Of a stretch of DNA of 64,000 bases, positions 1 through 64,000 are shown piece after piece; positions within the stretch are counted from its first letter, which is position 1; every line of letters starts with the position of its first letter. The notes beneath the pieces are model-generated. The model was not told the origin of the DNA. It saw only the letters and a list, made by a program, of their open reading frames with translations, and made no database searches. The DNA comes from Parabacteroides goldsteinii (GTDB lineage: Bacteria > Bacteroidota > Bacteroidia > Bacteroidales > Tannerellaceae). A program made the translations under genes and the position numbers. The stretch covers positions 1-64,000 of the forward strand of contig NZ_JADNBB010000005.1 of assembly GCF_015550595.1 (NCBI RefSeq), in the 5' to 3' direction.

Positions 1-160
1 CCAAACTTAACCGATTTGTTTCATATTCGTGAACTACTGATAATTTAAAGGACATGCTGTAATCCTTTTGTGTACGTCTAACGTACTTGCTTTCTAACTT
101 TTCCATTTCGTTACTTTGTTAGGTGTAACGATATTTTAGGACTAGACAGGGTAAAGATAC

Positions 161-192
161 AAAAAAGGGCAGCTTTTTTATGGCCGCCCTTT
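161..192 (-). terminator. Rho-independent terminator of secA
   Basis: Read on the minus strand, a 10-bp stem (183-192 pairing with 164-173, with one G-U pair) is followed by a run of U encoded by the A tract at 161-166. It lies just past the secA stop codon. I see nothing else to annotate between 1 and 160. Confidence 0.8.
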
Positions 193-216
193 CCTTATTT
201 GTTATCCTGTCAGGTA

Positions 217-3588
<3,372 letters not shown>

Positions 3589-3649
3589 GATATATATTAA
3601 TTTATTTATTTCGTAAAGTGTTTATTTGTTGACGATCGGGTTTAGTCTG

Positions 3650-5251
3650 TCATTTCTTGGTTGTCAACTCCCAAAGAGGCAGACTCTGGGATGCATTCGG
3701 TGGCCGTATCCTCAGCACATGGGTTACCGTAGGGGCTACCTCTGTGGCTTTCACTTCACGGTAGATATGTTCCGGTTTGAGACCGTTACCCATAAATACC
3801 AATGGGGTAATTACTGCGTTATTACGAATTATTTTAACTTTTTCTTTCGGATTGTCGTTGTTGATGATCCAGCCTGGCTGCAATTCGATGATCAGATCGC
3901 CGCGTTTCAGGTGGTGGGTTCCCTGACGGAACTTGGCAGTCCCTTCGTTCCATTCACCGGTACGCAGGGCGTTGTCGGTGGTAACATGCTGTACACCGCT
4001 GAATTCCATAAGGAATTCGGCCGCCTTGTCCTGTATGGTCGGCAGATCGAGTTTTGCATCTTCAATGGCTTTGCGGTTCAGGTATATTTGGTTGTTGTAG
4101 AATCCTTTTACCCAGCTGCTTTGCTGTCCGTACATGGCCATCAGGTACATGTTCAACAGGGCTACGCAACGTTTCGGGTGGAACTCACCGCCATTGATAA
4201 GCAAACCGTCCGGATATTCCTCTTCGCTTGTATAATAACCGGAACCTGTAAATACGACCAGTGTATTGGCAAGGCCTATCTTTTTATCGATGGCATCGAG
4301 CAATTGCTCCAGGTCTTTATCCAGTTGATAGTAAGTATCCTGTATTTCACGGGTATAGTCCTTACTCATCGTTCCCTTATAGTTACCGGCATAGTAGGTA
4401 ATCGACAGCATGTCCGGACAACTTCGTGTACCGAACGCACCATATTCAAGGAACTGCAGGGCTAACCTGTTTATCTCTTTATTAATGAAAGGTGTTGTTT
4501 TCAGCTTCGGAAAACAATCTTGCGTCTTTTCATTAAAGGTATATTTAAAAGGAATTTCGTCGAGCACGTAAGGGAAAGCATTATACTTTTCCAATGGGAG
4601 GGCCGGAGTCCAGATCATCTTATCCAGACGTGCCGATAACGATTCGGTTCCGTTATTGTAACGGTCTACATACCAGGGAATACCTTTATAATAAGTAGTT
4701 GTCGCCCATTTTCCGTTCAAATCATCCATCCAGAAAGCACCGTTTGCTGCATGGCCGGCCGAAAGGATTGCACTTTCTGCATCCGGGGCGATGGAGTAGA
4801 CATCACTTCTGCCTTTGGAGGCTATTTTCAGTTCGTCTCCGATCGTGGAGCTGAACATCTTTTTAGGAGAGTAATTCTCGCGGGTATAGTTTCCCAGATA
4901 ATCGGCATCGTAAAGGATGGAGACTTCTTTGTCCTTATCGAAATCGTAGTATTTACCTCCGCTGATACCGCTAAAGCAAGGGTTGCTTCCGGTGAATAGG
5001 GTGGCAAAAGCGCTCGCCTGGTCGATGTTGGAGAACTCGAATTTGATATTGTTGTATACCAGACCTTCGTTCATCAACCGTTTGAAACCACGTTCGCCGA
5101 ATGTGTTGTAAAAATATTCTACATAATCGCCCCTCAGTTGATCGACAGTAATGCAAACCACCAACTTGGGGGTACGTTGTTGTGCCTCCAGGTTAGTGAC
5201 TACCAGGATCGCGATAAGCGACGTTATTATTTTTCTCATTCGATTGTCCAT
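3650..5251 (-). CDS. Alkaline-phosphatase-superfamily protein, probable pseudoenzyme
   Basis: The 533-aa protein has an N-terminal signal or anchor segment (about residues 6-23) and a type I phosphodiesterase/alkaline phosphatase fold of the PafA kind: ITVDQLRGDY near residue 37, AGHAANGAFWMDD at 165-177, and a C-terminal VAPTVTHVLRIRPP. Compared by eye with remembered PafA, the catalytic positions are changed. The nucleophile Thr corresponds to Q78, the Lys/Arg pair to D157 and E159, the Asp-His metal pair (TADHG) to TGSGY, and the DYxGH ligands to GNYKG. Only the first Asp (D37) clearly remains. It is therefore probably a binding or scaffold protein and not a phosphatase. The start is placed at 5251, just past the stop of the Lnb-like gene; the longer reading frame would overlap that gene. 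It lies between the Lnb-like gene and secA. Confidence 0.8.
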   Translation of the reverse strand: MDNRMRKIITSLIAILVVTNLEAQQRTPKLVVCITVDQLRGDYVEYFYNTFGERGFKRLMNEGLVYNNIKFEFSNIDQASAFATLFTGSNPCFSGISGGKYYDFDKDKEVSILYDADYLGNYTRENYSPKKMFSSTIGDELKIASKGRSDVYSIAPDAESAILSAGHAANGAFWMDDLNGKWATTTYYKGIPWYVDRYNNGTESLSARLDKMIWTPALPLEKYNAFPYVLDEIPFKYTFNEKTQDCFPKLKTTPFINKEINRLALQFLEYGAFGTRSCPDMLSITYYAGNYKGTMSKDYTREIQDTYYQLDKDLEQLLDAIDKKIGLANTLVVFTGSGYYTSEEEYPDGLLINGGEFHPKRCVALLNMYLMAMYGQQSSWVKGFYNNQIYLNRKAIEDAKLDLPTIQDKAAEFLMEFSGVQHVTTDNALRTGEWNEGTAKFRQGTHHLKRGDLIIELQPGWIINNDNPKEKVKIIRNNAVITPLVFMGNGLKPEHIYREVKATEVAPTVTHVLRIRPPNASQSLPLWELTTKK

Positions 5252-5255
5252 ATCT

Positions 5256-6437
5256 TCAATTGTGCATCCGCCCTCTGTATATACCGAATCCTGAACGTAG
5301 CCAAAGGGTGGCGACAAGCGGAATAAAGGCTATATTTAAATGCTGTGGGATGAAATACCAACCCGCCAACAATAGCGTAAGCGCCGCAAAGTTAATAAAA
5401 TGATAATAATATGCAGCCTTTCCGAACTTTTTTACTGCAAACAAAATAACAGCAACCAGGTCGAATGGTTGCAACCATACGATCGACCAGTTAGGCCAGA
5501 TGCAGGGATGAGTCGATATAAAGCAGAGGAAAAACAACACCGTACCTGCCACTCCTGCAAGGAGAAAGAGGATACAATCCACCAAGCGGAAATATGTTTT
5601 TTTCTTCCATTCGATATAGGTTGTAAACAGTACCAGCAGGAAAATAAGTATGCTGCAAAACATAGGAGTGAACCACTCTTTATTCCCCTGATCGTCGTCT
5701 GTCACCTTTTCTGCAATGCGTGTGGTTGATTTTACGAGCATTCTTTCGCTCCCGTCGGGGTTGACGATCGTTGCCTTTTCGAATTCGTCTTTCAAATATA
5801 CAGGCAGGAACATCATTTCGTGCGGAGTGGCTACGCGGTCTGTCGGGCTTCCGAGTGCCAGGTCGCATCCGAAAGTAAGCCATGGATTGTTACGCGTACA
5901 GTAATTAATAAGGTCGCGGAATGTCTGCGGCTTGGGAGGATCGTTATATCTGACTTCTCCATTCACCTGTTCTTCTACGATTGCAACCGGACGAGTGGCG
6001 CAGTTATCGAAAAAGAAATTGTACCGGTAAACGGCATTCTCCGGCTGTGCGTTGTTGATCAGCGCATTCCATATTTTATCGATCTCTTCTGGGGTGAGGT
6101 TCAGTACCTGTTCGGTTACTTCGCTTCCCCGCATCTGATATTCTACTATATAATGTGAGAAATTGTACGCAGCCAGTTTATAATCCGTTTCCCCTTTCGT
6201 AAAACGATAGATGAAGTTGGGTTTTGAGAAGTCGAAAATACCATAGTTGAATACAACATCGAGCTTATGCAAAGTATCTTTAACCCGTATGGCTGTATGT
6301 CCATATAAAGTATATACTTCATCATTGGATGGAGCTGCCGTCAATATGCTGATCTGCGCTCCATCACTTAATCTGTTTTGTGCTTTTGCCGGGATCAGCA
6401 AAAGGAACAGGAAAAGCAGAAGCAAACTTTTTTTCAT
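5256..6437 (-). CDS. lnb: DUF4105 / Lnb-type lipoprotein N-acyltransferase
   Basis: The protein is 393 aa. A signal peptide (1-19) leads into a periplasmic DUF4105 domain (about 25-250), followed by roughly five membrane segments (near 257-275, 285-307, 324-337, 345-364 and 367-383). From memory, this architecture has been reported as Lnb, the enzyme that adds the third acyl chain to the N-terminal cysteine of lipoproteins in Bacteroides, which lack a classical Lnt. The domain shows a conserved-looking His in LYGHTAIR (H47) and Cys in DNCATRP (C146), which could form a Cys-His active site; that role is inference. It heads the operon with the phosphatase-fold gene and secA. A TAnnTTTG promoter motif lies about 20 bp upstream of the start codon. 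Confidence 0.82.
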   Translation of the reverse strand: MKKSLLLLFLFLLLIPAKAQNRLSDGAQISILTAAPSNDEVYTLYGHTAIRVKDTLHKLDVVFNYGIFDFSKPNFIYRFTKGETDYKLAAYNFSHYIVEYQMRGSEVTEQVLNLTPEEIDKIWNALINNAQPENAVYRYNFFFDNCATRPVAIVEEQVNGEVRYNDPPKPQTFRDLINYCTRNNPWLTFGCDLALGSPTDRVATPHEMMFLPVYLKDEFEKATIVNPDGSERMLVKSTTRIAEKVTDDDQGNKEWFTPMFCSILIFLLVLFTTYIEWKKKTYFRLVDCILFLLAGVAGTVLFFLCFISTHPCIWPNWSIVWLQPFDLVAVILFAVKKFGKAAYYYHFINFAALTLLLAGWYFIPQHLNIAFIPLVATLWLRSGFGIYRGRMHN

Positions 6438-6457
6438 ACGATATTTGTTTTACCGCA

Positions 6458-6465
6458 CAAAGGTA
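6458..6465 (-). promoter_or_regulatory. -7 promoter motif of the lnb-like/secA operon
   Basis: On the minus strand this reads TACCTTTG, an exact match to the Bacteroidota -7 consensus TAnnTTTG. Transcription would begin near 6451, about 14 nt before the ATG at 6437. Confidence 0.7.
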
Positions 6466-6574
6466 GAGCTATTTTTTTAATTGACAATTGGTCACGGTCA
6501 ATTGACGGTTATTTCATTACAGGTTATATTATATGCTGTACGAAATCCCCGCCAATTGTCTTTTTTCTGCCTAT

Positions 6575-6817
6575 CTAAGATCTTTTGAATAGTGAAACGA
6601 TCCATAATAAAACGATTGCACCGATTGTGGACATGACCAGACTGCCGATCACTCCGTTTACACTGAGTCCGAGCAGGCCGAATATCCATCCGCCTAATAC
6701 ACCGCCTATAATACCTACTATCAGGTTTACTATCAACCCGAATCCACTTCCTTTCAATATCTTCCCGGCCAGGAAACCTGCCAGGATACCGATAATAATC
6801 GAACCTATAATTCCCAT
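6575..6817 (-). CDS. GlsB/YeaQ/YmgE-family small membrane protein
   Basis: An 80-aa, glycine-rich hydrophobic protein of the transglycosylase-associated (GlsB/YeaQ/YmgE) family, which is linked to general stress. It has three predicted membrane helices with GxxxG-like spacing (GIIGSIIIGILAGFLAGKI at the start, LIVNLIVGIIGGVLGGWIFG in the middle, SLVMSTIGAIVLLWIVSLF at the end). The start is set at 6817 because the family begins with MGxIxxIIxGxxAG; the longer frame to 6877 adds residues unlike the family. It stands alone, and no consensus promoter was found upstream. Confidence 0.85.
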   Translation of the reverse strand: MGIIGSIIIGILAGFLAGKILKGSGFGLIVNLIVGIIGGVLGGWIFGLLGLSVNGVIGSLVMSTIGAIVLLWIVSLFKRS

Positions 6818-6961
6818 ACTTTTTATTTTATTAGTTTTGTAGATAGAACAAGCGAGCGGCAGGCTTTGTTTTCCCATCTCCTGTAGATATTAAAAGAACC
6901 ATCATAAGCCCGAAGCGGACTGTTTGGGATGAAAGTTTACCCGGGTGCCGATGTTTTCTTT

Positions 6962-7067
6962 GTTCGACAAAGGTCGAACAGCTGTCCGAGCCGGGTCAGA
7001 CAGCTATCCCACAAGTGTCAGACAGCTATCCTACAAGTGTCAGACAGCTGTCCGACCTTTGTCGAAC
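6962..7067. repeat. Intergenic 22-bp direct repeats inside a 25-bp inverted repeat
   Basis: Two 25-bp arms, 6962-6986 and 7043-7067, are inverted copies of each other with 24/25 identity. Three direct copies of the 15-mer GTCAGACAGCTATCC (the third with one change) start at 6995, 7017 and 7039, an exact 22-bp period, so the last copy overlaps the right arm. The core GACAGCTGTC is itself a palindrome. The block sits in the 470-bp gap between the GlsB-like gene and coaX. No gene in this gap is credible. The role is unknown: an interspersed repeat, a tandem protein-binding site or an RNA hairpin are all possible. Confidence 0.85.
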
Positions 7068-7289
7068 GAATATTTCTCCACGAGGTAGGGAATATTTCTT
7101 CACTGGTTGGTCGGAATAGGATGCGGGAAGTTCGGGTTTTGATCGGGTAGAGTATTTTCGGGATTGTACTCTTTTTTTAGTTTATCTTTATTGAAAAAGG
7201 CGGACTCTCAAAGAAATTTAGCAGGTTATCCTCCGGTTATGCATGTTATTTCGTCAATTTTGTTTTTCTTTGCGGAAAATTTCAGTCAC

Positions 7290-8018
7290 GTGAATTTAAT
7301 TATAGAACAAGGAAACACCTCTTCAAAAGTTGCGGTATACAACGGATGGCATATGGAAGCCTCCTTTGTGTACAAGAAATTCGATGTTGATGAATTGGAG
7401 TCTCTCTTTGGGAAATACGATTTTAAACATGGAATATTGTCGACTGTCATAGGCAAAAATGAAGAGCTGAACGATTACCTCCGGGGAAAACTTCAGCGCT
7501 TTATCTTTCTGGATGAAACAGTAAAGTTGCCTATTACGGTTCAATATGAAACGCCCGAAACATTGGGGAAAGACCGGTTGGCTGCGGCTGTCGGGGCTAA
7601 TTACCTGGAACCGGGAAAAGACCTGCTGGTCATCGACGCTGGCACAGCAATTACTTATGAATTGATTGAAGCTTCAGGCACTTTTCTGGGGGGGAATATC
7701 TCTCCGGGAATGACTACCCGTTTCAAAGCTTTGAACTTTTATACAAAAAAACTACCTTTGGTGACGGAACAGGAGGAGATCCCCCTTATGGGCACCAGTA
7801 CTGAGAGTGCTATTCAGGCAGGAGTAGTAAATGGTATTGTTTACGAGATGGATGGATACATCGAGATGTTACGGATAAAATATCCTAACCTTTTGGTTTT
7901 TTTAACAGGCGGTCATTCGTTTTATTTTGAAAGACGGCTAAAAAACTCCATCTTTGCAGACATTAATTTAGTGTTGACAGGATTAAACAGAATCTTAGAG
8001 TATAATGTTGAAGATTAA
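7290..8018 (+). CDS. coaX: Type III pantothenate kinase
   Basis: CoaX phosphorylates pantothenate in the first step of coenzyme A synthesis. The 242-aa length matches the family. The start is assigned to the GTG at 7290 because the family begins with a strand followed at once by the phosphate motif (here NLIIEQGNT). The longer frame from 7164 adds 42 residues unlike the family. GKDRLAAAVGA holds the catalytic Asp region, and VIDAGTAITYE and GGNISPGMTTR complete the ASKHA fold. The usual Asp of the first motif (DxGNT) is Glu here. It opens a rightward run of envelope genes; its 3' end overlaps the next gene by 14 bp, suggesting translational coupling. Confidence 0.93.
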   Translation: MNLIIEQGNTSSKVAVYNGWHMEASFVYKKFDVDELESLFGKYDFKHGILSTVIGKNEELNDYLRGKLQRFIFLDETVKLPITVQYETPETLGKDRLAAAVGANYLEPGKDLLVIDAGTAITYELIEASGTFLGGNISPGMTTRFKALNFYTKKLPLVTEQEEIPLMGTSTESAIQAGVVNGIVYEMDGYIEMLRIKYPNLLVFLTGGHSFYFERRLKNSIFADINLVLTGLNRILEYNVED

Positions 8019-9291
8019 TAAGCTACTAATAGCAAGCATTCTTATATTTACGCAGTTGTCGCTAGCGGCACAAAATAACACTAACTCGCCCTATACCCGG
8101 TTTGGGTATGGTGAATTAGCTGATCGTTCATTCGGAGCCGGACGGGCAATGGGGGGCGTTGGTGTCGGACTGAGATCGCCGAAACAGATAAACCCAATGA
8201 ACCCGGCGTCTTATAGCTGTATGGATTCGTTGACATTTCTGTTTGATTTTGGAGCATCCGGCCAACTTTCATGGTTCGATGACGGAATCAATAAGCAAAA
8301 TAATGTGAATGGAAATGTAGAATATATCGCTTTGCAGTTCCCAATACATAAACGTTTAGCCATGAGTGTCGGGCTTTTACCTTATTCGTATGTAGGGTAT
8401 AGCTTCGGTGCACAAAGAACGAATGAGGCCAATCTGAATTATGTGGAAACATATAATGGATCCGGCGGATTAAACGATTTGTATGTAGGATTGTCTATAG
8501 ATATATGGAAGAAGCGTCTTTCTGTAGGAGCAAATTTCGGATACTTTTTTGGTAATATCAAGCATGAACAGTATTCTATTGTAGGTACCGGAAATACATA
8601 CAATGCGAACCGGAGTCAGAATCTGGAAGTGCGGGATTTGAAAATGGATTTCGGAGTGCAGTATACACACCCGATCAGTAAAACCGAAGAGGTAACTCTG
8701 GGTTTGACCTTTTCACCGAAAAAACGGTTGCATTCAACGTATACCAATACGTCTGTGAAGTATACTGAAAACGGAGCTTCGGAGGTTATCAGTTCCGATA
8801 CACTGAAAAACCAGACTTATGATATTCCGAATTCATTCGGTTTTGGTGCCTCTTACGTAAAAAAGGATAAATTGACATTGGCTGCGGATGTATTGTACGA
8901 AACATGGGGTAAGGCTCATTTCTACAGTTCGGATAATAACTTTAAGAATCGTGTACGTGTAGCTGCCGGTGGTGAGTTTATTCCGAATGCTCAAAATCGT
9001 AATTTCTTCAGCCGGGTAAGATATCGTGCAGGTGCCCATTACAGCAACTCTTATCTGATGATAAATAATGAAAAAGAGGATCCTGCTTATAAAGGTAACG
9101 GGTATAATGAATATGGAGTAAGCGTTGGTATGGGATTACCGTTGATTGATAACCGTTCTCTGATAAATGTGTCTTTTGAATACACAAAGATTAAGCCTGG
9201 AGGTGTGAATATGATTGACGAACAGTATTTCCGTTTTACTGTTAACTACACATTTAACGAAATGTGGTTCTGGAAGAAAAAAGTTGAATAA
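8005..9291 (+). CDS. Outer-membrane beta-barrel protein, FadL/OmpP1-like
   Basis: The 428-aa protein has a signal peptide (about 1-22, ending SLAAQ) and then alternating aromatic/polar strands typical of an outer-membrane barrel, finishing with FRFTVNYTFNEMWFWKKKVE. The early GAGRAMGGVGVG and NPMNPASY resemble the N-terminal plug region of OmpP1/FadL-type hydrophobic-solute transporters, but the match is weak, so substrate and role are open. Its start overlaps the end of coaX by 14 bp. In this run it is followed by a TPR protein and lptC, so a part in outer-membrane maintenance is plausible. Confidence 0.7.
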   Translation: MLKINKLLIASILIFTQLSLAAQNNTNSPYTRFGYGELADRSFGAGRAMGGVGVGLRSPKQINPMNPASYSCMDSLTFLFDFGASGQLSWFDDGINKQNNVNGNVEYIALQFPIHKRLAMSVGLLPYSYVGYSFGAQRTNEANLNYVETYNGSGGLNDLYVGLSIDIWKKRLSVGANFGYFFGNIKHEQYSIVGTGNTYNANRSQNLEVRDLKMDFGVQYTHPISKTEEVTLGLTFSPKKRLHSTYTNTSVKYTENGASEVISSDTLKNQTYDIPNSFGFGASYVKKDKLTLAADVLYETWGKAHFYSSDNNFKNRVRVAAGGEFIPNAQNRNFFSRVRYRAGAHYSNSYLMINNEKEDPAYKGNGYNEYGVSVGMGLPLIDNRSLINVSFEYTKIKPGGVNMIDEQYFRFTVNYTFNEMWFWKKKVE

Positions 9292-9322
9292 TTTAAATTG
9301 CTAACTTAAATTAAAAACAGAT

Positions 9323-10687
9323 ATGAAAATAAAGGTATTATTGATTGCCGCTGCATGTTCCTTAGGAGCATTTGGCGCTCATGCACAGAAAGGAGTAGAT
9401 AATGGTACGCAGTTCGGATCTGGTGAAGACAGTATCCGTTGTATTACCAATATCAGCTTATTCGTTCCTTATGCGAAAGCTGGAAATTTTAAGGACGCTT
9501 ACGATTTTTGGAAAATTGTGTACGATGAATGTCCTGCTGCAACAAAGGATATTTATTTGCATGGTGTGAAGATTATGGCGTGGAAGATCGCCAATGAAAA
9601 GGATCCGGCTAAGAAAGCTGCTTTGGTTGACGACCTGATGGCCGTATACGATAAACGTGTGAAATATTTCGGTGACGACAGACGTTACGGAAAAGACTGG
9701 ATTGTTTCTCGTAAAGCACAGGATTATATCCAGCAGATGGGTGACAAAGCCGATTATAAGAAACTATACGGCTGGTTAGGTGAAATTATCAATGAATTTG
9801 GTGACAAAACTGAAGCATTAGGCGTTTCTTTATATATGTTCGCTTCTTATCAGATGATGGCAGACGATCCTAATCATAAAGGTCAGTATGTAGAAGATTA
9901 TCTGAAAGCTTCAAAAATCCTGGATGCTCAGTTGCAGGCTGCACAGGCTGCTAACAACGAAAAAGAAGTAAACAACCTGACTACATTTAAAACAAGTGTA
10001 AACGGTGCGTTTGCTAATAGTGGTGCTGCCGATTGCGAAACGCTGCAGAGTCTGTATGCTCCTAAAGTGGAAGAAAGTAAAAATGATTTGGCTGCTTTGA
10101 AAGAGATCGTAACTTTACTGAGACGTGTTCGTTGTCAGGAAATCGATGCATTCTTTGCTGCTGCCGGTTATGCTTATCAACTGGAACCGAGTGCTGATGC
10201 TGCTATCGGTATTGCAAAACAGGCTGTAAAGAACAAAGATTATGATAAAGCTATCAAATATTTTGAAGAAGCTGCCAATATGGAAACAGATCCTTCTTCA
10301 AAAGCTGAAGACTATTATATGATCGCTTTGCTTAATTACGACCAGAAGAGTTATTCAAAAGCAAGGGAATATGCTTTGAAGGCTGCTGCTGCAAATTCAA
10401 GCTACGGGCAGCCTTATATCCTGATCGGACAAATGTATGCAGCGACAGTAAAGAATGTATTCCCGAATGACGGTGTACTGGCAAGAGCTGCCTACAATGT
10501 TGCTATCGATAAATGGGAGAAAGCGAAACAGGTTGATGAAAGTTGTATAGATGAAGCAAACAAATTAATTGGAACCTATCGTGCCCACCTACCTTCAACG
10601 GAAGAAGTATTTATGCACCCGGATCTGGAAAAGGGTAAACAATTCACTGTTGGTGGTTGGATCGGAGAACGTACAACAATCAGATAA
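9323..10687 (+). CDS. Secreted tetratricopeptide-repeat protein
   Basis: The 454-aa protein has a signal peptide (about 1-22, ending AHAQK) and TPR-like helical repeats. The clearest are near residues 290-365 (AVKNKDYDKAIKYFEEAANM and KSYSKAREYALKAAAANSSY). It should be periplasmic and act as a protein-binding scaffold; no enzymatic domain is visible. It ends two bases before the lptC start and lies in the run coaX, barrel protein, TPR, lptC, CBS protein, PpiD-like. This supports a role in outer-membrane or LPS assembly, though no partner can be named. Confidence 0.8.
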   Translation: MKIKVLLIAAACSLGAFGAHAQKGVDNGTQFGSGEDSIRCITNISLFVPYAKAGNFKDAYDFWKIVYDECPAATKDIYLHGVKIMAWKIANEKDPAKKAALVDDLMAVYDKRVKYFGDDRRYGKDWIVSRKAQDYIQQMGDKADYKKLYGWLGEIINEFGDKTEALGVSLYMFASYQMMADDPNHKGQYVEDYLKASKILDAQLQAAQAANNEKEVNNLTTFKTSVNGAFANSGAADCETLQSLYAPKVEESKNDLAALKEIVTLLRRVRCQEIDAFFAAAGYAYQLEPSADAAIGIAKQAVKNKDYDKAIKYFEEAANMETDPSSKAEDYYMIALLNYDQKSYSKAREYALKAAAANSSYGQPYILIGQMYAATVKNVFPNDGVLARAAYNVAIDKWEKAKQVDESCIDEANKLIGTYRAHLPSTEEVFMHPDLEKGKQFTVGGWIGERTTIR

Positions 10688-10689
10688 TT

Positions 10690-11358
10690 ATGACTGAAAC
10701 GCGTTTTCTTTGTAAAACGGGAAAATATAGCATAACAACTACCTTCGCGGTGGTTGTTATGCTTCTTTTATTTATGGCGTCTTGTGGGAAAGAGAATAAA
10801 GAAGTGGTCGAAGTTGCTTTCGATCCGGAAAATACTTATACGATGAGAACCACTGATGCCACCAGCTTGATCTCCGACTCGGGGATTACTCGTTATAGGC
10901 TGAATGCGAAAGAGTGGTTGGTATTTGGTAAGGCCAAGGAGCCTCATTCTTATTTTCCTCAAGGAGTTTATGTGGAAAAATTTGATTCTTTATTTAATGT
11001 AGAAGCAAGTGTAAAGGCTGATACTGCTTACTATTGGGACAAGAAAGGATTATATAAACTGATCGGTCACGTGAGTATATTGAGCTTGGAAGGAAAGAAA
11101 TTAGATACTTCGATACTGTTTATCGACCAGAAGGAAGATAAAATTCATACGGATGAATATTTTGAGCTGCAGGAAGGAGAGAAGGTTATTACAGGTATCG
11201 GTTTTGAGTCTAATCAAAATATGACGAAGTATAAGATATTTAATTCACAAGGGACTTTCCCTGTAAACGAAGCTCCTCGTGACTCGTCGAGAGTGAATAC
11301 AGCTTCCGATTCGACGGTTATGGATGTGGCAAAGGCCGATTCAATAAAAAAAGATTAG
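10690..11358 (+). CDS. lptC: LPS export lipoprotein LptC
   Basis: LptC is the periplasmic, inner-membrane-anchored part of the Lpt bridge that passes lipopolysaccharide from LptBFG to LptA. The protein is 222 aa. Its N-terminus carries a hydrophobic segment and a lipobox (LLFMASCGKE), as in Bacteroidota LptC, and is followed by a beta-jellyroll-like region (RLNAKEWLVF, ASVKADTAYYWDKKGLYKL, DQKEDKIHTDEYFEL). The start at 10690 follows the TPR gene stop by 2 bp; a longer frame would overlap that gene. The next gene starts one base after its stop. A polar Ser/Asp/Thr-rich tail follows the domain. Confidence 0.88.
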   Translation: MTETRFLCKTGKYSITTTFAVVVMLLLFMASCGKENKEVVEVAFDPENTYTMRTTDATSLISDSGITRYRLNAKEWLVFGKAKEPHSYFPQGVYVEKFDSLFNVEASVKADTAYYWDKKGLYKLIGHVSILSLEGKKLDTSILFIDQKEDKIHTDEYFELQEGEKVITGIGFESNQNMTKYKIFNSQGTFPVNEAPRDSSRVNTASDSTVMDVAKADSIKKD

Positions 11359-11359
11359 T

Positions 11360-12616
11360 GTGAATGCATTGACGTACATATTAATATCATTAGCTTTCTC
11401 AGCTTTTTTTTCAGGGATGGAGATCGCATTTATCTCTTCAAACAAGCTGAGGCACGAACTGGATAAAAAGAATAAAACTATAGCCGGAAAGATACTGGAT
11501 ATCTTTTACCGGAATCCGAACCAGTTTATTTCTACGATGCTGGTCGGCAATAATATTGCGTTGGTTGTGTATGGTTTGCAGATGGCAATTATATTGGAAC
11601 CATTCATTGCAAGGTTCGTAGACAATGAAGCGCTGATCGTATTCGTACAATCGATCATTTCAACCCTTTTGATTTTATTCACAGGAGAGTTTATCCCGAA
11701 AACGATCTTTAAACTGAATCCCAACTTTTCACTGAACCTGTTTTCGGTACCTCTATTCATTATATATATATTATTATATCCTATCTCCAAGTTTTCAGCA
11801 CTTGTTTCGTATCTGATTTTAAAACTGATAGGAGTAAAGGAGGTATCAGGTTCTACGGCCCGTACGCTGGGCAAGGTGGATCTGGACTTTTTTATACAAC
11901 AAAGTATCGACGATGCTCCGTCCAATTCGGATATGGATACGGAAGTGAAGATCTTTCAGAATGCCCTGGACTTCTCAAATGTGCGGTTGCGCGATTGTAT
12001 CGTTCCGAGGACAGAGATCGTTGCTTGCGACACAACAGTCAATATAGAGGAACTCCGTTCTAAATTTATTGAGACGGGTTTGTCGAAGATATTGATATAT
12101 AACGAAAATATAGACGATATTATAGGTTATATCCATTCTTCGGAATTGTTTAAGAACCCGGAAGATTGGACGCAGAATATAAAAGATATTTCCATTGTGC
12201 CGGAAACGATGGCTGCGAATAAACTGATGAAGATATTAATGCAGGAAAAGAAAAGCCTGGCTGTCGTGGTAGACGAGTTTGGCGGTACATCCGGAATTGT
12301 GACTTTGGAAGACCTTGTGGAAGAGATCTTCGGAGAGATTGAAGATGAACACGACATGAAGTCGTACGTTGCCCGAAAGGTGGCGGATGACGAGTATCTT
12401 GTATCCGGCCGTATGGAGATCGATTCATTGAATGAAAAGTTCAATCTTGAGCTTCCGGAGTCGGACGACTATGTGACGATTGCCGGGTATATTTTACATT
12501 TCTATCAAAAATTTCCTAAATTGAATGAATCAATCGTAATTGATAAGTATACGTTCAAAATAATAAAAGTTACAGCTACAAAAATAGAACTTGTACGAAT
12601 GAAAGTAGGTGGTTAA
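11360..12616 (+). CDS. CNNM/CorC-type membrane protein with CBS pair (GldE-like)
   Basis: The 418-aa protein has an N-terminal DUF21/CNNM membrane domain (about 1-190, with three to four helices and the opening FSAFFSGMEIAFISSN), a CBS pair (about 205-330, VPRTEIVACD and VVVDEFGGTSGIVTLEDLVEEIFGEI) and a C-terminal CorC/HlyC domain. These proteins are often called hemolysins but are linked to Mg2+/Co2+ handling; in Bacteroidota the related GldE belongs to the gliding group. The start is the GTG at 11360, one base after the lptC stop. An ion-transport or regulatory role is likely. Confidence 0.87.
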   Translation: MNALTYILISLAFSAFFSGMEIAFISSNKLRHELDKKNKTIAGKILDIFYRNPNQFISTMLVGNNIALVVYGLQMAIILEPFIARFVDNEALIVFVQSIISTLLILFTGEFIPKTIFKLNPNFSLNLFSVPLFIIYILLYPISKFSALVSYLILKLIGVKEVSGSTARTLGKVDLDFFIQQSIDDAPSNSDMDTEVKIFQNALDFSNVRLRDCIVPRTEIVACDTTVNIEELRSKFIETGLSKILIYNENIDDIIGYIHSSELFKNPEDWTQNIKDISIVPETMAANKLMKILMQEKKSLAVVVDEFGGTSGIVTLEDLVEEIFGEIEDEHDMKSYVARKVADDEYLVSGRMEIDSLNEKFNLELPESDDYVTIAGYILHFYQKFPKLNESIVIDKYTFKIIKVTATKIELVRMKVGG

Positions 12617-12659
12617 TGAAAAAAAACGGAATAAAAGATGTAACAAATCCTTTTTTTCG

Positions 12660-12667
12660 TATCTTCG
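12660..12667 (+). promoter_or_regulatory. Possible -7 promoter motif for the PpiD-like gene
   Basis: TATCTTCG matches TAnnTTTG at 7 of 8 defined or free positions (one T to C change) and sits 46 bp before the ATG at 12714. It may give the PpiD-like gene its own transcript within the run. Confidence 0.4.
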
Positions 12668-12713
12668 TGCCCTTAAACTGTAAAATATAAACTTTAAAAA
12701 TAAATAACGATAA

Positions 12714-14852
12714 ATGGCTACGCTGGAAAAAATCAGAAGCAAAGCAGGACTGCTCGTACTCGTTGTGGGGTTGGCGCTGTTCGCTTTTATCATTGGAGAC
12801 TTTTTGAACTCCGGTTCTACTTATTTCAGACAATCTCAGGAGAGAGTTGCTAAGGTTGACGGGGAAGTAATTAAAATTCAGGATTATCAGGGACGTATTG
12901 ACGAAATGACCGAGATGTATAAAATGCAGTCTGGTCAGAGCAGCCTTCCTGAGGAATATATGAATCAGATCCGTCAGTCGGTATTCGATGCGATGGTACA
13001 GGAAGTTGTACTGGATGAAGCAACTGATAAATTAGGTATGCAGGTTGGTCCGGAAGAACTGTTTGATATGGTTCAGGGTGAAAACATTTCACCGATGATC
13101 CAACAGATGCAGATGTTCGTTAATCCGCAGACCGGACAATTCGACAAAACAGCTTTGTTGAACTTCCTGAAGACTATCGATGACGATAATATCGCAAACT
13201 ATCCTGCAGACCAGCAGGCACAGTTGATCCAGGCTCGTAACTTCTGGTTGTTCTGGGAAAAGAACATCAAACGTCAGCGTCTGGAACAAAAATATACAAC
13301 TTTGTTAAGCAAGGCTGTTTCTGCAAATGTACTGGATGCAAAAGAAGCTTTCAATGATGTTTCAGAAAACTCAGACATCGTATATGCTATGCAGTCGTAT
13401 GCAAGTATTCCCGATTCGACAGTTGATGTTAGCAAGAGCGAAATTGAAAAGCTGTACAACCAGCGCAAAGAGCTTTACAAACAAAAAGAAGGTAAGGTTA
13501 TTAAATACATCGCTGTTGATATTCGTCCGAGCCAGGAAGACTATGACAAAGCGAGTGCAGATATCGAATCTTTGAAAGAAGAATTCAAGACTTCAGAAAA
13601 GGTTGCTGATATTGTAAATGAAAATTCGGAAGTACCTTATATGGATGCTTTCTTCACTGAAAATGCATTTGATCCGGAAATGAAGCAGTTCGCAACTACT
13701 GCCGAAGTTGGTGCTGTGTACGGTCCGGTATTCGATAATGACAAATACAGAATGTTTAAGCTGGTTGACAAGACAGTTGCTCCTGACTCGGTAAAAGTAA
13801 GTCATATCATGTTGGCTAACACGGGTGACGAAGCTCGTACAACTGTTTTGGCTGATAGCTTGATGAACGTACTGAAGAATGGTGGTGACTTTGCTGAACT
13901 GGCAAAACAATTCTCTGCTGACCAGGCTGCTGAAAATGGTGGTGAGCTGGGATGGTTTACAGAAATCACTGCACTGAGAGGTGTAAACGACGATTTCAAA
14001 AATGCCGTATTCTCAACTCCGGTGAATAATGTAGTAAAAGTAAAATCTTTATACGGTACTCACTTGGTAAAGGTTACTGAAAAAACAAATAATGTGAATA
14101 AGTACAAGGTGGCTGATATCGATATGACTGTATCTCCGAGCTCTAAAACTTATAGCAACATTTACAATGAGTTGAATCAGTTCATTTCAAAGAACAGCGA
14201 TCTGGCTAAGTTGGATGATGCAGCTAAAGAAGCTGGTTATAACCTGATCTCAGGTGTAACTGTAACAGCCGACAACCAGACTTTGGGTAGCATTAAAAAT
14301 TCTCGTCCGGTAATCCGTTGGGCTTTCCAGAACGATAAAGGTAAAATCTCTGAGATCTTCGAATGTGACGATAAGTTTGTTATTGCAGGTGTTGAAGGTA
14401 CTTTGAAAGAAGGTTATCGTTCTGTTGCTTCTGTTACTCCGGCTTTGAGAGCTGAACTGGCTGCTCAGAAGAAGGGTGAAAAGATCGCAGCCGATCTGAA
14501 AGCTAAAAATCTGACATCTATCGATGCTTATGCAGATGCAATGGGTTCAAGAGTAGACTCTGTTAAGTTTATCAACTTTGGAACACGTCGTATTGCCGGT
14601 ATCGGTGTAGAACCGAAAATGAATGCAATGGTTTCTATTGCAGAGGTTGGTCAGTTGAGCGAACCTGTAATTGGAAACAATGGCGTATATGTATTCAAAG
14701 TATATGACAGAAACAAAGATGCTAAAGAATTCAATGAAGCTGACGAAATCCGCACATTGGATGCTTCTAACGCATATCGTTTCGGCTTCCAGGCTATCCA
14801 GTCACTGGTGAACAAAGCAGAAGTAGAAGATAACCGAGTACGTTTCTTCTAA
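12714..14852 (+). CDS. Membrane-anchored periplasmic chaperone/peptidyl-prolyl isomerase, PpiD-like
   Basis: The 712-aa protein has one N-terminal membrane anchor (about residues 11-33, GLLVLVVGLALFAFIIGDF) and a SurA/PpiD-type N-terminal chaperone region with the early Gln-rich helices. A parvulin (PPIC) domain lies near residues 360-460 (VKVSHIMLAN, ADSLMNVLKNGGDFAELAKQ, NGGELGWF), followed by a second, more degenerate parvulin-like segment. This matches PpiD, which helps newly exported proteins fold at the Sec exit. The last gene of the coaX-to-terminator run, it ends 45 bp before a strong hairpin terminator. Confidence 0.88.
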   Translation: MATLEKIRSKAGLLVLVVGLALFAFIIGDFLNSGSTYFRQSQERVAKVDGEVIKIQDYQGRIDEMTEMYKMQSGQSSLPEEYMNQIRQSVFDAMVQEVVLDEATDKLGMQVGPEELFDMVQGENISPMIQQMQMFVNPQTGQFDKTALLNFLKTIDDDNIANYPADQQAQLIQARNFWLFWEKNIKRQRLEQKYTTLLSKAVSANVLDAKEAFNDVSENSDIVYAMQSYASIPDSTVDVSKSEIEKLYNQRKELYKQKEGKVIKYIAVDIRPSQEDYDKASADIESLKEEFKTSEKVADIVNENSEVPYMDAFFTENAFDPEMKQFATTAEVGAVYGPVFDNDKYRMFKLVDKTVAPDSVKVSHIMLANTGDEARTTVLADSLMNVLKNGGDFAELAKQFSADQAAENGGELGWFTEITALRGVNDDFKNAVFSTPVNNVVKVKSLYGTHLVKVTEKTNNVNKYKVADIDMTVSPSSKTYSNIYNELNQFISKNSDLAKLDDAAKEAGYNLISGVTVTADNQTLGSIKNSRPVIRWAFQNDKGKISEIFECDDKFVIAGVEGTLKEGYRSVASVTPALRAELAAQKKGEKIAADLKAKNLTSIDAYADAMGSRVDSVKFINFGTRRIAGIGVEPKMNAMVSIAEVGQLSEPVIGNNGVYVFKVYDRNKDAKEFNEADEIRTLDASNAYRFGFQAIQSLVNKAEVEDNRVRFF

Positions 14853-14896
14853 TTTGAAATAAAGATAACAAAAGGTAATAACTCTACCTTTAATAG

Positions 14897-14934
14897 AAAG
14901 CTGCCGGACTTATTCAGAAAAGTCCGGCAGCTTT
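14897..14934 (+). terminator. Rho-independent terminator after the PpiD-like gene
   Basis: A perfect 15-bp stem (14897-14911 with 14920-14934) and an 8-nt loop are followed by T's through 14938. It closes the coaX-to-PpiD run. Confidence 0.93.
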
Positions 14935-14937
14935 TTT

Positions 14938-14945
14938 TATCTTTG
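14938..14945 (+). promoter_or_regulatory. -7 promoter motif of rlmN
   Basis: TATCTTTG matches TAnnTTTG exactly and begins in the T tract of the preceding terminator. The transcript should begin near 14952, so translation must start at the ATG at 14976 and not at the upstream in-frame codon. Confidence 0.7.
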
Positions 14946-14975
14946 TACCGGATTAATCGTTATATAAATAAAACA

Positions 14976-16007
14976 ATGCAAGAGAAAAGACGATTGTTGG
15001 GCATGACGCTGGACGAACTGAAGGAGGTGGCTGCAGAGACCGGATTACCTGGTTATGCTGCTAAACAGATGGCCGACTGGCTGTATAAGAAGAAAGTTAC
15101 CTCTATCGCTGAAATGACTAATATTGCGGCAGCTAAACGGACACAATTGGAAGAGTCTTTTGAAGTGGGTGCCGTTCCGCCTGTAGATTGTATGAAGTCG
15201 GTAGACGGAACGATAAAATATTTGTTTGCTGCCGGTACTGGTAACTTTGTCGAGGCTGTTTATATCCCGACAGACGATCGTGCAACTTTGTGTGTCTCTT
15301 CCCAGGTCGGATGTAAAATGAACTGTCTGTTCTGTATGACCGGAAAACAGGGGTTTACAATGAACCTTACAGCTAATCAGATACTGAATCAGATACAATC
15401 TCTGCCGGAATCCGACAGTCTAACGAATCTGGTCTTTATGGGAATGGGAGAGCCGTTGGATAATGTGGACGAACTTTTTAAAGTTCTTGAGATCCTGACA
15501 TCCTCCTATGGATATGCCTGGAGCCCTAAAAGGATAACGGTTTCGACAATCGGTGTTGCCAAGGGGTTGAAACGGTTTTTGGAGGAGAGCGACTGTCATC
15601 TGGCCGTAAGCCTACATTCTCCTTATCATGAAGAGCGATTGTCGTTAATGCCTGTGGAAAAAGCTTATCCGGCACAAAGTATCATCGAGTTACTTAAGGG
15701 ATATGATTTCTCACACCAGCGGCGGGTGTCATTTGAATATATTGTTTTTAAAAATTTAAACGATAGTCCGCAACATGCTAAAGCATTGATTTGTTTATTA
15801 AAGACCTTGGACTGCCGGGTAAACCTGATCCGTTTTCATGCTATACCCGATGTTCCGTTGGAAAGTTCGGATCTGGTAAAGATGGAAACATTTCGCGATA
15901 TATTGAATAATGCCGGAATAATCTGTACGATTCGGGCTTCCAGGGGGGAAGATATATTTGCTGCTTGTGGAATGTTGTCCACTGCTAAAAAACAACAAAA
16001 GGGATAG
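14976..16007 (+). CDS. rlmN: Dual-specificity RNA methyltransferase RlmN
   Basis: RlmN is a radical-SAM enzyme that methylates C2 of A2503 in 23S rRNA and A37 in some tRNAs. The 343-aa protein has the CxxxCxxC cluster (CKMNCLFC) with the SAM-binding GMGEPLDN motif, and the C-terminal cysteine in FAACGM needed for the methyl-transfer intermediate. The 5' part holds the typical N-terminal domain (GMTLDELKEVAAETGLPGYAAKQ). The start at 14976 agrees with the promoter position. It is followed by the DUF4837 lipoprotein and pdxA. Confidence 0.96.
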   Translation: MQEKRRLLGMTLDELKEVAAETGLPGYAAKQMADWLYKKKVTSIAEMTNIAAAKRTQLEESFEVGAVPPVDCMKSVDGTIKYLFAAGTGNFVEAVYIPTDDRATLCVSSQVGCKMNCLFCMTGKQGFTMNLTANQILNQIQSLPESDSLTNLVFMGMGEPLDNVDELFKVLEILTSSYGYAWSPKRITVSTIGVAKGLKRFLEESDCHLAVSLHSPYHEERLSLMPVEKAYPAQSIIELLKGYDFSHQRRVSFEYIVFKNLNDSPQHAKALICLLKTLDCRVNLIRFHAIPDVPLESSDLVKMETFRDILNNAGIICTIRASRGEDIFAACGMLSTAKKQQKG

Positions 16008-16034
16008 AATACAAGTCATTTAAGAGAAAAGAAT

Positions 16035-16042
16035 TATATTTG
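16035..16042 (+). promoter_or_regulatory. -7 promoter motif of DUF4837/pdxA
   Basis: TATATTTG matches TAnnTTTG. Transcription would begin near 16049, 12 nt before the ATG at 16061, which supports that start over the one at 16040. Confidence 0.6.
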
Positions 16043-16060
16043 TGTTATAAAAGAATGGGT

Positions 16061-17098
16061 ATGAAAAAGATTTCTTTACTGATTAGCTTATCCGTGTTTC
16101 TGGTATTGCTGGGAGCATGCAGCTCTGGGTCGGTTGGAAAACGGGCTACAGGACTTGCTTATGAAGTCGTTGTTGTAATGAAAAAAGCAAACTGGGATGG
16201 CCCTTCGGGAATGGCTGTTAAAAAAGAGCTGACATCCGATGTCCCGGGACTTCCTCAATCTGAACCCGCATTAAAAATAACTTATGTGGATCCTTCTCAA
16301 TTCGATGGGTTATTGACTTATGTCCGTAATATTCTGATCGTAAATATCGATCCTGCTATTTATACGAAAGCTTCTGTAAGTTATGAAAACGACCGTTGGG
16401 CAAATGGGCAGGTGGTCGTAACATTAAATGCCCCTTCTCCGGAAGCTATCATCGAATATACGGAAGCACATCCGAAAGCATTGGTCGATTTCTTCGTAAA
16501 GACGGAAATGAATCGTGCCATGAATCAGTTGCAGAAAGATTATAGTACGGTCGTTATGGATAATCTGAAAAATAATCATGACCTGATGCTCAATGCTCCG
16601 GCGAATATGACTTATTATCGTGATACTACTGATTTCTTTTGGGCATCCAATAATGCGAACACCGGACGTACTGATTTAATCGTATATACATTCCCTTATA
16701 CGGATCCAAATACTTTTACTGCCGAGTATTTGGTAGCAAAGCGTGATTCTGTATTGAAAAAGAATTTGCCGGGAGCTTTTCCTGAATCTTATATGGCAAC
16801 CGAAACGCGTGCCGATGTAAGTTACACGCCGATAACAGTGAATGGACAGTATTGTGGCGTGTTACGCGGTTTATGGAAAATGGTCGGTGATATGATGGGT
16901 GGGCCGTTTGTCAGCCATGTTCGCCTGGATGAAAAGAACAACCGGGTCGTTGTGGCCGAAGGTTTTGTTTTTGCCCCGGAGACAGATAAACGTAATTTCA
17001 TTCGTCGTATAGAGGCTGCATTATATACACTTCGTCTGCCGGGTGAATTTAACAAGTCCGTAGATGAAACGCTGGATATTCCTGAAAATAAGAAATAA
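16061..17098 (+). CDS. DUF4837 family lipoprotein
   Basis: A 345-aa protein with a lipoprotein signal peptide (LLGACSSGS near residue 19). The rest matches the Bacteroidota DUF4837 family: an opening strand AYEVVVVMKKANWDGP, a middle region rich in short helices, and VSHVRLDEKNNRVVVAEGFVFAP near the end. The function of the family is unknown. It is anchored in the envelope, and pdxA follows 13 bp downstream, so the two are probably co-transcribed. Confidence 0.85.
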   Translation: MKKISLLISLSVFLVLLGACSSGSVGKRATGLAYEVVVVMKKANWDGPSGMAVKKELTSDVPGLPQSEPALKITYVDPSQFDGLLTYVRNILIVNIDPAIYTKASVSYENDRWANGQVVVTLNAPSPEAIIEYTEAHPKALVDFFVKTEMNRAMNQLQKDYSTVVMDNLKNNHDLMLNAPANMTYYRDTTDFFWASNNANTGRTDLIVYTFPYTDPNTFTAEYLVAKRDSVLKKNLPGAFPESYMATETRADVSYTPITVNGQYCGVLRGLWKMVGDMMGGPFVSHVRLDEKNNRVVVAEGFVFAPETDKRNFIRRIEAALYTLRLPGEFNKSVDETLDIPENKK

Positions 17099-17111
17099 AC
17101 AAACATAATAT

Positions 17112-18230
17112 ATGGAAGAACGATTGATAAAGGTGGGCATTACCCACGGAGATATAAATGGCATCGGATATGAGGTGATATTGAAAACATTCTCAGATGC
17201 CAGGGTAGCAGAACTTTGTACTCCGATCATATACGGTTCGTCAAAGATTGCCGCCTATCACCGGAAAGCACTGGAGCTGCCCCCTGTGAATATGAATATT
17301 ATCTCTCAGGCAGAGGATGCCGGTGTTAACCGCGTTAATATTATTAACTGTGTGGATGACGAGACGAAGGTCGAGTTGTCACAATCGACAACTATTGCCG
17401 GTGAAGCTGCTTTTCTGTCGCTGGAAGCTGCAGTCGCAGATCTGAAACGTGGTGCTGTCGATGTTTTACTGACAGCACCGATCAACAAGCATAATATACA
17501 AAATGACCAGTTCCATTTTCCGGGTCATACGGAATATCTGGAAGAACGTTTTGGCGGAGTAGGCCGGAAAGCCTTGATGATCCTGATGAAGGATAGTTTG
17601 CGGGTTGCTTTGGTGACCGGACATATTCCTCTTTCGGAAGTTCCATCCAGGATAACCGTGGAAGATATTATGTCGAAATTGCGTATATTCAATCAATCGC
17701 TCAAGCAGGATTTCGGAATCGTAAAGCCACGTATTGCCGTATTATCTTTAAATCCTCATGCAGGAGACAACGGTCTGCTGGGAAAGGAAGAAGAAACGAT
17801 TATTATCCCGGCAATGCAAGAGGCAGAGAAAAGAGGTGTAATGTCTTTCGGACCTTATGCCGCCGACGGATTCTTCGGGTCGCAGATGTATGATAAATTT
17901 GACGGTGTCCTGGCTATGTATCATGATCAGGGACTGGCTCCATTCAAGACGCTGGCGATGGATGACGGAGTTAATTATACGGCCGGTTTGTCTGTAGTAC
18001 GTACTTCTCCGGCACATGGTACTGCTTATGATATCGCAGGGCAGAATATAGCTTCGGAAGAGTCTTTCCGCCAGGCTTTGTATGCTGCCCTGGATATTTA
18101 TCAGAACCGGTTGATCTATCGTGAAGCAACAGCCAATCCACTCCGTAAACAATATTTTGATAAAGGAGGCGATAATGAAAAGCTGGATCTTACTAAGGAG
18201 GACGATGATACGGATGTATGTCCTCAATAA
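17112..18230 (+). CDS. pdxA: 4-hydroxythreonine-4-phosphate dehydrogenase
   Basis: PdxA oxidises 4-phosphohydroxy-L-threonine in the DXP-dependent route to pyridoxal 5'-phosphate. The 372-aa protein shows the family landmarks: KVGITHGDINGIGYEVI at the start, LTAPINKHNI and FPGHTEYLEE in the middle, LNPHAGDNGLLGKEE, MYHDQGLAPFKTLAMDDGVN and SPAHGTAYDIAGQN. The PGHTEYL and LNPHAG histidines and the YHDQG histidine are the metal ligands in known enzymes. A Glu/Asp-rich tail of about 25 residues follows the domain. Confidence 0.96.
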   Translation: MEERLIKVGITHGDINGIGYEVILKTFSDARVAELCTPIIYGSSKIAAYHRKALELPPVNMNIISQAEDAGVNRVNIINCVDDETKVELSQSTTIAGEAAFLSLEAAVADLKRGAVDVLLTAPINKHNIQNDQFHFPGHTEYLEERFGGVGRKALMILMKDSLRVALVTGHIPLSEVPSRITVEDIMSKLRIFNQSLKQDFGIVKPRIAVLSLNPHAGDNGLLGKEEETIIIPAMQEAEKRGVMSFGPYAADGFFGSQMYDKFDGVLAMYHDQGLAPFKTLAMDDGVNYTAGLSVVRTSPAHGTAYDIAGQNIASEESFRQALYAALDIYQNRLIYREATANPLRKQYFDKGGDNEKLDLTKEDDDTDVCPQ

Positions 18231-18276
18231 ATTACGCTTTTTGACTTCAAACTTTTTTTGATAAGAAAAGTTTACG

Positions 18277-18284
18277 TAAGTTTG
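18277..18284 (+). promoter_or_regulatory. -7 promoter motif of the lipid-type cluster
   Basis: TAAGTTTG matches TAnnTTTG, 25 bp upstream of the ATG at 18309. It is the only consensus motif found before the four co-directional genes 18309-21244. Confidence 0.6.
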
Positions 18285-18308
18285 TGGTTTCAAATTGCAA
18301 CATGAATT

Positions 18309-18776
18309 ATGTTTAAAGATAAAACGATCGTATATACCTCCGGAACGTTTGATATGTTCCACTATAATCACCTGCGGATGATCAATTATGCCCGTAGCCT
18401 GGCTGATATTCTTATTGTAGGTGTGAGTACGGATGAACTGGTCTCTTCTTATAAGGCGAATCCTATTATTCCTTTTAATGAACGTCTTCAGATCATTGAA
18501 GCATTGAAAACGCCTGATATTGTGATACCGCAACATACATTGGATCATACGGAGATAGTAAAAAAACTGAATATCGATGCATTTGTTGTGGGTGACGACT
18601 GGTTCGGTAAATATGATTATCTGAAAGATTTGGGTGTGCAGGTCTTTTATTTCCCTTACGGAACAGGAGTGTCTTCTTCCAACCTGAAGAAAACGATCCA
18701 TGACTCTTATGAGGAAAATCTGAAATATCAACGACATGCTAAACCTGCAACTGTAAAAGGCAAAGGGGAGGAATAA
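18309..18776 (+). CDS. Nucleotidyltransferase of the TagD/cytidylyltransferase type
   Basis: A 155-aa cytidylyltransferase-like protein. It has the N-terminal GTFDMFHYNHLRMI (nucleotide-binding HxxH), the GVSTDELV segment, and a C-terminal TGVSSSNLKKTI that stands in for the ISTT/S motif. Relatives activate phospho-alcohols with CTP (glycerol-3-phosphate, ethanolamine phosphate). With a CDP-alcohol phosphatidyltransferase two genes downstream, it probably makes the CDP-activated alcohol; the actual substrate is unknown. It is the first gene of a tight four-gene group (gaps of 9, 7 and 7 bp). Confidence 0.85.
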   Translation: MFKDKTIVYTSGTFDMFHYNHLRMINYARSLADILIVGVSTDELVSSYKANPIIPFNERLQIIEALKTPDIVIPQHTLDHTEIVKKLNIDAFVVGDDWFGKYDYLKDLGVQVFYFPYGTGVSSSNLKKTIHDSYEENLKYQRHAKPATVKGKGEE

Positions 18777-18785
18777 AAACGACTC

Positions 18786-19514
18786 ATGGAAAAATATGCT
18801 TTAATTACCGGTGGTACGAAAGGTATAGGTAAAGCGGTGGCTTTCTGTTTAGGTAAAGCCGGGTATAACCTTGTGCTTACTTATGCTTCCGATCCGAATA
18901 CTGCAGAACATACCAGAGAGGAATTTCAGCAGCAATTACAAATTAAAGTGTTTGTATTGCAGGCTGATGTAACAGACAAAGATTCCATAGAAAAAATATA
19001 TACTTATTTGCAGGAAAGAGATTTGCTGCTTAATGCAGTAGTCTTTAATGCCGGCCTTACCTGTCGTGACTCTTTTGAAGATTTGTCACTGGAGGATTGG
19101 GAACGGGTATTTTTTGCCAATGTACATTTTCCTGTGTTCTTTCTACAACGCATTGTCAGACGCATAAATAAGGGAGGCAGTGTCGTATTTACCGGCTCTC
19201 TTATGGGAATTCAACCTCATTCGGTGTCTTTGGCTTACGGTGTAACAAAAAGTGCCGTACATGCCCTTGTGAAAAATCTGGTTAAGTTTCTTACGCCTTA
19301 TGAGTTGCGTGTGAATGCAGTGGCTCCCGGATTTGTAGATACGGAATGGCAGAAAACAAAACCGGCAGAGATACGCCGGAATATAGAGAATAAGGTTTCT
19401 CTCGGTCGTTTTTGTGATCCGGAAGAGCTAGCTGAAGTATATAAGATGTTAATTGAAAATAGTTATTTTAATGGCGAAGTGGTCGTTGTAGACGGCGGTT
19501 ATTCGTATAAATAA
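18786..19514 (+). CDS. Short-chain dehydrogenase/reductase, FabG-like
   Basis: A 242-aa classical SDR. It has the cofactor motif ITGGTKGIGKA at residues 8-18, FNAGLT in the middle, and the catalytic Ser with YGVTK (SLAYGVTKSAVHALVKN), then APGFVDTEW and a C-terminal VVVDGGYSYK. The position between a cytidylyltransferase and a CDP-alcohol transferase suggests it reduces a precursor of the head-group or backbone. A general FabG-type 3-oxoacyl-ACP reductase role cannot be excluded. Confidence 0.85.
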   Translation: MEKYALITGGTKGIGKAVAFCLGKAGYNLVLTYASDPNTAEHTREEFQQQLQIKVFVLQADVTDKDSIEKIYTYLQERDLLLNAVVFNAGLTCRDSFEDLSLEDWERVFFANVHFPVFFLQRIVRRINKGGSVVFTGSLMGIQPHSVSLAYGVTKSAVHALVKNLVKFLTPYELRVNAVAPGFVDTEWQKTKPAEIRRNIENKVSLGRFCDPEELAEVYKMLIENSYFNGEVVVVDGGYSYK

Positions 19515-19521
19515 TAGATAG

Positions 19522-20409
19522 ATGAGTAATTTGGATAAGGAATACGAAGCATCGCTGAAATCGATAGAAACAGAAAATGTTGTTGACCGGGCATTTTACC
19601 GTCCGATAGGTTTCCGTATAGCTCGTATGTTACGTGGCACAGGAATTACCCCGAATATGGTAACGGTAATTTCTATATTTGTTGGAGCGGCCGTTGGTTT
19701 TATGTTTTATCATGATAATCTGGTCTATAATATTTGTGGTATATTATTATTGATTTTTGCCAATATCCTGGATTGTGTAGACGGTCAGTTGGCTCGCCTG
19801 ACAGGCATAAAGTCGGCTATCGGACGAATACTCGACGGGTTTGCCGGTGATATCTGGTTTGCATCTATCTATGTAGGGTTCGCTTTACGTTTATCACACG
19901 ATTACGGAACTCATTGGTTCTTTGCCCTGGCTGTCTTGTCCGGACTTTCCCATCTGGTACAAGCAAATATCACCGACTACTATAAAACGCTTCATCTTTA
20001 TTTTATAAGTAAGGATAAGGGTGCCGAATTTCAGTCGTTGGAACAGGTTATTGCCCGCCACAAAGAGATGAAGATGGGAATCAACAAAACATTTTATTTC
20101 CTTTACAGGGGATACACTTTACTTCAGGTAAAGGCAACTCCTGCCTTGCAGCGTATGCTGCAAAGCCTGCATGCCAAATACGGGGATGATATTCCTGAAA
20201 GTGTGCGGGTAGCTTTCCGTAAACAAAGTCGTGAATTGATGCGCTATATAGATCTACTGACATTTAACGGACGTACAATTGTTATGTTCATTGTGGTGTT
20301 GATAGGCGAGGTCTGGATTTATTTCCTGTATGAAATAATCGTGTTGAATATAGTCCTGCTATTGGCTATGCATAAACATGAAAAGATGTGCGCATCGTTT
20401 ATAGAATAA
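19522..20409 (+). CDS. CDP-alcohol phosphatidyltransferase family protein
   Basis: A 295-aa membrane enzyme with the complete CDP-OH-P motif DGx2ARx8Gx3Dx3D (VDGQLARLTGIKSAIGRILD, continuing into GFAGD), near residues 90-118. Several helices follow. It is longer than PgsA or PssA, with an insertion of about 80 residues (roughly 165-245) rich in charged helices. It should transfer a phospho-alcohol from a CDP-activated donor to a hydroxyl acceptor at the membrane. The substrate is unknown; the neighbouring cytidylyltransferase probably supplies the CDP-activated donor. Confidence 0.88.
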   Translation: MSNLDKEYEASLKSIETENVVDRAFYRPIGFRIARMLRGTGITPNMVTVISIFVGAAVGFMFYHDNLVYNICGILLLIFANILDCVDGQLARLTGIKSAIGRILDGFAGDIWFASIYVGFALRLSHDYGTHWFFALAVLSGLSHLVQANITDYYKTLHLYFISKDKGAEFQSLEQVIARHKEMKMGINKTFYFLYRGYTLLQVKATPALQRMLQSLHAKYGDDIPESVRVAFRKQSRELMRYIDLLTFNGRTIVMFIVVLIGEVWIYFLYEIIVLNIVLLLAMHKHEKMCASFIE

Positions 20410-20416
20410 ATAAAGT

Positions 20417-21244
20417 ATGAAAAAGAGCGTAGTGGACATTAATGATTTGCAGGAAGCTGCCCCGTTCTTCAAAAGCCGTATAGGCACCTTCCTTGGCAAA
20501 TTATTGATTAAATGGTTAAGTGTAGATAAGGTAAACAGGGTACATGCTAATAACTGTCATCTGCGTGGTTCTGCATTTACTTCCGCACTTCTGAGTGATC
20601 CGCTGATCGATATCAGGTATAATCTGCATAATGCGGAAATACTGGATCATTTACCGGAAGGTGCATTTATAACGATCTCCAACCATCCGATCGGATCGGT
20701 AGACGGTATTATGTTGATCGATATAATGGCCTCCCGTCGTCCTGATTTTAAAGTGATGGTAAATGGTGTCCTGACAAAGATCGGAGCGATGCAGGATAAT
20801 TTTGTATCGGTCATGCCCGATTCGACAGGTAACGGACCGAATCCTGCAAATATCAATGGTGTCCGTTATTCTTTACAGCGACTGAAAGAAGGTCATCCTA
20901 TGGGTTTTTTTCCTGCAGGAGCTATCTCTTTTTATAATAAACAAGATAAGGCGATCCACGATTTACCCTGGACACATAGTGTGATCCGGTTGATAAAAAA
21001 AGCGAACGTACCTGTTTATCCTGTCTATTTCGACTTTCTTAATTCCCGTTTCTTTTACTGGCTGGGAAACATAAGTTGGAGGATCCGTACCCTGCGTATT
21101 CCGGCAGAGGCCTTTAATAAAAGAGGAAAAACAGTCGATGTATATGTCGGTGAACCTATCTCTCCGGAAGAAATAAAGAAATTTACCGATGATACGGCAC
21201 TTGCTGAGTTCCTGTTCAACAAGACTTACGGTGCTAAAAAATGA
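20417..21244 (+). CDS. Lysophospholipid-type acyltransferase
   Basis: A 275-aa PlsC-superfamily acyltransferase. The active-site block is ISNHPIGSVDGI (near residues 88-100), which has five residues between His and Asp like the NHPFGxLDG group seen in Bacteroidota and ornithine/glycine-lipid acyltransferases, and not four as in classical PlsC. FPAGAISFYN forms the second motif. No cleavable signal is visible. It closes the four-gene cluster and may acylate the product of the cluster. Confidence 0.85.
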   Translation: MKKSVVDINDLQEAAPFFKSRIGTFLGKLLIKWLSVDKVNRVHANNCHLRGSAFTSALLSDPLIDIRYNLHNAEILDHLPEGAFITISNHPIGSVDGIMLIDIMASRRPDFKVMVNGVLTKIGAMQDNFVSVMPDSTGNGPNPANINGVRYSLQRLKEGHPMGFFPAGAISFYNKQDKAIHDLPWTHSVIRLIKKANVPVYPVYFDFLNSRFFYWLGNISWRIRTLRIPAEAFNKRGKTVDVYVGEPISPEEIKKFTDDTALAEFLFNKTYGAKK

Positions 21245-21296
21245 GAAACCGCTGATAGAATCTACTTCGGATAGCTGGAATTTGAATTAAGATTTG

Positions 21297-21304
21297 TAAT
21301 TTTG
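21297..21304 (+). promoter_or_regulatory. -7 promoter motif of the sigma-54 activator/lptE/secG operon
   Basis: TAATTTTG matches TAnnTTTG. It lies 37 bp before the ATG at 21342. Confidence 0.5.
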
Positions 21305-21341
21305 GCAGACAAACTGAAATAATTACAGATATTCAATAGAT

Positions 21342-22529
21342 ATGATGATTAAGCTAGACGTCCAGCAAATAAAGCAACGTTTTGGAATTATAGGAAATAG
21401 CCCGGGCCTGAACAGGGCTATCGATGTGGCTCTTCAGGTGGCCCCGACAGATTTATCTGTCTTGATTACCGGTGAGAGTGGCGTCGGTAAGGAGACATTT
21501 CCACAGATTATACATCAGAACAGTCCGCGTAAACATGGACAATATATAGCCGTAAACTGTGGTGCTATTCCTGAAGGAACGATTGACTCGGAATTGTTCG
21601 GACATGAAAAAGGATCTTTTACAGGAGCATTGGCAGACCGGAAAGGATATTTTGAAGTGGCCGACGGTGGTACGATCTTTCTGGATGAAGTAGGGGAATT
21701 ACCTATCCCTACACAAGCCCGTTTGTTGCGTGTGCTTGAAACAGGAGAGTTTATTAAGGTCGGTTCTTCCAAGGTATTGAAGACAAATGTGCGGATCGTA
21801 GCTGCTACAAATGTAAATCTGATACAGGCTGTTGCCGATGGGAAATTCCGTGAGGACCTGTATTATCGTTTGAATACTGTACCTATTCAGATACCCCCTT
21901 TACGAGAACGTCCGGAGGATATAATTCTTTTGTTTCGTAAATTTGCGGGTGATTGTGCAGAGAAATATCGTATGCCGCCCATTCGTTTGGATGATGATGC
22001 ACGTCAGTTGCTTACTTCGTACCGCTGGCCGGGTAACGTTCGCGAACTGAAGAATGTAACAGAGCGCATTTCTGTGATTGAAGAGAACCGTGATATAACG
22101 GCAGATATTTTACGTTTGTATCTTCCTGATCTGAATGTGGAGAAGTATCCGGTATTGGTTAAGCAACAGGATAATGATCAGAAGTTCTTCAACAGTGAAC
22201 GTGAGATCCTTTATCAGGTTCTTTTCGATATGAAGAAAGACGTAAACGATCTGAAAAAGCTGGTTCACGATATTATGGGAGGAAAGATGCAGATGCCTGT
22301 TGCAGAAGAGACAGCCTTTGCACATCCTATCCATCCGGTTCATTCTTCTTCCATCCAGGAAGTGGAAGAAGTAGAAGAGGAAGAAACCTTGTCGTTGGAA
22401 GAAGTGGAAAAAGAAATGATCCGTAAAGCATTGGAAAAGCATAACGGCCGTCGTAAGAATGCTGCTGCCGATCTGAAAATTTCGGAACGTACGCTTTACA
22501 GAAAGATTAAAGAATATAATTTGGAATAA
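21342..22529 (+). CDS. Sigma-54-interacting transcriptional activator, Fis family
   Basis: The 395-aa protein starts almost directly with an AAA+ central domain: Walker A GESGVGKE at residues 45-52, a sigma-54 contact loop reading GSFTGA (most activators have GAFTGA), Walker B IFLDEVGELP, and an arginine finger region (REDLYYRLN, PPLRERPEDI). A linker of acidic residues (VEEVEEEETLSLEEVEKE) leads to a Fis-type helix-turn-helix (NAAADLKISERTLYRKIKEY). There is no receiver, GAF or PAS domain, so control must come from elsewhere. It is followed by lptE after 1 bp, suggesting a link to envelope biogenesis. Confidence 0.9.
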   Translation: MMIKLDVQQIKQRFGIIGNSPGLNRAIDVALQVAPTDLSVLITGESGVGKETFPQIIHQNSPRKHGQYIAVNCGAIPEGTIDSELFGHEKGSFTGALADRKGYFEVADGGTIFLDEVGELPIPTQARLLRVLETGEFIKVGSSKVLKTNVRIVAATNVNLIQAVADGKFREDLYYRLNTVPIQIPPLRERPEDIILLFRKFAGDCAEKYRMPPIRLDDDARQLLTSYRWPGNVRELKNVTERISVIEENRDITADILRLYLPDLNVEKYPVLVKQQDNDQKFFNSEREILYQVLFDMKKDVNDLKKLVHDIMGGKMQMPVAEETAFAHPIHPVHSSSIQEVEEVEEEETLSLEEVEKEMIRKALEKHNGRRKNAAADLKISERTLYRKIKEYNLE

Positions 22530-22530
22530 T

Positions 22531-23043
22531 ATGTTTAAGAAAAATGTGATCTGGTTTTGCCTGTTGTTAGGGTTGTTGCTGACAGCTTGCTCCATCTCGT
22601 ATAAGTTCAATGGAGCTTCTATCGACTATACGAAGGTGAAAACCATCACGATAAAAGATTTTCCCAATCAGGCACCCTTGGTTTATCCGCAGCTTTCGCA
22701 GGAGTTTACCGAGGCGCTGAAGGATATATACATTCGTCAAACACGTCTTCAGCTGGTCAATGATAACGGCGATCTGGAGTTGGAAGGTGAGATCACCGGT
22801 TATCAACTGACACCGATGGCTGTCAAGGAAGATGCCTGGTCTTCACAAACCAAGCTGACCATTACGGTGCGTGTGCGTTATTCGAACCGGACAAACCCTG
22901 ATGAAGATTTCGAGCAGACCTTCTCCGCTTATCAGGAATTTGATGCGGCACGAATGCTGCAGGATGTAGAACCTGAATATGTACCGCTCATTATAGAAGA
23001 AATTGTAGATCAGATTTATAATGCGACAGTAGCAAACTGGTAA
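22531..23043 (+). CDS. lptE: LPS assembly lipoprotein LptE
   Basis: LptE plugs the LptD barrel that inserts LPS into the outer membrane. The protein is 170 aa, with a lipoprotein signal (LLLTACSISYKFNGASIDYT, acylated Cys near residue 20). It matches the Bacteroidota LptE family in KTITIKDFPN, LSQEFTEALKDIYIRQTRLQ, DLELEGEITGYQLTP and the closing IIEEIVDQIYNATVANW. The gene starts 1 bp after the sigma-54 activator stop and ends 4 bp before the next gene, so the four genes through secG are probably one transcript. Confidence 0.9.
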   Translation: MFKKNVIWFCLLLGLLLTACSISYKFNGASIDYTKVKTITIKDFPNQAPLVYPQLSQEFTEALKDIYIRQTRLQLVNDNGDLELEGEITGYQLTPMAVKEDAWSSQTKLTITVRVRYSNRTNPDEDFEQTFSAYQEFDAARMLQDVEPEYVPLIIEEIVDQIYNATVANW

Positions 23044-23047
23044 GATT

Positions 23048-23818
23048 ATGAAAGCGGCAGATTTATATCAACTGATAGAAAATCCCTCTCTGCTGACGAA
23101 GGAGACACTTCCTCAACTGAAGCAGATTGTGGACGAATATCCTTATTTTCATATAGCACGGATGCTTTATCTGAAGAATCTGGCTGTATTGAACGATATG
23201 CGTTTTGCTGCCGAACTGAGGAAAATGGCTGTCTATATACCGGACAGGAAAAAATTATTTACATTAATTGAAGGGGAACGTTACGGCATGCATCTTAAAA
23301 CAGCGTCGGGCGAAGAAGTAGAAACGGCCGATGCCTTTTCTCTGATTGAAGCCTTTCTTGCCGACCGTGAGGGTGAAGGAGAGCAACAGGCTTCGGATCC
23401 GACATTACTATTCCAACCATCCGTATCATCGGATTATATTTACTGGTCTTTGACAAAAGATTCCGAAACGCAAGAGGAGGAAGAACCGTCTGTTAAATTA
23501 CAGCATCACGATCTGATCGATTCATTTATTAAAAATGATGAACAGCGGATACCGGGAAGTGGTTTAGGTATCAACCTCGAACCGGGTGAAGAAGGGCAGC
23601 CTTCTTCCTTGAAACCGGAAGAAGAGGAACAGGCTCGTTCTCTGGATGATGATTCTTATTTTACCGAGACTTTAGCGCATATTTATGTTAAACAGAAACG
23701 GTATGAGAAAGCGTTGCAAATTATTAAAAACTTATATTTGAATTATCCAGAAAAAAATGCTTACTTTGCAGACCAAATCAGATTTTTGGAAAAATTGATT
23801 ATTAACACTAAAAAATAA
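23048..23818 (+). CDS. Hypothetical protein with C-terminal TPR-like segment
   Basis: A 256-aa soluble protein with no signal peptide. The N-terminal 75 residues are helical (LKQIVDEYPYFHIARMLYLKNL and AAELRKMAVYIPDRKKLFTLI). A low-complexity acidic middle (EEEEPSVK, GEEGQPSSLKPEEEEQ) follows, and the end is a single TPR-like unit (ETLAHIYVKQKRYEKALQII). This looks like a cytoplasmic adaptor. It sits between lptE and secG, with gaps of 4 and 7 bp, so a role at the Sec or LPS export machinery is possible but unproven. Confidence 0.7.
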   Translation: MKAADLYQLIENPSLLTKETLPQLKQIVDEYPYFHIARMLYLKNLAVLNDMRFAAELRKMAVYIPDRKKLFTLIEGERYGMHLKTASGEEVETADAFSLIEAFLADREGEGEQQASDPTLLFQPSVSSDYIYWSLTKDSETQEEEEPSVKLQHHDLIDSFIKNDEQRIPGSGLGINLEPGEEGQPSSLKPEEEEQARSLDDDSYFTETLAHIYVKQKRYEKALQIIKNLYLNYPEKNAYFADQIRFLEKLIINTKK

Positions 23819-23825
23819 AACTAAA

Positions 23826-24191
23826 ATGTACGTATTTATTTCTATTTTGATCCTGATTGCGTCATTACTATTGATCCTGATAGTACTGATTCAGAACTCA
23901 AAGGGTGGAGGTCTGGCTTCAGGGTTCTCTTCTTCTAACCAAATTATGGGTGTACGTAAGACCACAGATTTCCTGGAAAAAGCAACTTGGGGCCTGGCAG
24001 GTTTCGTTATCGTTTGTAGTATCGTTATTACTGCATTCATTCCCAGAGCAACAACAACTCAATCTGAAATCAAACAACAGGTAAACGAAGCAGTAACAAT
24101 CGATCCGAACACGGTAGCTCCTAACTTCGGTACTGCCCAGCAACCGGCTACTGCACCGGAAGAAGCTCCGGCTGAAACTCCTGCAGAATAA
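23826..24191 (+). CDS. secG: Preprotein translocase subunit SecG
   Basis: SecG is the small auxiliary subunit of the SecYEG channel. The 121-aa protein has two membrane helices (about residues 2-22 and 52-75) flanking the conserved cytoplasmic loop (VLIQNSKGGGLASGFSSSNQ, MGVRKTTDFLEKATW). The C-terminal 40 residues are an Ala/Pro/Glu/Thr-rich tail, which is common in Bacteroidota SecG. It ends the operon with the sigma-54 activator and lptE, and a terminator follows. Confidence 0.93.
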   Translation: MYVFISILILIASLLLILIVLIQNSKGGGLASGFSSSNQIMGVRKTTDFLEKATWGLAGFVIVCSIVITAFIPRATTTQSEIKQQVNEAVTIDPNTVAPNFGTAQQPATAPEEAPAETPAE

Positions 24192-24218
24192 GATTTAAAG
24201 AATATAGCAGTTATATAT

Positions 24219-24248
24219 AAAAGGCGTTCCTCATAAGGGAACGCCTTT
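24219..24248 (+). terminator. Rho-independent terminator after secG
   Basis: A stem of 10 bp (24221-24230 with 24238-24247), extended by flanking A-T pairs, with a 7-nt loop and a T run to 24250. Confidence 0.9.
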
Positions 24249-24318
24249 TTGTTTGAATTTATGACAATTGTCAATGAGGCTATAGGTATAATTTATAAGG
24301 AGGGTTATTTAATTTTTG

Positions 24319-24326
24319 TATCTTTG
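24319..24326 (+). promoter_or_regulatory. -7 promoter motif of the DUF4491 gene
   Basis: TATCTTTG matches TAnnTTTG. The transcript should start near 24333, which rules out the first 28 or so codons of the longest frame (from 24249). Confidence 0.65.
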
Positions 24327-24368
24327 TCAAAACAGATAAATAAAGGCTTCTGTTTTATAATAAACGAT

Positions 24369-24680
24369 ATGATTATGGATATGATTAATTTTGACGGACT
24401 TTTGATAGGTATTGCTACTTTTCTGATTATCGGATTGTTTCATCCGGTTGTGGTAAAAGCTGAATATTATTGGGGAACCAAGTGTTGGTGGATTTTTCTT
24501 CTATTAGGTATTATCGGGACAGTCGCTTCCTTGTTTATAGAAAGTGTTTTTTTATCCGCTATCTGTGGAGTTTTCGCTTTCTCTTCGTTCTGGACGATCA
24601 AAGAAGTATTCGAACAGGAAGAGCGGGTATTGAAAGGTTGGTTTCCGAAAAATCCGAAAAGACAATATCCGGAAAAATAA
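24369..24680 (+). CDS. DUF4491 family membrane protein
   Basis: An integral membrane protein of about 103 aa with three helices (GLLIGIATFLIIGLFHPVVV; CWWIFLLLGIIGTVASLFI; VFLSAICGVFAFSSFWTI) and a positively charged C-terminus (ERVLKGWFPKNPKRQYPEK). It matches DUF4491, a family of unknown function. The start is uncertain among the ATG codons at 24369, 24375 and 24381; all are downstream of the promoter and the family begins with a short segment before FDGLLIG. It stands alone between secG and a small basic gene. Confidence 0.75.
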   Translation: MIMDMINFDGLLIGIATFLIIGLFHPVVVKAEYYWGTKCWWIFLLLGIIGTVASLFIESVFLSAICGVFAFSSFWTIKEVFEQEERVLKGWFPKNPKRQYPEK

Positions 24681-24683
24681 TTG

Positions 24684-24691
24684 TACCTTTG
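24684..24691 (+). promoter_or_regulatory. -7 promoter motif of the small basic gene
   Basis: TACCTTTG matches TAnnTTTG and lies 25 bp before the ATG at 24716, the usual spacing in this window. It supports the small open reading frame as a real gene. Confidence 0.6.
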
Positions 24692-24715
24692 TGGCTGTAA
24701 TTAAATAGTACAGCT

Positions 24716-24964
24716 ATGAAGAAAAAAAAGAAAGTCTCTCTGTTGGACGAGTACATCAAGGCGAACCGTAAAGGGAGCCGGGAAGCGGAAATAGAGAATC
24801 ATGGACGTCCGGTAAGTCATAATCGGGTACATGTATCGAAAAAGGTTTATAACCGTAAAAGAGATAAGGCAGATGCCCAGGGGCGTCTGCCTTACTTGTT
24901 TCTATGGTCTGCGCAGGTATTTTCTGCCGGCTGCGCAATGCCGGTCAATTCCTTGCGCAGGTAA
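24716..24964 (+). CDS. Small, highly basic hypothetical protein
   Basis: An 82-aa protein. The first 50 residues are rich in Lys/Arg (MKKKKKVSLLDEYIKANRKG, then RVHVSKKVYNRKRDK), as expected for an RNA- or DNA-binding protein. I do not recognise it beyond an impression that short proteins with this N-terminus are conserved in Bacteroidales. A consensus promoter 25 bp upstream supports it. The last 32 codons run through two hairpins (24865-24894 and 24955-24980), so the C-terminal tail may not be conserved. Confidence 0.6.
   Translation: MKKKKKVSLLDEYIKANRKGSREAEIENHGRPVSHNRVHVSKKVYNRKRDKADAQGRLPYLFLWSAQVFSAGCAMPVNSLRR
24865..24894. repeat. Hairpin inside the small basic gene
   Basis: 24865-24878 and 24881-24894 are inverted copies (13/14, the mismatch being a G-U pair on the plus-strand RNA) with almost no loop. 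It is not followed by a strong T tract, so it may be an RNA structure or weak terminator. Confidence 0.6.
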
Positions 24965-24980
24965 TACCGGCTACCTGCGC
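24955..24980. terminator. Bidirectional hairpin between convergent genes
   Basis: A perfect 9-bp GC-rich stem (24955-24963 with 24972-24980) and an 8-nt loop, followed five bases later by TTTTTATT on the plus strand. It spans the stop codon of the small basic gene and lies just past the end of the convergent M28 peptidase gene. A terminator is the likely role. Confidence 0.6.
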
Positions 24981-24989
24981 GGACAGTTT

Positions 24990-26543
24990 TTATTCTTCTT
25001 TCAGGTAAAGGCCTTCGCGTGACAGTTGATGATCCAGGTTGGCTACTCCCAGGCCGACGATAGCCATTACAGTAGCCGCGTGTCTCTGGTATTCCGGGAT
25101 ACTTTTAGTATACAGGTCACGTTCAGTATGCCATATTTCGTCATAGCTGAAGTTGTATCCTTTGAAATCCTTTTCCATAAATCCGATAGTCGGTACTCCT
25201 TCGATCGCGAAGACAGAAGCATCCGTACCTCCCGGTGTTTTGGGTTGTCTGCGGGGCTCGGATTCTTTCACTTCGAACGGATATTCCGGATCGATCTTTT
25301 GGATAGGAGCGCATATCTTTACGAAATCGTTATACATCGCTTTCGGTACGCTGATACCAACCGGAGGAGTGGGACCACCGTCGCGGTTGAAGAGATTGGA
25401 TATCTTATCCAGTTTTTTCGGGTTACCTTTTACCCAGGCCGTTGCACCGAGCAAGCCGAATTCCTCGCCGGCAAAGGCGCAGAATAACATTGTGCGTTTC
25501 GGTTTGGCACCGGAAGTGGCGATCAGGCGGGCCGCCTCCATGACGGGAGTAACACCTGAACCGTCATCAACGCCTCCTGTGCCTACGTCGAACGAGTCGA
25601 GGTGGCCGCTAAGCATGACGTATTCGCTGGGGTATTGACTTCCTTTTATCGAGCCTATTACATTATAATACTTTACAGGGCCGAGGCGGAAATGATTACG
25701 AATATCGAACTCCAGCATAAAAGAACGGCGTTCCTTTACCATCTGTTTAATGGTGGCATATTGATGCTCGTCCAATTTGATATCGGGTACGGTCGGTAAT
25801 TTATCAATGGTCATTTCTTTGTCGAATACGACATCTTTATCATAGAGGGCACGTAAAGGTACAGCAGCCGACTGGATAAAACCTAATACCCCGGCCTCAC
25901 ACATTTCTTTATAGAACAGTGCCGGAACATCTTCTTTGAGAGGTAGTAGCGGGTTGTTCGTCCTGTTCTCCCAGTTACCGATCATTATTTCCCGGTTCTT
26001 TTTGGCTATCTCGTTATTCTCGGCAATGATAACGGCACGACTGGAATCGGCAGAAGAGGAATGGGCGATCGGCCATCCGACATTATTTCCGTTGACCAGT
26101 ACCCAGGCACCTTTCAACTGGCCTTTCATGCGGTCGAACTCTTCCTGTGTGCGGGGTTCCAGAAGAACATGGCCGCGTTGCAACCCTTTTGTACCGGAAG
26201 TATAGGAAGGTGTAACAAAGTGAAGTTCCATCCCTTGCTCTCCGAGAAGTTTACCGAACCATGGGCCCCGGTTGAAGCCGACGGGCAATGTTCCGGCTTC
26301 CTGCAATTCAACTTCCAGGCCCCATTCTTTAAACTTGGATGCTACCCATTCGGTGGCATTATCGTAGGCATCGGAACCGATAGGGCGACCACCGAAACGA
26401 TTAGTCAGGATATCCAGATGGTTCATTACCCGGTTGTCGGTACGTCCTGTTTCGATGATTTTGTTTACTGCGGCATCCTGTGCCGGCAAGGAAGATGCAA
26501 CCATACAGGCCATAGTTGCAAAAAGAAGTATAGTCCTTTTCAT
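24990..26543 (-). CDS. Secreted M28 family zinc peptidase
   Basis: A 517-aa exported aminopeptidase/carboxypeptidase Q-like enzyme. A signal peptide (1-21, ending SSLPAQ) precedes an N-terminal helical region and a PA-like insertion (about 130-260). The M28 catalytic domain has metal ligands in LSGHLDSFDVGTGGVDDGSG (His, Asp), the general base and ligand pair in FAGEEFGLLGA, and GGTDASVF, IWHTERD further on. It probably trims peptides in the periplasm. Divergent from the metal-efflux operon and convergent with the small basic gene. Confidence 0.92.
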   Translation of the reverse strand: MKRTILLFATMACMVASSLPAQDAAVNKIIETGRTDNRVMNHLDILTNRFGGRPIGSDAYDNATEWVASKFKEWGLEVELQEAGTLPVGFNRGPWFGKLLGEQGMELHFVTPSYTSGTKGLQRGHVLLEPRTQEEFDRMKGQLKGAWVLVNGNNVGWPIAHSSSADSSRAVIIAENNEIAKKNREIMIGNWENRTNNPLLPLKEDVPALFYKEMCEAGVLGFIQSAAVPLRALYDKDVVFDKEMTIDKLPTVPDIKLDEHQYATIKQMVKERRSFMLEFDIRNHFRLGPVKYYNVIGSIKGSQYPSEYVMLSGHLDSFDVGTGGVDDGSGVTPVMEAARLIATSGAKPKRTMLFCAFAGEEFGLLGATAWVKGNPKKLDKISNLFNRDGGPTPPVGISVPKAMYNDFVKICAPIQKIDPEYPFEVKESEPRRQPKTPGGTDASVFAIEGVPTIGFMEKDFKGYNFSYDEIWHTERDLYTKSIPEYQRHAATVMAIVGLGVANLDHQLSREGLYLKEE

Positions 26544-26661
26544 TTTAGTGTTTGTTTAAGTCTTACAAATTAATGGATAAAAAAGACTCTTACCAAATGA
26601 AAAGAGAAAAATAATCATAGAATCGTTACATAAATGTAAAAGTATAACCAAAATAAATAAA

Positions 26662-26669
26662 TACCTTTG
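26662..26669 (+). promoter_or_regulatory. -7 promoter motif of the metal-efflux operon
   Basis: TACCTTTG matches TAnnTTTG. Transcription should begin near 26676, so the TTG at 26667 that opens the longest frame would not be on the mRNA; the GTG at 26688 is the likely start. Confidence 0.65.
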
Positions 26670-26687
26670 CAACAAAATCGGGAGCGT

Positions 26688-27035
26688 GTGAAATCTATCT
26701 GTAATGCCATAGCAAAATATCTGCTGGTAGTACTCTTTGTAAGTTACTACGTGGGGGGCACTGCATTTACTCATACCCATTATTTCCCGACCTATTCGAT
26801 TACCCACTCTCACCCGTTCCTGCCGGGAGCGGACGGATTACCGCATCACACGCATAGCTCTGCGGCATTCAATACCATTCAGGAACTGGATGATCTCCTG
26901 ATGGAGGCGGCAACCTTTTGTCTTGCCTTGGTGACGGCCTGGGTACTTCTCTCTGTGTTTATTCAGAAACACCAGTATACAACTCCTGTACGTCTTGTAC
27001 GTGATGTCAGCCTGCGTGCCCCGCCTTTGTATTAA
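26688..27035 (+). CDS. Histidine-rich small membrane protein heading the metal-efflux operon
   Basis: A 115-aa protein with two predicted membrane segments (about residues 7-27 and 80-101). Between them is an extracytoplasmic loop with clustered histidines (THTHYFP, THSHPF, LPHHTHSS). I do not recognise a named family. The histidines and the position 50 bp before the RND adaptor suggest that it binds the exported metal in the periplasm or senses it; this is inference. The start is GTG 26688, chosen because the promoter -7 motif overlaps the more upstream in-frame TTG. Confidence 0.7.
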   Translation: MKSICNAIAKYLLVVLFVSYYVGGTAFTHTHYFPTYSITHSHPFLPGADGLPHHTHSSAAFNTIQELDDLLMEAATFCLALVTAWVLLSVFIQKHQYTTPVRLVRDVSLRAPPLY

Positions 27036-27085
27036 TAATCTATTTGCGACGAAAACAGAATTATTTAATACAACATAACAACAAT

Positions 27086-28195
27086 ATGAAACAATTACTT
27101 ATGCTATTGCTTCCGGCAATGGTGTTGTGTTCCTGCAACTCAAACAAGCAGGACGATGAGGTTGCTGTTGCCGTAACTTTGCGGGGCGACACGATACAAA
27201 TAGGGGATAAATCACCGATCTTATCCCGCTTGGGAACCGATGTGGTGAAGAAAGAAGCCTATCGCCTGGAGTTCACCACTTCGGGGGTAGTAAGGGCCAT
27301 ACCTTCCGATTATGCGGAGATTGCTTCGCCGTTCGCCGGCCGTATCTCCAAGTCGTTTGTGAGGTTGGGACAGAAGGTGATGCCGGGCAGCCCGGTATTC
27401 GAGATTAGTTCACCATCTTTCTTTGAAACGGGAAAAGCCTATTATCAGGCCAAACAGGAGATGGAATTGGCTTTGAAAAGCCTGAAACGTGAAAAAGACT
27501 TATTACAGAATAAAGTCGGTGTACAGAAAGAACTGGAAGAAGCCGAAGTAAACTATGAACTGAAGAAGAAAGACTACGAAAATACTGTCGCTGCTCTGAA
27601 GGTTTTCCAGATAGATCCCGAAGACCTGGTACTGGGGCAACCGCTTGTTGTTCGCTCGCCGATAGCCGGAGAGGTGGTTACCGACCGTATCGTGATCGGC
27701 CAGTATATCAAGGAAGATGCAGAACCGGTAGCCGTCATAGCCAACCTGAATAAAGTATGGGTAGCCGCCCATGTCAAGGAAAAGGATATGGGAATGATAC
27801 AATCGCTGGACAGTGTGGAGATCCGTCTGGTCGCTATGCCCCACCAACCGCTTCCGGGGAAGATATATCATATCAGCGAAATGCTGGATGAGGATACCCG
27901 CTCGGTGGAAGTACTGATCGAATGCGACAACGGTTCCCACCTGATGAAACCCGCTATGTATGGAACAGTCCGGCTGTGCGACCGTAGCGCTGAAATGATC
28001 CGTATCCCGGATTCAGCCATCCTTCAGGAAGAAGAAAGTGCTTATGTACTGGTCTCGCTCGGAAACAACTGCTACCGAAAGCAAAAGGTCTCGACCTCTG
28101 TCAGCGAAGGAGGGAAGACGGTGATCCTTTCCGGCCTTGTTCCCGGTGATACCATTGTGACGACCGGAGCTTTTTATTTACTTGATGCCCGGTAA
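27086..28195 (+). CDS. RND efflux periplasmic adaptor (CzcB/CusB-like) lipoprotein
   Basis: A 369-aa membrane-fusion protein with a lipobox (AMVLCSCNSN). It then shows the HlyD/CzcB layout: a barrel-sandwich half (EIASPFAGRISKSFVRLGQK, IEVSSP-like), a coiled-coil hairpin (about 115-165, ELALKSLKREKDLLQNKVG, KELEEAEVNYELKKKDYE), the second lipoyl half (VVRSPIAGEVVTDRIVIGQY) and a membrane-proximal barrel. It bridges the inner-membrane pump with the TolC-like channel encoded next. The start at 27086 is chosen because it begins the lipoprotein signal. Confidence 0.92.
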   Translation: MKQLLMLLLPAMVLCSCNSNKQDDEVAVAVTLRGDTIQIGDKSPILSRLGTDVVKKEAYRLEFTTSGVVRAIPSDYAEIASPFAGRISKSFVRLGQKVMPGSPVFEISSPSFFETGKAYYQAKQEMELALKSLKREKDLLQNKVGVQKELEEAEVNYELKKKDYENTVAALKVFQIDPEDLVLGQPLVVRSPIAGEVVTDRIVIGQYIKEDAEPVAVIANLNKVWVAAHVKEKDMGMIQSLDSVEIRLVAMPHQPLPGKIYHISEMLDEDTRSVEVLIECDNGSHLMKPAMYGTVRLCDRSAEMIRIPDSAILQEEESAYVLVSLGNNCYRKQKVSTSVSEGGKTVILSGLVPGDTIVTTGAFYLLDAR

Positions 28196-28200
28196 CCAGT

Positions 28201-31200
28201 ATGAAAAAGATAATTTATACTGCGATACATCGGCGTGGACTGATGTTCGTACTATTCCTGTTCCTGGCCGTAGTAGGATACTATTCATGGACAAAGCTGG
28301 CGATCGACGCTTATCCTGATATTGCCGATACCACCGTACAGGTAGTGACACAGGTGCCCGGCCTGGCTGCCGAAGAGATCGAGCAACAGATCAGTATCCC
28401 TATCGAAAGGGCCATGAACGGTATGCCGGGACTGAATGTGATGAGAAGTAAAAACACCTTCGGCCTCTCGACGGTCGTGTTGGTGTTCGACGACGGTATC
28501 GACGATTACTGGGCTCGTCAGCGGGTACAGGAACGTTTGGTTGATGTAGAACTTCCGTATGATGCGGTGCCTGGACTTAACCCGTTGACTTCTCCGACCG
28601 GTGAGATTTTCCGTTATGTACTGGAAAGCGACCAGTTGGATATACGCGAACTGACCGACCTGCATAAATGGGTCGTCATTCCCCGTCTGAAACAGGTGAC
28701 AGGCGTGGCCGATGTCAGTAACTTCGGAGGTATCACCACCCAGTATCAGATAGAGGTGAACCCGCATAAGATGGAACAATATAATGTGACACTGGGAGAT
28801 ATCACCGAGAAGATTGAAAAGAATAACGTAAACGCCGGTGGCAGTATGTTGAGCCGTGGCGACCTGAGTTATGTGATCCGTGGTATTGGCCTGGTTAAAG
28901 ACCTGAAAGATCTGGGACGTATCGTTATCAAGACCGAGAACGGAGTTCCTGTCTATCTCGACGATCTGGGAACCTTGAAATACGGGAATCTGGAACGTAA
29001 GGGCGTATTAGGTTTTTTCGATGGCGTGCGCGACTATTCCGATGGGGTAGAAGGTATTGTGCAGATGCTTCGCGGCGAGAACCCATCCCAGGTGCTGGAA
29101 GGAGTGCATCAGGCTGTGGACGAACTGAATAACGAGACCTTACCCGAAGGAACCCACCTGCATGTCTTTATGGATCGTACCAGTCTGGTAGATACGACTT
29201 TGCACACCGTATCCCATACTCTGTTAGAAGGAATGGTGCTGGTTGTATTGGTATTGATCCTGTTCCTTGGGAATTGGCGCGGTGCTTTGCTGGTAGCACT
29301 TACCATCCCGTTGTCGTTATTGATCGCTTTTATCCTGATGCAACTGACCGATATTCCGGCCAACCTGCTCTCACTGGGAGCTATTGATTTCGGTATTCTG
29401 GTGGACGGGGCGATCGTGATGATGGAAACCGTTCTGAAGAAACGAGAGCGACATCCGGACGAGGTGCTGACGGAGGACTCTATTTTGCGGCGTACCACAG
29501 AAGTAGCTCGCCCGATCTTCTTCTCTACATTAATTATTATCACCGCTTATCTTCCCTTGTTTGCTTTCGAACATATCGAAAAGAAGCTGTTTACCCCGAT
29601 GGCTTACACTGTGGGTTATGCCTTGTTGGGTGCTTTGGCTGTCGCCTTGTTTCTGATACCGGGACTGGCTTTCTATGCCTATCGCAAGCCACGCAAGATC
29701 TATCATAACCACTGGTTGGAGAAGATGGGAGAGATCTATCATAAGCAGATCATTGCCTTATTGGATAAACCTAAGCGGGTATTGATGCCGTTACTTGTTA
29801 TTCTTGTTGCTGCCGGTGTGTTAAGTTATACGGTAGGGAAAGACTTCCTGCCACCCCTTGACGAAGGAGCAATCTGGATACAGGTTCAGTTGCCGCCCGG
29901 TATTTCTATCGAGAAGTCGAAAGAGATGGGAGCCGAACTGCGCAAAGTAGTGAAACAATTCGATGAAGTCTCTTACGTAATGACCCAGGTAGGACGCGAT
30001 GACGAGGGAGCCGAAGCCTTCTCTCTTTCCCATATCGAATGCGGGGTTGGCCTGAAACCGTACGATACCTGGAAGTTCGGTAAGACAAAAGCAGACCTGA
30101 TCGAGGAAATGTCGGAGAAGCTTTCGGTCATGCCGGGCTATACCGTCAGTTTCTCACAGCCGATCATCGATATGGTTATGGACCAGATTGCCGGTGCACA
30201 TAGTGACCTGGCCATCAAGGTCTATGGCGATGATATCACCGATACCCGCCATATCGCCGACAAGGTAGTGAATGTATTACGAACGATCCCGGGAGCCGCA
30301 GATGTCGCCATCGACCAGGAACCGCCGCTGCCCCAGTTACAAATCATCGCCGACCGTGACCGTATTGCGCAGTATGGTCTCAATTTCTCCGACGTCGCCG
30401 ATATGATCGAGCTGGCTATCGGAGGAAAAGCTATCTCGCAGATCTTTGTCGGCAGTAAAAGTTACGATGTGATCTGCCGCTTCGACGATGCTAGCCGTAA
30501 CTCGCCCGAAAGCATCGGTAACCTGCTGTTGACGAACGGAGCAGGGGCGAAGATACCCCTTTCTCAGGTGGCTGATGTGAAGATGACTACCGGTGCCAGT
30601 ACTATCTCCCGTGAGATGAACAAGCGTCACCTGACGATCCATGTCAACCTTCGTGGTGTAGATCTGACCGAATTCCTGAATAAGGCGAACCGTCTGATCG
30701 ATAAGGAGGTGAAGTATGATCACGACACCGTACACCTGCAATGGGCAGGACAGTTCGAGAACCAATATCGTGCCTATAACCGTCTGGCGGCTGTCGTTCC
30801 TCTAGCTTTGGGTATTATGTTGCTCTTGTTGTTTGCCGCCTGTGGAAAGTTCCGCCAGGCCGCCCTGATGATGTGTGTGGTACCATTGGCTCTTTTCGGC
30901 GGCATGCTGGCATTGAATGTCCGGGGAATGACGCTGAATGTATCTTCCGCTGTCGGTTTTATTGCGTTGATCGGTGTGGCTATCCAGAACGGTGTGATCA
31001 TGATCTCCCATATCAATAACCTGCGTAGTCGTGACCGCGGTTTCAAGCAGTCTATCATTACAGGGGCTAAACACCGTTTCCGTCCGATCCTGATGACGGC
31101 GACGGTGGCTGTGCTCGGTTTGCTGCCGGCTTCTTTGAGCACCGGTATAGGTTCGGATGTGCAACGTCCGTTGGCAACCGTCATCGTGTATGGTCTGCTG

Positions 31201-31311
31201 TTTGCAACCGTTATCACCCTCTATGTGCTTCCTGCTTTGTATTATCTGGTAGAAAAGCATTATTTAGATGAAGATACGCTACCTGTTAAGCCGGAGGATA
31301 CGACTGTTTAG
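28201..31311 (+). CDS. czcA: Heavy-metal efflux RND transporter, CzcA type
   Basis: A 1036-aa proton-driven RND pump with 12 membrane helices in two halves, each followed by a large periplasmic loop. TM4 holds AIDFGILVDGAIVMMETV, the DFG...DGA...E signature of heavy-metal RND pumps; from established HME classification this pattern fits divalent cations (Zn, Co, Cd, Ni) better than Cu/Ag. Other landmarks are GIDDYWARQRVQERL early, and GVAIQNGVIMISHIN in the second half. It starts 6 bp after the adaptor gene. Together with the adaptor and TolC-like gene it forms a complete tripartite system. Confidence 0.93.
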   Translation: MKKIIYTAIHRRGLMFVLFLFLAVVGYYSWTKLAIDAYPDIADTTVQVVTQVPGLAAEEIEQQISIPIERAMNGMPGLNVMRSKNTFGLSTVVLVFDDGIDDYWARQRVQERLVDVELPYDAVPGLNPLTSPTGEIFRYVLESDQLDIRELTDLHKWVVIPRLKQVTGVADVSNFGGITTQYQIEVNPHKMEQYNVTLGDITEKIEKNNVNAGGSMLSRGDLSYVIRGIGLVKDLKDLGRIVIKTENGVPVYLDDLGTLKYGNLERKGVLGFFDGVRDYSDGVEGIVQMLRGENPSQVLEGVHQAVDELNNETLPEGTHLHVFMDRTSLVDTTLHTVSHTLLEGMVLVVLVLILFLGNWRGALLVALTIPLSLLIAFILMQLTDIPANLLSLGAIDFGILVDGAIVMMETVLKKRERHPDEVLTEDSILRRTTEVARPIFFSTLIIITAYLPLFAFEHIEKKLFTPMAYTVGYALLGALAVALFLIPGLAFYAYRKPRKIYHNHWLEKMGEIYHKQIIALLDKPKRVLMPLLVILVAAGVLSYTVGKDFLPPLDEGAIWIQVQLPPGISIEKSKEMGAELRKVVKQFDEVSYVMTQVGRDDEGAEAFSLSHIECGVGLKPYDTWKFGKTKADLIEEMSEKLSVMPGYTVSFSQPIIDMVMDQIAGAHSDLAIKVYGDDITDTRHIADKVVNVLRTIPGAADVAIDQEPPLPQLQIIADRDRIAQYGLNFSDVADMIELAIGGKAISQIFVGSKSYDVICRFDDASRNSPESIGNLLLTNGAGAKIPLSQVADVKMTTGASTISREMNKRHLTIHVNLRGVDLTEFLNKANRLIDKEVKYDHDTVHLQWAGQFENQYRAYNRLAAVVPLALGIMLLLLFAACGKFRQAALMMCVVPLALFGGMLALNVRGMTLNVSSAVGFIALIGVAIQNGVIMISHINNLRSRDRGFKQSIITGAKHRFRPILMTATVAVLGLLPASLSTGIGSDVQRPLATVIVYGLLFATVITLYVLPALYYLVEKHYLDEDTLPVKPEDTTV

Positions 31312-31357
31312 GTAGGGAGAAAAGAATTAGAAAGTACTGATAAAAAGAATAATAGAT

Positions 31358-32614
31358 ATGCGACAATATATTACAATGTGCCTGCTTGCCGGAAGTTTGG
31401 CTGCTGGTGCTCAACAGATGGTCCCCCTCTCGTATCGTGGGTATATGCAGAAGGTGACGGAAGGTAACCTGGAGTACGCGGCCGAGCGCCTGAATGTGGA
31501 TATGTCAGAAGCGCAGGTGGTTGCTTCAAAGGTGTTTAACGATCCCAACCTCTCTGTCTCTTATTTCAACAACGAGAATAACAGTCTGCAAATGGGAGAA
31601 GGGGTAGAAGTGGAGTTGAGTAAGACGTTCTCTTTCGGAAAGCGTGGGGCCAATATCGCCTTGGCCCGTAGCGAGAGCGAGCTTTCGAAGGCATTGCTTG
31701 CCGATTATTTCCGTAATCTGCGGGCGGATGCAACGGTCTCTTATCTGGAGGCCCTGAAGCAATATGAGTTATATAAGGTAAAGCAGAACGCTTACGAGAA
31801 TATCCGCCAGCTTGCCGAGAGCGACAGTGTACGTTTTAAGTTGGGGAAGATCATGGAGATAGATGCCATACAAAGCCGTCTGGAAGCCGGTATCCTTAAA
31901 AATGAACTGTTACAGGCGGAAACCGATCTGCATAATGCCTTTTCCAACCTGAACCTGTTGACCGGCTCGGTAGCCCATGATACTTTATATGTGCCTGATG
32001 CCTCTTTGCATCTGTCACCTCGTGATTTCGTACTGGCCGACCTGATCTCTACCGCCTCGGAGAACCGTACCGACCTGGTGGCTGCTCTGAAAAATAAAGA
32101 AGTAGCCTCCCGCGCATTGAAAGCAACACGTCGTGAACGGAATACGGATGTCGATCTCTCTATCGCAGTGAGCAAGAATGCCCGGGTATATAATGAAGAG
32201 GCTCCGGCTCCTCCCTTTACCGGAGTCACGGCGGGCATTGCTATTCCTTTGAAGTTTTCGAACTTTAATAAGGGAGCTGTCCGTGCCGCCCGTTTCCGGG
32301 AACAACAGGCGGAGACACAATATCAGCAGGCCTTGTTGCAGGTACAAACCGAAGTGATGCAGGCTTACCGTAGTTATCAATCTTTGACGCAGCAGGTCGG
32401 CCATTACGAAAATGGCATGCTCCATGCTGCCCGTGAAGTGATAGACGGGAAGGTGTATAGCTATAATCGGGGAGAAGTTTCCCTTTTGGAAGTTCTGGAT
32501 GCCCAGCGAACCTATGATGATGTACAGGCTCAATACATTGAAACACTGTTTAATTACAGTACCGCGCTTGTAGAGTTAGAGAAGAGTGCCGGGGTTTGGG
32601 ATGTGGAGATGTAA
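31358..32614 (+). CDS. TolC-family outer-membrane efflux channel (CzcC-like)
   Basis: A 418-aa outer-membrane factor with a signal peptide (about 1-18) and the two repeated OEP domains rich in long helices (NVDMSEAQVVASKVFNDPNL, and later QALLQVQTEVMQAYRSYQSL). It completes the efflux system begun at 26688; the gap to the pump gene is 46 bp. The C-terminus YNYSTALVELEKSAG resembles CzcC-type channels. Confidence 0.9.
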   Translation: MRQYITMCLLAGSLAAGAQQMVPLSYRGYMQKVTEGNLEYAAERLNVDMSEAQVVASKVFNDPNLSVSYFNNENNSLQMGEGVEVELSKTFSFGKRGANIALARSESELSKALLADYFRNLRADATVSYLEALKQYELYKVKQNAYENIRQLAESDSVRFKLGKIMEIDAIQSRLEAGILKNELLQAETDLHNAFSNLNLLTGSVAHDTLYVPDASLHLSPRDFVLADLISTASENRTDLVAALKNKEVASRALKATRRERNTDVDLSIAVSKNARVYNEEAPAPPFTGVTAGIAIPLKFSNFNKGAVRAARFREQQAETQYQQALLQVQTEVMQAYRSYQSLTQQVGHYENGMLHAAREVIDGKVYSYNRGEVSLLEVLDAQRTYDDVQAQYIETLFNYSTALVELEKSAGVWDVEM

Positions 32615-32631
32615 TAATTCTGAATTATATT

Positions 32632-32639
32632 TATCTTTG
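32632..32639 (+). promoter_or_regulatory. -7 promoter motif of the EFR1 gene
   Basis: TATCTTTG matches TAnnTTTG, 23 bp before the ATG at 32662. It places the start at 32662 and not at the upstream in-frame codon at 32596. Confidence 0.6.
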
Positions 32640-32661
32640 TGACCAAATAAGAGATACGCGT

Positions 32662-33444
32662 ATGATATTTTACTTTTCAGGAACCGGTAACTCCCGTTGG
32701 GTAGCGAATGCGTTAAGCATTGCTTTGGGAGAGCCTGTAGTATCGATAGCAGATGAGTTAAAAACAGGTAAAGAGGAATTTGTCTGCCCGCTCAGGGAGG
32801 ACGAGAAAGTACTGTTTGTTTACCCGGTGCATTCGTGGGGACCGGCCGTTCCTGTAACTCGCTTTATCTCTGGTCTGAAGCTGACCGGATACGATAAACA
32901 GCCGGTTTATTCCATCTCTACCTGTGGCGACGAATGTGGCTACACGGATGATATAATGCGGAAAGTACTGCGGAAGAAAGGTGTCATGCTAACCGATAGC
33001 TATTCAGTCATTATGCCGAATAATTATATCCTGTTGCCAGGCTTCGATGTAGACAATAAAGAGGTGGAACAAGAGAAACTGAAAGATGCACCTTCGGCTG
33101 TCAACGCTATCATTACCGCTATCCGCGAAGGTAAAAACGTTAATTTATACAAGAAAGGAAGCCTGCCCGGGCTGAAGAGCTACTGGATATATCCTCTTTT
33201 TACTAACTTTGCCATAGGGAAGAATTCCTTTCGGGTGACGGACGACTGTATTGCCTGTGGCTTGTGCGAACGAGTTTGTCCGACCGGAACGATCACGCTG
33301 ACCGACGGGAAACCTGTCTGGTCTGATACCTGCGTACAATGTGTCGCTTGTATTCATCGTTGTCCGGTGCGTGCTATAGAGTATGGTAAGATCACCTTGA
33401 AGAAAGGAAGGTATCATCATCCCGATGTCAACAATAAAAAATAA
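32662..33444 (+). CDS. EFR1 family flavodoxin-ferredoxin protein
   Basis: A 260-aa protein that joins an N-terminal flavodoxin-like domain (FYFSGTGNSRWVANALS, then YPVHSWGPAVPVTRFISGL) to a C-terminal 2[4Fe-4S] ferredoxin domain with two Cx2Cx2Cx3CP motifs (CIACGLCERVCP and CVQCVACIHRCP). It should carry electrons between flavin and iron-sulfur partners in the cytoplasm; the partner is unknown. The adjacent TlpA-type lipoprotein starts 11 bp later, suggesting co-transcription. Confidence 0.9.
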   Translation: MIFYFSGTGNSRWVANALSIALGEPVVSIADELKTGKEEFVCPLREDEKVLFVYPVHSWGPAVPVTRFISGLKLTGYDKQPVYSISTCGDECGYTDDIMRKVLRKKGVMLTDSYSVIMPNNYILLPGFDVDNKEVEQEKLKDAPSAVNAIITAIREGKNVNLYKKGSLPGLKSYWIYPLFTNFAIGKNSFRVTDDCIACGLCERVCPTGTITLTDGKPVWSDTCVQCVACIHRCPVRAIEYGKITLKKGRYHHPDVNNKK

Positions 33445-33454
33445 ACAACGTCAA

Positions 33455-34438
33455 ATGAAGCAATTATTAATGATGGTTATGGCCATCTTTCTCCTGGCTA
33501 GTTGTCAGGAAACACCTAAAGGCTATGTGATAAACGGAGTCGTGGAGAATATACCGGATGGCGAAATCTATCTGAAATCATTCCGTAATAAAATGTTCTT
33601 CGATGTGGATACTGCCGAGATCAAGAACGGTAAGTTTACATTCAAAGGTGAAGTAGACCAGCCACTTCTGTATGGTCTGGCAACCGAGAATATGAATTAT
33701 CCGGTACAGTTCTTTGTAGAGAATACCAATATGGATGTAACGATCGGGAATGACGGCGAGACAATTATCGTACAGAACTCTCCGGTGAATGCCATCTTCC
33801 AGGAAAACCAGAGTAAGGTTTTTGAAGAAGGTTTCGATATCGACAGCCTGATCAGCAAATACCCGGACTCTCCGGCAGCAGCTTTCTATCTGTATCGTTA
33901 CTTCACCTATCAGTTGCCATTGGATCAGTTGAAAGCGACTCGTGCAAAGATCTCTCCGGCATTGGCTGATTGTCCTTATGTAATAGACCTGGACGGTATC
34001 ATCAAACAACTGGAAAACGTACAAATCGGCAAGACGGCTCCCGAGTTCTCTTTGCCGGATACTGCCGGTGTTGCAGTTTCCCTGGCTGATTTCCGTGGTA
34101 AATATGTTTTACTGGACTTTTGGGCTTCCTGGTGTCCTCCTTGCCGTCGCGAAAATCCGAATGTCGTGAAAGCATTCCAGGATTATAAAGATAAGAACTT
34201 TACTATTCTGGGTATTTCTCTGGATAATAATAAAGATAAATGGTTGAAAGCAATCGCCGACGACAACCTGACCTGGACACATGTTTCCGACCTGAAGTAT
34301 TGGGACTCAGAAATCCCCGCTTTATATGGCGTTCGTGGTATCCCATCCAATGTGTTGCTCGATCCCGACGGTGTGATTATAGCAAAGAATATTACCGGCG
34401 AAGAGTTACATAATAAATTGAAAGAAGTAATCAAATAG
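33455..34438 (+). CDS. TlpA-type thioredoxin lipoprotein with N-terminal DUF4369
   Basis: A 327-aa lipoprotein (lipobox LLASCQE) with an N-terminal DUF4369 beta domain (about 20-130, VINGVVENIPDGEIYLKSFR) and a C-terminal AhpC-TSA/thioredoxin domain with the redox pair in FWASWCPPCRRE. It also has the cis-proline loop VRGIPSNVLLDPDG. Such proteins reduce or oxidise disulfides in the periplasm. The start at 33455 is chosen for its signal peptide. Confidence 0.92.
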   Translation: MKQLLMMVMAIFLLASCQETPKGYVINGVVENIPDGEIYLKSFRNKMFFDVDTAEIKNGKFTFKGEVDQPLLYGLATENMNYPVQFFVENTNMDVTIGNDGETIIVQNSPVNAIFQENQSKVFEEGFDIDSLISKYPDSPAAAFYLYRYFTYQLPLDQLKATRAKISPALADCPYVIDLDGIIKQLENVQIGKTAPEFSLPDTAGVAVSLADFRGKYVLLDFWASWCPPCRRENPNVVKAFQDYKDKNFTILGISLDNNKDKWLKAIADDNLTWTHVSDLKYWDSEIPALYGVRGIPSNVLLDPDGVIIAKNITGEELHNKLKEVIK

Positions 34439-34552
34439 GCATGAAGCGAAATCTGCTTATATCCTTTTTTAATACAATTCTTCCTAATTGATTAAAACAA
34501 ACGACTTTCTCCGGTTGTTCTAGTAGGGAAGCAAAATAGATTAAAAAAGGAG

Positions 34553-35410
34553 ATGAAGATCGCAATTAGTGGTAATTCCGGTTTTATAGGACGGCACTTG
34601 ACGGATTTCTTTTCTGACAGGGGAAACATTGTTGTCCCTTTGAAACATTCGATGTTTCGTCTCAAGACCGATGATAAATTGAAAGAAGCACTAACCGGAT
34701 GTGATGTTGTAATCAATCTGGCCGGTACGACAATCAATCAACGTTGGACCAGTAAGGCTAAGCGTGAAATAAAGAACAGTCGTGTTTATACGACGCGGCG
34801 GTTGGTGTCGATCCTGAATGAGATGCCTGTTAAGCCTAAGTTATTTATTTCGGCTTCAGCAGTTGGTATTTATCCGGATAAAGGTATTTATTCGGAAACA
34901 AGTACGTCGGAAGGTACCGGTTTTCTGGCTGATGTCTGTATTCGATGGGAAGAGGAGGCGCAGAAGCTGTCGCGGGATATACGATTGGTCGTGGCCCGTT
35001 TGGGTGTAGTCTTGTCGAAGGACGGTGGGGCTCTGCCGAAGATGTTACTTCCGTTCCGCTTCTTTGTCGGTGGAAAGATCGCTTCCGGTAAACAGGGATT
35101 TTCGTGGATACATATAGAAGATGTATTAAATGCCATCCAGTTTATCATTGAACATGAGGATCTGTCAGGTGTCGTGAACCTGGTTTCTCCCCAACCGTTG
35201 ACAAACCGGGCATTTACCCGTGCTACCGCTGACGTATTGCATCGTCCGGCGTGGCTGACTATCCCCGGAAAAGTGTTCCGCTATCTGTATGGGGAAGGAG
35301 AAGAACTTCTAACTAAAGGGCAGCAGGCTTATCCTGCCCGCCTGCTTTCTGCCGGCTATGTGTTCCGTTATTCGGATATACGGTTGGCTTTGTATAGTTT
35401 CCTGATGTGA
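34553..35410 (+). CDS. TIGR01777 family NAD-dependent epimerase-like protein
   Basis: A 285-aa extended SDR of the TIGR01777/YfcH group. It shows the Rossmann motif SGNSGFIGRHL at residues 5-15, NLAGTTINQRW, SASAVGIYPDKG (the epimerase YxxxK is not conserved here), a middle region FFVGGKIASGKQGFSWIHIEDV, and a C-terminal DUF1731-like segment (GEELLTKGQQAYPARLLSAGY). The reaction of the family is unknown. A Shine-Dalgarno-like AAGGAG lies just upstream of the ATG, which is unusual in this window. Confidence 0.9.
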   Translation: MKIAISGNSGFIGRHLTDFFSDRGNIVVPLKHSMFRLKTDDKLKEALTGCDVVINLAGTTINQRWTSKAKREIKNSRVYTTRRLVSILNEMPVKPKLFISASAVGIYPDKGIYSETSTSEGTGFLADVCIRWEEEAQKLSRDIRLVVARLGVVLSKDGGALPKMLLPFRFFVGGKIASGKQGFSWIHIEDVLNAIQFIIEHEDLSGVVNLVSPQPLTNRAFTRATADVLHRPAWLTIPGKVFRYLYGEGEELLTKGQQAYPARLLSAGYVFRYSDIRLALYSFLM

Positions 35411-35439
35411 AGTAGATAGTTTACGCATTGATAATAAAT

Positions 35440-35476
35440 AAAAAAGCGATCCCTGGTTAACAGAGATCGCTTTTTT
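35440..35476. terminator. Bidirectional terminator between convergent genes
   Basis: A 12-bp stem (35440-35451 with 35465-35476), with A- and T-runs on the two sides, between the TIGR01777 gene and the leftward GH2 gene. It can serve both. Confidence 0.88.
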
Positions 35477-35493
35477 CACATAACAGTGTCTAT

Positions 35494-38880
<3,387 letters not shown>

Positions 38881-38906
38881 TTATTTAGATTGGTATAGCT
38901 TAATAA

Positions 38907-38958
38907 AAGGGTATAACAAAAGTCCGTATGATAGCACGTATACTTTTGGTACACCCTT
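38907..38958. repeat. Imperfect inverted repeat before the GH2 gene
   Basis: Arms 38907-38923 and 38942-38958 are inverted copies with 15/17 identity around an 18-nt centre. It is located between the DUF3332 stop and the GH2 start (33 bp before the ATG), so it could be an operator or an attenuating hairpin for the beta-galactosidase. Confidence 0.6.
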
Positions 38959-38975
38959 ATGAATTTAGATACAGC

Positions 38976-39530
38976 TTATTTTGCTGCGTAGAAAGAATAT
39001 CCTTCAGCCACCTGGCGGAATGCCAGAACACCGGCCTGATTCAGCTCAACGTTCATTTCCTTACCGTCGGGCAGGTACATAACGACTTCGTCATTGTCTT
39101 TGAACTTCAGTAATTTGGTTGTTTCGCCATCTGCTTCAACGCTCCAGCTCTTGTCTGTTTCATCGAATACCAGGTCAATTGCTTTTTCTTCACCTTCCTT
39201 CTGGATATGGTATCCGTCAGTTTTCGTTTCAACAGTGTAAACGCCCTCTTTACCTTCTATTGTTTTAACAGTACCTGCATCTGCAACAGGGTTGTTTCCA
39301 CTCCAGAATTCGATGGAGTTAAGAACCAATACGTCGGCAAGCGCAGATATTTCGTAAACGGGAACAATCCAGAAAGCAATAAATACTAATTCGTTTACAA
39401 ACTTACTGTCGATATTTCTATTCCAGTCCAAAAGCTTGTTTGTTAAACCGAACGATCCGATACAAGAGGAAAATAATACACTGCTGGCTAAAGTGGTCGC
39501 CACTAATAATGTTAATCCTTTTTTCTTCAT
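38976..39530 (-). CDS. DUF3332 family lipoprotein
   Basis: A 184-aa lipoprotein (lipobox VLFSSCIGSF) of the Bacteroidota DUF3332 family, whose function is unknown. A hydrophobic stretch (ELVFIAFWIVPVYEISALAD, about 47-66) lies after the lipid anchor and may enter the membrane. The remainder is beta-rich. Its ATG overlaps the stop codon of the upstream propeller gene (ATGA), so the two are translationally coupled. Confidence 0.85.
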   Translation of the reverse strand: MKKKGLTLLVATTLASSVLFSSCIGSFGLTNKLLDWNRNIDSKFVNELVFIAFWIVPVYEISALADVLVLNSIEFWSGNNPVADAGTVKTIEGKEGVYTVETKTDGYHIQKEGEEKAIDLVFDETDKSWSVEADGETTKLLKFKDNDEVVMYLPDGKEMNVELNQAGVLAFRQVAEGYSFYAAK

Positions 39531-41023
39531 GAATTATTGTAATTGATGTTAGTAGTTAATTGTGGGCGAAGATAGTAATTATTTCGGTATCCGCCAACCA
39601 GTTCATCCCTGTTTTCTACGGGTTTGGTAATCAGTTCCGGAAGGTTGAATGTCTTCGTGAAATCGAGGTAGAAATCAGGGTCTTCCTGGGGGAGAATGAA
39701 GGGTTTTCCGGCTGTGCCTGTCTGGCAGTTAAAGCTTGCTATATAAGGGTGTGCCCATAATCCGTCCAACCGTTTACTGCTGAAAACAAACCATTCTCCG
39801 GTGGATGACCAGGTGTGAAAACTTTCCACATTGTTACTGTTTACTTCCTCCATATTACGTATATTGTTTGTCGCTAGGTTGAGTAGATATAATTCACTTT
39901 CCGGATGCCAGATAGAGAAGTTCCCATAGTCGGAACAGGTAAACATCAGGAACTTTCCGTCTGGAGAAATACGAGGGAAAGAGATGCTTTTACCCGTTTC
40001 GGACGCATTGAATACACACTCGGGAGTACCGAAACTCTCATCTTCTACATGAAAAGGAATCCGGTACAGGTCGTAACGGATACTATCGAGCAGAGTTTTT
40101 TTGTCTATTGCTTTACTCCGGCAATAATACAACATATTTCCGGCAGGGTTCCAGGTCGGAAAGGTCTCCATCCACTTTTCTCCGTAGATGGCGCTATCCG
40201 TTATAAGTGAATTTGTTTCCGTATCCAGTATGACCAGATCCGACTCTGAATCGGATACTTCTACTGCTTTAGGACCGGTAGAGTGAAAGTACTGTTGAAT
40301 TTCGTTGACGGAAAAGGCCAGGTATCTGCCTCCCGGATGCCAGGAAGCATAGGCTCCGGAGTTACCCGTTCCCGGTGCTTTGACTTCCGTCCTGTTTATA
40401 GTTCCTTTCCGATAAATCAAGGTGCCTCCCAGCTCTCCACGTATATGTATCATCATTGTCTCCGGAGAGTTCCGGCAGAAGGTATGGCAGTTCAGGCAAC
40501 CTTTCTCTATGGATTGGTTTTCGATGAGGGGAGTTTCCTCGTAGGAGGTCAGGTCGCGCTGATAAATACCCATTTGGTTCCACAGTTCGTAGCCCGGATA
40601 GAGTAAGCGGTAGACGAGATAAGGGTCTATGGCTGAATGTGCAATTACATTGGTTATATCAGGATATTGAGTCCATTTACCGTTTTGGAGGATACATATC
40701 CGGATATAAAACGTATTGCCGGCTATTTGTTCAGTCAGTTCTTTCCATCTGTCGGGAGGGATAATTACGGATGACTGACTGTTCCGGAGTGTGATGTAAG
40801 CTTTGTCTTTGCTTCCTATTTCCGTGTAAAATTCTTCTCCGTCTTCCTGTATCCTGAAGTTGGGAGGAGCTATATTGGAAGGGAAGGTTACTCCGGTGTA
40901 ATCGGGGAAGATGGAGACGGGTTTATCGGTCTGTACTTCAGGGGTTATGCGGGATTGAGTACAGCTGCATACTATGATTACTAGTAATAGGAGCAGTCTA
41001 TTTGTCGATGATTTTGTTTCCAT
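39527..41023 (-). CDS. TolB-like beta-propeller lipoprotein with a CxxCH heme-type motif
   Basis: A 498-aa lipoprotein (VIIVCSCTQSR). Residues about 60-150 form a beta domain. C176-x-x-C179-H180 (CLNCHTF) is a heme-c-type motif. WD40-like/PD40 propeller repeats follow (ASWHPGGRYLAFSVNE, TWNPAGNMLYYCRS, PRISPDGKFLMFTCSD, TWSSTGEWFVFSSKR). This combination suggests a periplasmic binding or electron-transfer protein, but a bound heme is only an inference from one motif. It overlaps the upstream DUF6057-like gene by 26 bp and the DUF3332 gene by 4 bp. Confidence 0.75.
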   Translation of the reverse strand: METKSSTNRLLLLLVIIVCSCTQSRITPEVQTDKPVSIFPDYTGVTFPSNIAPPNFRIQEDGEEFYTEIGSKDKAYITLRNSQSSVIIPPDRWKELTEQIAGNTFYIRICILQNGKWTQYPDITNVIAHSAIDPYLVYRLLYPGYELWNQMGIYQRDLTSYEETPLIENQSIEKGCLNCHTFCRNSPETMMIHIRGELGGTLIYRKGTINRTEVKAPGTGNSGAYASWHPGGRYLAFSVNEIQQYFHSTGPKAVEVSDSESDLVILDTETNSLITDSAIYGEKWMETFPTWNPAGNMLYYCRSKAIDKKTLLDSIRYDLYRIPFHVEDESFGTPECVFNASETGKSISFPRISPDGKFLMFTCSDYGNFSIWHPESELYLLNLATNNIRNMEEVNSNNVESFHTWSSTGEWFVFSSKRLDGLWAHPYIASFNCQTGTAGKPFILPQEDPDFYLDFTKTFNLPELITKPVENRDELVGGYRNNYYLRPQLTTNINYNNS

Positions 41024-42557
41024 AAGGGCTGAGAAAGTTGAGGTAATACCAGTAGGTGTTGCCGAACTTGTTTTTTAGTTCTTGCATATCCTTTTTCTGA
41101 TAAAGGAAATAATAAGTTTTAAATCTCTCTTCTGTGGCCGGGCTGATTTTGAAACCCAGTTTGTTGAAGGTTTCTTCATCTACTCCCAGGCGGTAGATGT
41201 AGAGTGCTTCCTCGTATATCCGGGGAAATTCCGGATAAGAGAAAGCCCATATTCTTTTCAGGTTTTCTGCAAAACGGATTAACTGGTTGCTGAGTAATAG
41301 ATTGCTCATCAGATACTCGAATGCCATCCGGTTAGTAGAGTCTTTATCACATAAATAATTGAGCTCGGGGCCAATGTTCAGTATGTTGGCAAAACGTACT
41401 TTCTCTGTTTTATCGTAGGAGAGCGCTTTTAATCCGGGTAACTCTCCGGAAAAAAGATGTTTTTCTAATTCTTCTGCTTGTTTATGGTAGAAAAGAGAGT
41501 GTTTTAATTTTCGGATAAAACGCATGGCAACTTTCGGGCGGCGGTTGACGATGTTATAACAGATCAGGTTAGTTAGGTTCGGAGCTGTTTCGCCGAATAC
41601 AACCATGGCTTCAAAGGCCCAGCGGTGCGCTTCGTTGATGTAACCGAGTTGCTCATATACATAATGTCCGTATTCCGTTTGGCGACTGTCGCTTTTCCAG
41701 GGCAGGTATAACGATTGTACTCCCATTGTTTGTGGAAAGTCGAACAGGTTGTATGCCATTTTACCGGTATGGTAAAGGGCGAGGTTATTGAAATACATGA
41801 TCAGTTGGTTCTTGCCCCGGTATCGTCGGCAACAGTCTGCAACCTGTTCCCATTGCCCGGATTTGAGATGCATTTCTGCTTCAATAATCAGCCGTTCACG
41901 CATGCTGTATGAAAAAATAAAAAAGTAGAATGTTCCTCCGGCATAAACCAGTAAACTTAGGATAATGATGGAGGTACGGTATTTCTTCTTTATTATATAG
42001 AGAGTCACAGATAAGGCTGAGAGTGCTGGAACAAGTATAATGACAAGTGTAATAACCGGATACATCCATCCGCATATAAGATACAGTATGGAAATCGCCG
42101 GAATAAGCAATATAAGCTTTAACCGGTTGGATGTAATGGAACTTATACCCAGAAAAAACAACTGGCAAACTATCAGGCCGACCAGATGAGTCACCGGAAA
42201 GTCGACAGACAGATATTGGATCAGTAACCAGAGAGAAGGGAATAGGGAGAATAAAAACAGATCGTATTTTTTTGTTAGTCTATGGCAAATCGTGACGTTC
42301 AAAAGATAAGGGAGAGCGAGTAGTAATGCGAACCAGGCTTTTCCGATATGAGGCAGGTAAAAGAATTGTATACAGAAATCGGTCAGGTAATCGAGCGGTT
42401 GTCCCGGCGTGGAAAGATGGCTATTCAAATAGGTTTGGGTGAAAAGGAATAAATGGTGTTGTTCATGATAGTAAGGTATATAAAACATCGGTCCTTCCAA
42501 TAAAAGGAAATAGATGAGAAAAAGTACACAGCAAATAATATATTGGATATATTTCAT
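40998..42557 (-). CDS. DUF6057-like integral membrane protein
   Basis: A 519-aa protein with about seven membrane helices in the first 230 residues (for example YIQYIICCVLFLIYFLLLEG at the start) followed by a large soluble, helical, TPR-like region (about 230-500). The assignment to DUF6057 is by resemblance only. It begins the three-gene overlap group with the heme-motif propeller protein and DUF3332, and 91 bp separates it from susD. The function is unknown; the layout suggests a membrane sensor or scaffold with a soluble tail. Confidence 0.6.
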   Translation of the reverse strand: MKYIQYIICCVLFLIYFLLLEGPMFYIPYYHEQHHLFLFTQTYLNSHLSTPGQPLDYLTDFCIQFFYLPHIGKAWFALLLALPYLLNVTICHRLTKKYDLFLFSLFPSLWLLIQYLSVDFPVTHLVGLIVCQLFFLGISSITSNRLKLILLIPAISILYLICGWMYPVITLVIILVPALSALSVTLYIIKKKYRTSIIILSLLVYAGGTFYFFIFSYSMRERLIIEAEMHLKSGQWEQVADCCRRYRGKNQLIMYFNNLALYHTGKMAYNLFDFPQTMGVQSLYLPWKSDSRQTEYGHYVYEQLGYINEAHRWAFEAMVVFGETAPNLTNLICYNIVNRRPKVAMRFIRKLKHSLFYHKQAEELEKHLFSGELPGLKALSYDKTEKVRFANILNIGPELNYLCDKDSTNRMAFEYLMSNLLLSNQLIRFAENLKRIWAFSYPEFPRIYEEALYIYRLGVDEETFNKLGFKISPATEERFKTYYFLYQKKDMQELKNKFGNTYWYYLNFLSPYGNKIIDK

Positions 42558-42586
42558 TTGTACAATCGGTTATTTAATCGAAGAAA

Positions 42587-42616
42587 AGAGGAGGGATGTT
42601 AAATATTCCCTCCTCT
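42587..42616 (-). terminator. Hairpin after susD, probable terminator or attenuator
   Basis: A perfect 10-bp stem (42587-42596 with 42607-42616) with a 10-nt loop; on the minus strand it is followed by TTTTCTTC. It may partly separate susCD from the downstream three genes. Confidence 0.75.
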
Positions 42617-42648
42617 GACATATGTATTATAGATCTAAATAAACAAGA

Positions 42649-44313
42649 TTACTTCGTAGGGTAACCCGGATTTTGTCCTAAGGCAGGGTTCAGATCGAGT
42701 TCAGCCTGTGGAACCGGGAACAAATAGTTATGATCTTCATATTTGCTGCCTGTCAGCTTGATGTTTTCTCCCTGATACAGGATACATACTTTTCCTTCAT
42801 CTTTCGGGTCCGCATTAGCAGGGTCGTCTACCATTTTGTATTTCATCCCCAGGAACGGAGCATTCAAAACCTCTTTGGCAATACCCCAGCGACGGATATC
42901 CCATTTACGCTTGCTGCCTTCCAGTGCGAACTCTACGCGCCACTCGTTACGGATACGCTGGCGAAGGGCATCCTGGGTTCCGCAATAAGTGGGCTTGCTC
43001 GCATCAGAGTTTTGCAGATCCGGCATACCTACGCGGCGGCGTACCTGGTTAACGGCATCGAAAGCGGAAGCGTCCAGTCCTGTAATTTCGTTTTTCGCTT
43101 CAGCATAAGTAAGCAATACTTCTGCATAACGGATTACATGCCAGTCTTTACCCATGTTCCATCCATCCGATTGTGGGTCGATACTCGGGTCGAGCCATTT
43201 CTGTTGATAATATCCGGTAGCTGTTGCGTCATTATGTTGAGCTACACCTGTACTACCGCTCGATTTCAATGGAGCGGTCTTTACTGTTACATTATACATG
43301 GTTTCTCCGTCATGCAATACGCAAACTTCCAGACGCGGGTCGCGATGTTCGAACGGATTCGTTTCGTCATATAAAGAAGATTCGGAAATCGGAGCGCCAT
43401 CGATACATTCGAATGCATCCACCAGGCTCTGTGTCGGGTTAATACCGCCCCATCCCAATGTAGGGAATGCTTCCCAACCAATGATATAACATTCGTCATC
43501 TTTTTTACCAGCTATGTTCTGTCTTACCAGGATTGCTTCCTTGCAAGCTTCCTGTTCTTCCCAGAATAATTTGGCATATTGTCCGGTATTTGCTGCATCA
43601 AACAGTTCATATTCGCCGGAATCCATCACTGCTTTAGCTGCATCGGCGGCTGAGTCGTAATGCTTGAAATAAAGAGCTGCACGTGCTTTCATTGCATTGG
43701 CAGCCCCTTTGGTTGCACGTCCGTAGTCGCCGCTACCCCATTGTGCCGGAAGATGGGCGATAGCATAATCGAAGTCTTCCATTATTTTGGCGTATACTTC
43801 TTCTGCGGGAGTACGTGTTATACTGCCCATATCGTGCAGGTCGAGCGTGCCTTCTACATACGGTACATCTCCAAACGTCTGTATCAAACCAAAATAGATA
43901 TATCCGCGCATAAAGCGGGCTTCTCCTATGGTAGCCTCTTTATCCGCCTGATCATAATCGGGTATCAGGTCGATCTTTTCCAGTAGGATATTACATGAGC
44001 GTATTGCTTTATACTCGTCTGTCCACCCCATATCTCCCGGATCGTAAATGCCTTTTGAAACATTACCTGCGGCCCATTTGATACCGTGTACGGCATTGTC
44101 AGAATCGATATCGCCATCGATGTCACCGGTCCATTTTCCTGGTAGGATTTGTCTGTACACATCGGCAACAAACATTTTGGCATCATTCGGCGTTTTCCAA
44201 TAGCTGCCGTCAGATAGTTCATCCTGCGGTATTCTATCCAGAAAATCACTGCATGAAGTAAAACCCAGAAGGCTTACTGCTGAAATAGCTATATAAATAA
44301 AACTCTTTTTCAT
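42649..44313 (-). CDS. susD: SusD/RagB family nutrient-binding lipoprotein
   Basis: A 554-aa SusD-like protein. It has a lipobox (LLGFTSCSDFLDR), the SusD N-terminal helices (CSDFLDRIPQDELSDGSYWKT), TPR-like packing and the conserved carboxy-terminal end (LDLNPALGQNPGYPTK). It binds oligosaccharide at the cell surface as the lid of the SusC barrel. It follows susC by 23 bp. The substrate is not determined by sequence; a GH2 beta-galactosidase downstream hints at galactosyl glycans. Confidence 0.94.
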   Translation of the reverse strand: MKKSFIYIAISAVSLLGFTSCSDFLDRIPQDELSDGSYWKTPNDAKMFVADVYRQILPGKWTGDIDGDIDSDNAVHGIKWAAGNVSKGIYDPGDMGWTDEYKAIRSCNILLEKIDLIPDYDQADKEATIGEARFMRGYIYFGLIQTFGDVPYVEGTLDLHDMGSITRTPAEEVYAKIMEDFDYAIAHLPAQWGSGDYGRATKGAANAMKARAALYFKHYDSAADAAKAVMDSGEYELFDAANTGQYAKLFWEEQEACKEAILVRQNIAGKKDDECYIIGWEAFPTLGWGGINPTQSLVDAFECIDGAPISESSLYDETNPFEHRDPRLEVCVLHDGETMYNVTVKTAPLKSSGSTGVAQHNDATATGYYQQKWLDPSIDPQSDGWNMGKDWHVIRYAEVLLTYAEAKNEITGLDASAFDAVNQVRRRVGMPDLQNSDASKPTYCGTQDALRQRIRNEWRVEFALEGSKRKWDIRRWGIAKEVLNAPFLGMKYKMVDDPANADPKDEGKVCILYQGENIKLTGSKYEDHNYLFPVPQAELDLNPALGQNPGYPTK

Positions 44314-44336
44314 ATTTCTGATTGATAAACTGTTAT

Positions 44337-47300
44337 TTAAAATCCAACTTTAAGACCTAATGAAATCTTTCTTACATTTGAGTAAAGACCACCGCGGGAA
44401 TTACTTGGTGCAGATTCAGGGTCGAGGGTATCCATTCCGGTAATCGTAAACAGGTTTTCGCCGGTGATAAATACTTTTACACGTGTCAGGTTGATTTTAC
44501 TCAGCAATGCCTTCGGTACATTGTAACCGAGTGTCAGGTTTTTCAGACGAACATAAGAAGCATCTTCCAGCCAGTATGAAGAGAACTGGTAGTTGATCTG
44601 GTCGGACATCGTAATACGCGGGTAAGAAGCATTGTGGTTGGTCGGAGTCCAACGATCCAGATGGCGTTCCAATACTTTACCACCGTTGAAGAATGCATAA
44701 GCCGCTTCACCATTCACATAAGCATCCACATCGAATGCACCTTGGAAGAATACCGACAGGTCGAAATCTTTGTAATATAAATTGACACCTAAGCCGGCTG
44801 TCCAGCTCGGAAACTCTTTACCGATAACAGTACGGTCGTTAGCCAGGTCGATCTTTCCGTCACCATTCAGGTCTTTGTATTTGATATCACCCAGTTGTTC
44901 TGTTCCGGTACGTTTCGGAAGGCTCTTTAATTCCTCTTCCGTATTGAAATAACCGTCGGCTACATATCCGTAGTAAGAACCGATAGGATGACCTTCCAGG
45001 TACCAGAAGTTATCTCTTCCGTCACCCGGATCCTTACCTTCTGTACCTTTTAAGTCTGTCAGTTCGTTATGTACATACGCCAGATTGAACATGATATCAT
45101 ATTTGAAATCTTTATTTATCACATTATTATGGAAGATACTCAGGTCGAAACCTTTATTCTCCACCTTTCCTGCGTTCTGACGTGGTGCGTCCATACCGAA
45201 GATACCCTGCACGGGCAGGTATAGCAACATGTCGTTAGTAGTCTTCTTGTAAGCAGCCAGTTCAAAACCTAGTCTGTTGTTCAGGAATGAAGCTTCGACA
45301 GCACCTTCCCAGCTGGTAACGGTTGCCCATTTCAGGTTTTTGTTTGCGTAGCGGCTTTCATAAGTTGTAGCATACAGATTATTGCCTAATATGTATTCCT
45401 GATATGCATACGAAGGTATAGTCAGATATACTTCTTCATCTTTAAGTTCTTCGTTACCGGTCTGTCCCCAACCGAGGCGTAACTTCAGGTTGCTCAACCA
45501 GCTGATATCTGCATTCTTCATAAACTCTTCTTCTGTGATTCTCCAACCGGCAGAGAAAGCAGGGAAGGCACCCCAGCGATTGTCGGAAGCAAAACGGGAA
45601 GAACCGTCAATACGAACGTTGGCTTCAAATAGATATTTGTCGGCAAAGCCGTACTGGGCACGGGCAAAGTATGAACGGTGAGCTACTTCGTATCTTTCTT
45701 CCTTGTTCGTTTGTGTAGAGGCATCTAGTGTACTTAATGATTCCTGCAATTCATTATTGCCACCTCCTTTACGTTCGGCTTCCAGTCTTTTATAAGTATG
45801 TTCGATTTGTTCGAAACCTCCCAATAAACCTAAGTCGTGTTTGCCCCAGGTTTCGTTATAGTTTATTAATACCTGCGTAGTGTACCAGTTCCACCAAGTC
45901 TGTTTTTCGTAAGCCTCGCGGAGACCTGTTGTTGCTTCGTTTTTAAGACCGTAATTTACCTGAGCCTTAAATCCTTCTTCACTTCTTTCATCATTACGAA
46001 CAGAGAATAAGGCTTTAGCGGTCAGATTCGGTAGGACATTTACCTGAGCATACACAGTTCCGTTTACCTGTTGGTTCATGTCTCTTCTAAAACCGTCGCG
46101 TCCCAATAATGCAACCGGGTTATCTTTACCGTGGTACAGGAAAGTCCCTTCTTCATTGCGTATGCCTTCTATCGGAGTGGCGCGGTTTGTAAACTGGGTC
46201 ATACCGGAAACACGATTCCAGCTATCCATCAAAGTACCTCTGTAACCGGATAAATTCAAACCGGCAGAGAACCATTTATTGATTTGTGAGTCGATGCTGG
46301 TACGTGCGTTGAAACGTTTGTAGTTGTTTGCATCGATCATACCATTTTGCTGGGTGTAACCGATTGACGCACTATAACTTGTTTTTTCCGAACCACCACT
46401 GATTCCAAGGTGATGCATCGTTTCGATGGCATTCTTATTCATTGTCTCTTTATACCAGTCAGTGTTCGGATGTCCGTAAGGATCCGATCCGTTACGATAC
46501 AATTCGATGTCTTGTTCTGTGAAACGAAGCGGGTTGTTCGGGTTGTCGTTTAATGTAGCTTCATTATATAACATGGCAAAATCGGCAGATCCCAGAAACT
46601 TCGGACGCATAGTAGGTGTAGACCAACCTACGCTACCGGAATAGTTGACACTGGCTTTTTCTCCTTTTTTACCTTTCTTGGTCGTGATCAGGATAACACC
46701 GTTAGCAGCCTGCACACCATAGATGGCAGCTGAAGAGGCATCTTTCAAAACATTCAGGCTTTCGATGTCGGATGGGTCGATCGTGTTCATACTACCCGGT
46801 ACACCGTCTACGATAACCAGCGGACTAGCTGCATTTACAGAGTTTTTGCCACGAATAGTAATGCTACCTGTCTGTTCACCAGGCTTTCCGGTGCTTTGGA
46901 TGGCAGTAACACCCGGCATTTGTCCGGCCAGGGCTGCTGACACACTCGATACTGGGCGGGATTCTATGGCTTCTGCTTTTACAGTAGCAACCGAACCAGT
47001 CAGGTTGGCTTTTTTCTGGACACCGTAACCAACAACTATGACTTCATCGAGAGCCTGTGAATCTTCTGTTAGTGTGATTTTTCCTTTGGCTGCTTCAGAG
47101 GCTTTAATCTCTACGGTTTTAAACCCAATACTACTGATTACCAAGATGTCATTAGGATTGGCCTCCAGTGTGAATTTTCCATCCAGATCGGTCACTGTGC
47201 CGTTGGTTGTTCCTTTAATGACCACATTCGCTCCGATTAGTGGCTCGTTCATTCCACCGTCGAAAACGATTCCGCTTATGGCTTTTTTCTGTTGGGTAAT

Positions 47301-47414
47301 AGATACTTCTGCTGTAGTGGCATACAGGGAAGATGTGGTTACTGAAACAGGAAAAGCAAGTGCGATTAAAAGCAAAGAGAATTGATTTTGCTTTAAAATA
47401 GACCTGTAATTCAT
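44337..47414 (-). CDS. susC: SusC/RagA family TonB-linked outer-membrane transporter
   Basis: A 1025-aa TonB-dependent transporter. It has a signal peptide (about 1-33), a carboxypeptidase-D regulatory-like domain (about 48-130, ISGIVFDGGMNEPLIGANVV), a TonB box region (DEVIVVGYG), the plug (SVSAALAGQMPGVTAIQSTG) and a C-terminal 22-strand barrel ending KISLGLKVGF. There is no STN domain, so it is not of the signal-transducing type. It imports the glycan captured by the SusD partner. Its 5' region contains the invertible-promoter candidate (47452-47694); the ATG at 47414 lies 38 bp from the nearer inverted repeat. Confidence 0.95.
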   Translation of the reverse strand: MNYRSILKQNQFSLLLIALAFPVSVTTSSLYATTAEVSITQQKKAISGIVFDGGMNEPLIGANVVIKGTTNGTVTDLDGKFTLEANPNDILVISSIGFKTVEIKASEAAKGKITLTEDSQALDEVIVVGYGVQKKANLTGSVATVKAEAIESRPVSSVSAALAGQMPGVTAIQSTGKPGEQTGSITIRGKNSVNAASPLVIVDGVPGSMNTIDPSDIESLNVLKDASSAAIYGVQAANGVILITTKKGKKGEKASVNYSGSVGWSTPTMRPKFLGSADFAMLYNEATLNDNPNNPLRFTEQDIELYRNGSDPYGHPNTDWYKETMNKNAIETMHHLGISGGSEKTSYSASIGYTQQNGMIDANNYKRFNARTSIDSQINKWFSAGLNLSGYRGTLMDSWNRVSGMTQFTNRATPIEGIRNEEGTFLYHGKDNPVALLGRDGFRRDMNQQVNGTVYAQVNVLPNLTAKALFSVRNDERSEEGFKAQVNYGLKNEATTGLREAYEKQTWWNWYTTQVLINYNETWGKHDLGLLGGFEQIEHTYKRLEAERKGGGNNELQESLSTLDASTQTNKEERYEVAHRSYFARAQYGFADKYLFEANVRIDGSSRFASDNRWGAFPAFSAGWRITEEEFMKNADISWLSNLKLRLGWGQTGNEELKDEEVYLTIPSYAYQEYILGNNLYATTYESRYANKNLKWATVTSWEGAVEASFLNNRLGFELAAYKKTTNDMLLYLPVQGIFGMDAPRQNAGKVENKGFDLSIFHNNVINKDFKYDIMFNLAYVHNELTDLKGTEGKDPGDGRDNFWYLEGHPIGSYYGYVADGYFNTEEELKSLPKRTGTEQLGDIKYKDLNGDGKIDLANDRTVIGKEFPSWTAGLGVNLYYKDFDLSVFFQGAFDVDAYVNGEAAYAFFNGGKVLERHLDRWTPTNHNASYPRITMSDQINYQFSSYWLEDASYVRLKNLTLGYNVPKALLSKINLTRVKVFITGENLFTITGMDTLDPESAPSNSRGGLYSNVRKISLGLKVGF

Positions 47415-47451
47415 GTGCTTTTTGATTGATAATTAATACTAGTGTTGTTGT

Positions 47452-47472
47452 TAACATAGTCCTAGCAGAACT
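47452..47472 (+). repeat. Left arm of the 21-bp inverted repeat
   Basis: Pairs with 47674-47694 as an inverted copy (19 of 21 positions), exact for 11 bp next to the spacer. Confidence 0.85.
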
Positions 47473-47576
47473 CAGGCTTAATCATAATTAGTAATCGTCA
47501 GTACCTTAATGCGTTAATTGGGATTGGTTAAGAATACAAGAAAATGAATTAACTTTATCAAGTAATTAATAATTAA

Positions 47577-47584
47577 CAAATGTA
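47577..47584 (-). promoter_or_regulatory. Minus-facing -7 motif inside the element
   Basis: TACATTTG on the minus strand matches TAnnTTTG. In the present orientation it would be the only candidate inside the element that drives susC, with a leader of about 155 nt; a -33 TTTG is absent. Confidence 0.4.
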
Positions 47585-47648
47585 GCTGTACGGGTTGTGT
47601 TTAGTTATGTATTTTAATATATTTATGCATTGATAATAAAAAATATAC

Positions 47649-47656
47649 TATATTTG
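47649..47656 (+). promoter_or_regulatory. Plus-facing -7 motif inside the element
   Basis: TATATTTG matches TAnnTTTG, with an AT-rich upstream region and a TTG at 47630-47632 (spacing somewhat short for a -33 box). It presently points away from susC, towards the serine hydrolase. Confidence 0.5.
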
Positions 47657-47673
47657 CAGTGTCGTTTTTAAAT

Positions 47674-47694
47674 AGTTCTGCTAGAACGATGTTA
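47674..47694 (-). repeat. Right arm of the 21-bp inverted repeat
   Basis: Inverted copy of 47452-47472. This arm contains an internal dyad (GTTCT, 3-nt centre, AGAAC), as is common at recombinase core sites. Confidence 0.85.
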
Positions 47695-47788
47695 TCCCTG
47701 CTTTCTCCCTCCTTTAATAAATTCTTCAATTTATTTCTACCCTATAGATTACTTTGGTGAAAATGGATAAATTATCATTTTGTTTTCT

Positions 47789-47796
47789 TAGATTTG
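47789..47796 (+). promoter_or_regulatory. -7 promoter motif of the serine hydrolase
   Basis: TAGATTTG matches TAnnTTTG. The expected start of transcription near 47803 favours the ATG at 47823 over the frame start at 47754. Confidence 0.55.
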
Positions 47797-47822
47797 TCGG
47801 ATATAATATAATCCAATTGTAT

Positions 47823-48794
47823 ATGCGATGTGAATCTTACCGAATATTGATATCGTTTTGTTTGTTGTTTTGGGGATTGTTTATTTCTGCCCAGATGCCC
47901 GTCCGGTTAAATGAACGTCCAATTAGCCTGAGTACTTCATCGGGAAAGATCAATGGAAAGATGATAATTCCGGGAACGGCAACTTTTCCGTTGGTTTTGA
48001 TTATTGCAGGTTCAGGACCAACCGATATGGATGGTAATTCGGCTGTGGCTGGTATGAAGAATAATTCGTTGAAATACCTGGCTGAAGAGTTGGGTAGGAG
48101 AGGTATTGGCTCCCTGCGTTTTGATAAACGAGGTATTGCATCCAGCGCAGGTGCCGGGAAAGATGAGTATTCCATGCGTTTTGAAGACGGTATAAAAGAT
48201 GTACGCGAATGGATTGATCTTTTATCCCGCGATCGTCGTTTGAATGGTATCTATATAGCCGGTCATAGTGAGGGAGCGCTCGTAGGGATGCTTGCCAGCC
48301 AGGATAATCCGAAGGTGAAAGGATATATTTCGCTGGCAGGAGCGGGGCGGCCTATGTCGGATCTGCTGGAAGAGCAGATGGCTGGGCAACCTGAAGTGAT
48401 ACGGAAAATGGTGATATCTATCAACGACTCCCTGAAAGCAGGTAAGCTGGTTCCGAGTGTGCCGCTGGGATTGCAGGCTTTATTTCGTTCTTCTGTTCAG
48501 CCATATCTGATCTCTTGCTATAAATACGATCCGCAGAAAGAGATAAAGAAACTGACTGTTCCTGTCCTGTTGTTACAGGGAAAAACAGATATACAGGTCT
48601 CTGTAAAAGATGCAGAATTATTAAAACAAGCATTACCTTCTGCCGAAATTAATTTGATAGATGGTATGAACCATGTATTAAAGGATTGTGCAACGACAGA
48701 CCGTCAGGCTCAGATGGCTGTTTACAACGATCCTGACCTTCCTGTCAATGAGAACTTGCTCTTATTCATTGAAAAGTTTGTGAAGAAGCCCTGA
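47823..48794 (+). CDS. Secreted alpha/beta serine hydrolase
   Basis: A 323-aa exported protein (signal peptide about 1-24, LLFWGLFISAQ) with the alpha/beta hydrolase fold: the oxyanion region IIAGSGPTDMDGN, the nucleophile elbow GHSEG (AGHSEGALVGMLAS), and a late Asp (LQGKTDIQV) and His (GMNHVLKD). It is an esterase or peptidase of unknown substrate. The start is set at 47823 because it begins the signal peptide and lies 27 bp after the promoter. Confidence 0.85.
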   Translation: MRCESYRILISFCLLFWGLFISAQMPVRLNERPISLSTSSGKINGKMIIPGTATFPLVLIIAGSGPTDMDGNSAVAGMKNNSLKYLAEELGRRGIGSLRFDKRGIASSAGAGKDEYSMRFEDGIKDVREWIDLLSRDRRLNGIYIAGHSEGALVGMLASQDNPKVKGYISLAGAGRPMSDLLEEQMAGQPEVIRKMVISINDSLKAGKLVPSVPLGLQALFRSSVQPYLISCYKYDPQKEIKKLTVPVLLLQGKTDIQVSVKDAELLKQALPSAEINLIDGMNHVLKDCATTDRQAQMAVYNDPDLPVNENLLLFIEKFVKKP

Positions 48795-48801
48795 ACAATT
48801 G

Positions 48802-48809
48802 TATCTTTG
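48802..48809 (+). promoter_or_regulatory. -7 promoter motif of the ABC-F gene
   Basis: TATCTTTG matches TAnnTTTG, 22 bp before the ATG at 48831. Confidence 0.65.
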
Positions 48810-48830
48810 TACCTGTAAATAGAAATAAAT

Positions 48831-50777
48831 ATGATTTCAGTTGAAGGACTAACAGTTGAATTTGGTGGTTTTACGCTTTTTGATGACGTATCGTTTGTAG
48901 TAAATAAGAAAGATCGTATCGCACTGGTCGGAAAGAACGGTGCAGGAAAATCTACGATGTTGAAGATATTTGCAGGTTTGCAATCTCCGACATCCGGTAC
49001 GGTCAGTGTACCTAAAGAGACAACGATCGGCTATTTACCACAGCAGATGCAGCTGACGGATGCACATACCGTCAGGGAAGAAGCCGAGTTGGCTTTCGGA
49101 CATATCCGGGAAATGGAAAAGCAGATCGAACGTCTGAACCTGGAACTGGCTGAACGTACCGATTATGAAACGGAATCTTACCAGAAACTGATAGATAAAG
49201 TGACACATCTTTCCGAACATTTTCAGATGATGGGAGGAAACAATTATCATGCGGAACTGGAACGTACGTTAATCGGATTAGGATTCAAACGTACTGACTT
49301 CGACCGTTCGACATCTGAATTCAGCGGTGGTTGGCGTATGCGTATCGAGTTGGCAAAGTTGTTGCTTCGCCGGCCGGATGTGTTATTGCTCGATGAGCCT
49401 ACTAACCACCTGGATATTGAATCAATCCAATGGTTGGAGAACTTTATTGCTACCCGTGCCAATGCGGTGATTCTGGTTTCTCACGACCGTGCTTTTATCG
49501 ATAATACGACTTTCCGGACGATTGAAATCGAACTGGGAAGTATATATGATTATAAAGTCAAATATTCCGAATACGTGGAGCTCCGTAAGGAACGCCGCGA
49601 ACAACAACTTCGTGCTTTCGAGAACCAGCAGAAGAAACTGGCCGATACGGAGGCATTCATCGAACGGTTCCGTTATAAAGCCACCAAGTCTGTGCAGGTA
49701 CAATCACGTATCAAACAGTTGGAAAAGGTAGAGCGCATCGAGGTGGACGAAGTGGATAGTGCTATGTTGAGCCTGAAGTTTCCTCCGGCTCCCCGCTCCG
49801 GCTCTTATCCGGTAATTATGGAGGATGTGGCAAAAAGTTATGGTGACCATCTGATCTTTCAAAATGTTACTCTAACGATCAATCGTGGTGATAAAGTGGC
49901 TTTTGTGGGGAAGAACGGGGAAGGTAAGTCAACCCTTGTTAAATGTATTATGGATCAGATAGATTACGAAGGTAAACTTCAACTGGGACATAATGTGAAA
50001 ATCGGTTACTTTGCACAAAATCAGGCACAGTTGCTTGATGATAACCTCACTGTATTCGATACAATCGACTATGTGGCAGAGGGTGATATACGAACAAAAA
50101 TACGTGATATACTAGGTGCTTTTATGTTTGGTGGTGAGGCCTCCGACAAAAAGGTGAAAGTTTTATCCGGTGGTGAGCGGAGTCGCTTGGCAATGATCCG
50201 GTTGCTGCTGGAGCCTGTAAACCTGTTGATTCTCGATGAGCCTACGAACCATTTGGATATGCGTTCGAAAGATGTATTGAAAGATGCTTTGCGTGAGTTC
50301 GACGGAACGGTGATCGTGGTTTCTCATGACCGTGAATTTCTGGATGGACTGGTAGATAAAGTTTATGAATTCGGTAATCAGCGTGTGATTGAACATCTGG
50401 GCGGTATTTATGAATTCCTGGAAAGGAAAAAGATGGATAGTCTGCGCGAACTGGAGCGTACTGTTCAGTCTGCATCTTCTTCAGGTGAAACGGAAGATCA
50501 GTCTACTCAGAATAAATTATCGTATGAAGCTCGTAAAGAACAAAGCAAGGCGATTAAAAAAGTAGAAAAGTCAGTGGCTGAAGCTGAGAAGAAAATAACA
50601 GGACTTGAAACTTCAATAGCAGAAATCGAAGCCAAACTGGCTACACCGGAAGGTGCTTCCGATACCTCTTTATACAGCGATTACTCTTCTTTGAAAAAAG
50701 AACTGTCAGATACCATGGATACATGGACAGAACTGACCATAGAGTTGGAAGAATTAAACGAAAAAGCATCCCGGTAA
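48831..50777 (+). CDS. ABC-F family ribosome-associated ATPase
   Basis: A 648-aa soluble protein with two ABC ATPase domains and no membrane segment. Each half has a Walker A (GKNGAGKST and GKNGEGKST), signature (FSGGWRMR and LSGGERSR) and Walker B (LLLDEPTNHLD and LILDEPTNHLD). The linker near residues 250-300 carries the P-site tRNA-interaction arm typical of ABC-F, and the C-terminal 110 residues are a charged coiled coil (about 540-648), as in Uup/YdiF types. It acts on stalled ribosomes; a resistance role is not indicated. Confidence 0.93.
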   Translation: MISVEGLTVEFGGFTLFDDVSFVVNKKDRIALVGKNGAGKSTMLKIFAGLQSPTSGTVSVPKETTIGYLPQQMQLTDAHTVREEAELAFGHIREMEKQIERLNLELAERTDYETESYQKLIDKVTHLSEHFQMMGGNNYHAELERTLIGLGFKRTDFDRSTSEFSGGWRMRIELAKLLLRRPDVLLLDEPTNHLDIESIQWLENFIATRANAVILVSHDRAFIDNTTFRTIEIELGSIYDYKVKYSEYVELRKERREQQLRAFENQQKKLADTEAFIERFRYKATKSVQVQSRIKQLEKVERIEVDEVDSAMLSLKFPPAPRSGSYPVIMEDVAKSYGDHLIFQNVTLTINRGDKVAFVGKNGEGKSTLVKCIMDQIDYEGKLQLGHNVKIGYFAQNQAQLLDDNLTVFDTIDYVAEGDIRTKIRDILGAFMFGGEASDKKVKVLSGGERSRLAMIRLLLEPVNLLILDEPTNHLDMRSKDVLKDALREFDGTVIVVSHDREFLDGLVDKVYEFGNQRVIEHLGGIYEFLERKKMDSLRELERTVQSASSSGETEDQSTQNKLSYEARKEQSKAIKKVEKSVAEAEKKITGLETSIAEIEAKLATPEGASDTSLYSDYSSLKKELSDTMDTWTELTIELEELNEKASR

Positions 50778-50822
50778 TCCGGAGATAAATAACAAACGCC
50801 TAATTTATTATAGACAAATATT

Positions 50823-51989
50823 ATGTTAACTCAAATTATTAATGGTCGTATCCTGACACCACAGGGCTGGATGAAAGATGGTTCTGTATTGATCAGTGAT
50901 AATAAGATCCTGGAAGTGACGAACTGTGACCTGGCCATAGTCGGTGCGAATTTAATTGACGCCAAGGGAATGTATATCGTTCCGGGCGGTGTGGAAATCC
51001 ATGTTCATGGCGGTGGTGGACGTGACTTTATGGAAGGAACGGAAGAGGCATTCCGGGCTGCAGTCGCCACTCACATGCAACACGGTACTACAAGTATTTT
51101 CCCCACATTATCTTCTTCGACAATCCCGATGATTCGTGAAGCGGCAGCTACTACGGAAAAATTGATGGCGGAAAAAGATAGTCCTGTTCTGGGGTTACAT
51201 TTGGAAGGTCATTATTTCAATATGAAAATGGCCGGCGGTCAGCTTCCGGAAAATATCAAGAATCCTGATCCGGAAGAATATATTCCGTTGTTGGAAGAAA
51301 CCAACTGTATCAAACGTTGGGATGCAGCTCCGGAATTGCCTGGTGCTATGCAGTTTGGTAAATATATTACATCTAAAGGTGTATTGGCATCTGTCGGTCA
51401 TACACAGGCCGAATACGAAGATATCCAGACTGCTTATGAGGCTGGTTATACTCATGCTACACATTTCTACAATGCAATGCCCGGTTTTCACAAACGGCGT
51501 GAATACAAATATGAAGGTACGGTTGAAAGTATCTATTTGATAGATGATATGACTGTTGAGGTTGTAGCCGACGGTATCCATGTTCCTCCTACAATTCTTC
51601 GTCTGGTATATAAGGTGAAGGGTGTAGAACGTACATGTTTGATCACTGATGCATTGGCTTGTGCCGCCAGTGACAGTCAGGTAGCTTTCGATCCTCGTGT
51701 GATTATCGAAGACGGAGTGTGTAAGTTGGCCGACCGTTCAGCTTTAGCTGGTAGTGTCGCTACCATGGACCGCCTGATCCGTACTGTTGTGCAGAAGGCT
51801 GAAATACCTCTGGAAGATGCTGTTCGTATGGCTTCTGAAACACCGGCCCGTATAATGGGTGTTTACGATCGTAAGGGGTCTTTACAACGTGGCAAGGATG
51901 CAGATATTATGGTCTTGGACAAAGATCTCAATGTAAGAGCTGTCTGGGCTATGGGGAAATTGGTGGAAGGCACTAATAAATTGTTTTAA
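50823..51989 (+). CDS. nagA: N-acetylglucosamine-6-phosphate deacetylase, copy 1
   Basis: A 388-aa amidohydrolase that removes acetate from GlcNAc-6-P. The metal and catalytic sites are visible: HVHGGGG (HxH), GLHLEGHYFN (Glu ligand; Pro is more usual after LEG), GHTQAEY, THFYNAMPGFH, and the catalytic Asp in LITDALA. It begins a tandem pair with copy 2 (gap 34 bp) and precedes the NagB-like/PIG-L fusion, so these three genes may work on amino sugars. No consensus promoter was found upstream. Confidence 0.93.
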   Translation: MLTQIINGRILTPQGWMKDGSVLISDNKILEVTNCDLAIVGANLIDAKGMYIVPGGVEIHVHGGGGRDFMEGTEEAFRAAVATHMQHGTTSIFPTLSSSTIPMIREAAATTEKLMAEKDSPVLGLHLEGHYFNMKMAGGQLPENIKNPDPEEYIPLLEETNCIKRWDAAPELPGAMQFGKYITSKGVLASVGHTQAEYEDIQTAYEAGYTHATHFYNAMPGFHKRREYKYEGTVESIYLIDDMTVEVVADGIHVPPTILRLVYKVKGVERTCLITDALACAASDSQVAFDPRVIIEDGVCKLADRSALAGSVATMDRLIRTVVQKAEIPLEDAVRMASETPARIMGVYDRKGSLQRGKDADIMVLDKDLNVRAVWAMGKLVEGTNKLF

Positions 51990-52023
51990 CGGGTAGAACA
52001 GGAATAGAAATATAGTAGAAGTT

Positions 52024-53190
52024 ATGTTAACACAAATAATAAACGGACAGATACTCACACCACAGGGATGGCTGAAAGATGGTTCTGTCCTGATCAGCGA
52101 TGGTAGAATACTGGAAGTCACGAACAGCGACTTGGCTGTGATCGGTGCTACTATAATCGATGCCAAAGGTATGTATATCATTCCTGGTTTCGTGGCAATG
52201 AATATACATGGTGGCGGTGGTTATGATTTTAAAGAATGTACGAAAGAAGCTTTCCACGGGGCAGTGAACGCCCACATGAAATATGGTGCAACTTCTATTT
52301 TCCCGACATTGTCTCCGCTCCCAATGACAGAAGTTCAGAAAGCTGTAGCCTTATGCGAAGGCGTAATGGCTGAAAAAAACAGTCCTGTTATGGGATTACA
52401 ACTGGAAGGACCGTATCTGAATCCGAAGATGGCAGGTAGCTTATTGACGGATGCATTGAAAAATCCGGACCCGGATGAATATAAATCGTTACTGGAAAGT
52501 ACGACTTGTATTAAACGTTGGGATGCGAGTCCTGAATTGCCGGGGGCATTGGATTTTGCCCGTTATGTCCGTTCAAAAGGTCTTTTGGCTGCCGTCTCTC
52601 ATACGGAAGCTGAATTTGACGATATTAAAGCGGCTTATGAAGCGGGCTTCACTCATGCGGCTCATTTCTATAATGCGATGCCAGGTTTCCATAAGCGTCG
52701 TGAATATAAATATGAAGGAACGGTAGAAAGCGTATTTCTGGAAGATGATATGACGGTAGAAGTGATAGCCGATGGTCGGCACTTGCCTTCAACGATCCTG
52801 CGTCTTGTTTATAAGCTGAAAGGTGTGGAACGTACTTGTTTGTCTACTGATGCATTGGCTTATGCTGCCAATGGTGGAAAACCAGTCGACGATCCCCGTA
52901 TTATCATAGAAGACGGCGTTTGTAAGTTGGCCGACCATTCTTCATTGGTAGGAAGTATTGCCACGATGGATGTGCTGGTTCGTACGATGGCTCAGAAAGC
53001 CGGAGTACCTTTGGCTGACGCAGTCCGTATGGCTTCCGAAACCCCGGCCCGCCTGATGGGTGTAGACGATCGCAAGGGTTCTTTGCAACGTGGTAAAGAT
53101 GCCGATATCGTTATTCTGGACCGTAAGTTGAATGTCCGCTCTGTTTGGTCGATGGGACATTTGGTGGAAGGAACGAATACATTGGCGTAG
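52024..53190 (+). CDS. nagA: N-acetylglucosamine-6-phosphate deacetylase, copy 2
   Basis: A 388-aa paralogue of the gene before it, of the same length and clearly related along its whole length (MLTQIINGxILTPQGW, HFYNAMPGFHKRREYKYEGT and PAR(I/L)MGV are shared). The first His of HxH is Asn here (NIHGGGG), while LEGPYLN has the normal Pro. Other ligands are kept (SHTEAEF, AHFYNAM, LSTDALA). The copies may differ in metal use or substrate. Confidence 0.9.
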   Translation: MLTQIINGQILTPQGWLKDGSVLISDGRILEVTNSDLAVIGATIIDAKGMYIIPGFVAMNIHGGGGYDFKECTKEAFHGAVNAHMKYGATSIFPTLSPLPMTEVQKAVALCEGVMAEKNSPVMGLQLEGPYLNPKMAGSLLTDALKNPDPDEYKSLLESTTCIKRWDASPELPGALDFARYVRSKGLLAAVSHTEAEFDDIKAAYEAGFTHAAHFYNAMPGFHKRREYKYEGTVESVFLEDDMTVEVIADGRHLPSTILRLVYKLKGVERTCLSTDALAYAANGGKPVDDPRIIIEDGVCKLADHSSLVGSIATMDVLVRTMAQKAGVPLADAVRMASETPARLMGVDDRKGSLQRGKDADIVILDRKLNVRSVWSMGHLVEGTNTLA

Positions 53191-53256
53191 TACCGATTTA
53201 TAGGTAAATAGATATTTTTGATGGGATTCTTTAATCATTAATTGTTTGAGAATTGT

Positions 53257-53264
53257 TATATTTG
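53257..53264 (+). promoter_or_regulatory. -7 promoter motif of the NagB-like fusion gene
   Basis: TATATTTG matches TAnnTTTG, 40 bp before the ATG at 53304. It suggests that the fusion gene can be expressed apart from the nagA pair. Confidence 0.55.
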
Positions 53265-53303
53265 TAGTTCAAGTAAAAAAGTTGTACTAAATCGTAATTA
53301 AAC

Positions 53304-55298
53304 ATGAAGACGAACCTTAGTTCTCAAATTACCCTGACGCGTATACCGCTCAGGTATTACCGTCCGGAAAACGCTTACGAGCAATCAGTTTTGACTCGTT
53401 TTGAAAAGATTCCGACAAACATCTATGAATCGGCAAATGAAGGTTCTTTCGCGATCGCAAAGGAACTGGCATCACAAATACGCAAGAAGCAGGATGCCGG
53501 CGAGCAGTTTGTTCTGGCCTTGTCCGGTGGACGCTCTCCTCAGAGTGTCTTTAAAGAATTAATACGTTTGCATAAGGAGGAGCAATTGAGCTTCCGTAAT
53601 GTGATTGTATTTAACGTATATGAGTTCTATCCTTTGAGTGCATCGACGAACAGTAATCTGACTTACCTGAAGGAATCGTTCCTCGATCAAGTGGATATCG
53701 ATCCGAAAAATGTTTATTCGCCGGACGGTTCCATCCCTAAAGATGACATCTTTGAGTTTTGCAGACAATATGAACAACAGATCCAGGTTGTAGGCGGTAT
53801 CGATTATATCCTGCTGGGTGTCGGTCATGCAAGTAATATCGGTTTCAATGGTCCGGGTTCTTCTGCAAATGTAGGAACTCGTTTGGTGTTGCTGGATAAC
53901 GATGCCCGTAAGGAAGCAGCCAGAACATTCAAGTCTATCGAGAATGTTCCTGCCAGCGTAATCACCATGGGTATTTCTACTATCTTGCGTGCTAAGAATG
54001 TTATATTAATGGCTTGGGGTGAAGATAAAGCCCGTATAATTGCTAATACAGTCGAAGGTAAGGTTAGCGAAGCGGTTCCATCTACTTATTTACAGAATCA
54101 TATGAATGTAAAGGTAGTTATCGACCTGTCTGCTGCTTACGAACTGACAAGAATCAGCCATCCCTGGTTGGTTACGAACTGCGATTGGGATAACAAATTG
54201 ATCCGTCGTGCTATCGTTTGGCTGTGCCAGTTGACTGGTAAACCGATCCTGAAGCTGACTAATAAAGATTATAGCGAACATGGTCTGGGTGAACTGTTGG
54301 CATTATATGGCTCTGCTTATAATGTAAACATCAAGATATTTAATGATATCCAGCACACAATTACCGGTTGGCCCGGTGGTAAGCCGAATGCAGACGATAC
54401 TAATCGTCCGGAACGTGCTACTCCGTATCCGAAGAAGGTGATCGTGTTCAGTCCGCATCCCGATGACGACGTGATCTCTATGGGTGGTACGTTGCGCCGT
54501 TTGTGCGACCAGCACCACGATGTACATGTCGCTTATGAAACATCCGGAAATATTGCCGTAGGCGATGACGAAGTAATCCGCTATTGCGAATACTTGCGTG
54601 ATGTTTGCGATAAATATTCTCCTAATGATACAGCGGTTAAGGATAAAGCAGAAGAGATCATCAAATACCTGCGTTTCGAAAAGGTAGAAAATGGCGAACC
54701 TGAAAAGAAAGACGTTTTGTTTATGAAAGGTACTATCCGTCGTGAAGAAGCTCGTCATGGTTGCCGCTATTCAGGAGTGAAGGATGAAAACGTTCATTTC
54801 CTGGATCTGCCGTTCTACGAAACAGGTCTTGTTAAGAAGAACGATCTGGGTGAAGCCGACGTAGCTATCGTAAAGAAACTGTTGCAGGAAATCCAACCGG
54901 ACCAGATGTTTGTTGCCGGTGACCTGGCTGACCCGCACGGAACACATAAGGTTTGTCTGGATGCGGTATTGGCTGCTATCGACGAACTGAAAGACGAAGA
55001 ATGGCTGAAACATTGCCGCGTTTGGATGTATCGCGGAGCATGGGCGGAATGGGAAATGGACCACATCGAAATGGCAGTTCCTATCAGTCCGGAAGAATTA
55101 CGCTTCAAACGTAATGCGATCCTGAAACACCAGTCACAGGCAGAAAGCGCACCGTTCCTGGGTGACGACGAACGTTTGTTCTGGCAACGTGCTGAAGATC
55201 GTAACCGTGCTACAGCTGAATTGTACAAGGAACTGGGGCTGGCTTCTTATGAAGCAATCGAAGCATTCGTACAGTATATGATTCCGTTTGAGAAATAA
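53304..55298 (+). CDS. Degenerate NagB-like domain fused to a PIG-L/LmbE deacetylase domain
   Basis: A 664-aa two-domain cytoplasmic protein. The N-terminal part (about 30-300) has the glucosamine-6-phosphate deaminase fold, but compared by eye with E. coli NagB the catalytic residues are replaced: D72 by Y106 (FNVYEF), D141 by A176, H143 by N178, E148 by G183 (GVGHASNIGFNGPGSS). The C-terminal part (about 378-600) is a PIG-L/LmbE domain with the metal motif SPHPDDDVISMGG (H385) and the second site ADPHGTHKVC. I recall the same architecture as a named putative deaminase-like protein in B. thetaiotaomicron. The PIG-L part looks active, so the NagB part may be a sugar-phosphate binding regulator. 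It follows the two nagA genes. Confidence 0.88.
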   Translation: MKTNLSSQITLTRIPLRYYRPENAYEQSVLTRFEKIPTNIYESANEGSFAIAKELASQIRKKQDAGEQFVLALSGGRSPQSVFKELIRLHKEEQLSFRNVIVFNVYEFYPLSASTNSNLTYLKESFLDQVDIDPKNVYSPDGSIPKDDIFEFCRQYEQQIQVVGGIDYILLGVGHASNIGFNGPGSSANVGTRLVLLDNDARKEAARTFKSIENVPASVITMGISTILRAKNVILMAWGEDKARIIANTVEGKVSEAVPSTYLQNHMNVKVVIDLSAAYELTRISHPWLVTNCDWDNKLIRRAIVWLCQLTGKPILKLTNKDYSEHGLGELLALYGSAYNVNIKIFNDIQHTITGWPGGKPNADDTNRPERATPYPKKVIVFSPHPDDDVISMGGTLRRLCDQHHDVHVAYETSGNIAVGDDEVIRYCEYLRDVCDKYSPNDTAVKDKAEEIIKYLRFEKVENGEPEKKDVLFMKGTIRREEARHGCRYSGVKDENVHFLDLPFYETGLVKKNDLGEADVAIVKKLLQEIQPDQMFVAGDLADPHGTHKVCLDAVLAAIDELKDEEWLKHCRVWMYRGAWAEWEMDHIEMAVPISPEELRFKRNAILKHQSQAESAPFLGDDERLFWQRAEDRNRATAELYKELGLASYEAIEAFVQYMIPFEK

Positions 55299-55319
55299 GA
55301 ATAGTATTCTAAAAATAGA

Positions 55320-55345
55320 GAAGGTATCCTGAAAAGGATACCTTC
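55320..55345. terminator. Bidirectional terminator between convergent genes
   Basis: A perfect 11-bp stem (55320-55330 with 55335-55345) capped by a GAAA tetraloop, with a T tract at 55346-55351. It serves the NagB-like fusion gene and, on the other strand, the DUF4251 gene. Confidence 0.92.
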
Positions 55346-55353
55346 TTTTTTAA

Positions 55354-55944
55354 TTAATAGGTTGTACCCTGGAAAATGTTTGATTGAGAGTATGGGATCA
55401 AGGTTCCGACCATAGTCAAGTTTCTTCCTGAGAAGTTCGGGTCTACTGTAACAGTGGCCCGGTTACTACCGTTCATAAGAACCAGATTGACGGTGGCGGA
55501 GATGAAGATACCCTGTACGCTCATGGACAGGTAAACGTTACCGTCTTTATCCTGTTTGCTCTGTATATTAGATGCGCTACCTTGTACGGTAACACCACCT
55601 AAACCATTAGGACCTGGATACGGAGAGTTGGAAGCGATCTGAACCATTGCCTGTCCGTCGTTCAAAGAGACGAAGTTTGTGTTAGAGTTCACATAGTAAA
55701 CCATTCCGTTCATTGGTTGTACGGAGTTAGCTTCCAATACAAAAGACTGGTCAGTGATAGCTTGCAGGGCTGTGTTGAATTCCTGTTCGTCCATGACGGC
55801 ATCTCTTGCTTCTCTAGCTTCTTTCTTTTCTTTTCTTTCTAACTTTTTCTCTGCTTTTTCTGCGGCTTTACTCTGAGCCTGTACATGTGTCATTCCCCCC
55901 ATAACTAGAGTGAAAACGACGATAAAAGATACAATTCTTTTCAT
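55354..55944 (-). CDS. DUF4251 family secreted protein
   Basis: A 196-aa protein with a signal peptide (about 1-23, MTHVQAQ), a highly charged helix rich in Lys/Glu/Arg/Ala (about 26-50, KAAEKAEKKLERKEKKEARE) and a beta-rich DUF4251 domain (about 55-190). The family is found in Bacteroidota and its function is unknown. It is convergent with the fusion gene and has its own short upstream region (to 56178), in which no exact TAnnTTTG was seen on the minus strand. Confidence 0.88.
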   Translation of the reverse strand: MKRIVSFIVVFTLVMGGMTHVQAQSKAAEKAEKKLERKEKKEAREARDAVMDEQEFNTALQAITDQSFVLEANSVQPMNGMVYYVNSNTNFVSLNDGQAMVQIASNSPYPGPNGLGGVTVQGSASNIQSKQDKDGNVYLSMSVQGIFISATVNLVLMNGSNRATVTVDPNFSGRNLTMVGTLIPYSQSNIFQGTTY

Positions 55945-56140
55945 ACGATTTAGTTTAAAACGTTTTCAAAATGTAATAAAAAAACAAGCAAAGGGTAAAA
56001 AGGTTTCTGGTAAATAAGCGAATACATATACTATAACATTCTATCAGAGTTATTTGGTTAATCCTCATATTTATTAAAGAAACTTTTATATAATAGCCGG
56101 TTAGGAGGCTTGTCGGCTAGGTATTCAGCAAATTATCCAG

Positions 56141-56148
56141 TACTTTTG
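56141..56148 (+). promoter_or_regulatory. -7 promoter motif of the comB-like gene
   Basis: TACTTTTG matches TAnnTTTG, 30 bp before the ATG at 56179. Confidence 0.6.
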
Positions 56149-56178
56149 TAGGTATGTTGAAGTTAAAAACGAGAAGAT

Positions 56179-56907
56179 ATGAAGATAGATGTTTGTTTCT
56201 CGCCGGCCTTGTACCCGGTATATCATAACCCGGAAGCGATTGTCGTAGTAGTGGATGTGTTTCGTGCAACGACGACGATGGCGGCTGCTTTTAAGAGCGG
56301 AGTATGCAGTATCCGCCCGGTGGCAACCGTGGAAGAAGCGAAGGAATATAAGGAAAAAGGCTGGCTGGTAGGAGCTGAGCGTAATGTGAAGCGTTGTGAT
56401 TTTGCGGACTTCGGTAACTCACCGTTCGACTATACTCCGGAGATGGTTTCAGGCAAAGATATCATCTTTACAACAACGAATGGAACGCGGGCTATCACGA
56501 TTGCCCGATCGGCATACCGTGTTGTAACGGGCGCTTTTGTTAATCTGCAAGCGGTGGCTGACTATTGTCTGTTTCATGGGCGTGATGTTGTGGTTTTGTG
56601 TTCCGGATGGCAGGATAAAGTGAATATAGAAGATACCCTGTTCGGTGGTGCTTTGGTAGATGCCCTCACTTTTACAGGCAAATACGAACCGGCCTCTGAT
56701 GCCGCAATCATTGCCCGCGATATGTGGATGAATAATAAAGAGGACCTGATTGCTTATCTCGATCCGACCGACCATATGGCCCGCCTGAAAGCAAACGATC
56801 TGGCTGATTCAGTACCTTACTGCCTGACACCGGATAGTGCAATTGTTGTGCCGGAATTGGTGATAGAAGGGGATACCTTGGTTTTGAGAAGAGTGGTTAC
56901 GATTTAA
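56179..56907 (+). CDS. comB: 2-phosphosulfolactate phosphatase family (ComB-like)
   Basis: A 242-aa protein of the ComB family: VVVVDVFRATTTMAAAF near the start, GAERNVKRCDFADFGNSPFD, then TTTNGTRAI and VLCSGWQDKVNIEDTLFGGAL. In methanogens ComB makes sulfolactate for coenzyme M. Gut Bacteroidales are not known to make coenzyme M, so the substrate here may be another phosphorylated acid. It is followed, 25 bp later, by a Gfo/Idh/MocA oxidoreductase and may share its transcript. Confidence 0.88.
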   Translation: MKIDVCFSPALYPVYHNPEAIVVVVDVFRATTTMAAAFKSGVCSIRPVATVEEAKEYKEKGWLVGAERNVKRCDFADFGNSPFDYTPEMVSGKDIIFTTTNGTRAITIARSAYRVVTGAFVNLQAVADYCLFHGRDVVVLCSGWQDKVNIEDTLFGGALVDALTFTGKYEPASDAAIIARDMWMNNKEDLIAYLDPTDHMARLKANDLADSVPYCLTPDSAIVVPELVIEGDTLVLRRVVTI

Positions 56908-56932
56908 ATAAATAGAGGAAAAACAGAAAGGA

Positions 56933-57958
56933 ATGGCAACGATAAATAAAATACGTTTCGGAGTAGTCGGAACGAACTTTATAACAGACTGGGTGATTGC
57001 CGGTGCACGGGAGGATGAGCGTTTTGAATTGGTGGCAGTCTATTCGCGTACCCAGGAAACGGCGGATGCTTTTGCCGCCAAACATCAGATACCTTATACA
57101 TTTACATCTTTGGAGGAAATGGCGCAGAGTCCATTGATCGATGCGGTATATATTGCATCACCCAATTTTCTGCATGCTTCACAGAGTATCCTGTGTATGA
57201 AACATGGCAAACATGTATTATGTGAGAAGCCTTTTGCCTCCAATGCGAGAGAGGTAAAGGAGATGATTGCCGCTTCCCAGGAGTACAACGTGACGCTGAT
57301 GGAGGCAATGAAACCCACGCTAACCCCAAACTTCCGGGCCGTACGTGAGAATATACATAAGCTGGGGACGATACGCCGTTATTTCTCTTGCTATTGCCAG
57401 TATTCATCGCGTTATGATAAGTTCAGGGAAGGTATAGTATTGAACGCTTTTAAGCCGGAGTTGTCGAACGGTGCGATGATGGATATTGGTATTTATACGT
57501 TGTACCCGATGGTCGTACTGTTCGGTCGCCCGCAAAAGGTGGAGGCGACAGGTGTAGTCCTTTCTTCAGGGGCAGACGGGCAAGGGGCAGTTAATTTCGT
57601 GTATGAAGGGATGAATGCAACTATCCTTTATTCAAAGATCGCTAACTCCTATCTGCCTACGGAGATACAGGGTGAGGATGGAAATATCAATCTGGATCGT
57701 ATAAATATAATAGGAAAGGTTACTTATACCCCTCGTATTCCGGCGGGTGCAGGAAAGACTGCTGTTTCTGAGCCGATAGATATAAGTGCAGTGACAGATA
57801 AGAATGAATATTATTATGAGGTGGCAGAGTTTTTGGATCTTATACAGGCCGGAAAACGTGAGTCGTCTATTAATAGCCATGAGAATTCATTGATTACCCT
57901 GGAGATTATCGACGAGATACGGAGGCAGTTGGGAGTTGTTTATCCGGCGGATAAGTAG
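56933..57958 (+). CDS. Gfo/Idh/MocA family oxidoreductase
   Basis: A 341-aa NAD(P)-dependent sugar-type dehydrogenase. It has an N-terminal Rossmann domain (IRFGVVGTNFITDWVI, DAVYIASPNFLH, HVLCEKPFASN) and a C-terminal alpha/beta domain with GAMMDIGIYTLYP. The EKP motif places the catalytic Lys. The substrate is unknown. It is followed by a long palindromic element. Confidence 0.9.
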   Translation: MATINKIRFGVVGTNFITDWVIAGAREDERFELVAVYSRTQETADAFAAKHQIPYTFTSLEEMAQSPLIDAVYIASPNFLHASQSILCMKHGKHVLCEKPFASNAREVKEMIAASQEYNVTLMEAMKPTLTPNFRAVRENIHKLGTIRRYFSCYCQYSSRYDKFREGIVLNAFKPELSNGAMMDIGIYTLYPMVVLFGRPQKVEATGVVLSSGADGQGAVNFVYEGMNATILYSKIANSYLPTEIQGEDGNINLDRINIIGKVTYTPRIPAGAGKTAVSEPIDISAVTDKNEYYYEVAEFLDLIQAGKRESSINSHENSLITLEIIDEIRRQLGVVYPADK

Positions 57959-57991
57959 TGGAGGGGGATTCACTATTTGACAGAATTGAAT

Positions 57992-58418
57992 GTTACTTTT
58001 CTCTTGACAGAAAAGTAACCAAAAGTTCAAGGCTGCACCTGCTTCGCTGCTCCGGTGAAAGACTACGCTGTCGTCTGCGAACTCGCTTCGCTCAAACAGC
58101 GCAGTCTCCTTACGCTTCGTCTTTCCCCTTCGCGGACGCTCACCCGCCGAAGGCCTTTCAGAGAACGCAAAGCGTTCTTTGGGGATTGCCGATACCGACA
58201 CCTTTAAAACAGGCGCTATCGGCCATCCTAAGAGGAAGCTCCGCTTCCTATGAAAGGCCTCAGCTGGCGAGCGTAAAGCGCAGCAGCCGTAGAGAGCGCC
58301 CGGAGCATCCGCTGTTTGAGCGAAGCGAGTTCGGAGGCGATAGCGAACGCAGGATGCGGAGTAGCGAACCAGGTGCAGCCTTGATCTTTTGACTACTTTT
58401 GGATCAAGCCAAAAGTAG
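57992..58418. repeat. Large palindromic intergenic element
   Basis: A segment of about 430 bp between two convergent genes that is a long imperfect inverted repeat centred near 58205. Each end is a hairpin with a 6-nt loop: 57992-58002 with 58009-58019 (11 bp), and 58393-58402 with 58409-58418 (10 bp). Matching arms follow inside, including an AACTCGCTTCGCTCAAACAGCG block that recurs in reverse on the right, and small paired hairpins near the centre. No transposase and no credible gene is present. It may be a mobile-type repeat (MITE-like) or a structured RNA acting as terminator for both neighbours. Confidence 0.75.
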
Positions 58419-58443
58419 GTTCAATTATTTCTAATAATTATTC

Positions 58444-59709
58444 TTACCCCTCTCTCAAAAAATACTTCGCCAGGAACTTCCAGTTCTCATGAATGATCGC
58501 TTTCCCACGTTCCGGGCTATGCAAGCTTTTGGTCTGTGCATCGGCTAGCATACCTCGTTCTTCGAGCGCTTTCAACAAATCCATGCTGCAATGTTTGACA
58601 ATGAAGAAGCCGAGACCTTGTTCGGAAGCTTTCTTTTCGTCGTAGAAGGGATTCGCTTCGTCTTTGATGAATTCGATACCGTCTACTAAAAGCTGTAATC
58701 CCTCTTTGGGCGAAGCATATACGGCAAACTTGTCGAATTCGATGCAATCTGCCAGCGGGGTATATTCGCTTTCTTCCAGTTTCAACTGTCCGGAGGCGAA
58801 GTCGATGAATTCCTGCTTGCTTTTCATGTAAAAGAGTAGTTTGCCGTCGGCGATCTCTACGAATTTCTTATAGATATTTTTGTTGCTTTCTTCCCGTTCC
58901 TGAATAGCTGGATCGACAAAGCTTTCTGCACTTTCCGCACTTTCAACGAAGAAGGCATGGTTCGGGTGTGTTTCCGGCAGGATCAGCGACAACCATTTCG
59001 GTGACGTATAGGCCAGGAAGGCAGTCCGGTCGATATATGACATCGAGTTATGGATGGCCATAAGCGCTTCGGTATTATTCCTGTTCTCCGGGCTCTGGCT
59101 CCAGTATTCCTTAAGCGTCTCACTCAAATTAAACTTTGCGTCGACGGACAGGTAACTGTCGTAATGGAACCAGTGCAATAGCGGAACGTATTGTTCCGGT
59201 GTTTCGTAGGATGTGTCCGGAGCGAAGAGCATCTGCATCTTGGTATTTTCGGGAGCGGTAGTCCATTCCTGGCAAAACAGTTGGTAGATGAGGCGTGCCG
59301 TCTCTTCGGTGGTAGGGTTATCCGGGTTGACAAAGGTACCCTTTTTTACACCGTGATACTGTTGGAGATAATGCCAAAGGAGGAAACGGACGTCCTCGAA
59401 GTTGGCTTCATCGTCGTAGTAATGGTCGCTGACGGTATAAAAAGGGACATAGTTGCCTGTCAGTTCTTTATACTGTGTGATGAATGCCCGCCAGATATTC
59501 AGGCCGGAGATAACATCTTCGAAGTAAGCAGCCATACGCATACTAACCTGTATCGCATCTTCCTTTTCGAAGGAGTTTACCAGGTCGGTATGTTCCATTA
59601 TTTCGTGTATCTGGTTGGCGATACGTGTATAATAAAGGTCGGTAGGGCCGGATTGTTTATAGGGATGCAGTTGCAGCCAGTCTTTCGGATAGATTTTAGT
59701 GTTCTTCAT
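58444..59709 (-). CDS. DUF3843 family protein
   Basis: A 421-aa cytoplasmic protein matching the Bacteroidota DUF3843 family (TKIYPKDWLQLHPYKQ at the start, many aromatic-rich helices, ending AIIHENWKFLAKYFLREG). Its function is unknown. The start is at 59709 and not at 59838, because the promoter motif at 59744-59751 lies between the two. It is divergent from the TonB-dependent receptor and convergent with the Gfo/Idh/MocA gene, with the palindromic element between. Confidence 0.85.
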   Translation of the reverse strand: MKNTKIYPKDWLQLHPYKQSGPTDLYYTRIANQIHEIMEHTDLVNSFEKEDAIQVSMRMAAYFEDVISGLNIWRAFITQYKELTGNYVPFYTVSDHYYDDEANFEDVRFLLWHYLQQYHGVKKGTFVNPDNPTTEETARLIYQLFCQEWTTAPENTKMQMLFAPDTSYETPEQYVPLLHWFHYDSYLSVDAKFNLSETLKEYWSQSPENRNNTEALMAIHNSMSYIDRTAFLAYTSPKWLSLILPETHPNHAFFVESAESAESFVDPAIQEREESNKNIYKKFVEIADGKLLFYMKSKQEFIDFASGQLKLEESEYTPLADCIEFDKFAVYASPKEGLQLLVDGIEFIKDEANPFYDEKKASEQGLGFFIVKHCSMDLLKALEERGMLADAQTKSLHSPERGKAIIHENWKFLAKYFLREG

Positions 59710-59743
59710 ATAATAACATTTATGTCTTATTTTAATAAAGGCA

Positions 59744-59751
59744 CAAATGTA
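59744..59751 (-). promoter_or_regulatory. -7 promoter motif of the DUF3843 gene
   Basis: TACATTTG on the minus strand matches TAnnTTTG, 34 bp before the ATG at 59709. Confidence 0.55.
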
Positions 59752-59831
59752 GTAAAAATTCGATAGCGATATGCGTTTGTGTGTTTCTACTGAAAGATAT
59801 TTTAAGAAGGGATTAGTCTGTCTTTCATGTG

Positions 59832-59869
59832 TTGTCAATGAATTGTAATAACCGTTATCGCATTGTCAT
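59832..59869 (+). promoter_or_regulatory. Possible PHO-box-like repeats upstream of the TonB receptor
   Basis: TTGTCAA (59832-59838) and TTGTAAT (59843-59849) are spaced by 11 bp, as in PhoB binding repeats, and a third TTGTCAT lies at 59863-59869. It is weak evidence, since the third copy is off the 11-bp period. Confidence 0.3.
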
Positions 59870-59901
59870 ACTTTTTAAATTTAACTGAAATATTCCACCT
59901 C

Positions 59902-59909
59902 TACTTTTG
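59902..59909 (+). promoter_or_regulatory. -7 promoter motif of the TonB receptor
   Basis: TACTTTTG matches TAnnTTTG, 30 bp before the ATG at 59940. Confidence 0.6.
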
Positions 59910-59939
59910 CGGCAAATAAATGTAACAACAAGTAAAAGA

Positions 59940-62735
59940 ATGAGAAATAAGCGTGAAAAGAGAGGATTATGGATGCTGGTCCTCCTGCTGTTTGGAAGTT
60001 TTCTTGCGCTGACAGTCCAGGCACAAACAGGTGTTATCTGTGGGACTGTAACGGATGCTAAATTTAAAGAACCATTGATCGGGGCGACCGTATCCATTGA
60101 AGGAACGACTATCGGAGCTATTACAGATATAGACGGGAATTTCCGTATTGAAAAGGTACAGCCGGGGAAATATATTTTGCAAGCTTCCTATGTGTCTTAT
60201 AAAACGGAAACGATCAAGGATGTGGCCGTAGTGTCCCGTCAGGAAACCGTTTTGCGGATCGAACTGTCGGATGCCGACCTCCAGTTGCAGAATGTCGTGG
60301 TTGTTGCCCAACGGAAACTGGGAACGGAGACGGCTGTATTGAATACGGTACGTAAAAGTCTTCCCGTTGTAAGCGGTATATCCGCCCAGCAGATCAGTAA
60401 GACGCAGGACAGCGATGCAGCCGAGGTACTTCGCCGTATTCCCGGTATCACGATCGTGGATGACCGTTTTATCGTAGTCCGCGGTCTGGCACAGCGTTAT
60501 AATAATGTATGGCTGAACAATGCTACCACACCGTCGAGCGAGACGGATAGCCGTGCTTTTTCCTTCGATGTATTGCCTTCGTCGCTTATCGATAATATGA
60601 TGGTCTATAAAAGTCCGTCGGCTGAACTGCCTGCCGATTTCTCAGGTGGTTTCGTGCGATTGATGACGAAGAATGTGCCGGAGGGTAATACTTTCAATAT
60701 CTCTTATCAACAGGGCTTTAATACGAATGCTACTTTCCGTGACTTTCGGTTGACGAAAGGGCATGCGATCGACTATCTGGGTTTCGGTGCCGGTAAACGT
60801 GCGCTGCCTTCCGGTACGCCTGCCCATCTGAACGATGTAAACCCTTCGGATGCTGCCGCCTTTACTCGCCGGGTGAATACGGGTTGGGACATCAGCCATT
60901 TCACTGCACTGCCGGAACAGAAACTGACTTTTACAATGAACCGCCTGTTCAATATCGGCGATTGGAAGGTCGGAAATATCACCAACGTGAATTATAGCAC
61001 GGGATACGATTATTACGAACTGAAGAATAACAACTACTTGTCGTATGATATGACGAACGACCGGTCGTCTTACCGTTACAAATACGACGATGTGCAATAT
61101 AAGAATACGACCAAGCTAGGCGCTTTGTTCAATTGGTCTTTTATGAAAGGAAACATAAAATATGAGTTCCGTAACTTCTTCAATCAGCGCGGTTCATCTT
61201 CCCTGACACAACGCCAGGGTACGGATTATTATTCGGAAGAAAATATCCGCAAATGGGAATCGCTCTACACCGGACGTACCACCTATGCCGGTCAGCTGGC
61301 CGGTGAGCACCGCTGGAATGACGACGTCGACAAGGTGGACTGGACGGCCGGTTATGCCTATGCAGCCTACAACGAACCCGACCGCAAAGTGGTGAAGTCG
61401 ATGGAACGTAAACAGGATGGCGAACTGAAGTATTACGTATCCGATCCCACCCGCTATTATCAGGATCTGAAGGATAACAGCTTTTCCCTGGCAACCAACT
61501 ACGAGCATATCTTTACCGTGTCCGATCTGTTCAAACCGACCTTGAATGCCGGTGTATACGGTGAATACAAAAAACGTAATTTCGATGCCCGTCGTTTTGT
61601 CTACAACCTGCTGGGTAACGGATACAATCGCTTTGCCGAATGGGATTACAGTTCGATCTTCTCGGACGAGAATATCTCCGCCGACCGTATTTATATGAAA
61701 GAGAGTACGAACAAAAGCGACTCTTATACCTCCGATAATCTGTTGGGAGCGGCTTATGTGTCTGCGAAGCTGAATTACGGGGAAAAGTTGAATGCAAATG
61801 TCGGTGTCCGTATGGAGTACTACCAGTTGAAGCTGGACGGTTACGAGTCGGATGGTATTAAACCGGTGCACCTCGATCAGAGTTCGACCGAGTTCTTCCC
61901 TTCCCTGAATGTGGCTTACAGCCTGACGGACAAGCAGCAGGTGAGGGTGGCGTATGGCCGTTCGGTGAACCGTCCCGAGTTTCGTGAGGTTGTTCCCTAT
62001 GTGTATTACGACTTTGCTCTCGATGCCAATATCACCGGAAATGTAGATTTGAAGAATGCGTATACCAATAGTGTGGATCTGCGTTACGAGTTTTATCCTT
62101 CCCCCGGCGAGACGGTGACGATAGGCGGTTTCTATAAATACTTTGCCGATCCGATCGAGCAGACCTACCGTGAGGCGGGGTCGGGTTTGCAGTATACTTA
62201 TCACAATGCCGATCATGCCAAAGCGTTCGGAGTGGAAGTGGATATTAAGAAGCACCTGGACTTTATCGGGCTGAAAGACCTGAGTTTCGTATTCAACGGT
62301 GCTTATATCCATAGTAAAGTATATTTCCCTGAAGGCTCTTTTGAACGCGACCGGGCCATGCAGGGACAATCGCCTTACCTGATCAACACAGGACTTTTCT
62401 ATCAGAATGACACGAAAGGGCTGTCGGCCTCGATTCTTTACAACCGGATCGGCAAGCGTATCGAAACGGTGGGCGTACCGGCGCAGAACCCGAACGACGA
62501 TATCCCCGACATCTATGAGATGCCCTGTAACTCGCTGGACCTGAGTTTCTCGAAGAAGCTGGGTAACTATGTGGAACTGAAAGCCGGTGTCAAAGACTTG
62601 CTGAACTCGAAGATCGAGTATAAACAATTCCTGGAACTGACTGATGCGGACGGAGCGAAACGTGAAGTGGAACAATTGGTCCGCAGTTACCGTCCGGGAG
62701 TAACCCTCAACGTGGGAGTATCCGTTAAATTTTAA
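59940..62735 (+). CDS. TonB-dependent outer-membrane receptor
   Basis: A 931-aa receptor with a signal peptide (about 1-31, ALTVQAQ), a carboxypeptidase-D regulatory-like domain (about 35-110), a plug (LRRIPGITIVDDRFIVVRGL) and a barrel. It is not of the SusC type: it lacks the SusC TonB-box pattern and is not next to a SusD gene; the RGLAQRYNNVWLN plug motif is typical of a different Bacteroidota group. It is followed after 35 bp by an Ig-like lipoprotein with which it probably forms a surface complex. The start at 59940 agrees with the promoter at 59902. Confidence 0.92.
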   Translation: MRNKREKRGLWMLVLLLFGSFLALTVQAQTGVICGTVTDAKFKEPLIGATVSIEGTTIGAITDIDGNFRIEKVQPGKYILQASYVSYKTETIKDVAVVSRQETVLRIELSDADLQLQNVVVVAQRKLGTETAVLNTVRKSLPVVSGISAQQISKTQDSDAAEVLRRIPGITIVDDRFIVVRGLAQRYNNVWLNNATTPSSETDSRAFSFDVLPSSLIDNMMVYKSPSAELPADFSGGFVRLMTKNVPEGNTFNISYQQGFNTNATFRDFRLTKGHAIDYLGFGAGKRALPSGTPAHLNDVNPSDAAAFTRRVNTGWDISHFTALPEQKLTFTMNRLFNIGDWKVGNITNVNYSTGYDYYELKNNNYLSYDMTNDRSSYRYKYDDVQYKNTTKLGALFNWSFMKGNIKYEFRNFFNQRGSSSLTQRQGTDYYSEENIRKWESLYTGRTTYAGQLAGEHRWNDDVDKVDWTAGYAYAAYNEPDRKVVKSMERKQDGELKYYVSDPTRYYQDLKDNSFSLATNYEHIFTVSDLFKPTLNAGVYGEYKKRNFDARRFVYNLLGNGYNRFAEWDYSSIFSDENISADRIYMKESTNKSDSYTSDNLLGAAYVSAKLNYGEKLNANVGVRMEYYQLKLDGYESDGIKPVHLDQSSTEFFPSLNVAYSLTDKQQVRVAYGRSVNRPEFREVVPYVYYDFALDANITGNVDLKNAYTNSVDLRYEFYPSPGETVTIGGFYKYFADPIEQTYREAGSGLQYTYHNADHAKAFGVEVDIKKHLDFIGLKDLSFVFNGAYIHSKVYFPEGSFERDRAMQGQSPYLINTGLFYQNDTKGLSASILYNRIGKRIETVGVPAQNPNDDIPDIYEMPCNSLDLSFSKKLGNYVELKAGVKDLLNSKIEYKQFLELTDADGAKREVEQLVRSYRPGVTLNVGVSVKF

Positions 62736-62770
62736 TTGAAATCACTTATACAAACTAAATTGGTTTTATT

Positions 62771-64000
62771 ATGAACAAGTTTTTATTGAAAGGTGTGGCT
62801 GCCATGTTATGTATGGCCACAATGTTTGGAAACGTAGCTTGTAGCGACGATAACGACGATCCGGCAAAGGTGAGTGTAACTGCGGTTGCACTCGACAAAA
62901 CAACCTTGTCGTTAAAACCGGCAGCAACAGCTAAGCTGGCTGTAACGATCACTCCATCTGAGGCTACAACAAAAACAGTGACCTGGACTTCTTCCGATGA
63001 TAAAGTGGCAACAGTGAGTGATGGTACTGTAACGGCTGTCGCTGTGGGTACCGCCACGATTACTGTAAAAACCGACGATGGCGGTCTTACTGCATCCTGT
63101 GCTGTGACGGTGTCTGAAGATGCTCCGGAAGGCAAGGATGTGGTATTGCAAGGTGAGATTAAATCCGATATGACTTTAAAGGCTATAGATAACAACCTGT
63201 TGAGCGGTTTTGTATACGTAACCGACGGGGTTACGCTAACCATCGAGCCGGGTACGGTTATCAAAGGAGAGAAAGCGACTGAAGGTTCACTGATCGTGGA
63301 ACCGGGTGGCAAGATTATTGCTGAAGGTACAGTTGAGAAACCGATCGTCTTTACTTCCGATCAGCCTGCCGGTTCGCGTACTTATGGTGATTGGGGTGGC
63401 TTGATCCTTTGCGGTAATGCGCCTGTTAATGCAACTACCAAACCGCAGATCGAGGGTGGCCCGCGTACTACATACGGTGGTAATAAGCCTGAAGATAACT
63501 CTGGTATTGTGAAATACGTGCGTATCGAGTTTGCCGGCTATCCACTGGAACCGAACAAGGAAATCAATGGTCTGACCTTAGGTGGTGTTGGTAGAGGTAC
63601 TACACTTGAATATATTCAGGTCTCTTATTGTGGCGACGATTCTTTCGAATGGTTCGGTGGTACGGTGAATGCCAAACACCTGATAGCCTACAAGGGTTGG
63701 GATGATGAGTTCGATACGGATTATGGTTATAGTGGTAAGTTGCAGTTCCTGTTGGGCGTACGTGACCCAAAAGTGGCCGATACTTCCAAGTCTAATGGTT
63801 TTGAGTCGGATAACGATGCGAATGGTTCAGGTAATGAGCCGTTGACCAAACCGATCTTCTCAAATGTAACGTTGATCGGCCCGTTCTATGGCGAGTCTGC
63901 CGGTAAAGCGGAAAGCGAAATTCTTTATACAACGGATGATGCTGCCAACGGTGCAAAGGGTGGCCAGTTCCAGGCTGCTATGCATATCCGTCGTAATTCT
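62771..64000 (+). CDS. Ig-like (BIG2) lipoprotein with beta-helix-like region, partial
   Basis: The gene begins at 62771 and is open to the right edge (410 codons visible, no stop). It has a lipobox (GNVAC24SDDN), a BIG2 Ig-like domain (about 35-115, TAVALDKTTLSLKPAATAKL to ASCAVTV) and then a long region with beta-helix-like turns (DGVTLTIEPGTVIKGEK, EPGGKIIAEGTVEKPIVFTS). It is probably surface-exposed and pairs with the TonB receptor before it. I recall such proteins being mis-named as multidrug transporters in some annotations, for which nothing here gives support. Confidence 0.85.
   Translation, partial: MNKFLLKGVAAMLCMATMFGNVACSDDNDDPAKVSVTAVALDKTTLSLKPAATAKLAVTITPSEATTKTVTWTSSDDKVATVSDGTVTAVAVGTATITVKTDDGGLTASCAVTVSEDAPEGKDVVLQGEIKSDMTLKAIDNNLLSGFVYVTDGVTLTIEPGTVIKGEKATEGSLIVEPGGKIIAEGTVEKPIVFTSDQPAGSRTYGDWGGLILCGNAPVNATTKPQIEGGPRTTYGGNKPEDNSGIVKYVRIEFAGYPLEPNKEINGLTLGGVGRGTTLEYIQVSYCGDDSFEWFGGTVNAKHLIAYKGWDDEFDTDYGYSGKLQFLLGVRDPKVADTSKSNGFESDNDANGSGNEPLTKPIFSNVTLIGPFYGESAGKAESEILYTTDDAANGAKGGQFQAAMHIRRNS

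Follow-up and report, generated by a model that had tools for sequence, protein, structure and literature searches.

A probable SusC/SusD-type invertible promoter in Parabacteroides goldsteinii and the family of sites to which it appears to belong

Genes and repeats at the locus

The window (the whole stretch of DNA analyzed here, 64,000 nucleotides from Parabacteroides goldsteinii) contains a susC/susD-like gene pair and, upstream of it, a segment enclosed by inverted repeats (Table 1). An earlier note on this sequence described 21-bp repeats identical at 19 of the 21 positions and a segment devoid of genes between them, and both descriptions hold; a 42-aa open reading frame (ORF) overlaps the right end of the segment. 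The sites contained in the two arms start 216 bp apart, with the left site 44 bp, and the left arm 37 bp, from the susC start. On the opposite side, the hydrolase ORF starts 74 bp past the right site, on the same strand as the TATATTTG box, and is followed by a gene for an ABC-F-like protein that probably has its own promoter.

Table 1. Features of the locus, with coordinates in the window
Feature	Position	Strand	Remarks
susD-like lipoprotein	42649..44313	-	second gene of the probable target operon; follows the susC-like gene
susC-like TonB-dependent receptor	44337..47414	-	probable target; start at 47414
Left inverted-repeat arm	47452..47472	+	contains the 15-bp site AGTCC-TAGCA-GAACT at 47458-47472
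Central N5 (TAGCA) of the left site	47463..47467	+	right-arm counterpart at 47679-47683; probable strand-exchange (overlap) region, putative role
Predicted invertible segment	47473..47673		201 bp, without gene; longest ORF entirely within, 21 aa
TACATTTG box	47577..47584	-	directed toward susC; 104 bp from the left arm, unlike the usual family position; not conserved in G022
TATATTTG, Bacteroidales -7 box	47649..47656	+	17 bp from the right arm; toward the hydrolase gene as assembled, toward susC if inverted
Right inverted-repeat arm	47674..47694	-	contains the 15-bp site CGTTC-TAGCA-GAACT (minus strand) at 47674-47688
Alpha/beta hydrolase	47763..48794	+	343 aa when counted from the first ATG; a TTG at 47754 is a possible start; faced by the promoter box as assembled

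A 19/21 inverted repeat within 1 kb was obtained in none of 60 dinucleotide shuffles of the window. The repeat ranks fifth of the 23 inverted repeats listed for the window, which include longer ones, and therefore the repeat alone is not unique. Among the other structures in the window, a long imperfect hairpin at 57994-58417 consists of three nested inverted repeats (arms of 61, 51 and 47 nt, 74-84% complementary), is overlapped by short mechanical ORFs only and looks like a repeated intergenic element, and a hairpin at 6959-7070, upstream of an ORF at 7164, has 55-nt arms made of repeated CAGACAGCT-like words.

The earlier note further proposed a search for the 11-bp core of the repeat, AGTTCTGCTAG, elsewhere in the genome; this search yields exactly two matches in 6,526,473 bases (6.53 Mb), both of which are the window arms, because the center of the core is locus-specific. 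An exact 21-mer search of genome contigs and a plasmid search, both of which may omit records of the window itself or of very close sequences, gave no match.

A family of paired sites and its evolution

The common element of the arms is a 15-bp dyad site, AGTTC-N5-GAACT, from which each arm of the window locus departs once (Table 1); the departure of the right arm affects its first base and counts against the main explanation developed below. In the genome to which the window belongs (G000), AGTTCTNNNNGAACT has 31+30 exact matches compared to 1+0 for the reversed pattern; the corresponding numbers are 30+32 compared to 2+1 in the related genome G022 and 35+36 compared to 1+0 in the related genome G019. 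In all these counts, a site with A before GAACT scores on both strands. G000 contains at least 28 inverted site pairs (33 loci), 142-1182 bp apart, 27 of them within 142-592 bp, and 25 different centers are found among the 28; 19 such pairs were identified in 21 loci of G022 and 21 in 21 loci of G019. All these pairs were accepted on identical N5 in both arms, and the loci were chosen for containing a site, so that the pair counts represent a non-random sample of each genome. The G000 set also excludes pairs whose half-sites together show more than three mismatches, whereby at least two (C7:27023/27452 and C44:31362/31510) were dropped. When pairs from the three genomes are selected by half-sites only (no more than one half-site mismatch in total, separation of 100-1300 bp, center ignored), identical N5 is seen in 61 of the 69 and a single N5 mismatch in none; the centers of the remaining eight are clearly unlike, which is another count against the main explanation. 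Over 68 pairs, the arm-to-arm identity is 84-100% within the 15-bp core, where center identity was a selection criterion, and 15-59% in the 40 positions on each side, a fall that was not selected for; the shared unit is therefore the 15-bp core rather than a longer repeat. At two other loci of G000, L087 and L108, susC genes are present on both sides of the segment. The L087 locus contains three sites (C85:54277, 54699 and 62052) with the common center TAAAA beside divergent susC genes and is probably a susC shufflon.

Comparison of the related genomes points to recombination at these sites. At the window locus, the two arms share the center TAGCA in G000 as well as in G022, and in G019 both have TAGTA; in G004, the left arm has TGGTA, and the contig stops before any right arm. 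The same change in both arms is expected if strands are exchanged across the center, and the joint change from TAGCA to TAGTA can be read as a mark of recombination at this locus. A different N5, again alike in the two arms, is found in 3 of 14 orthologous pairs for G000/G022, 5 of 15 for G000/G019 and 5 of 14 for G022/G019, with a few orthologies, including that of the window locus with G019, based on one flank.

Two sister loci appear in reversed orientation in different genomes. At C17:33236/33828, the inside is reversed relative to both flanks in G022 (flanks 97% and 95%, inside 90% over 578 bp) and is reversed in G019 as well, and at C20:47504/47713 it is reversed in G019 compared to G000 (flanks 91% and 81%, inside 86% over 121 bp). 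Most of the comparable loci are unflipped, which again counts against the main explanation: the orientation is the same for 12 of 14 loci between G000 and G022 (two flipped, one of these a tie and unused), for 11 of 15 between G000 and G019 (two flipped, two unmatched) and for 12 of 14 between G022 and G019 (one a tie; two unmatched). The inner scores are tied for L112/L137, scored as a flip, and for L137/L163, scored as the same orientation, and neither was used. An apparent flip at C85:54277 (L087) turned out to be unflipped with better-matching flanks. The window locus has the same orientation in G000 and G022, a further count against the main explanation, with identical arms and an inside that differs by 12%. 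Its match to G019 is a weak one in the same direction (62 bp, 77%), the right flank in G019 being interrupted; aligned in either direction, the G019 segment scores above 300 shuffles both ways, and best as is. In G019 (L023, 7173-8473), an insertion that encompasses an ORF for an rve-type (integrase core) transposase and a second small ORF lies between the right arm and the hydrolase gene.

The segments of this family share a characteristic position of the predicted promoter. The accessible text of PMC4747536 gives TAnnTTTG as the Bacteroides -7 consensus, and 45 of the 68 segments contain an outward box of this form at a distance of 10-30 bp from an arm, compared to 2.69 on average and at most 8 for shuffled insides; 35 of the boxes are located 15-19 bp from the arm, and one segment of the 68 has outward boxes at both ends. 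The 23 segments without a box at the usual place were counted against the main explanation. The motifs TATATTTG and TACATTTG lie within the segment and face as the earlier note described, and inversion would indeed bring TATATTTG to 47490-47497 on the minus strand, with a leader to susC of about 70 nt. Both TATATTTG and the right arm belong to a 70-base block (47628-47697) that is identical in G022. Given that TATATTTG is at the usual family distance and points away from susC, the assembled state is probably susC-OFF, an orientation that the earlier note had suggested and that is favored by the position of this box together with its conservation in G022. The minus-facing motif was also said to leave the orientation open; TACATTTG is present and faces susC, but it is misplaced and lost in G022, the nearest relative, and the choice leans clearly to TATATTTG. 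By these sequence comparisons, TACATTTG probably is not the promoter, whereas TATATTTG most likely is; in the assembled state it would read toward the hydrolase gene, and susC would be off. Where a segment has susC on one side and a single such box, this box points away from susC in 7 of 9 cases in G000, 4 of 4 in G022 and 3 of 5 in G019. In the window-locus segment of G019, a box 17 bp from the left arm faces susC and the one at the right end is decayed, an arrangement counted against the main explanation.

Candidate recombinases

The recombinase gene for which the earlier note suggested a search has a candidate on the same contig, 71 kb away from the segment, namely a gene for a 387-aa tyrosine recombinase (C55:118890-120053) located directly after two susC/susD-like pairs. 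The protein contains the Arm-DNA-bind_5, Phage_int_SAM_5 and Phage_integrase domains, and residues R271, K298, H360, R363, H386 and Y395, which we take to be the catalytic set of tyrosine recombinases, are conserved in seven aligned sequences. There are 48 matches to PF00589 in G000. The recombinases compared come from 45 stretches for these 48 matches, 26 stretches for part of the 45 matches in G012, 18 of 26 in G021, and all those of G070 (3), G113 (3), G111 (6), G010 (9) and G009 (9), with none from G022 and G019. Relatives of the C55 protein are present in all five other site-bearing genomes of this comparison (76% in G012, 74% in G021, 62% in G111, 60% in G113 and, over 296 aa, 51% in G070). 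In G113, which is 70% complete, the tyrosine recombinases found are this relative, XerD (above the NCBIfam cut-off) and an XerC-like protein (best match XerC, below the cut-off). As for the site-poor genomes, G010 shows no reciprocal best match to the C55 protein, and G009 has a shorter, 309-aa form. Sites are also abundant in further genomes such as G064, G074 and G067. In a scan of named genomes that depends on exact peptide patterns, the closest relatives come from Parabacteroides gordonii (93%) and P. faecis (92%), others from Bacteroides and Phocaeicola (about 45-55%), and B. fragilis yields a 25% match only.

Six of 45 close relatives are encoded inside an inverted, identical-center site pair within 3.1 kb, and a seventh (L292) within 9.2 kb. 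In the six, the sites are located at about residue 75-92 (window SusC numbering) of the susC-like genes on either side, an arrangement that we interpret as a susC shufflon with its enzyme gene included. The other 38, those of P. gordonii and P. faecis among them, have no flanking site pair, and none was found near the C55 gene itself in G000, both of which count against the main explanation; no site pair accompanies any of 35 distant relatives of the protein. By its distribution and its relatives, the C55 recombinase is likely to be the invertase of the AGTTC-N5-GAACT sites.

Several other recombinases were considered. The L083 (C41) protein was rejected as the master invertase since it is patchy, has many close copies and does not follow the sites in its distribution. 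Six recombinases of 305-332 aa (L096, L097, L099-L101 and L103) were set aside as another class, each having its own local CCTTATT...AATAAGG repeats, and L102 has a different local repeat of its own. In the six, the inverted repeat lies just past the 3' end of the gene, with arm starts 345-512 bp apart, and they appear to constitute a second, local class of invertases. A 460-aa recombinase frame in L086 (C50, 4080-6002) starts about 310 bp from a site pair with the center TAATA. None of ten non-Xer recombinases scored above an NCBIfam cut-off.

Interpretation and comparison with known systems

The phase-variable invertible promoter for susC/susD that the earlier note envisaged is supported by the site family, the co-variation of the arms at this locus, the two flipped sister loci, the position of the promoter and the candidate invertase. 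With a probability of roughly 0.87, the stretch 47452-47694 constitutes a SusC/SusD-type (Tsr0667) invertible promoter that is flipped by a recombinase encoded elsewhere, most likely the C55 protein. This tyrosine recombinase would bind both half-site dyads of the AGTTC-N5-GAACT type, and strand exchange across the five matching central bases would flip the 201 bp between the sites. In the assembled state, the TATATTTG promoter would point out of the right arm, away from susC, whereas in the inverted state it would be directed toward susC, and susC-susD would be transcribed with the leader given above. We infer the flipping of this locus in living cells, the function of the promoter and the identity of the enzyme.

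The orientation of TATATTTG could also mean that the element is a two-way switch between two operons, with the hydrolase gene transcribed in the assembled state and susC-susD in the inverted one. The box faces a nearby same-strand ORF, in a layout kept in G022, and L087 and L108 have susC on both sides; however, the insertion in G019 parts the right arm from the hydrolase gene, the gene that follows is probably transcribed independently, and, of the 14 G000 segments flanked by susC on a single side, 9 have as their nearest opposite neighbor an ORF that does not read away from the segment, all of which makes this version doubtful. It is decidedly improbable that the arms and promoter are what is left of an inverton whose flipping has ceased in this lineage, as might be suggested by the unchanged orientation in G000 and G022 and by the departure of each arm from the perfect dyad: the arms remain identical in these two genomes although the inside has diverged, the N5 of both arms has changed since the divergence from G019, and the candidate invertase is present, complete in its domains and catalytic residues. 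Either arm is a dyad in its own right and would sit near a transcript 5' end, as a regulator-binding site or an attenuator/terminator hairpin might; yet the pairs are inverted with identical variable centers and two sister segments are reversed at these very sites, so that a non-recombining element of this sort is hardly credible.

An inverton of the same nature might, alternatively, be served by another of the many recombinases of this genome, for example, the 460-aa protein beside the C50:16268 site pair, the only frame in the fetched recombinase stretches that starts so close to such a pair. The abundance of PF00589 matches and the lack of sites near the C55 gene agree with this assignment, whereas the C55 relative in site-bearing G113, found there as the only tyrosine recombinase besides the XerD and XerC-like proteins, the seven of 45 relatives that are located between paired sites of the AGTTC-N5-GAACT kind and the fetched G022 and G019 loci, where no recombinase was found by the sister pairs, speak against it; we consider a different enzyme unlikely.

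The five central bases can be assigned a tentative role. Other tyrosine recombinases require identity of the overlap. Here, the two centers of a locus agree and drift together, and centers vary from one locus to another, which suggests that matching centers are required; in the accessible parts of the literature searched, no statement was found that Bacteroidales sites need them. We see about even odds that one unlinked invertase serves some thirty switches, with the central bases as an address that is matched within a switch, usually differs between switches and drifts in concert via strand exchange. No selection for distinct addresses is detectable: three locus pairs share an address in each of the three genomes, compared to column-shuffled means of 6.35, 3.32 and 2.54 (P of as few or fewer, 0.105, 0.597 and 0.759). 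Shared addresses being no rarer than chance, avoidance of cross-talk has no support. Should the address reading be true, one enzyme would flip many promoters while large between-locus rearrangements stay rare, and the address would be a readable record of the switches flipped in evolution. The matching, drifting centers offer a read-free way to tell from assemblies which switches recombined since the species split, the promoter position gives a likely ON/OFF reading for many of the switches, and removal of the candidate master invertase might lock about thirty of them at once. The window switch very probably is one of about thirty in this genome, turning a nutrient-uptake system on and off.

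For the sites of B. fragilis Tsr0667, the consensus AGTYYYN4GDACT is said to have been given by Nakayama-Imaohji et al. in 2009; the left arm, AGTCCTAGCAGAACT, fits this pattern, and the right arm, CGTTCTAGCAGAACT, departs from it at the first base. The accessible parts of the respective publications describe Tsr0667 as responsible for shufflon inversion at three SusC/SusD clusters and nine other regions (PMC4747536, PMC11852207). The SusC/SusD inverton kind is already known from Bacteroides. The system described here resembles that of Tsr0667 in the inverted sites a few hundred base pairs apart immediately upstream of susC/susD, in the many distant loci of one genome that have a common site, a probable susC shufflon among them, and in the outward Bacteroidales box within the segment (TATATTTG, the predicted promoter). 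For the role of the global tyrosine recombinase, the C55 protein, with arm-binding, SAM-like and catalytic domains, is a candidate. It differs in belonging to another genus and in comprising at least 28 pairs compared to the 12 regions named for B. fragilis. Among known systems, inverton group 131 from the hCom2 survey is also likely to be close, as far as the accessible text of PMC11892184 goes. Capsule-locus invertons are invertible promoters of similar size with a recombinase nearby, and, unlike the locus-specific centers found here, they share an identical 20-bp repeat at several loci, according to the accessible text of PMC12118408. By sites and layout, the window element is most simply viewed as a Parabacteroides-type member of the Tsr0667 SusC/SusD inverton kind, which would extend the SusC/SusD switch regulon of B. 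fragilis to Parabacteroides.
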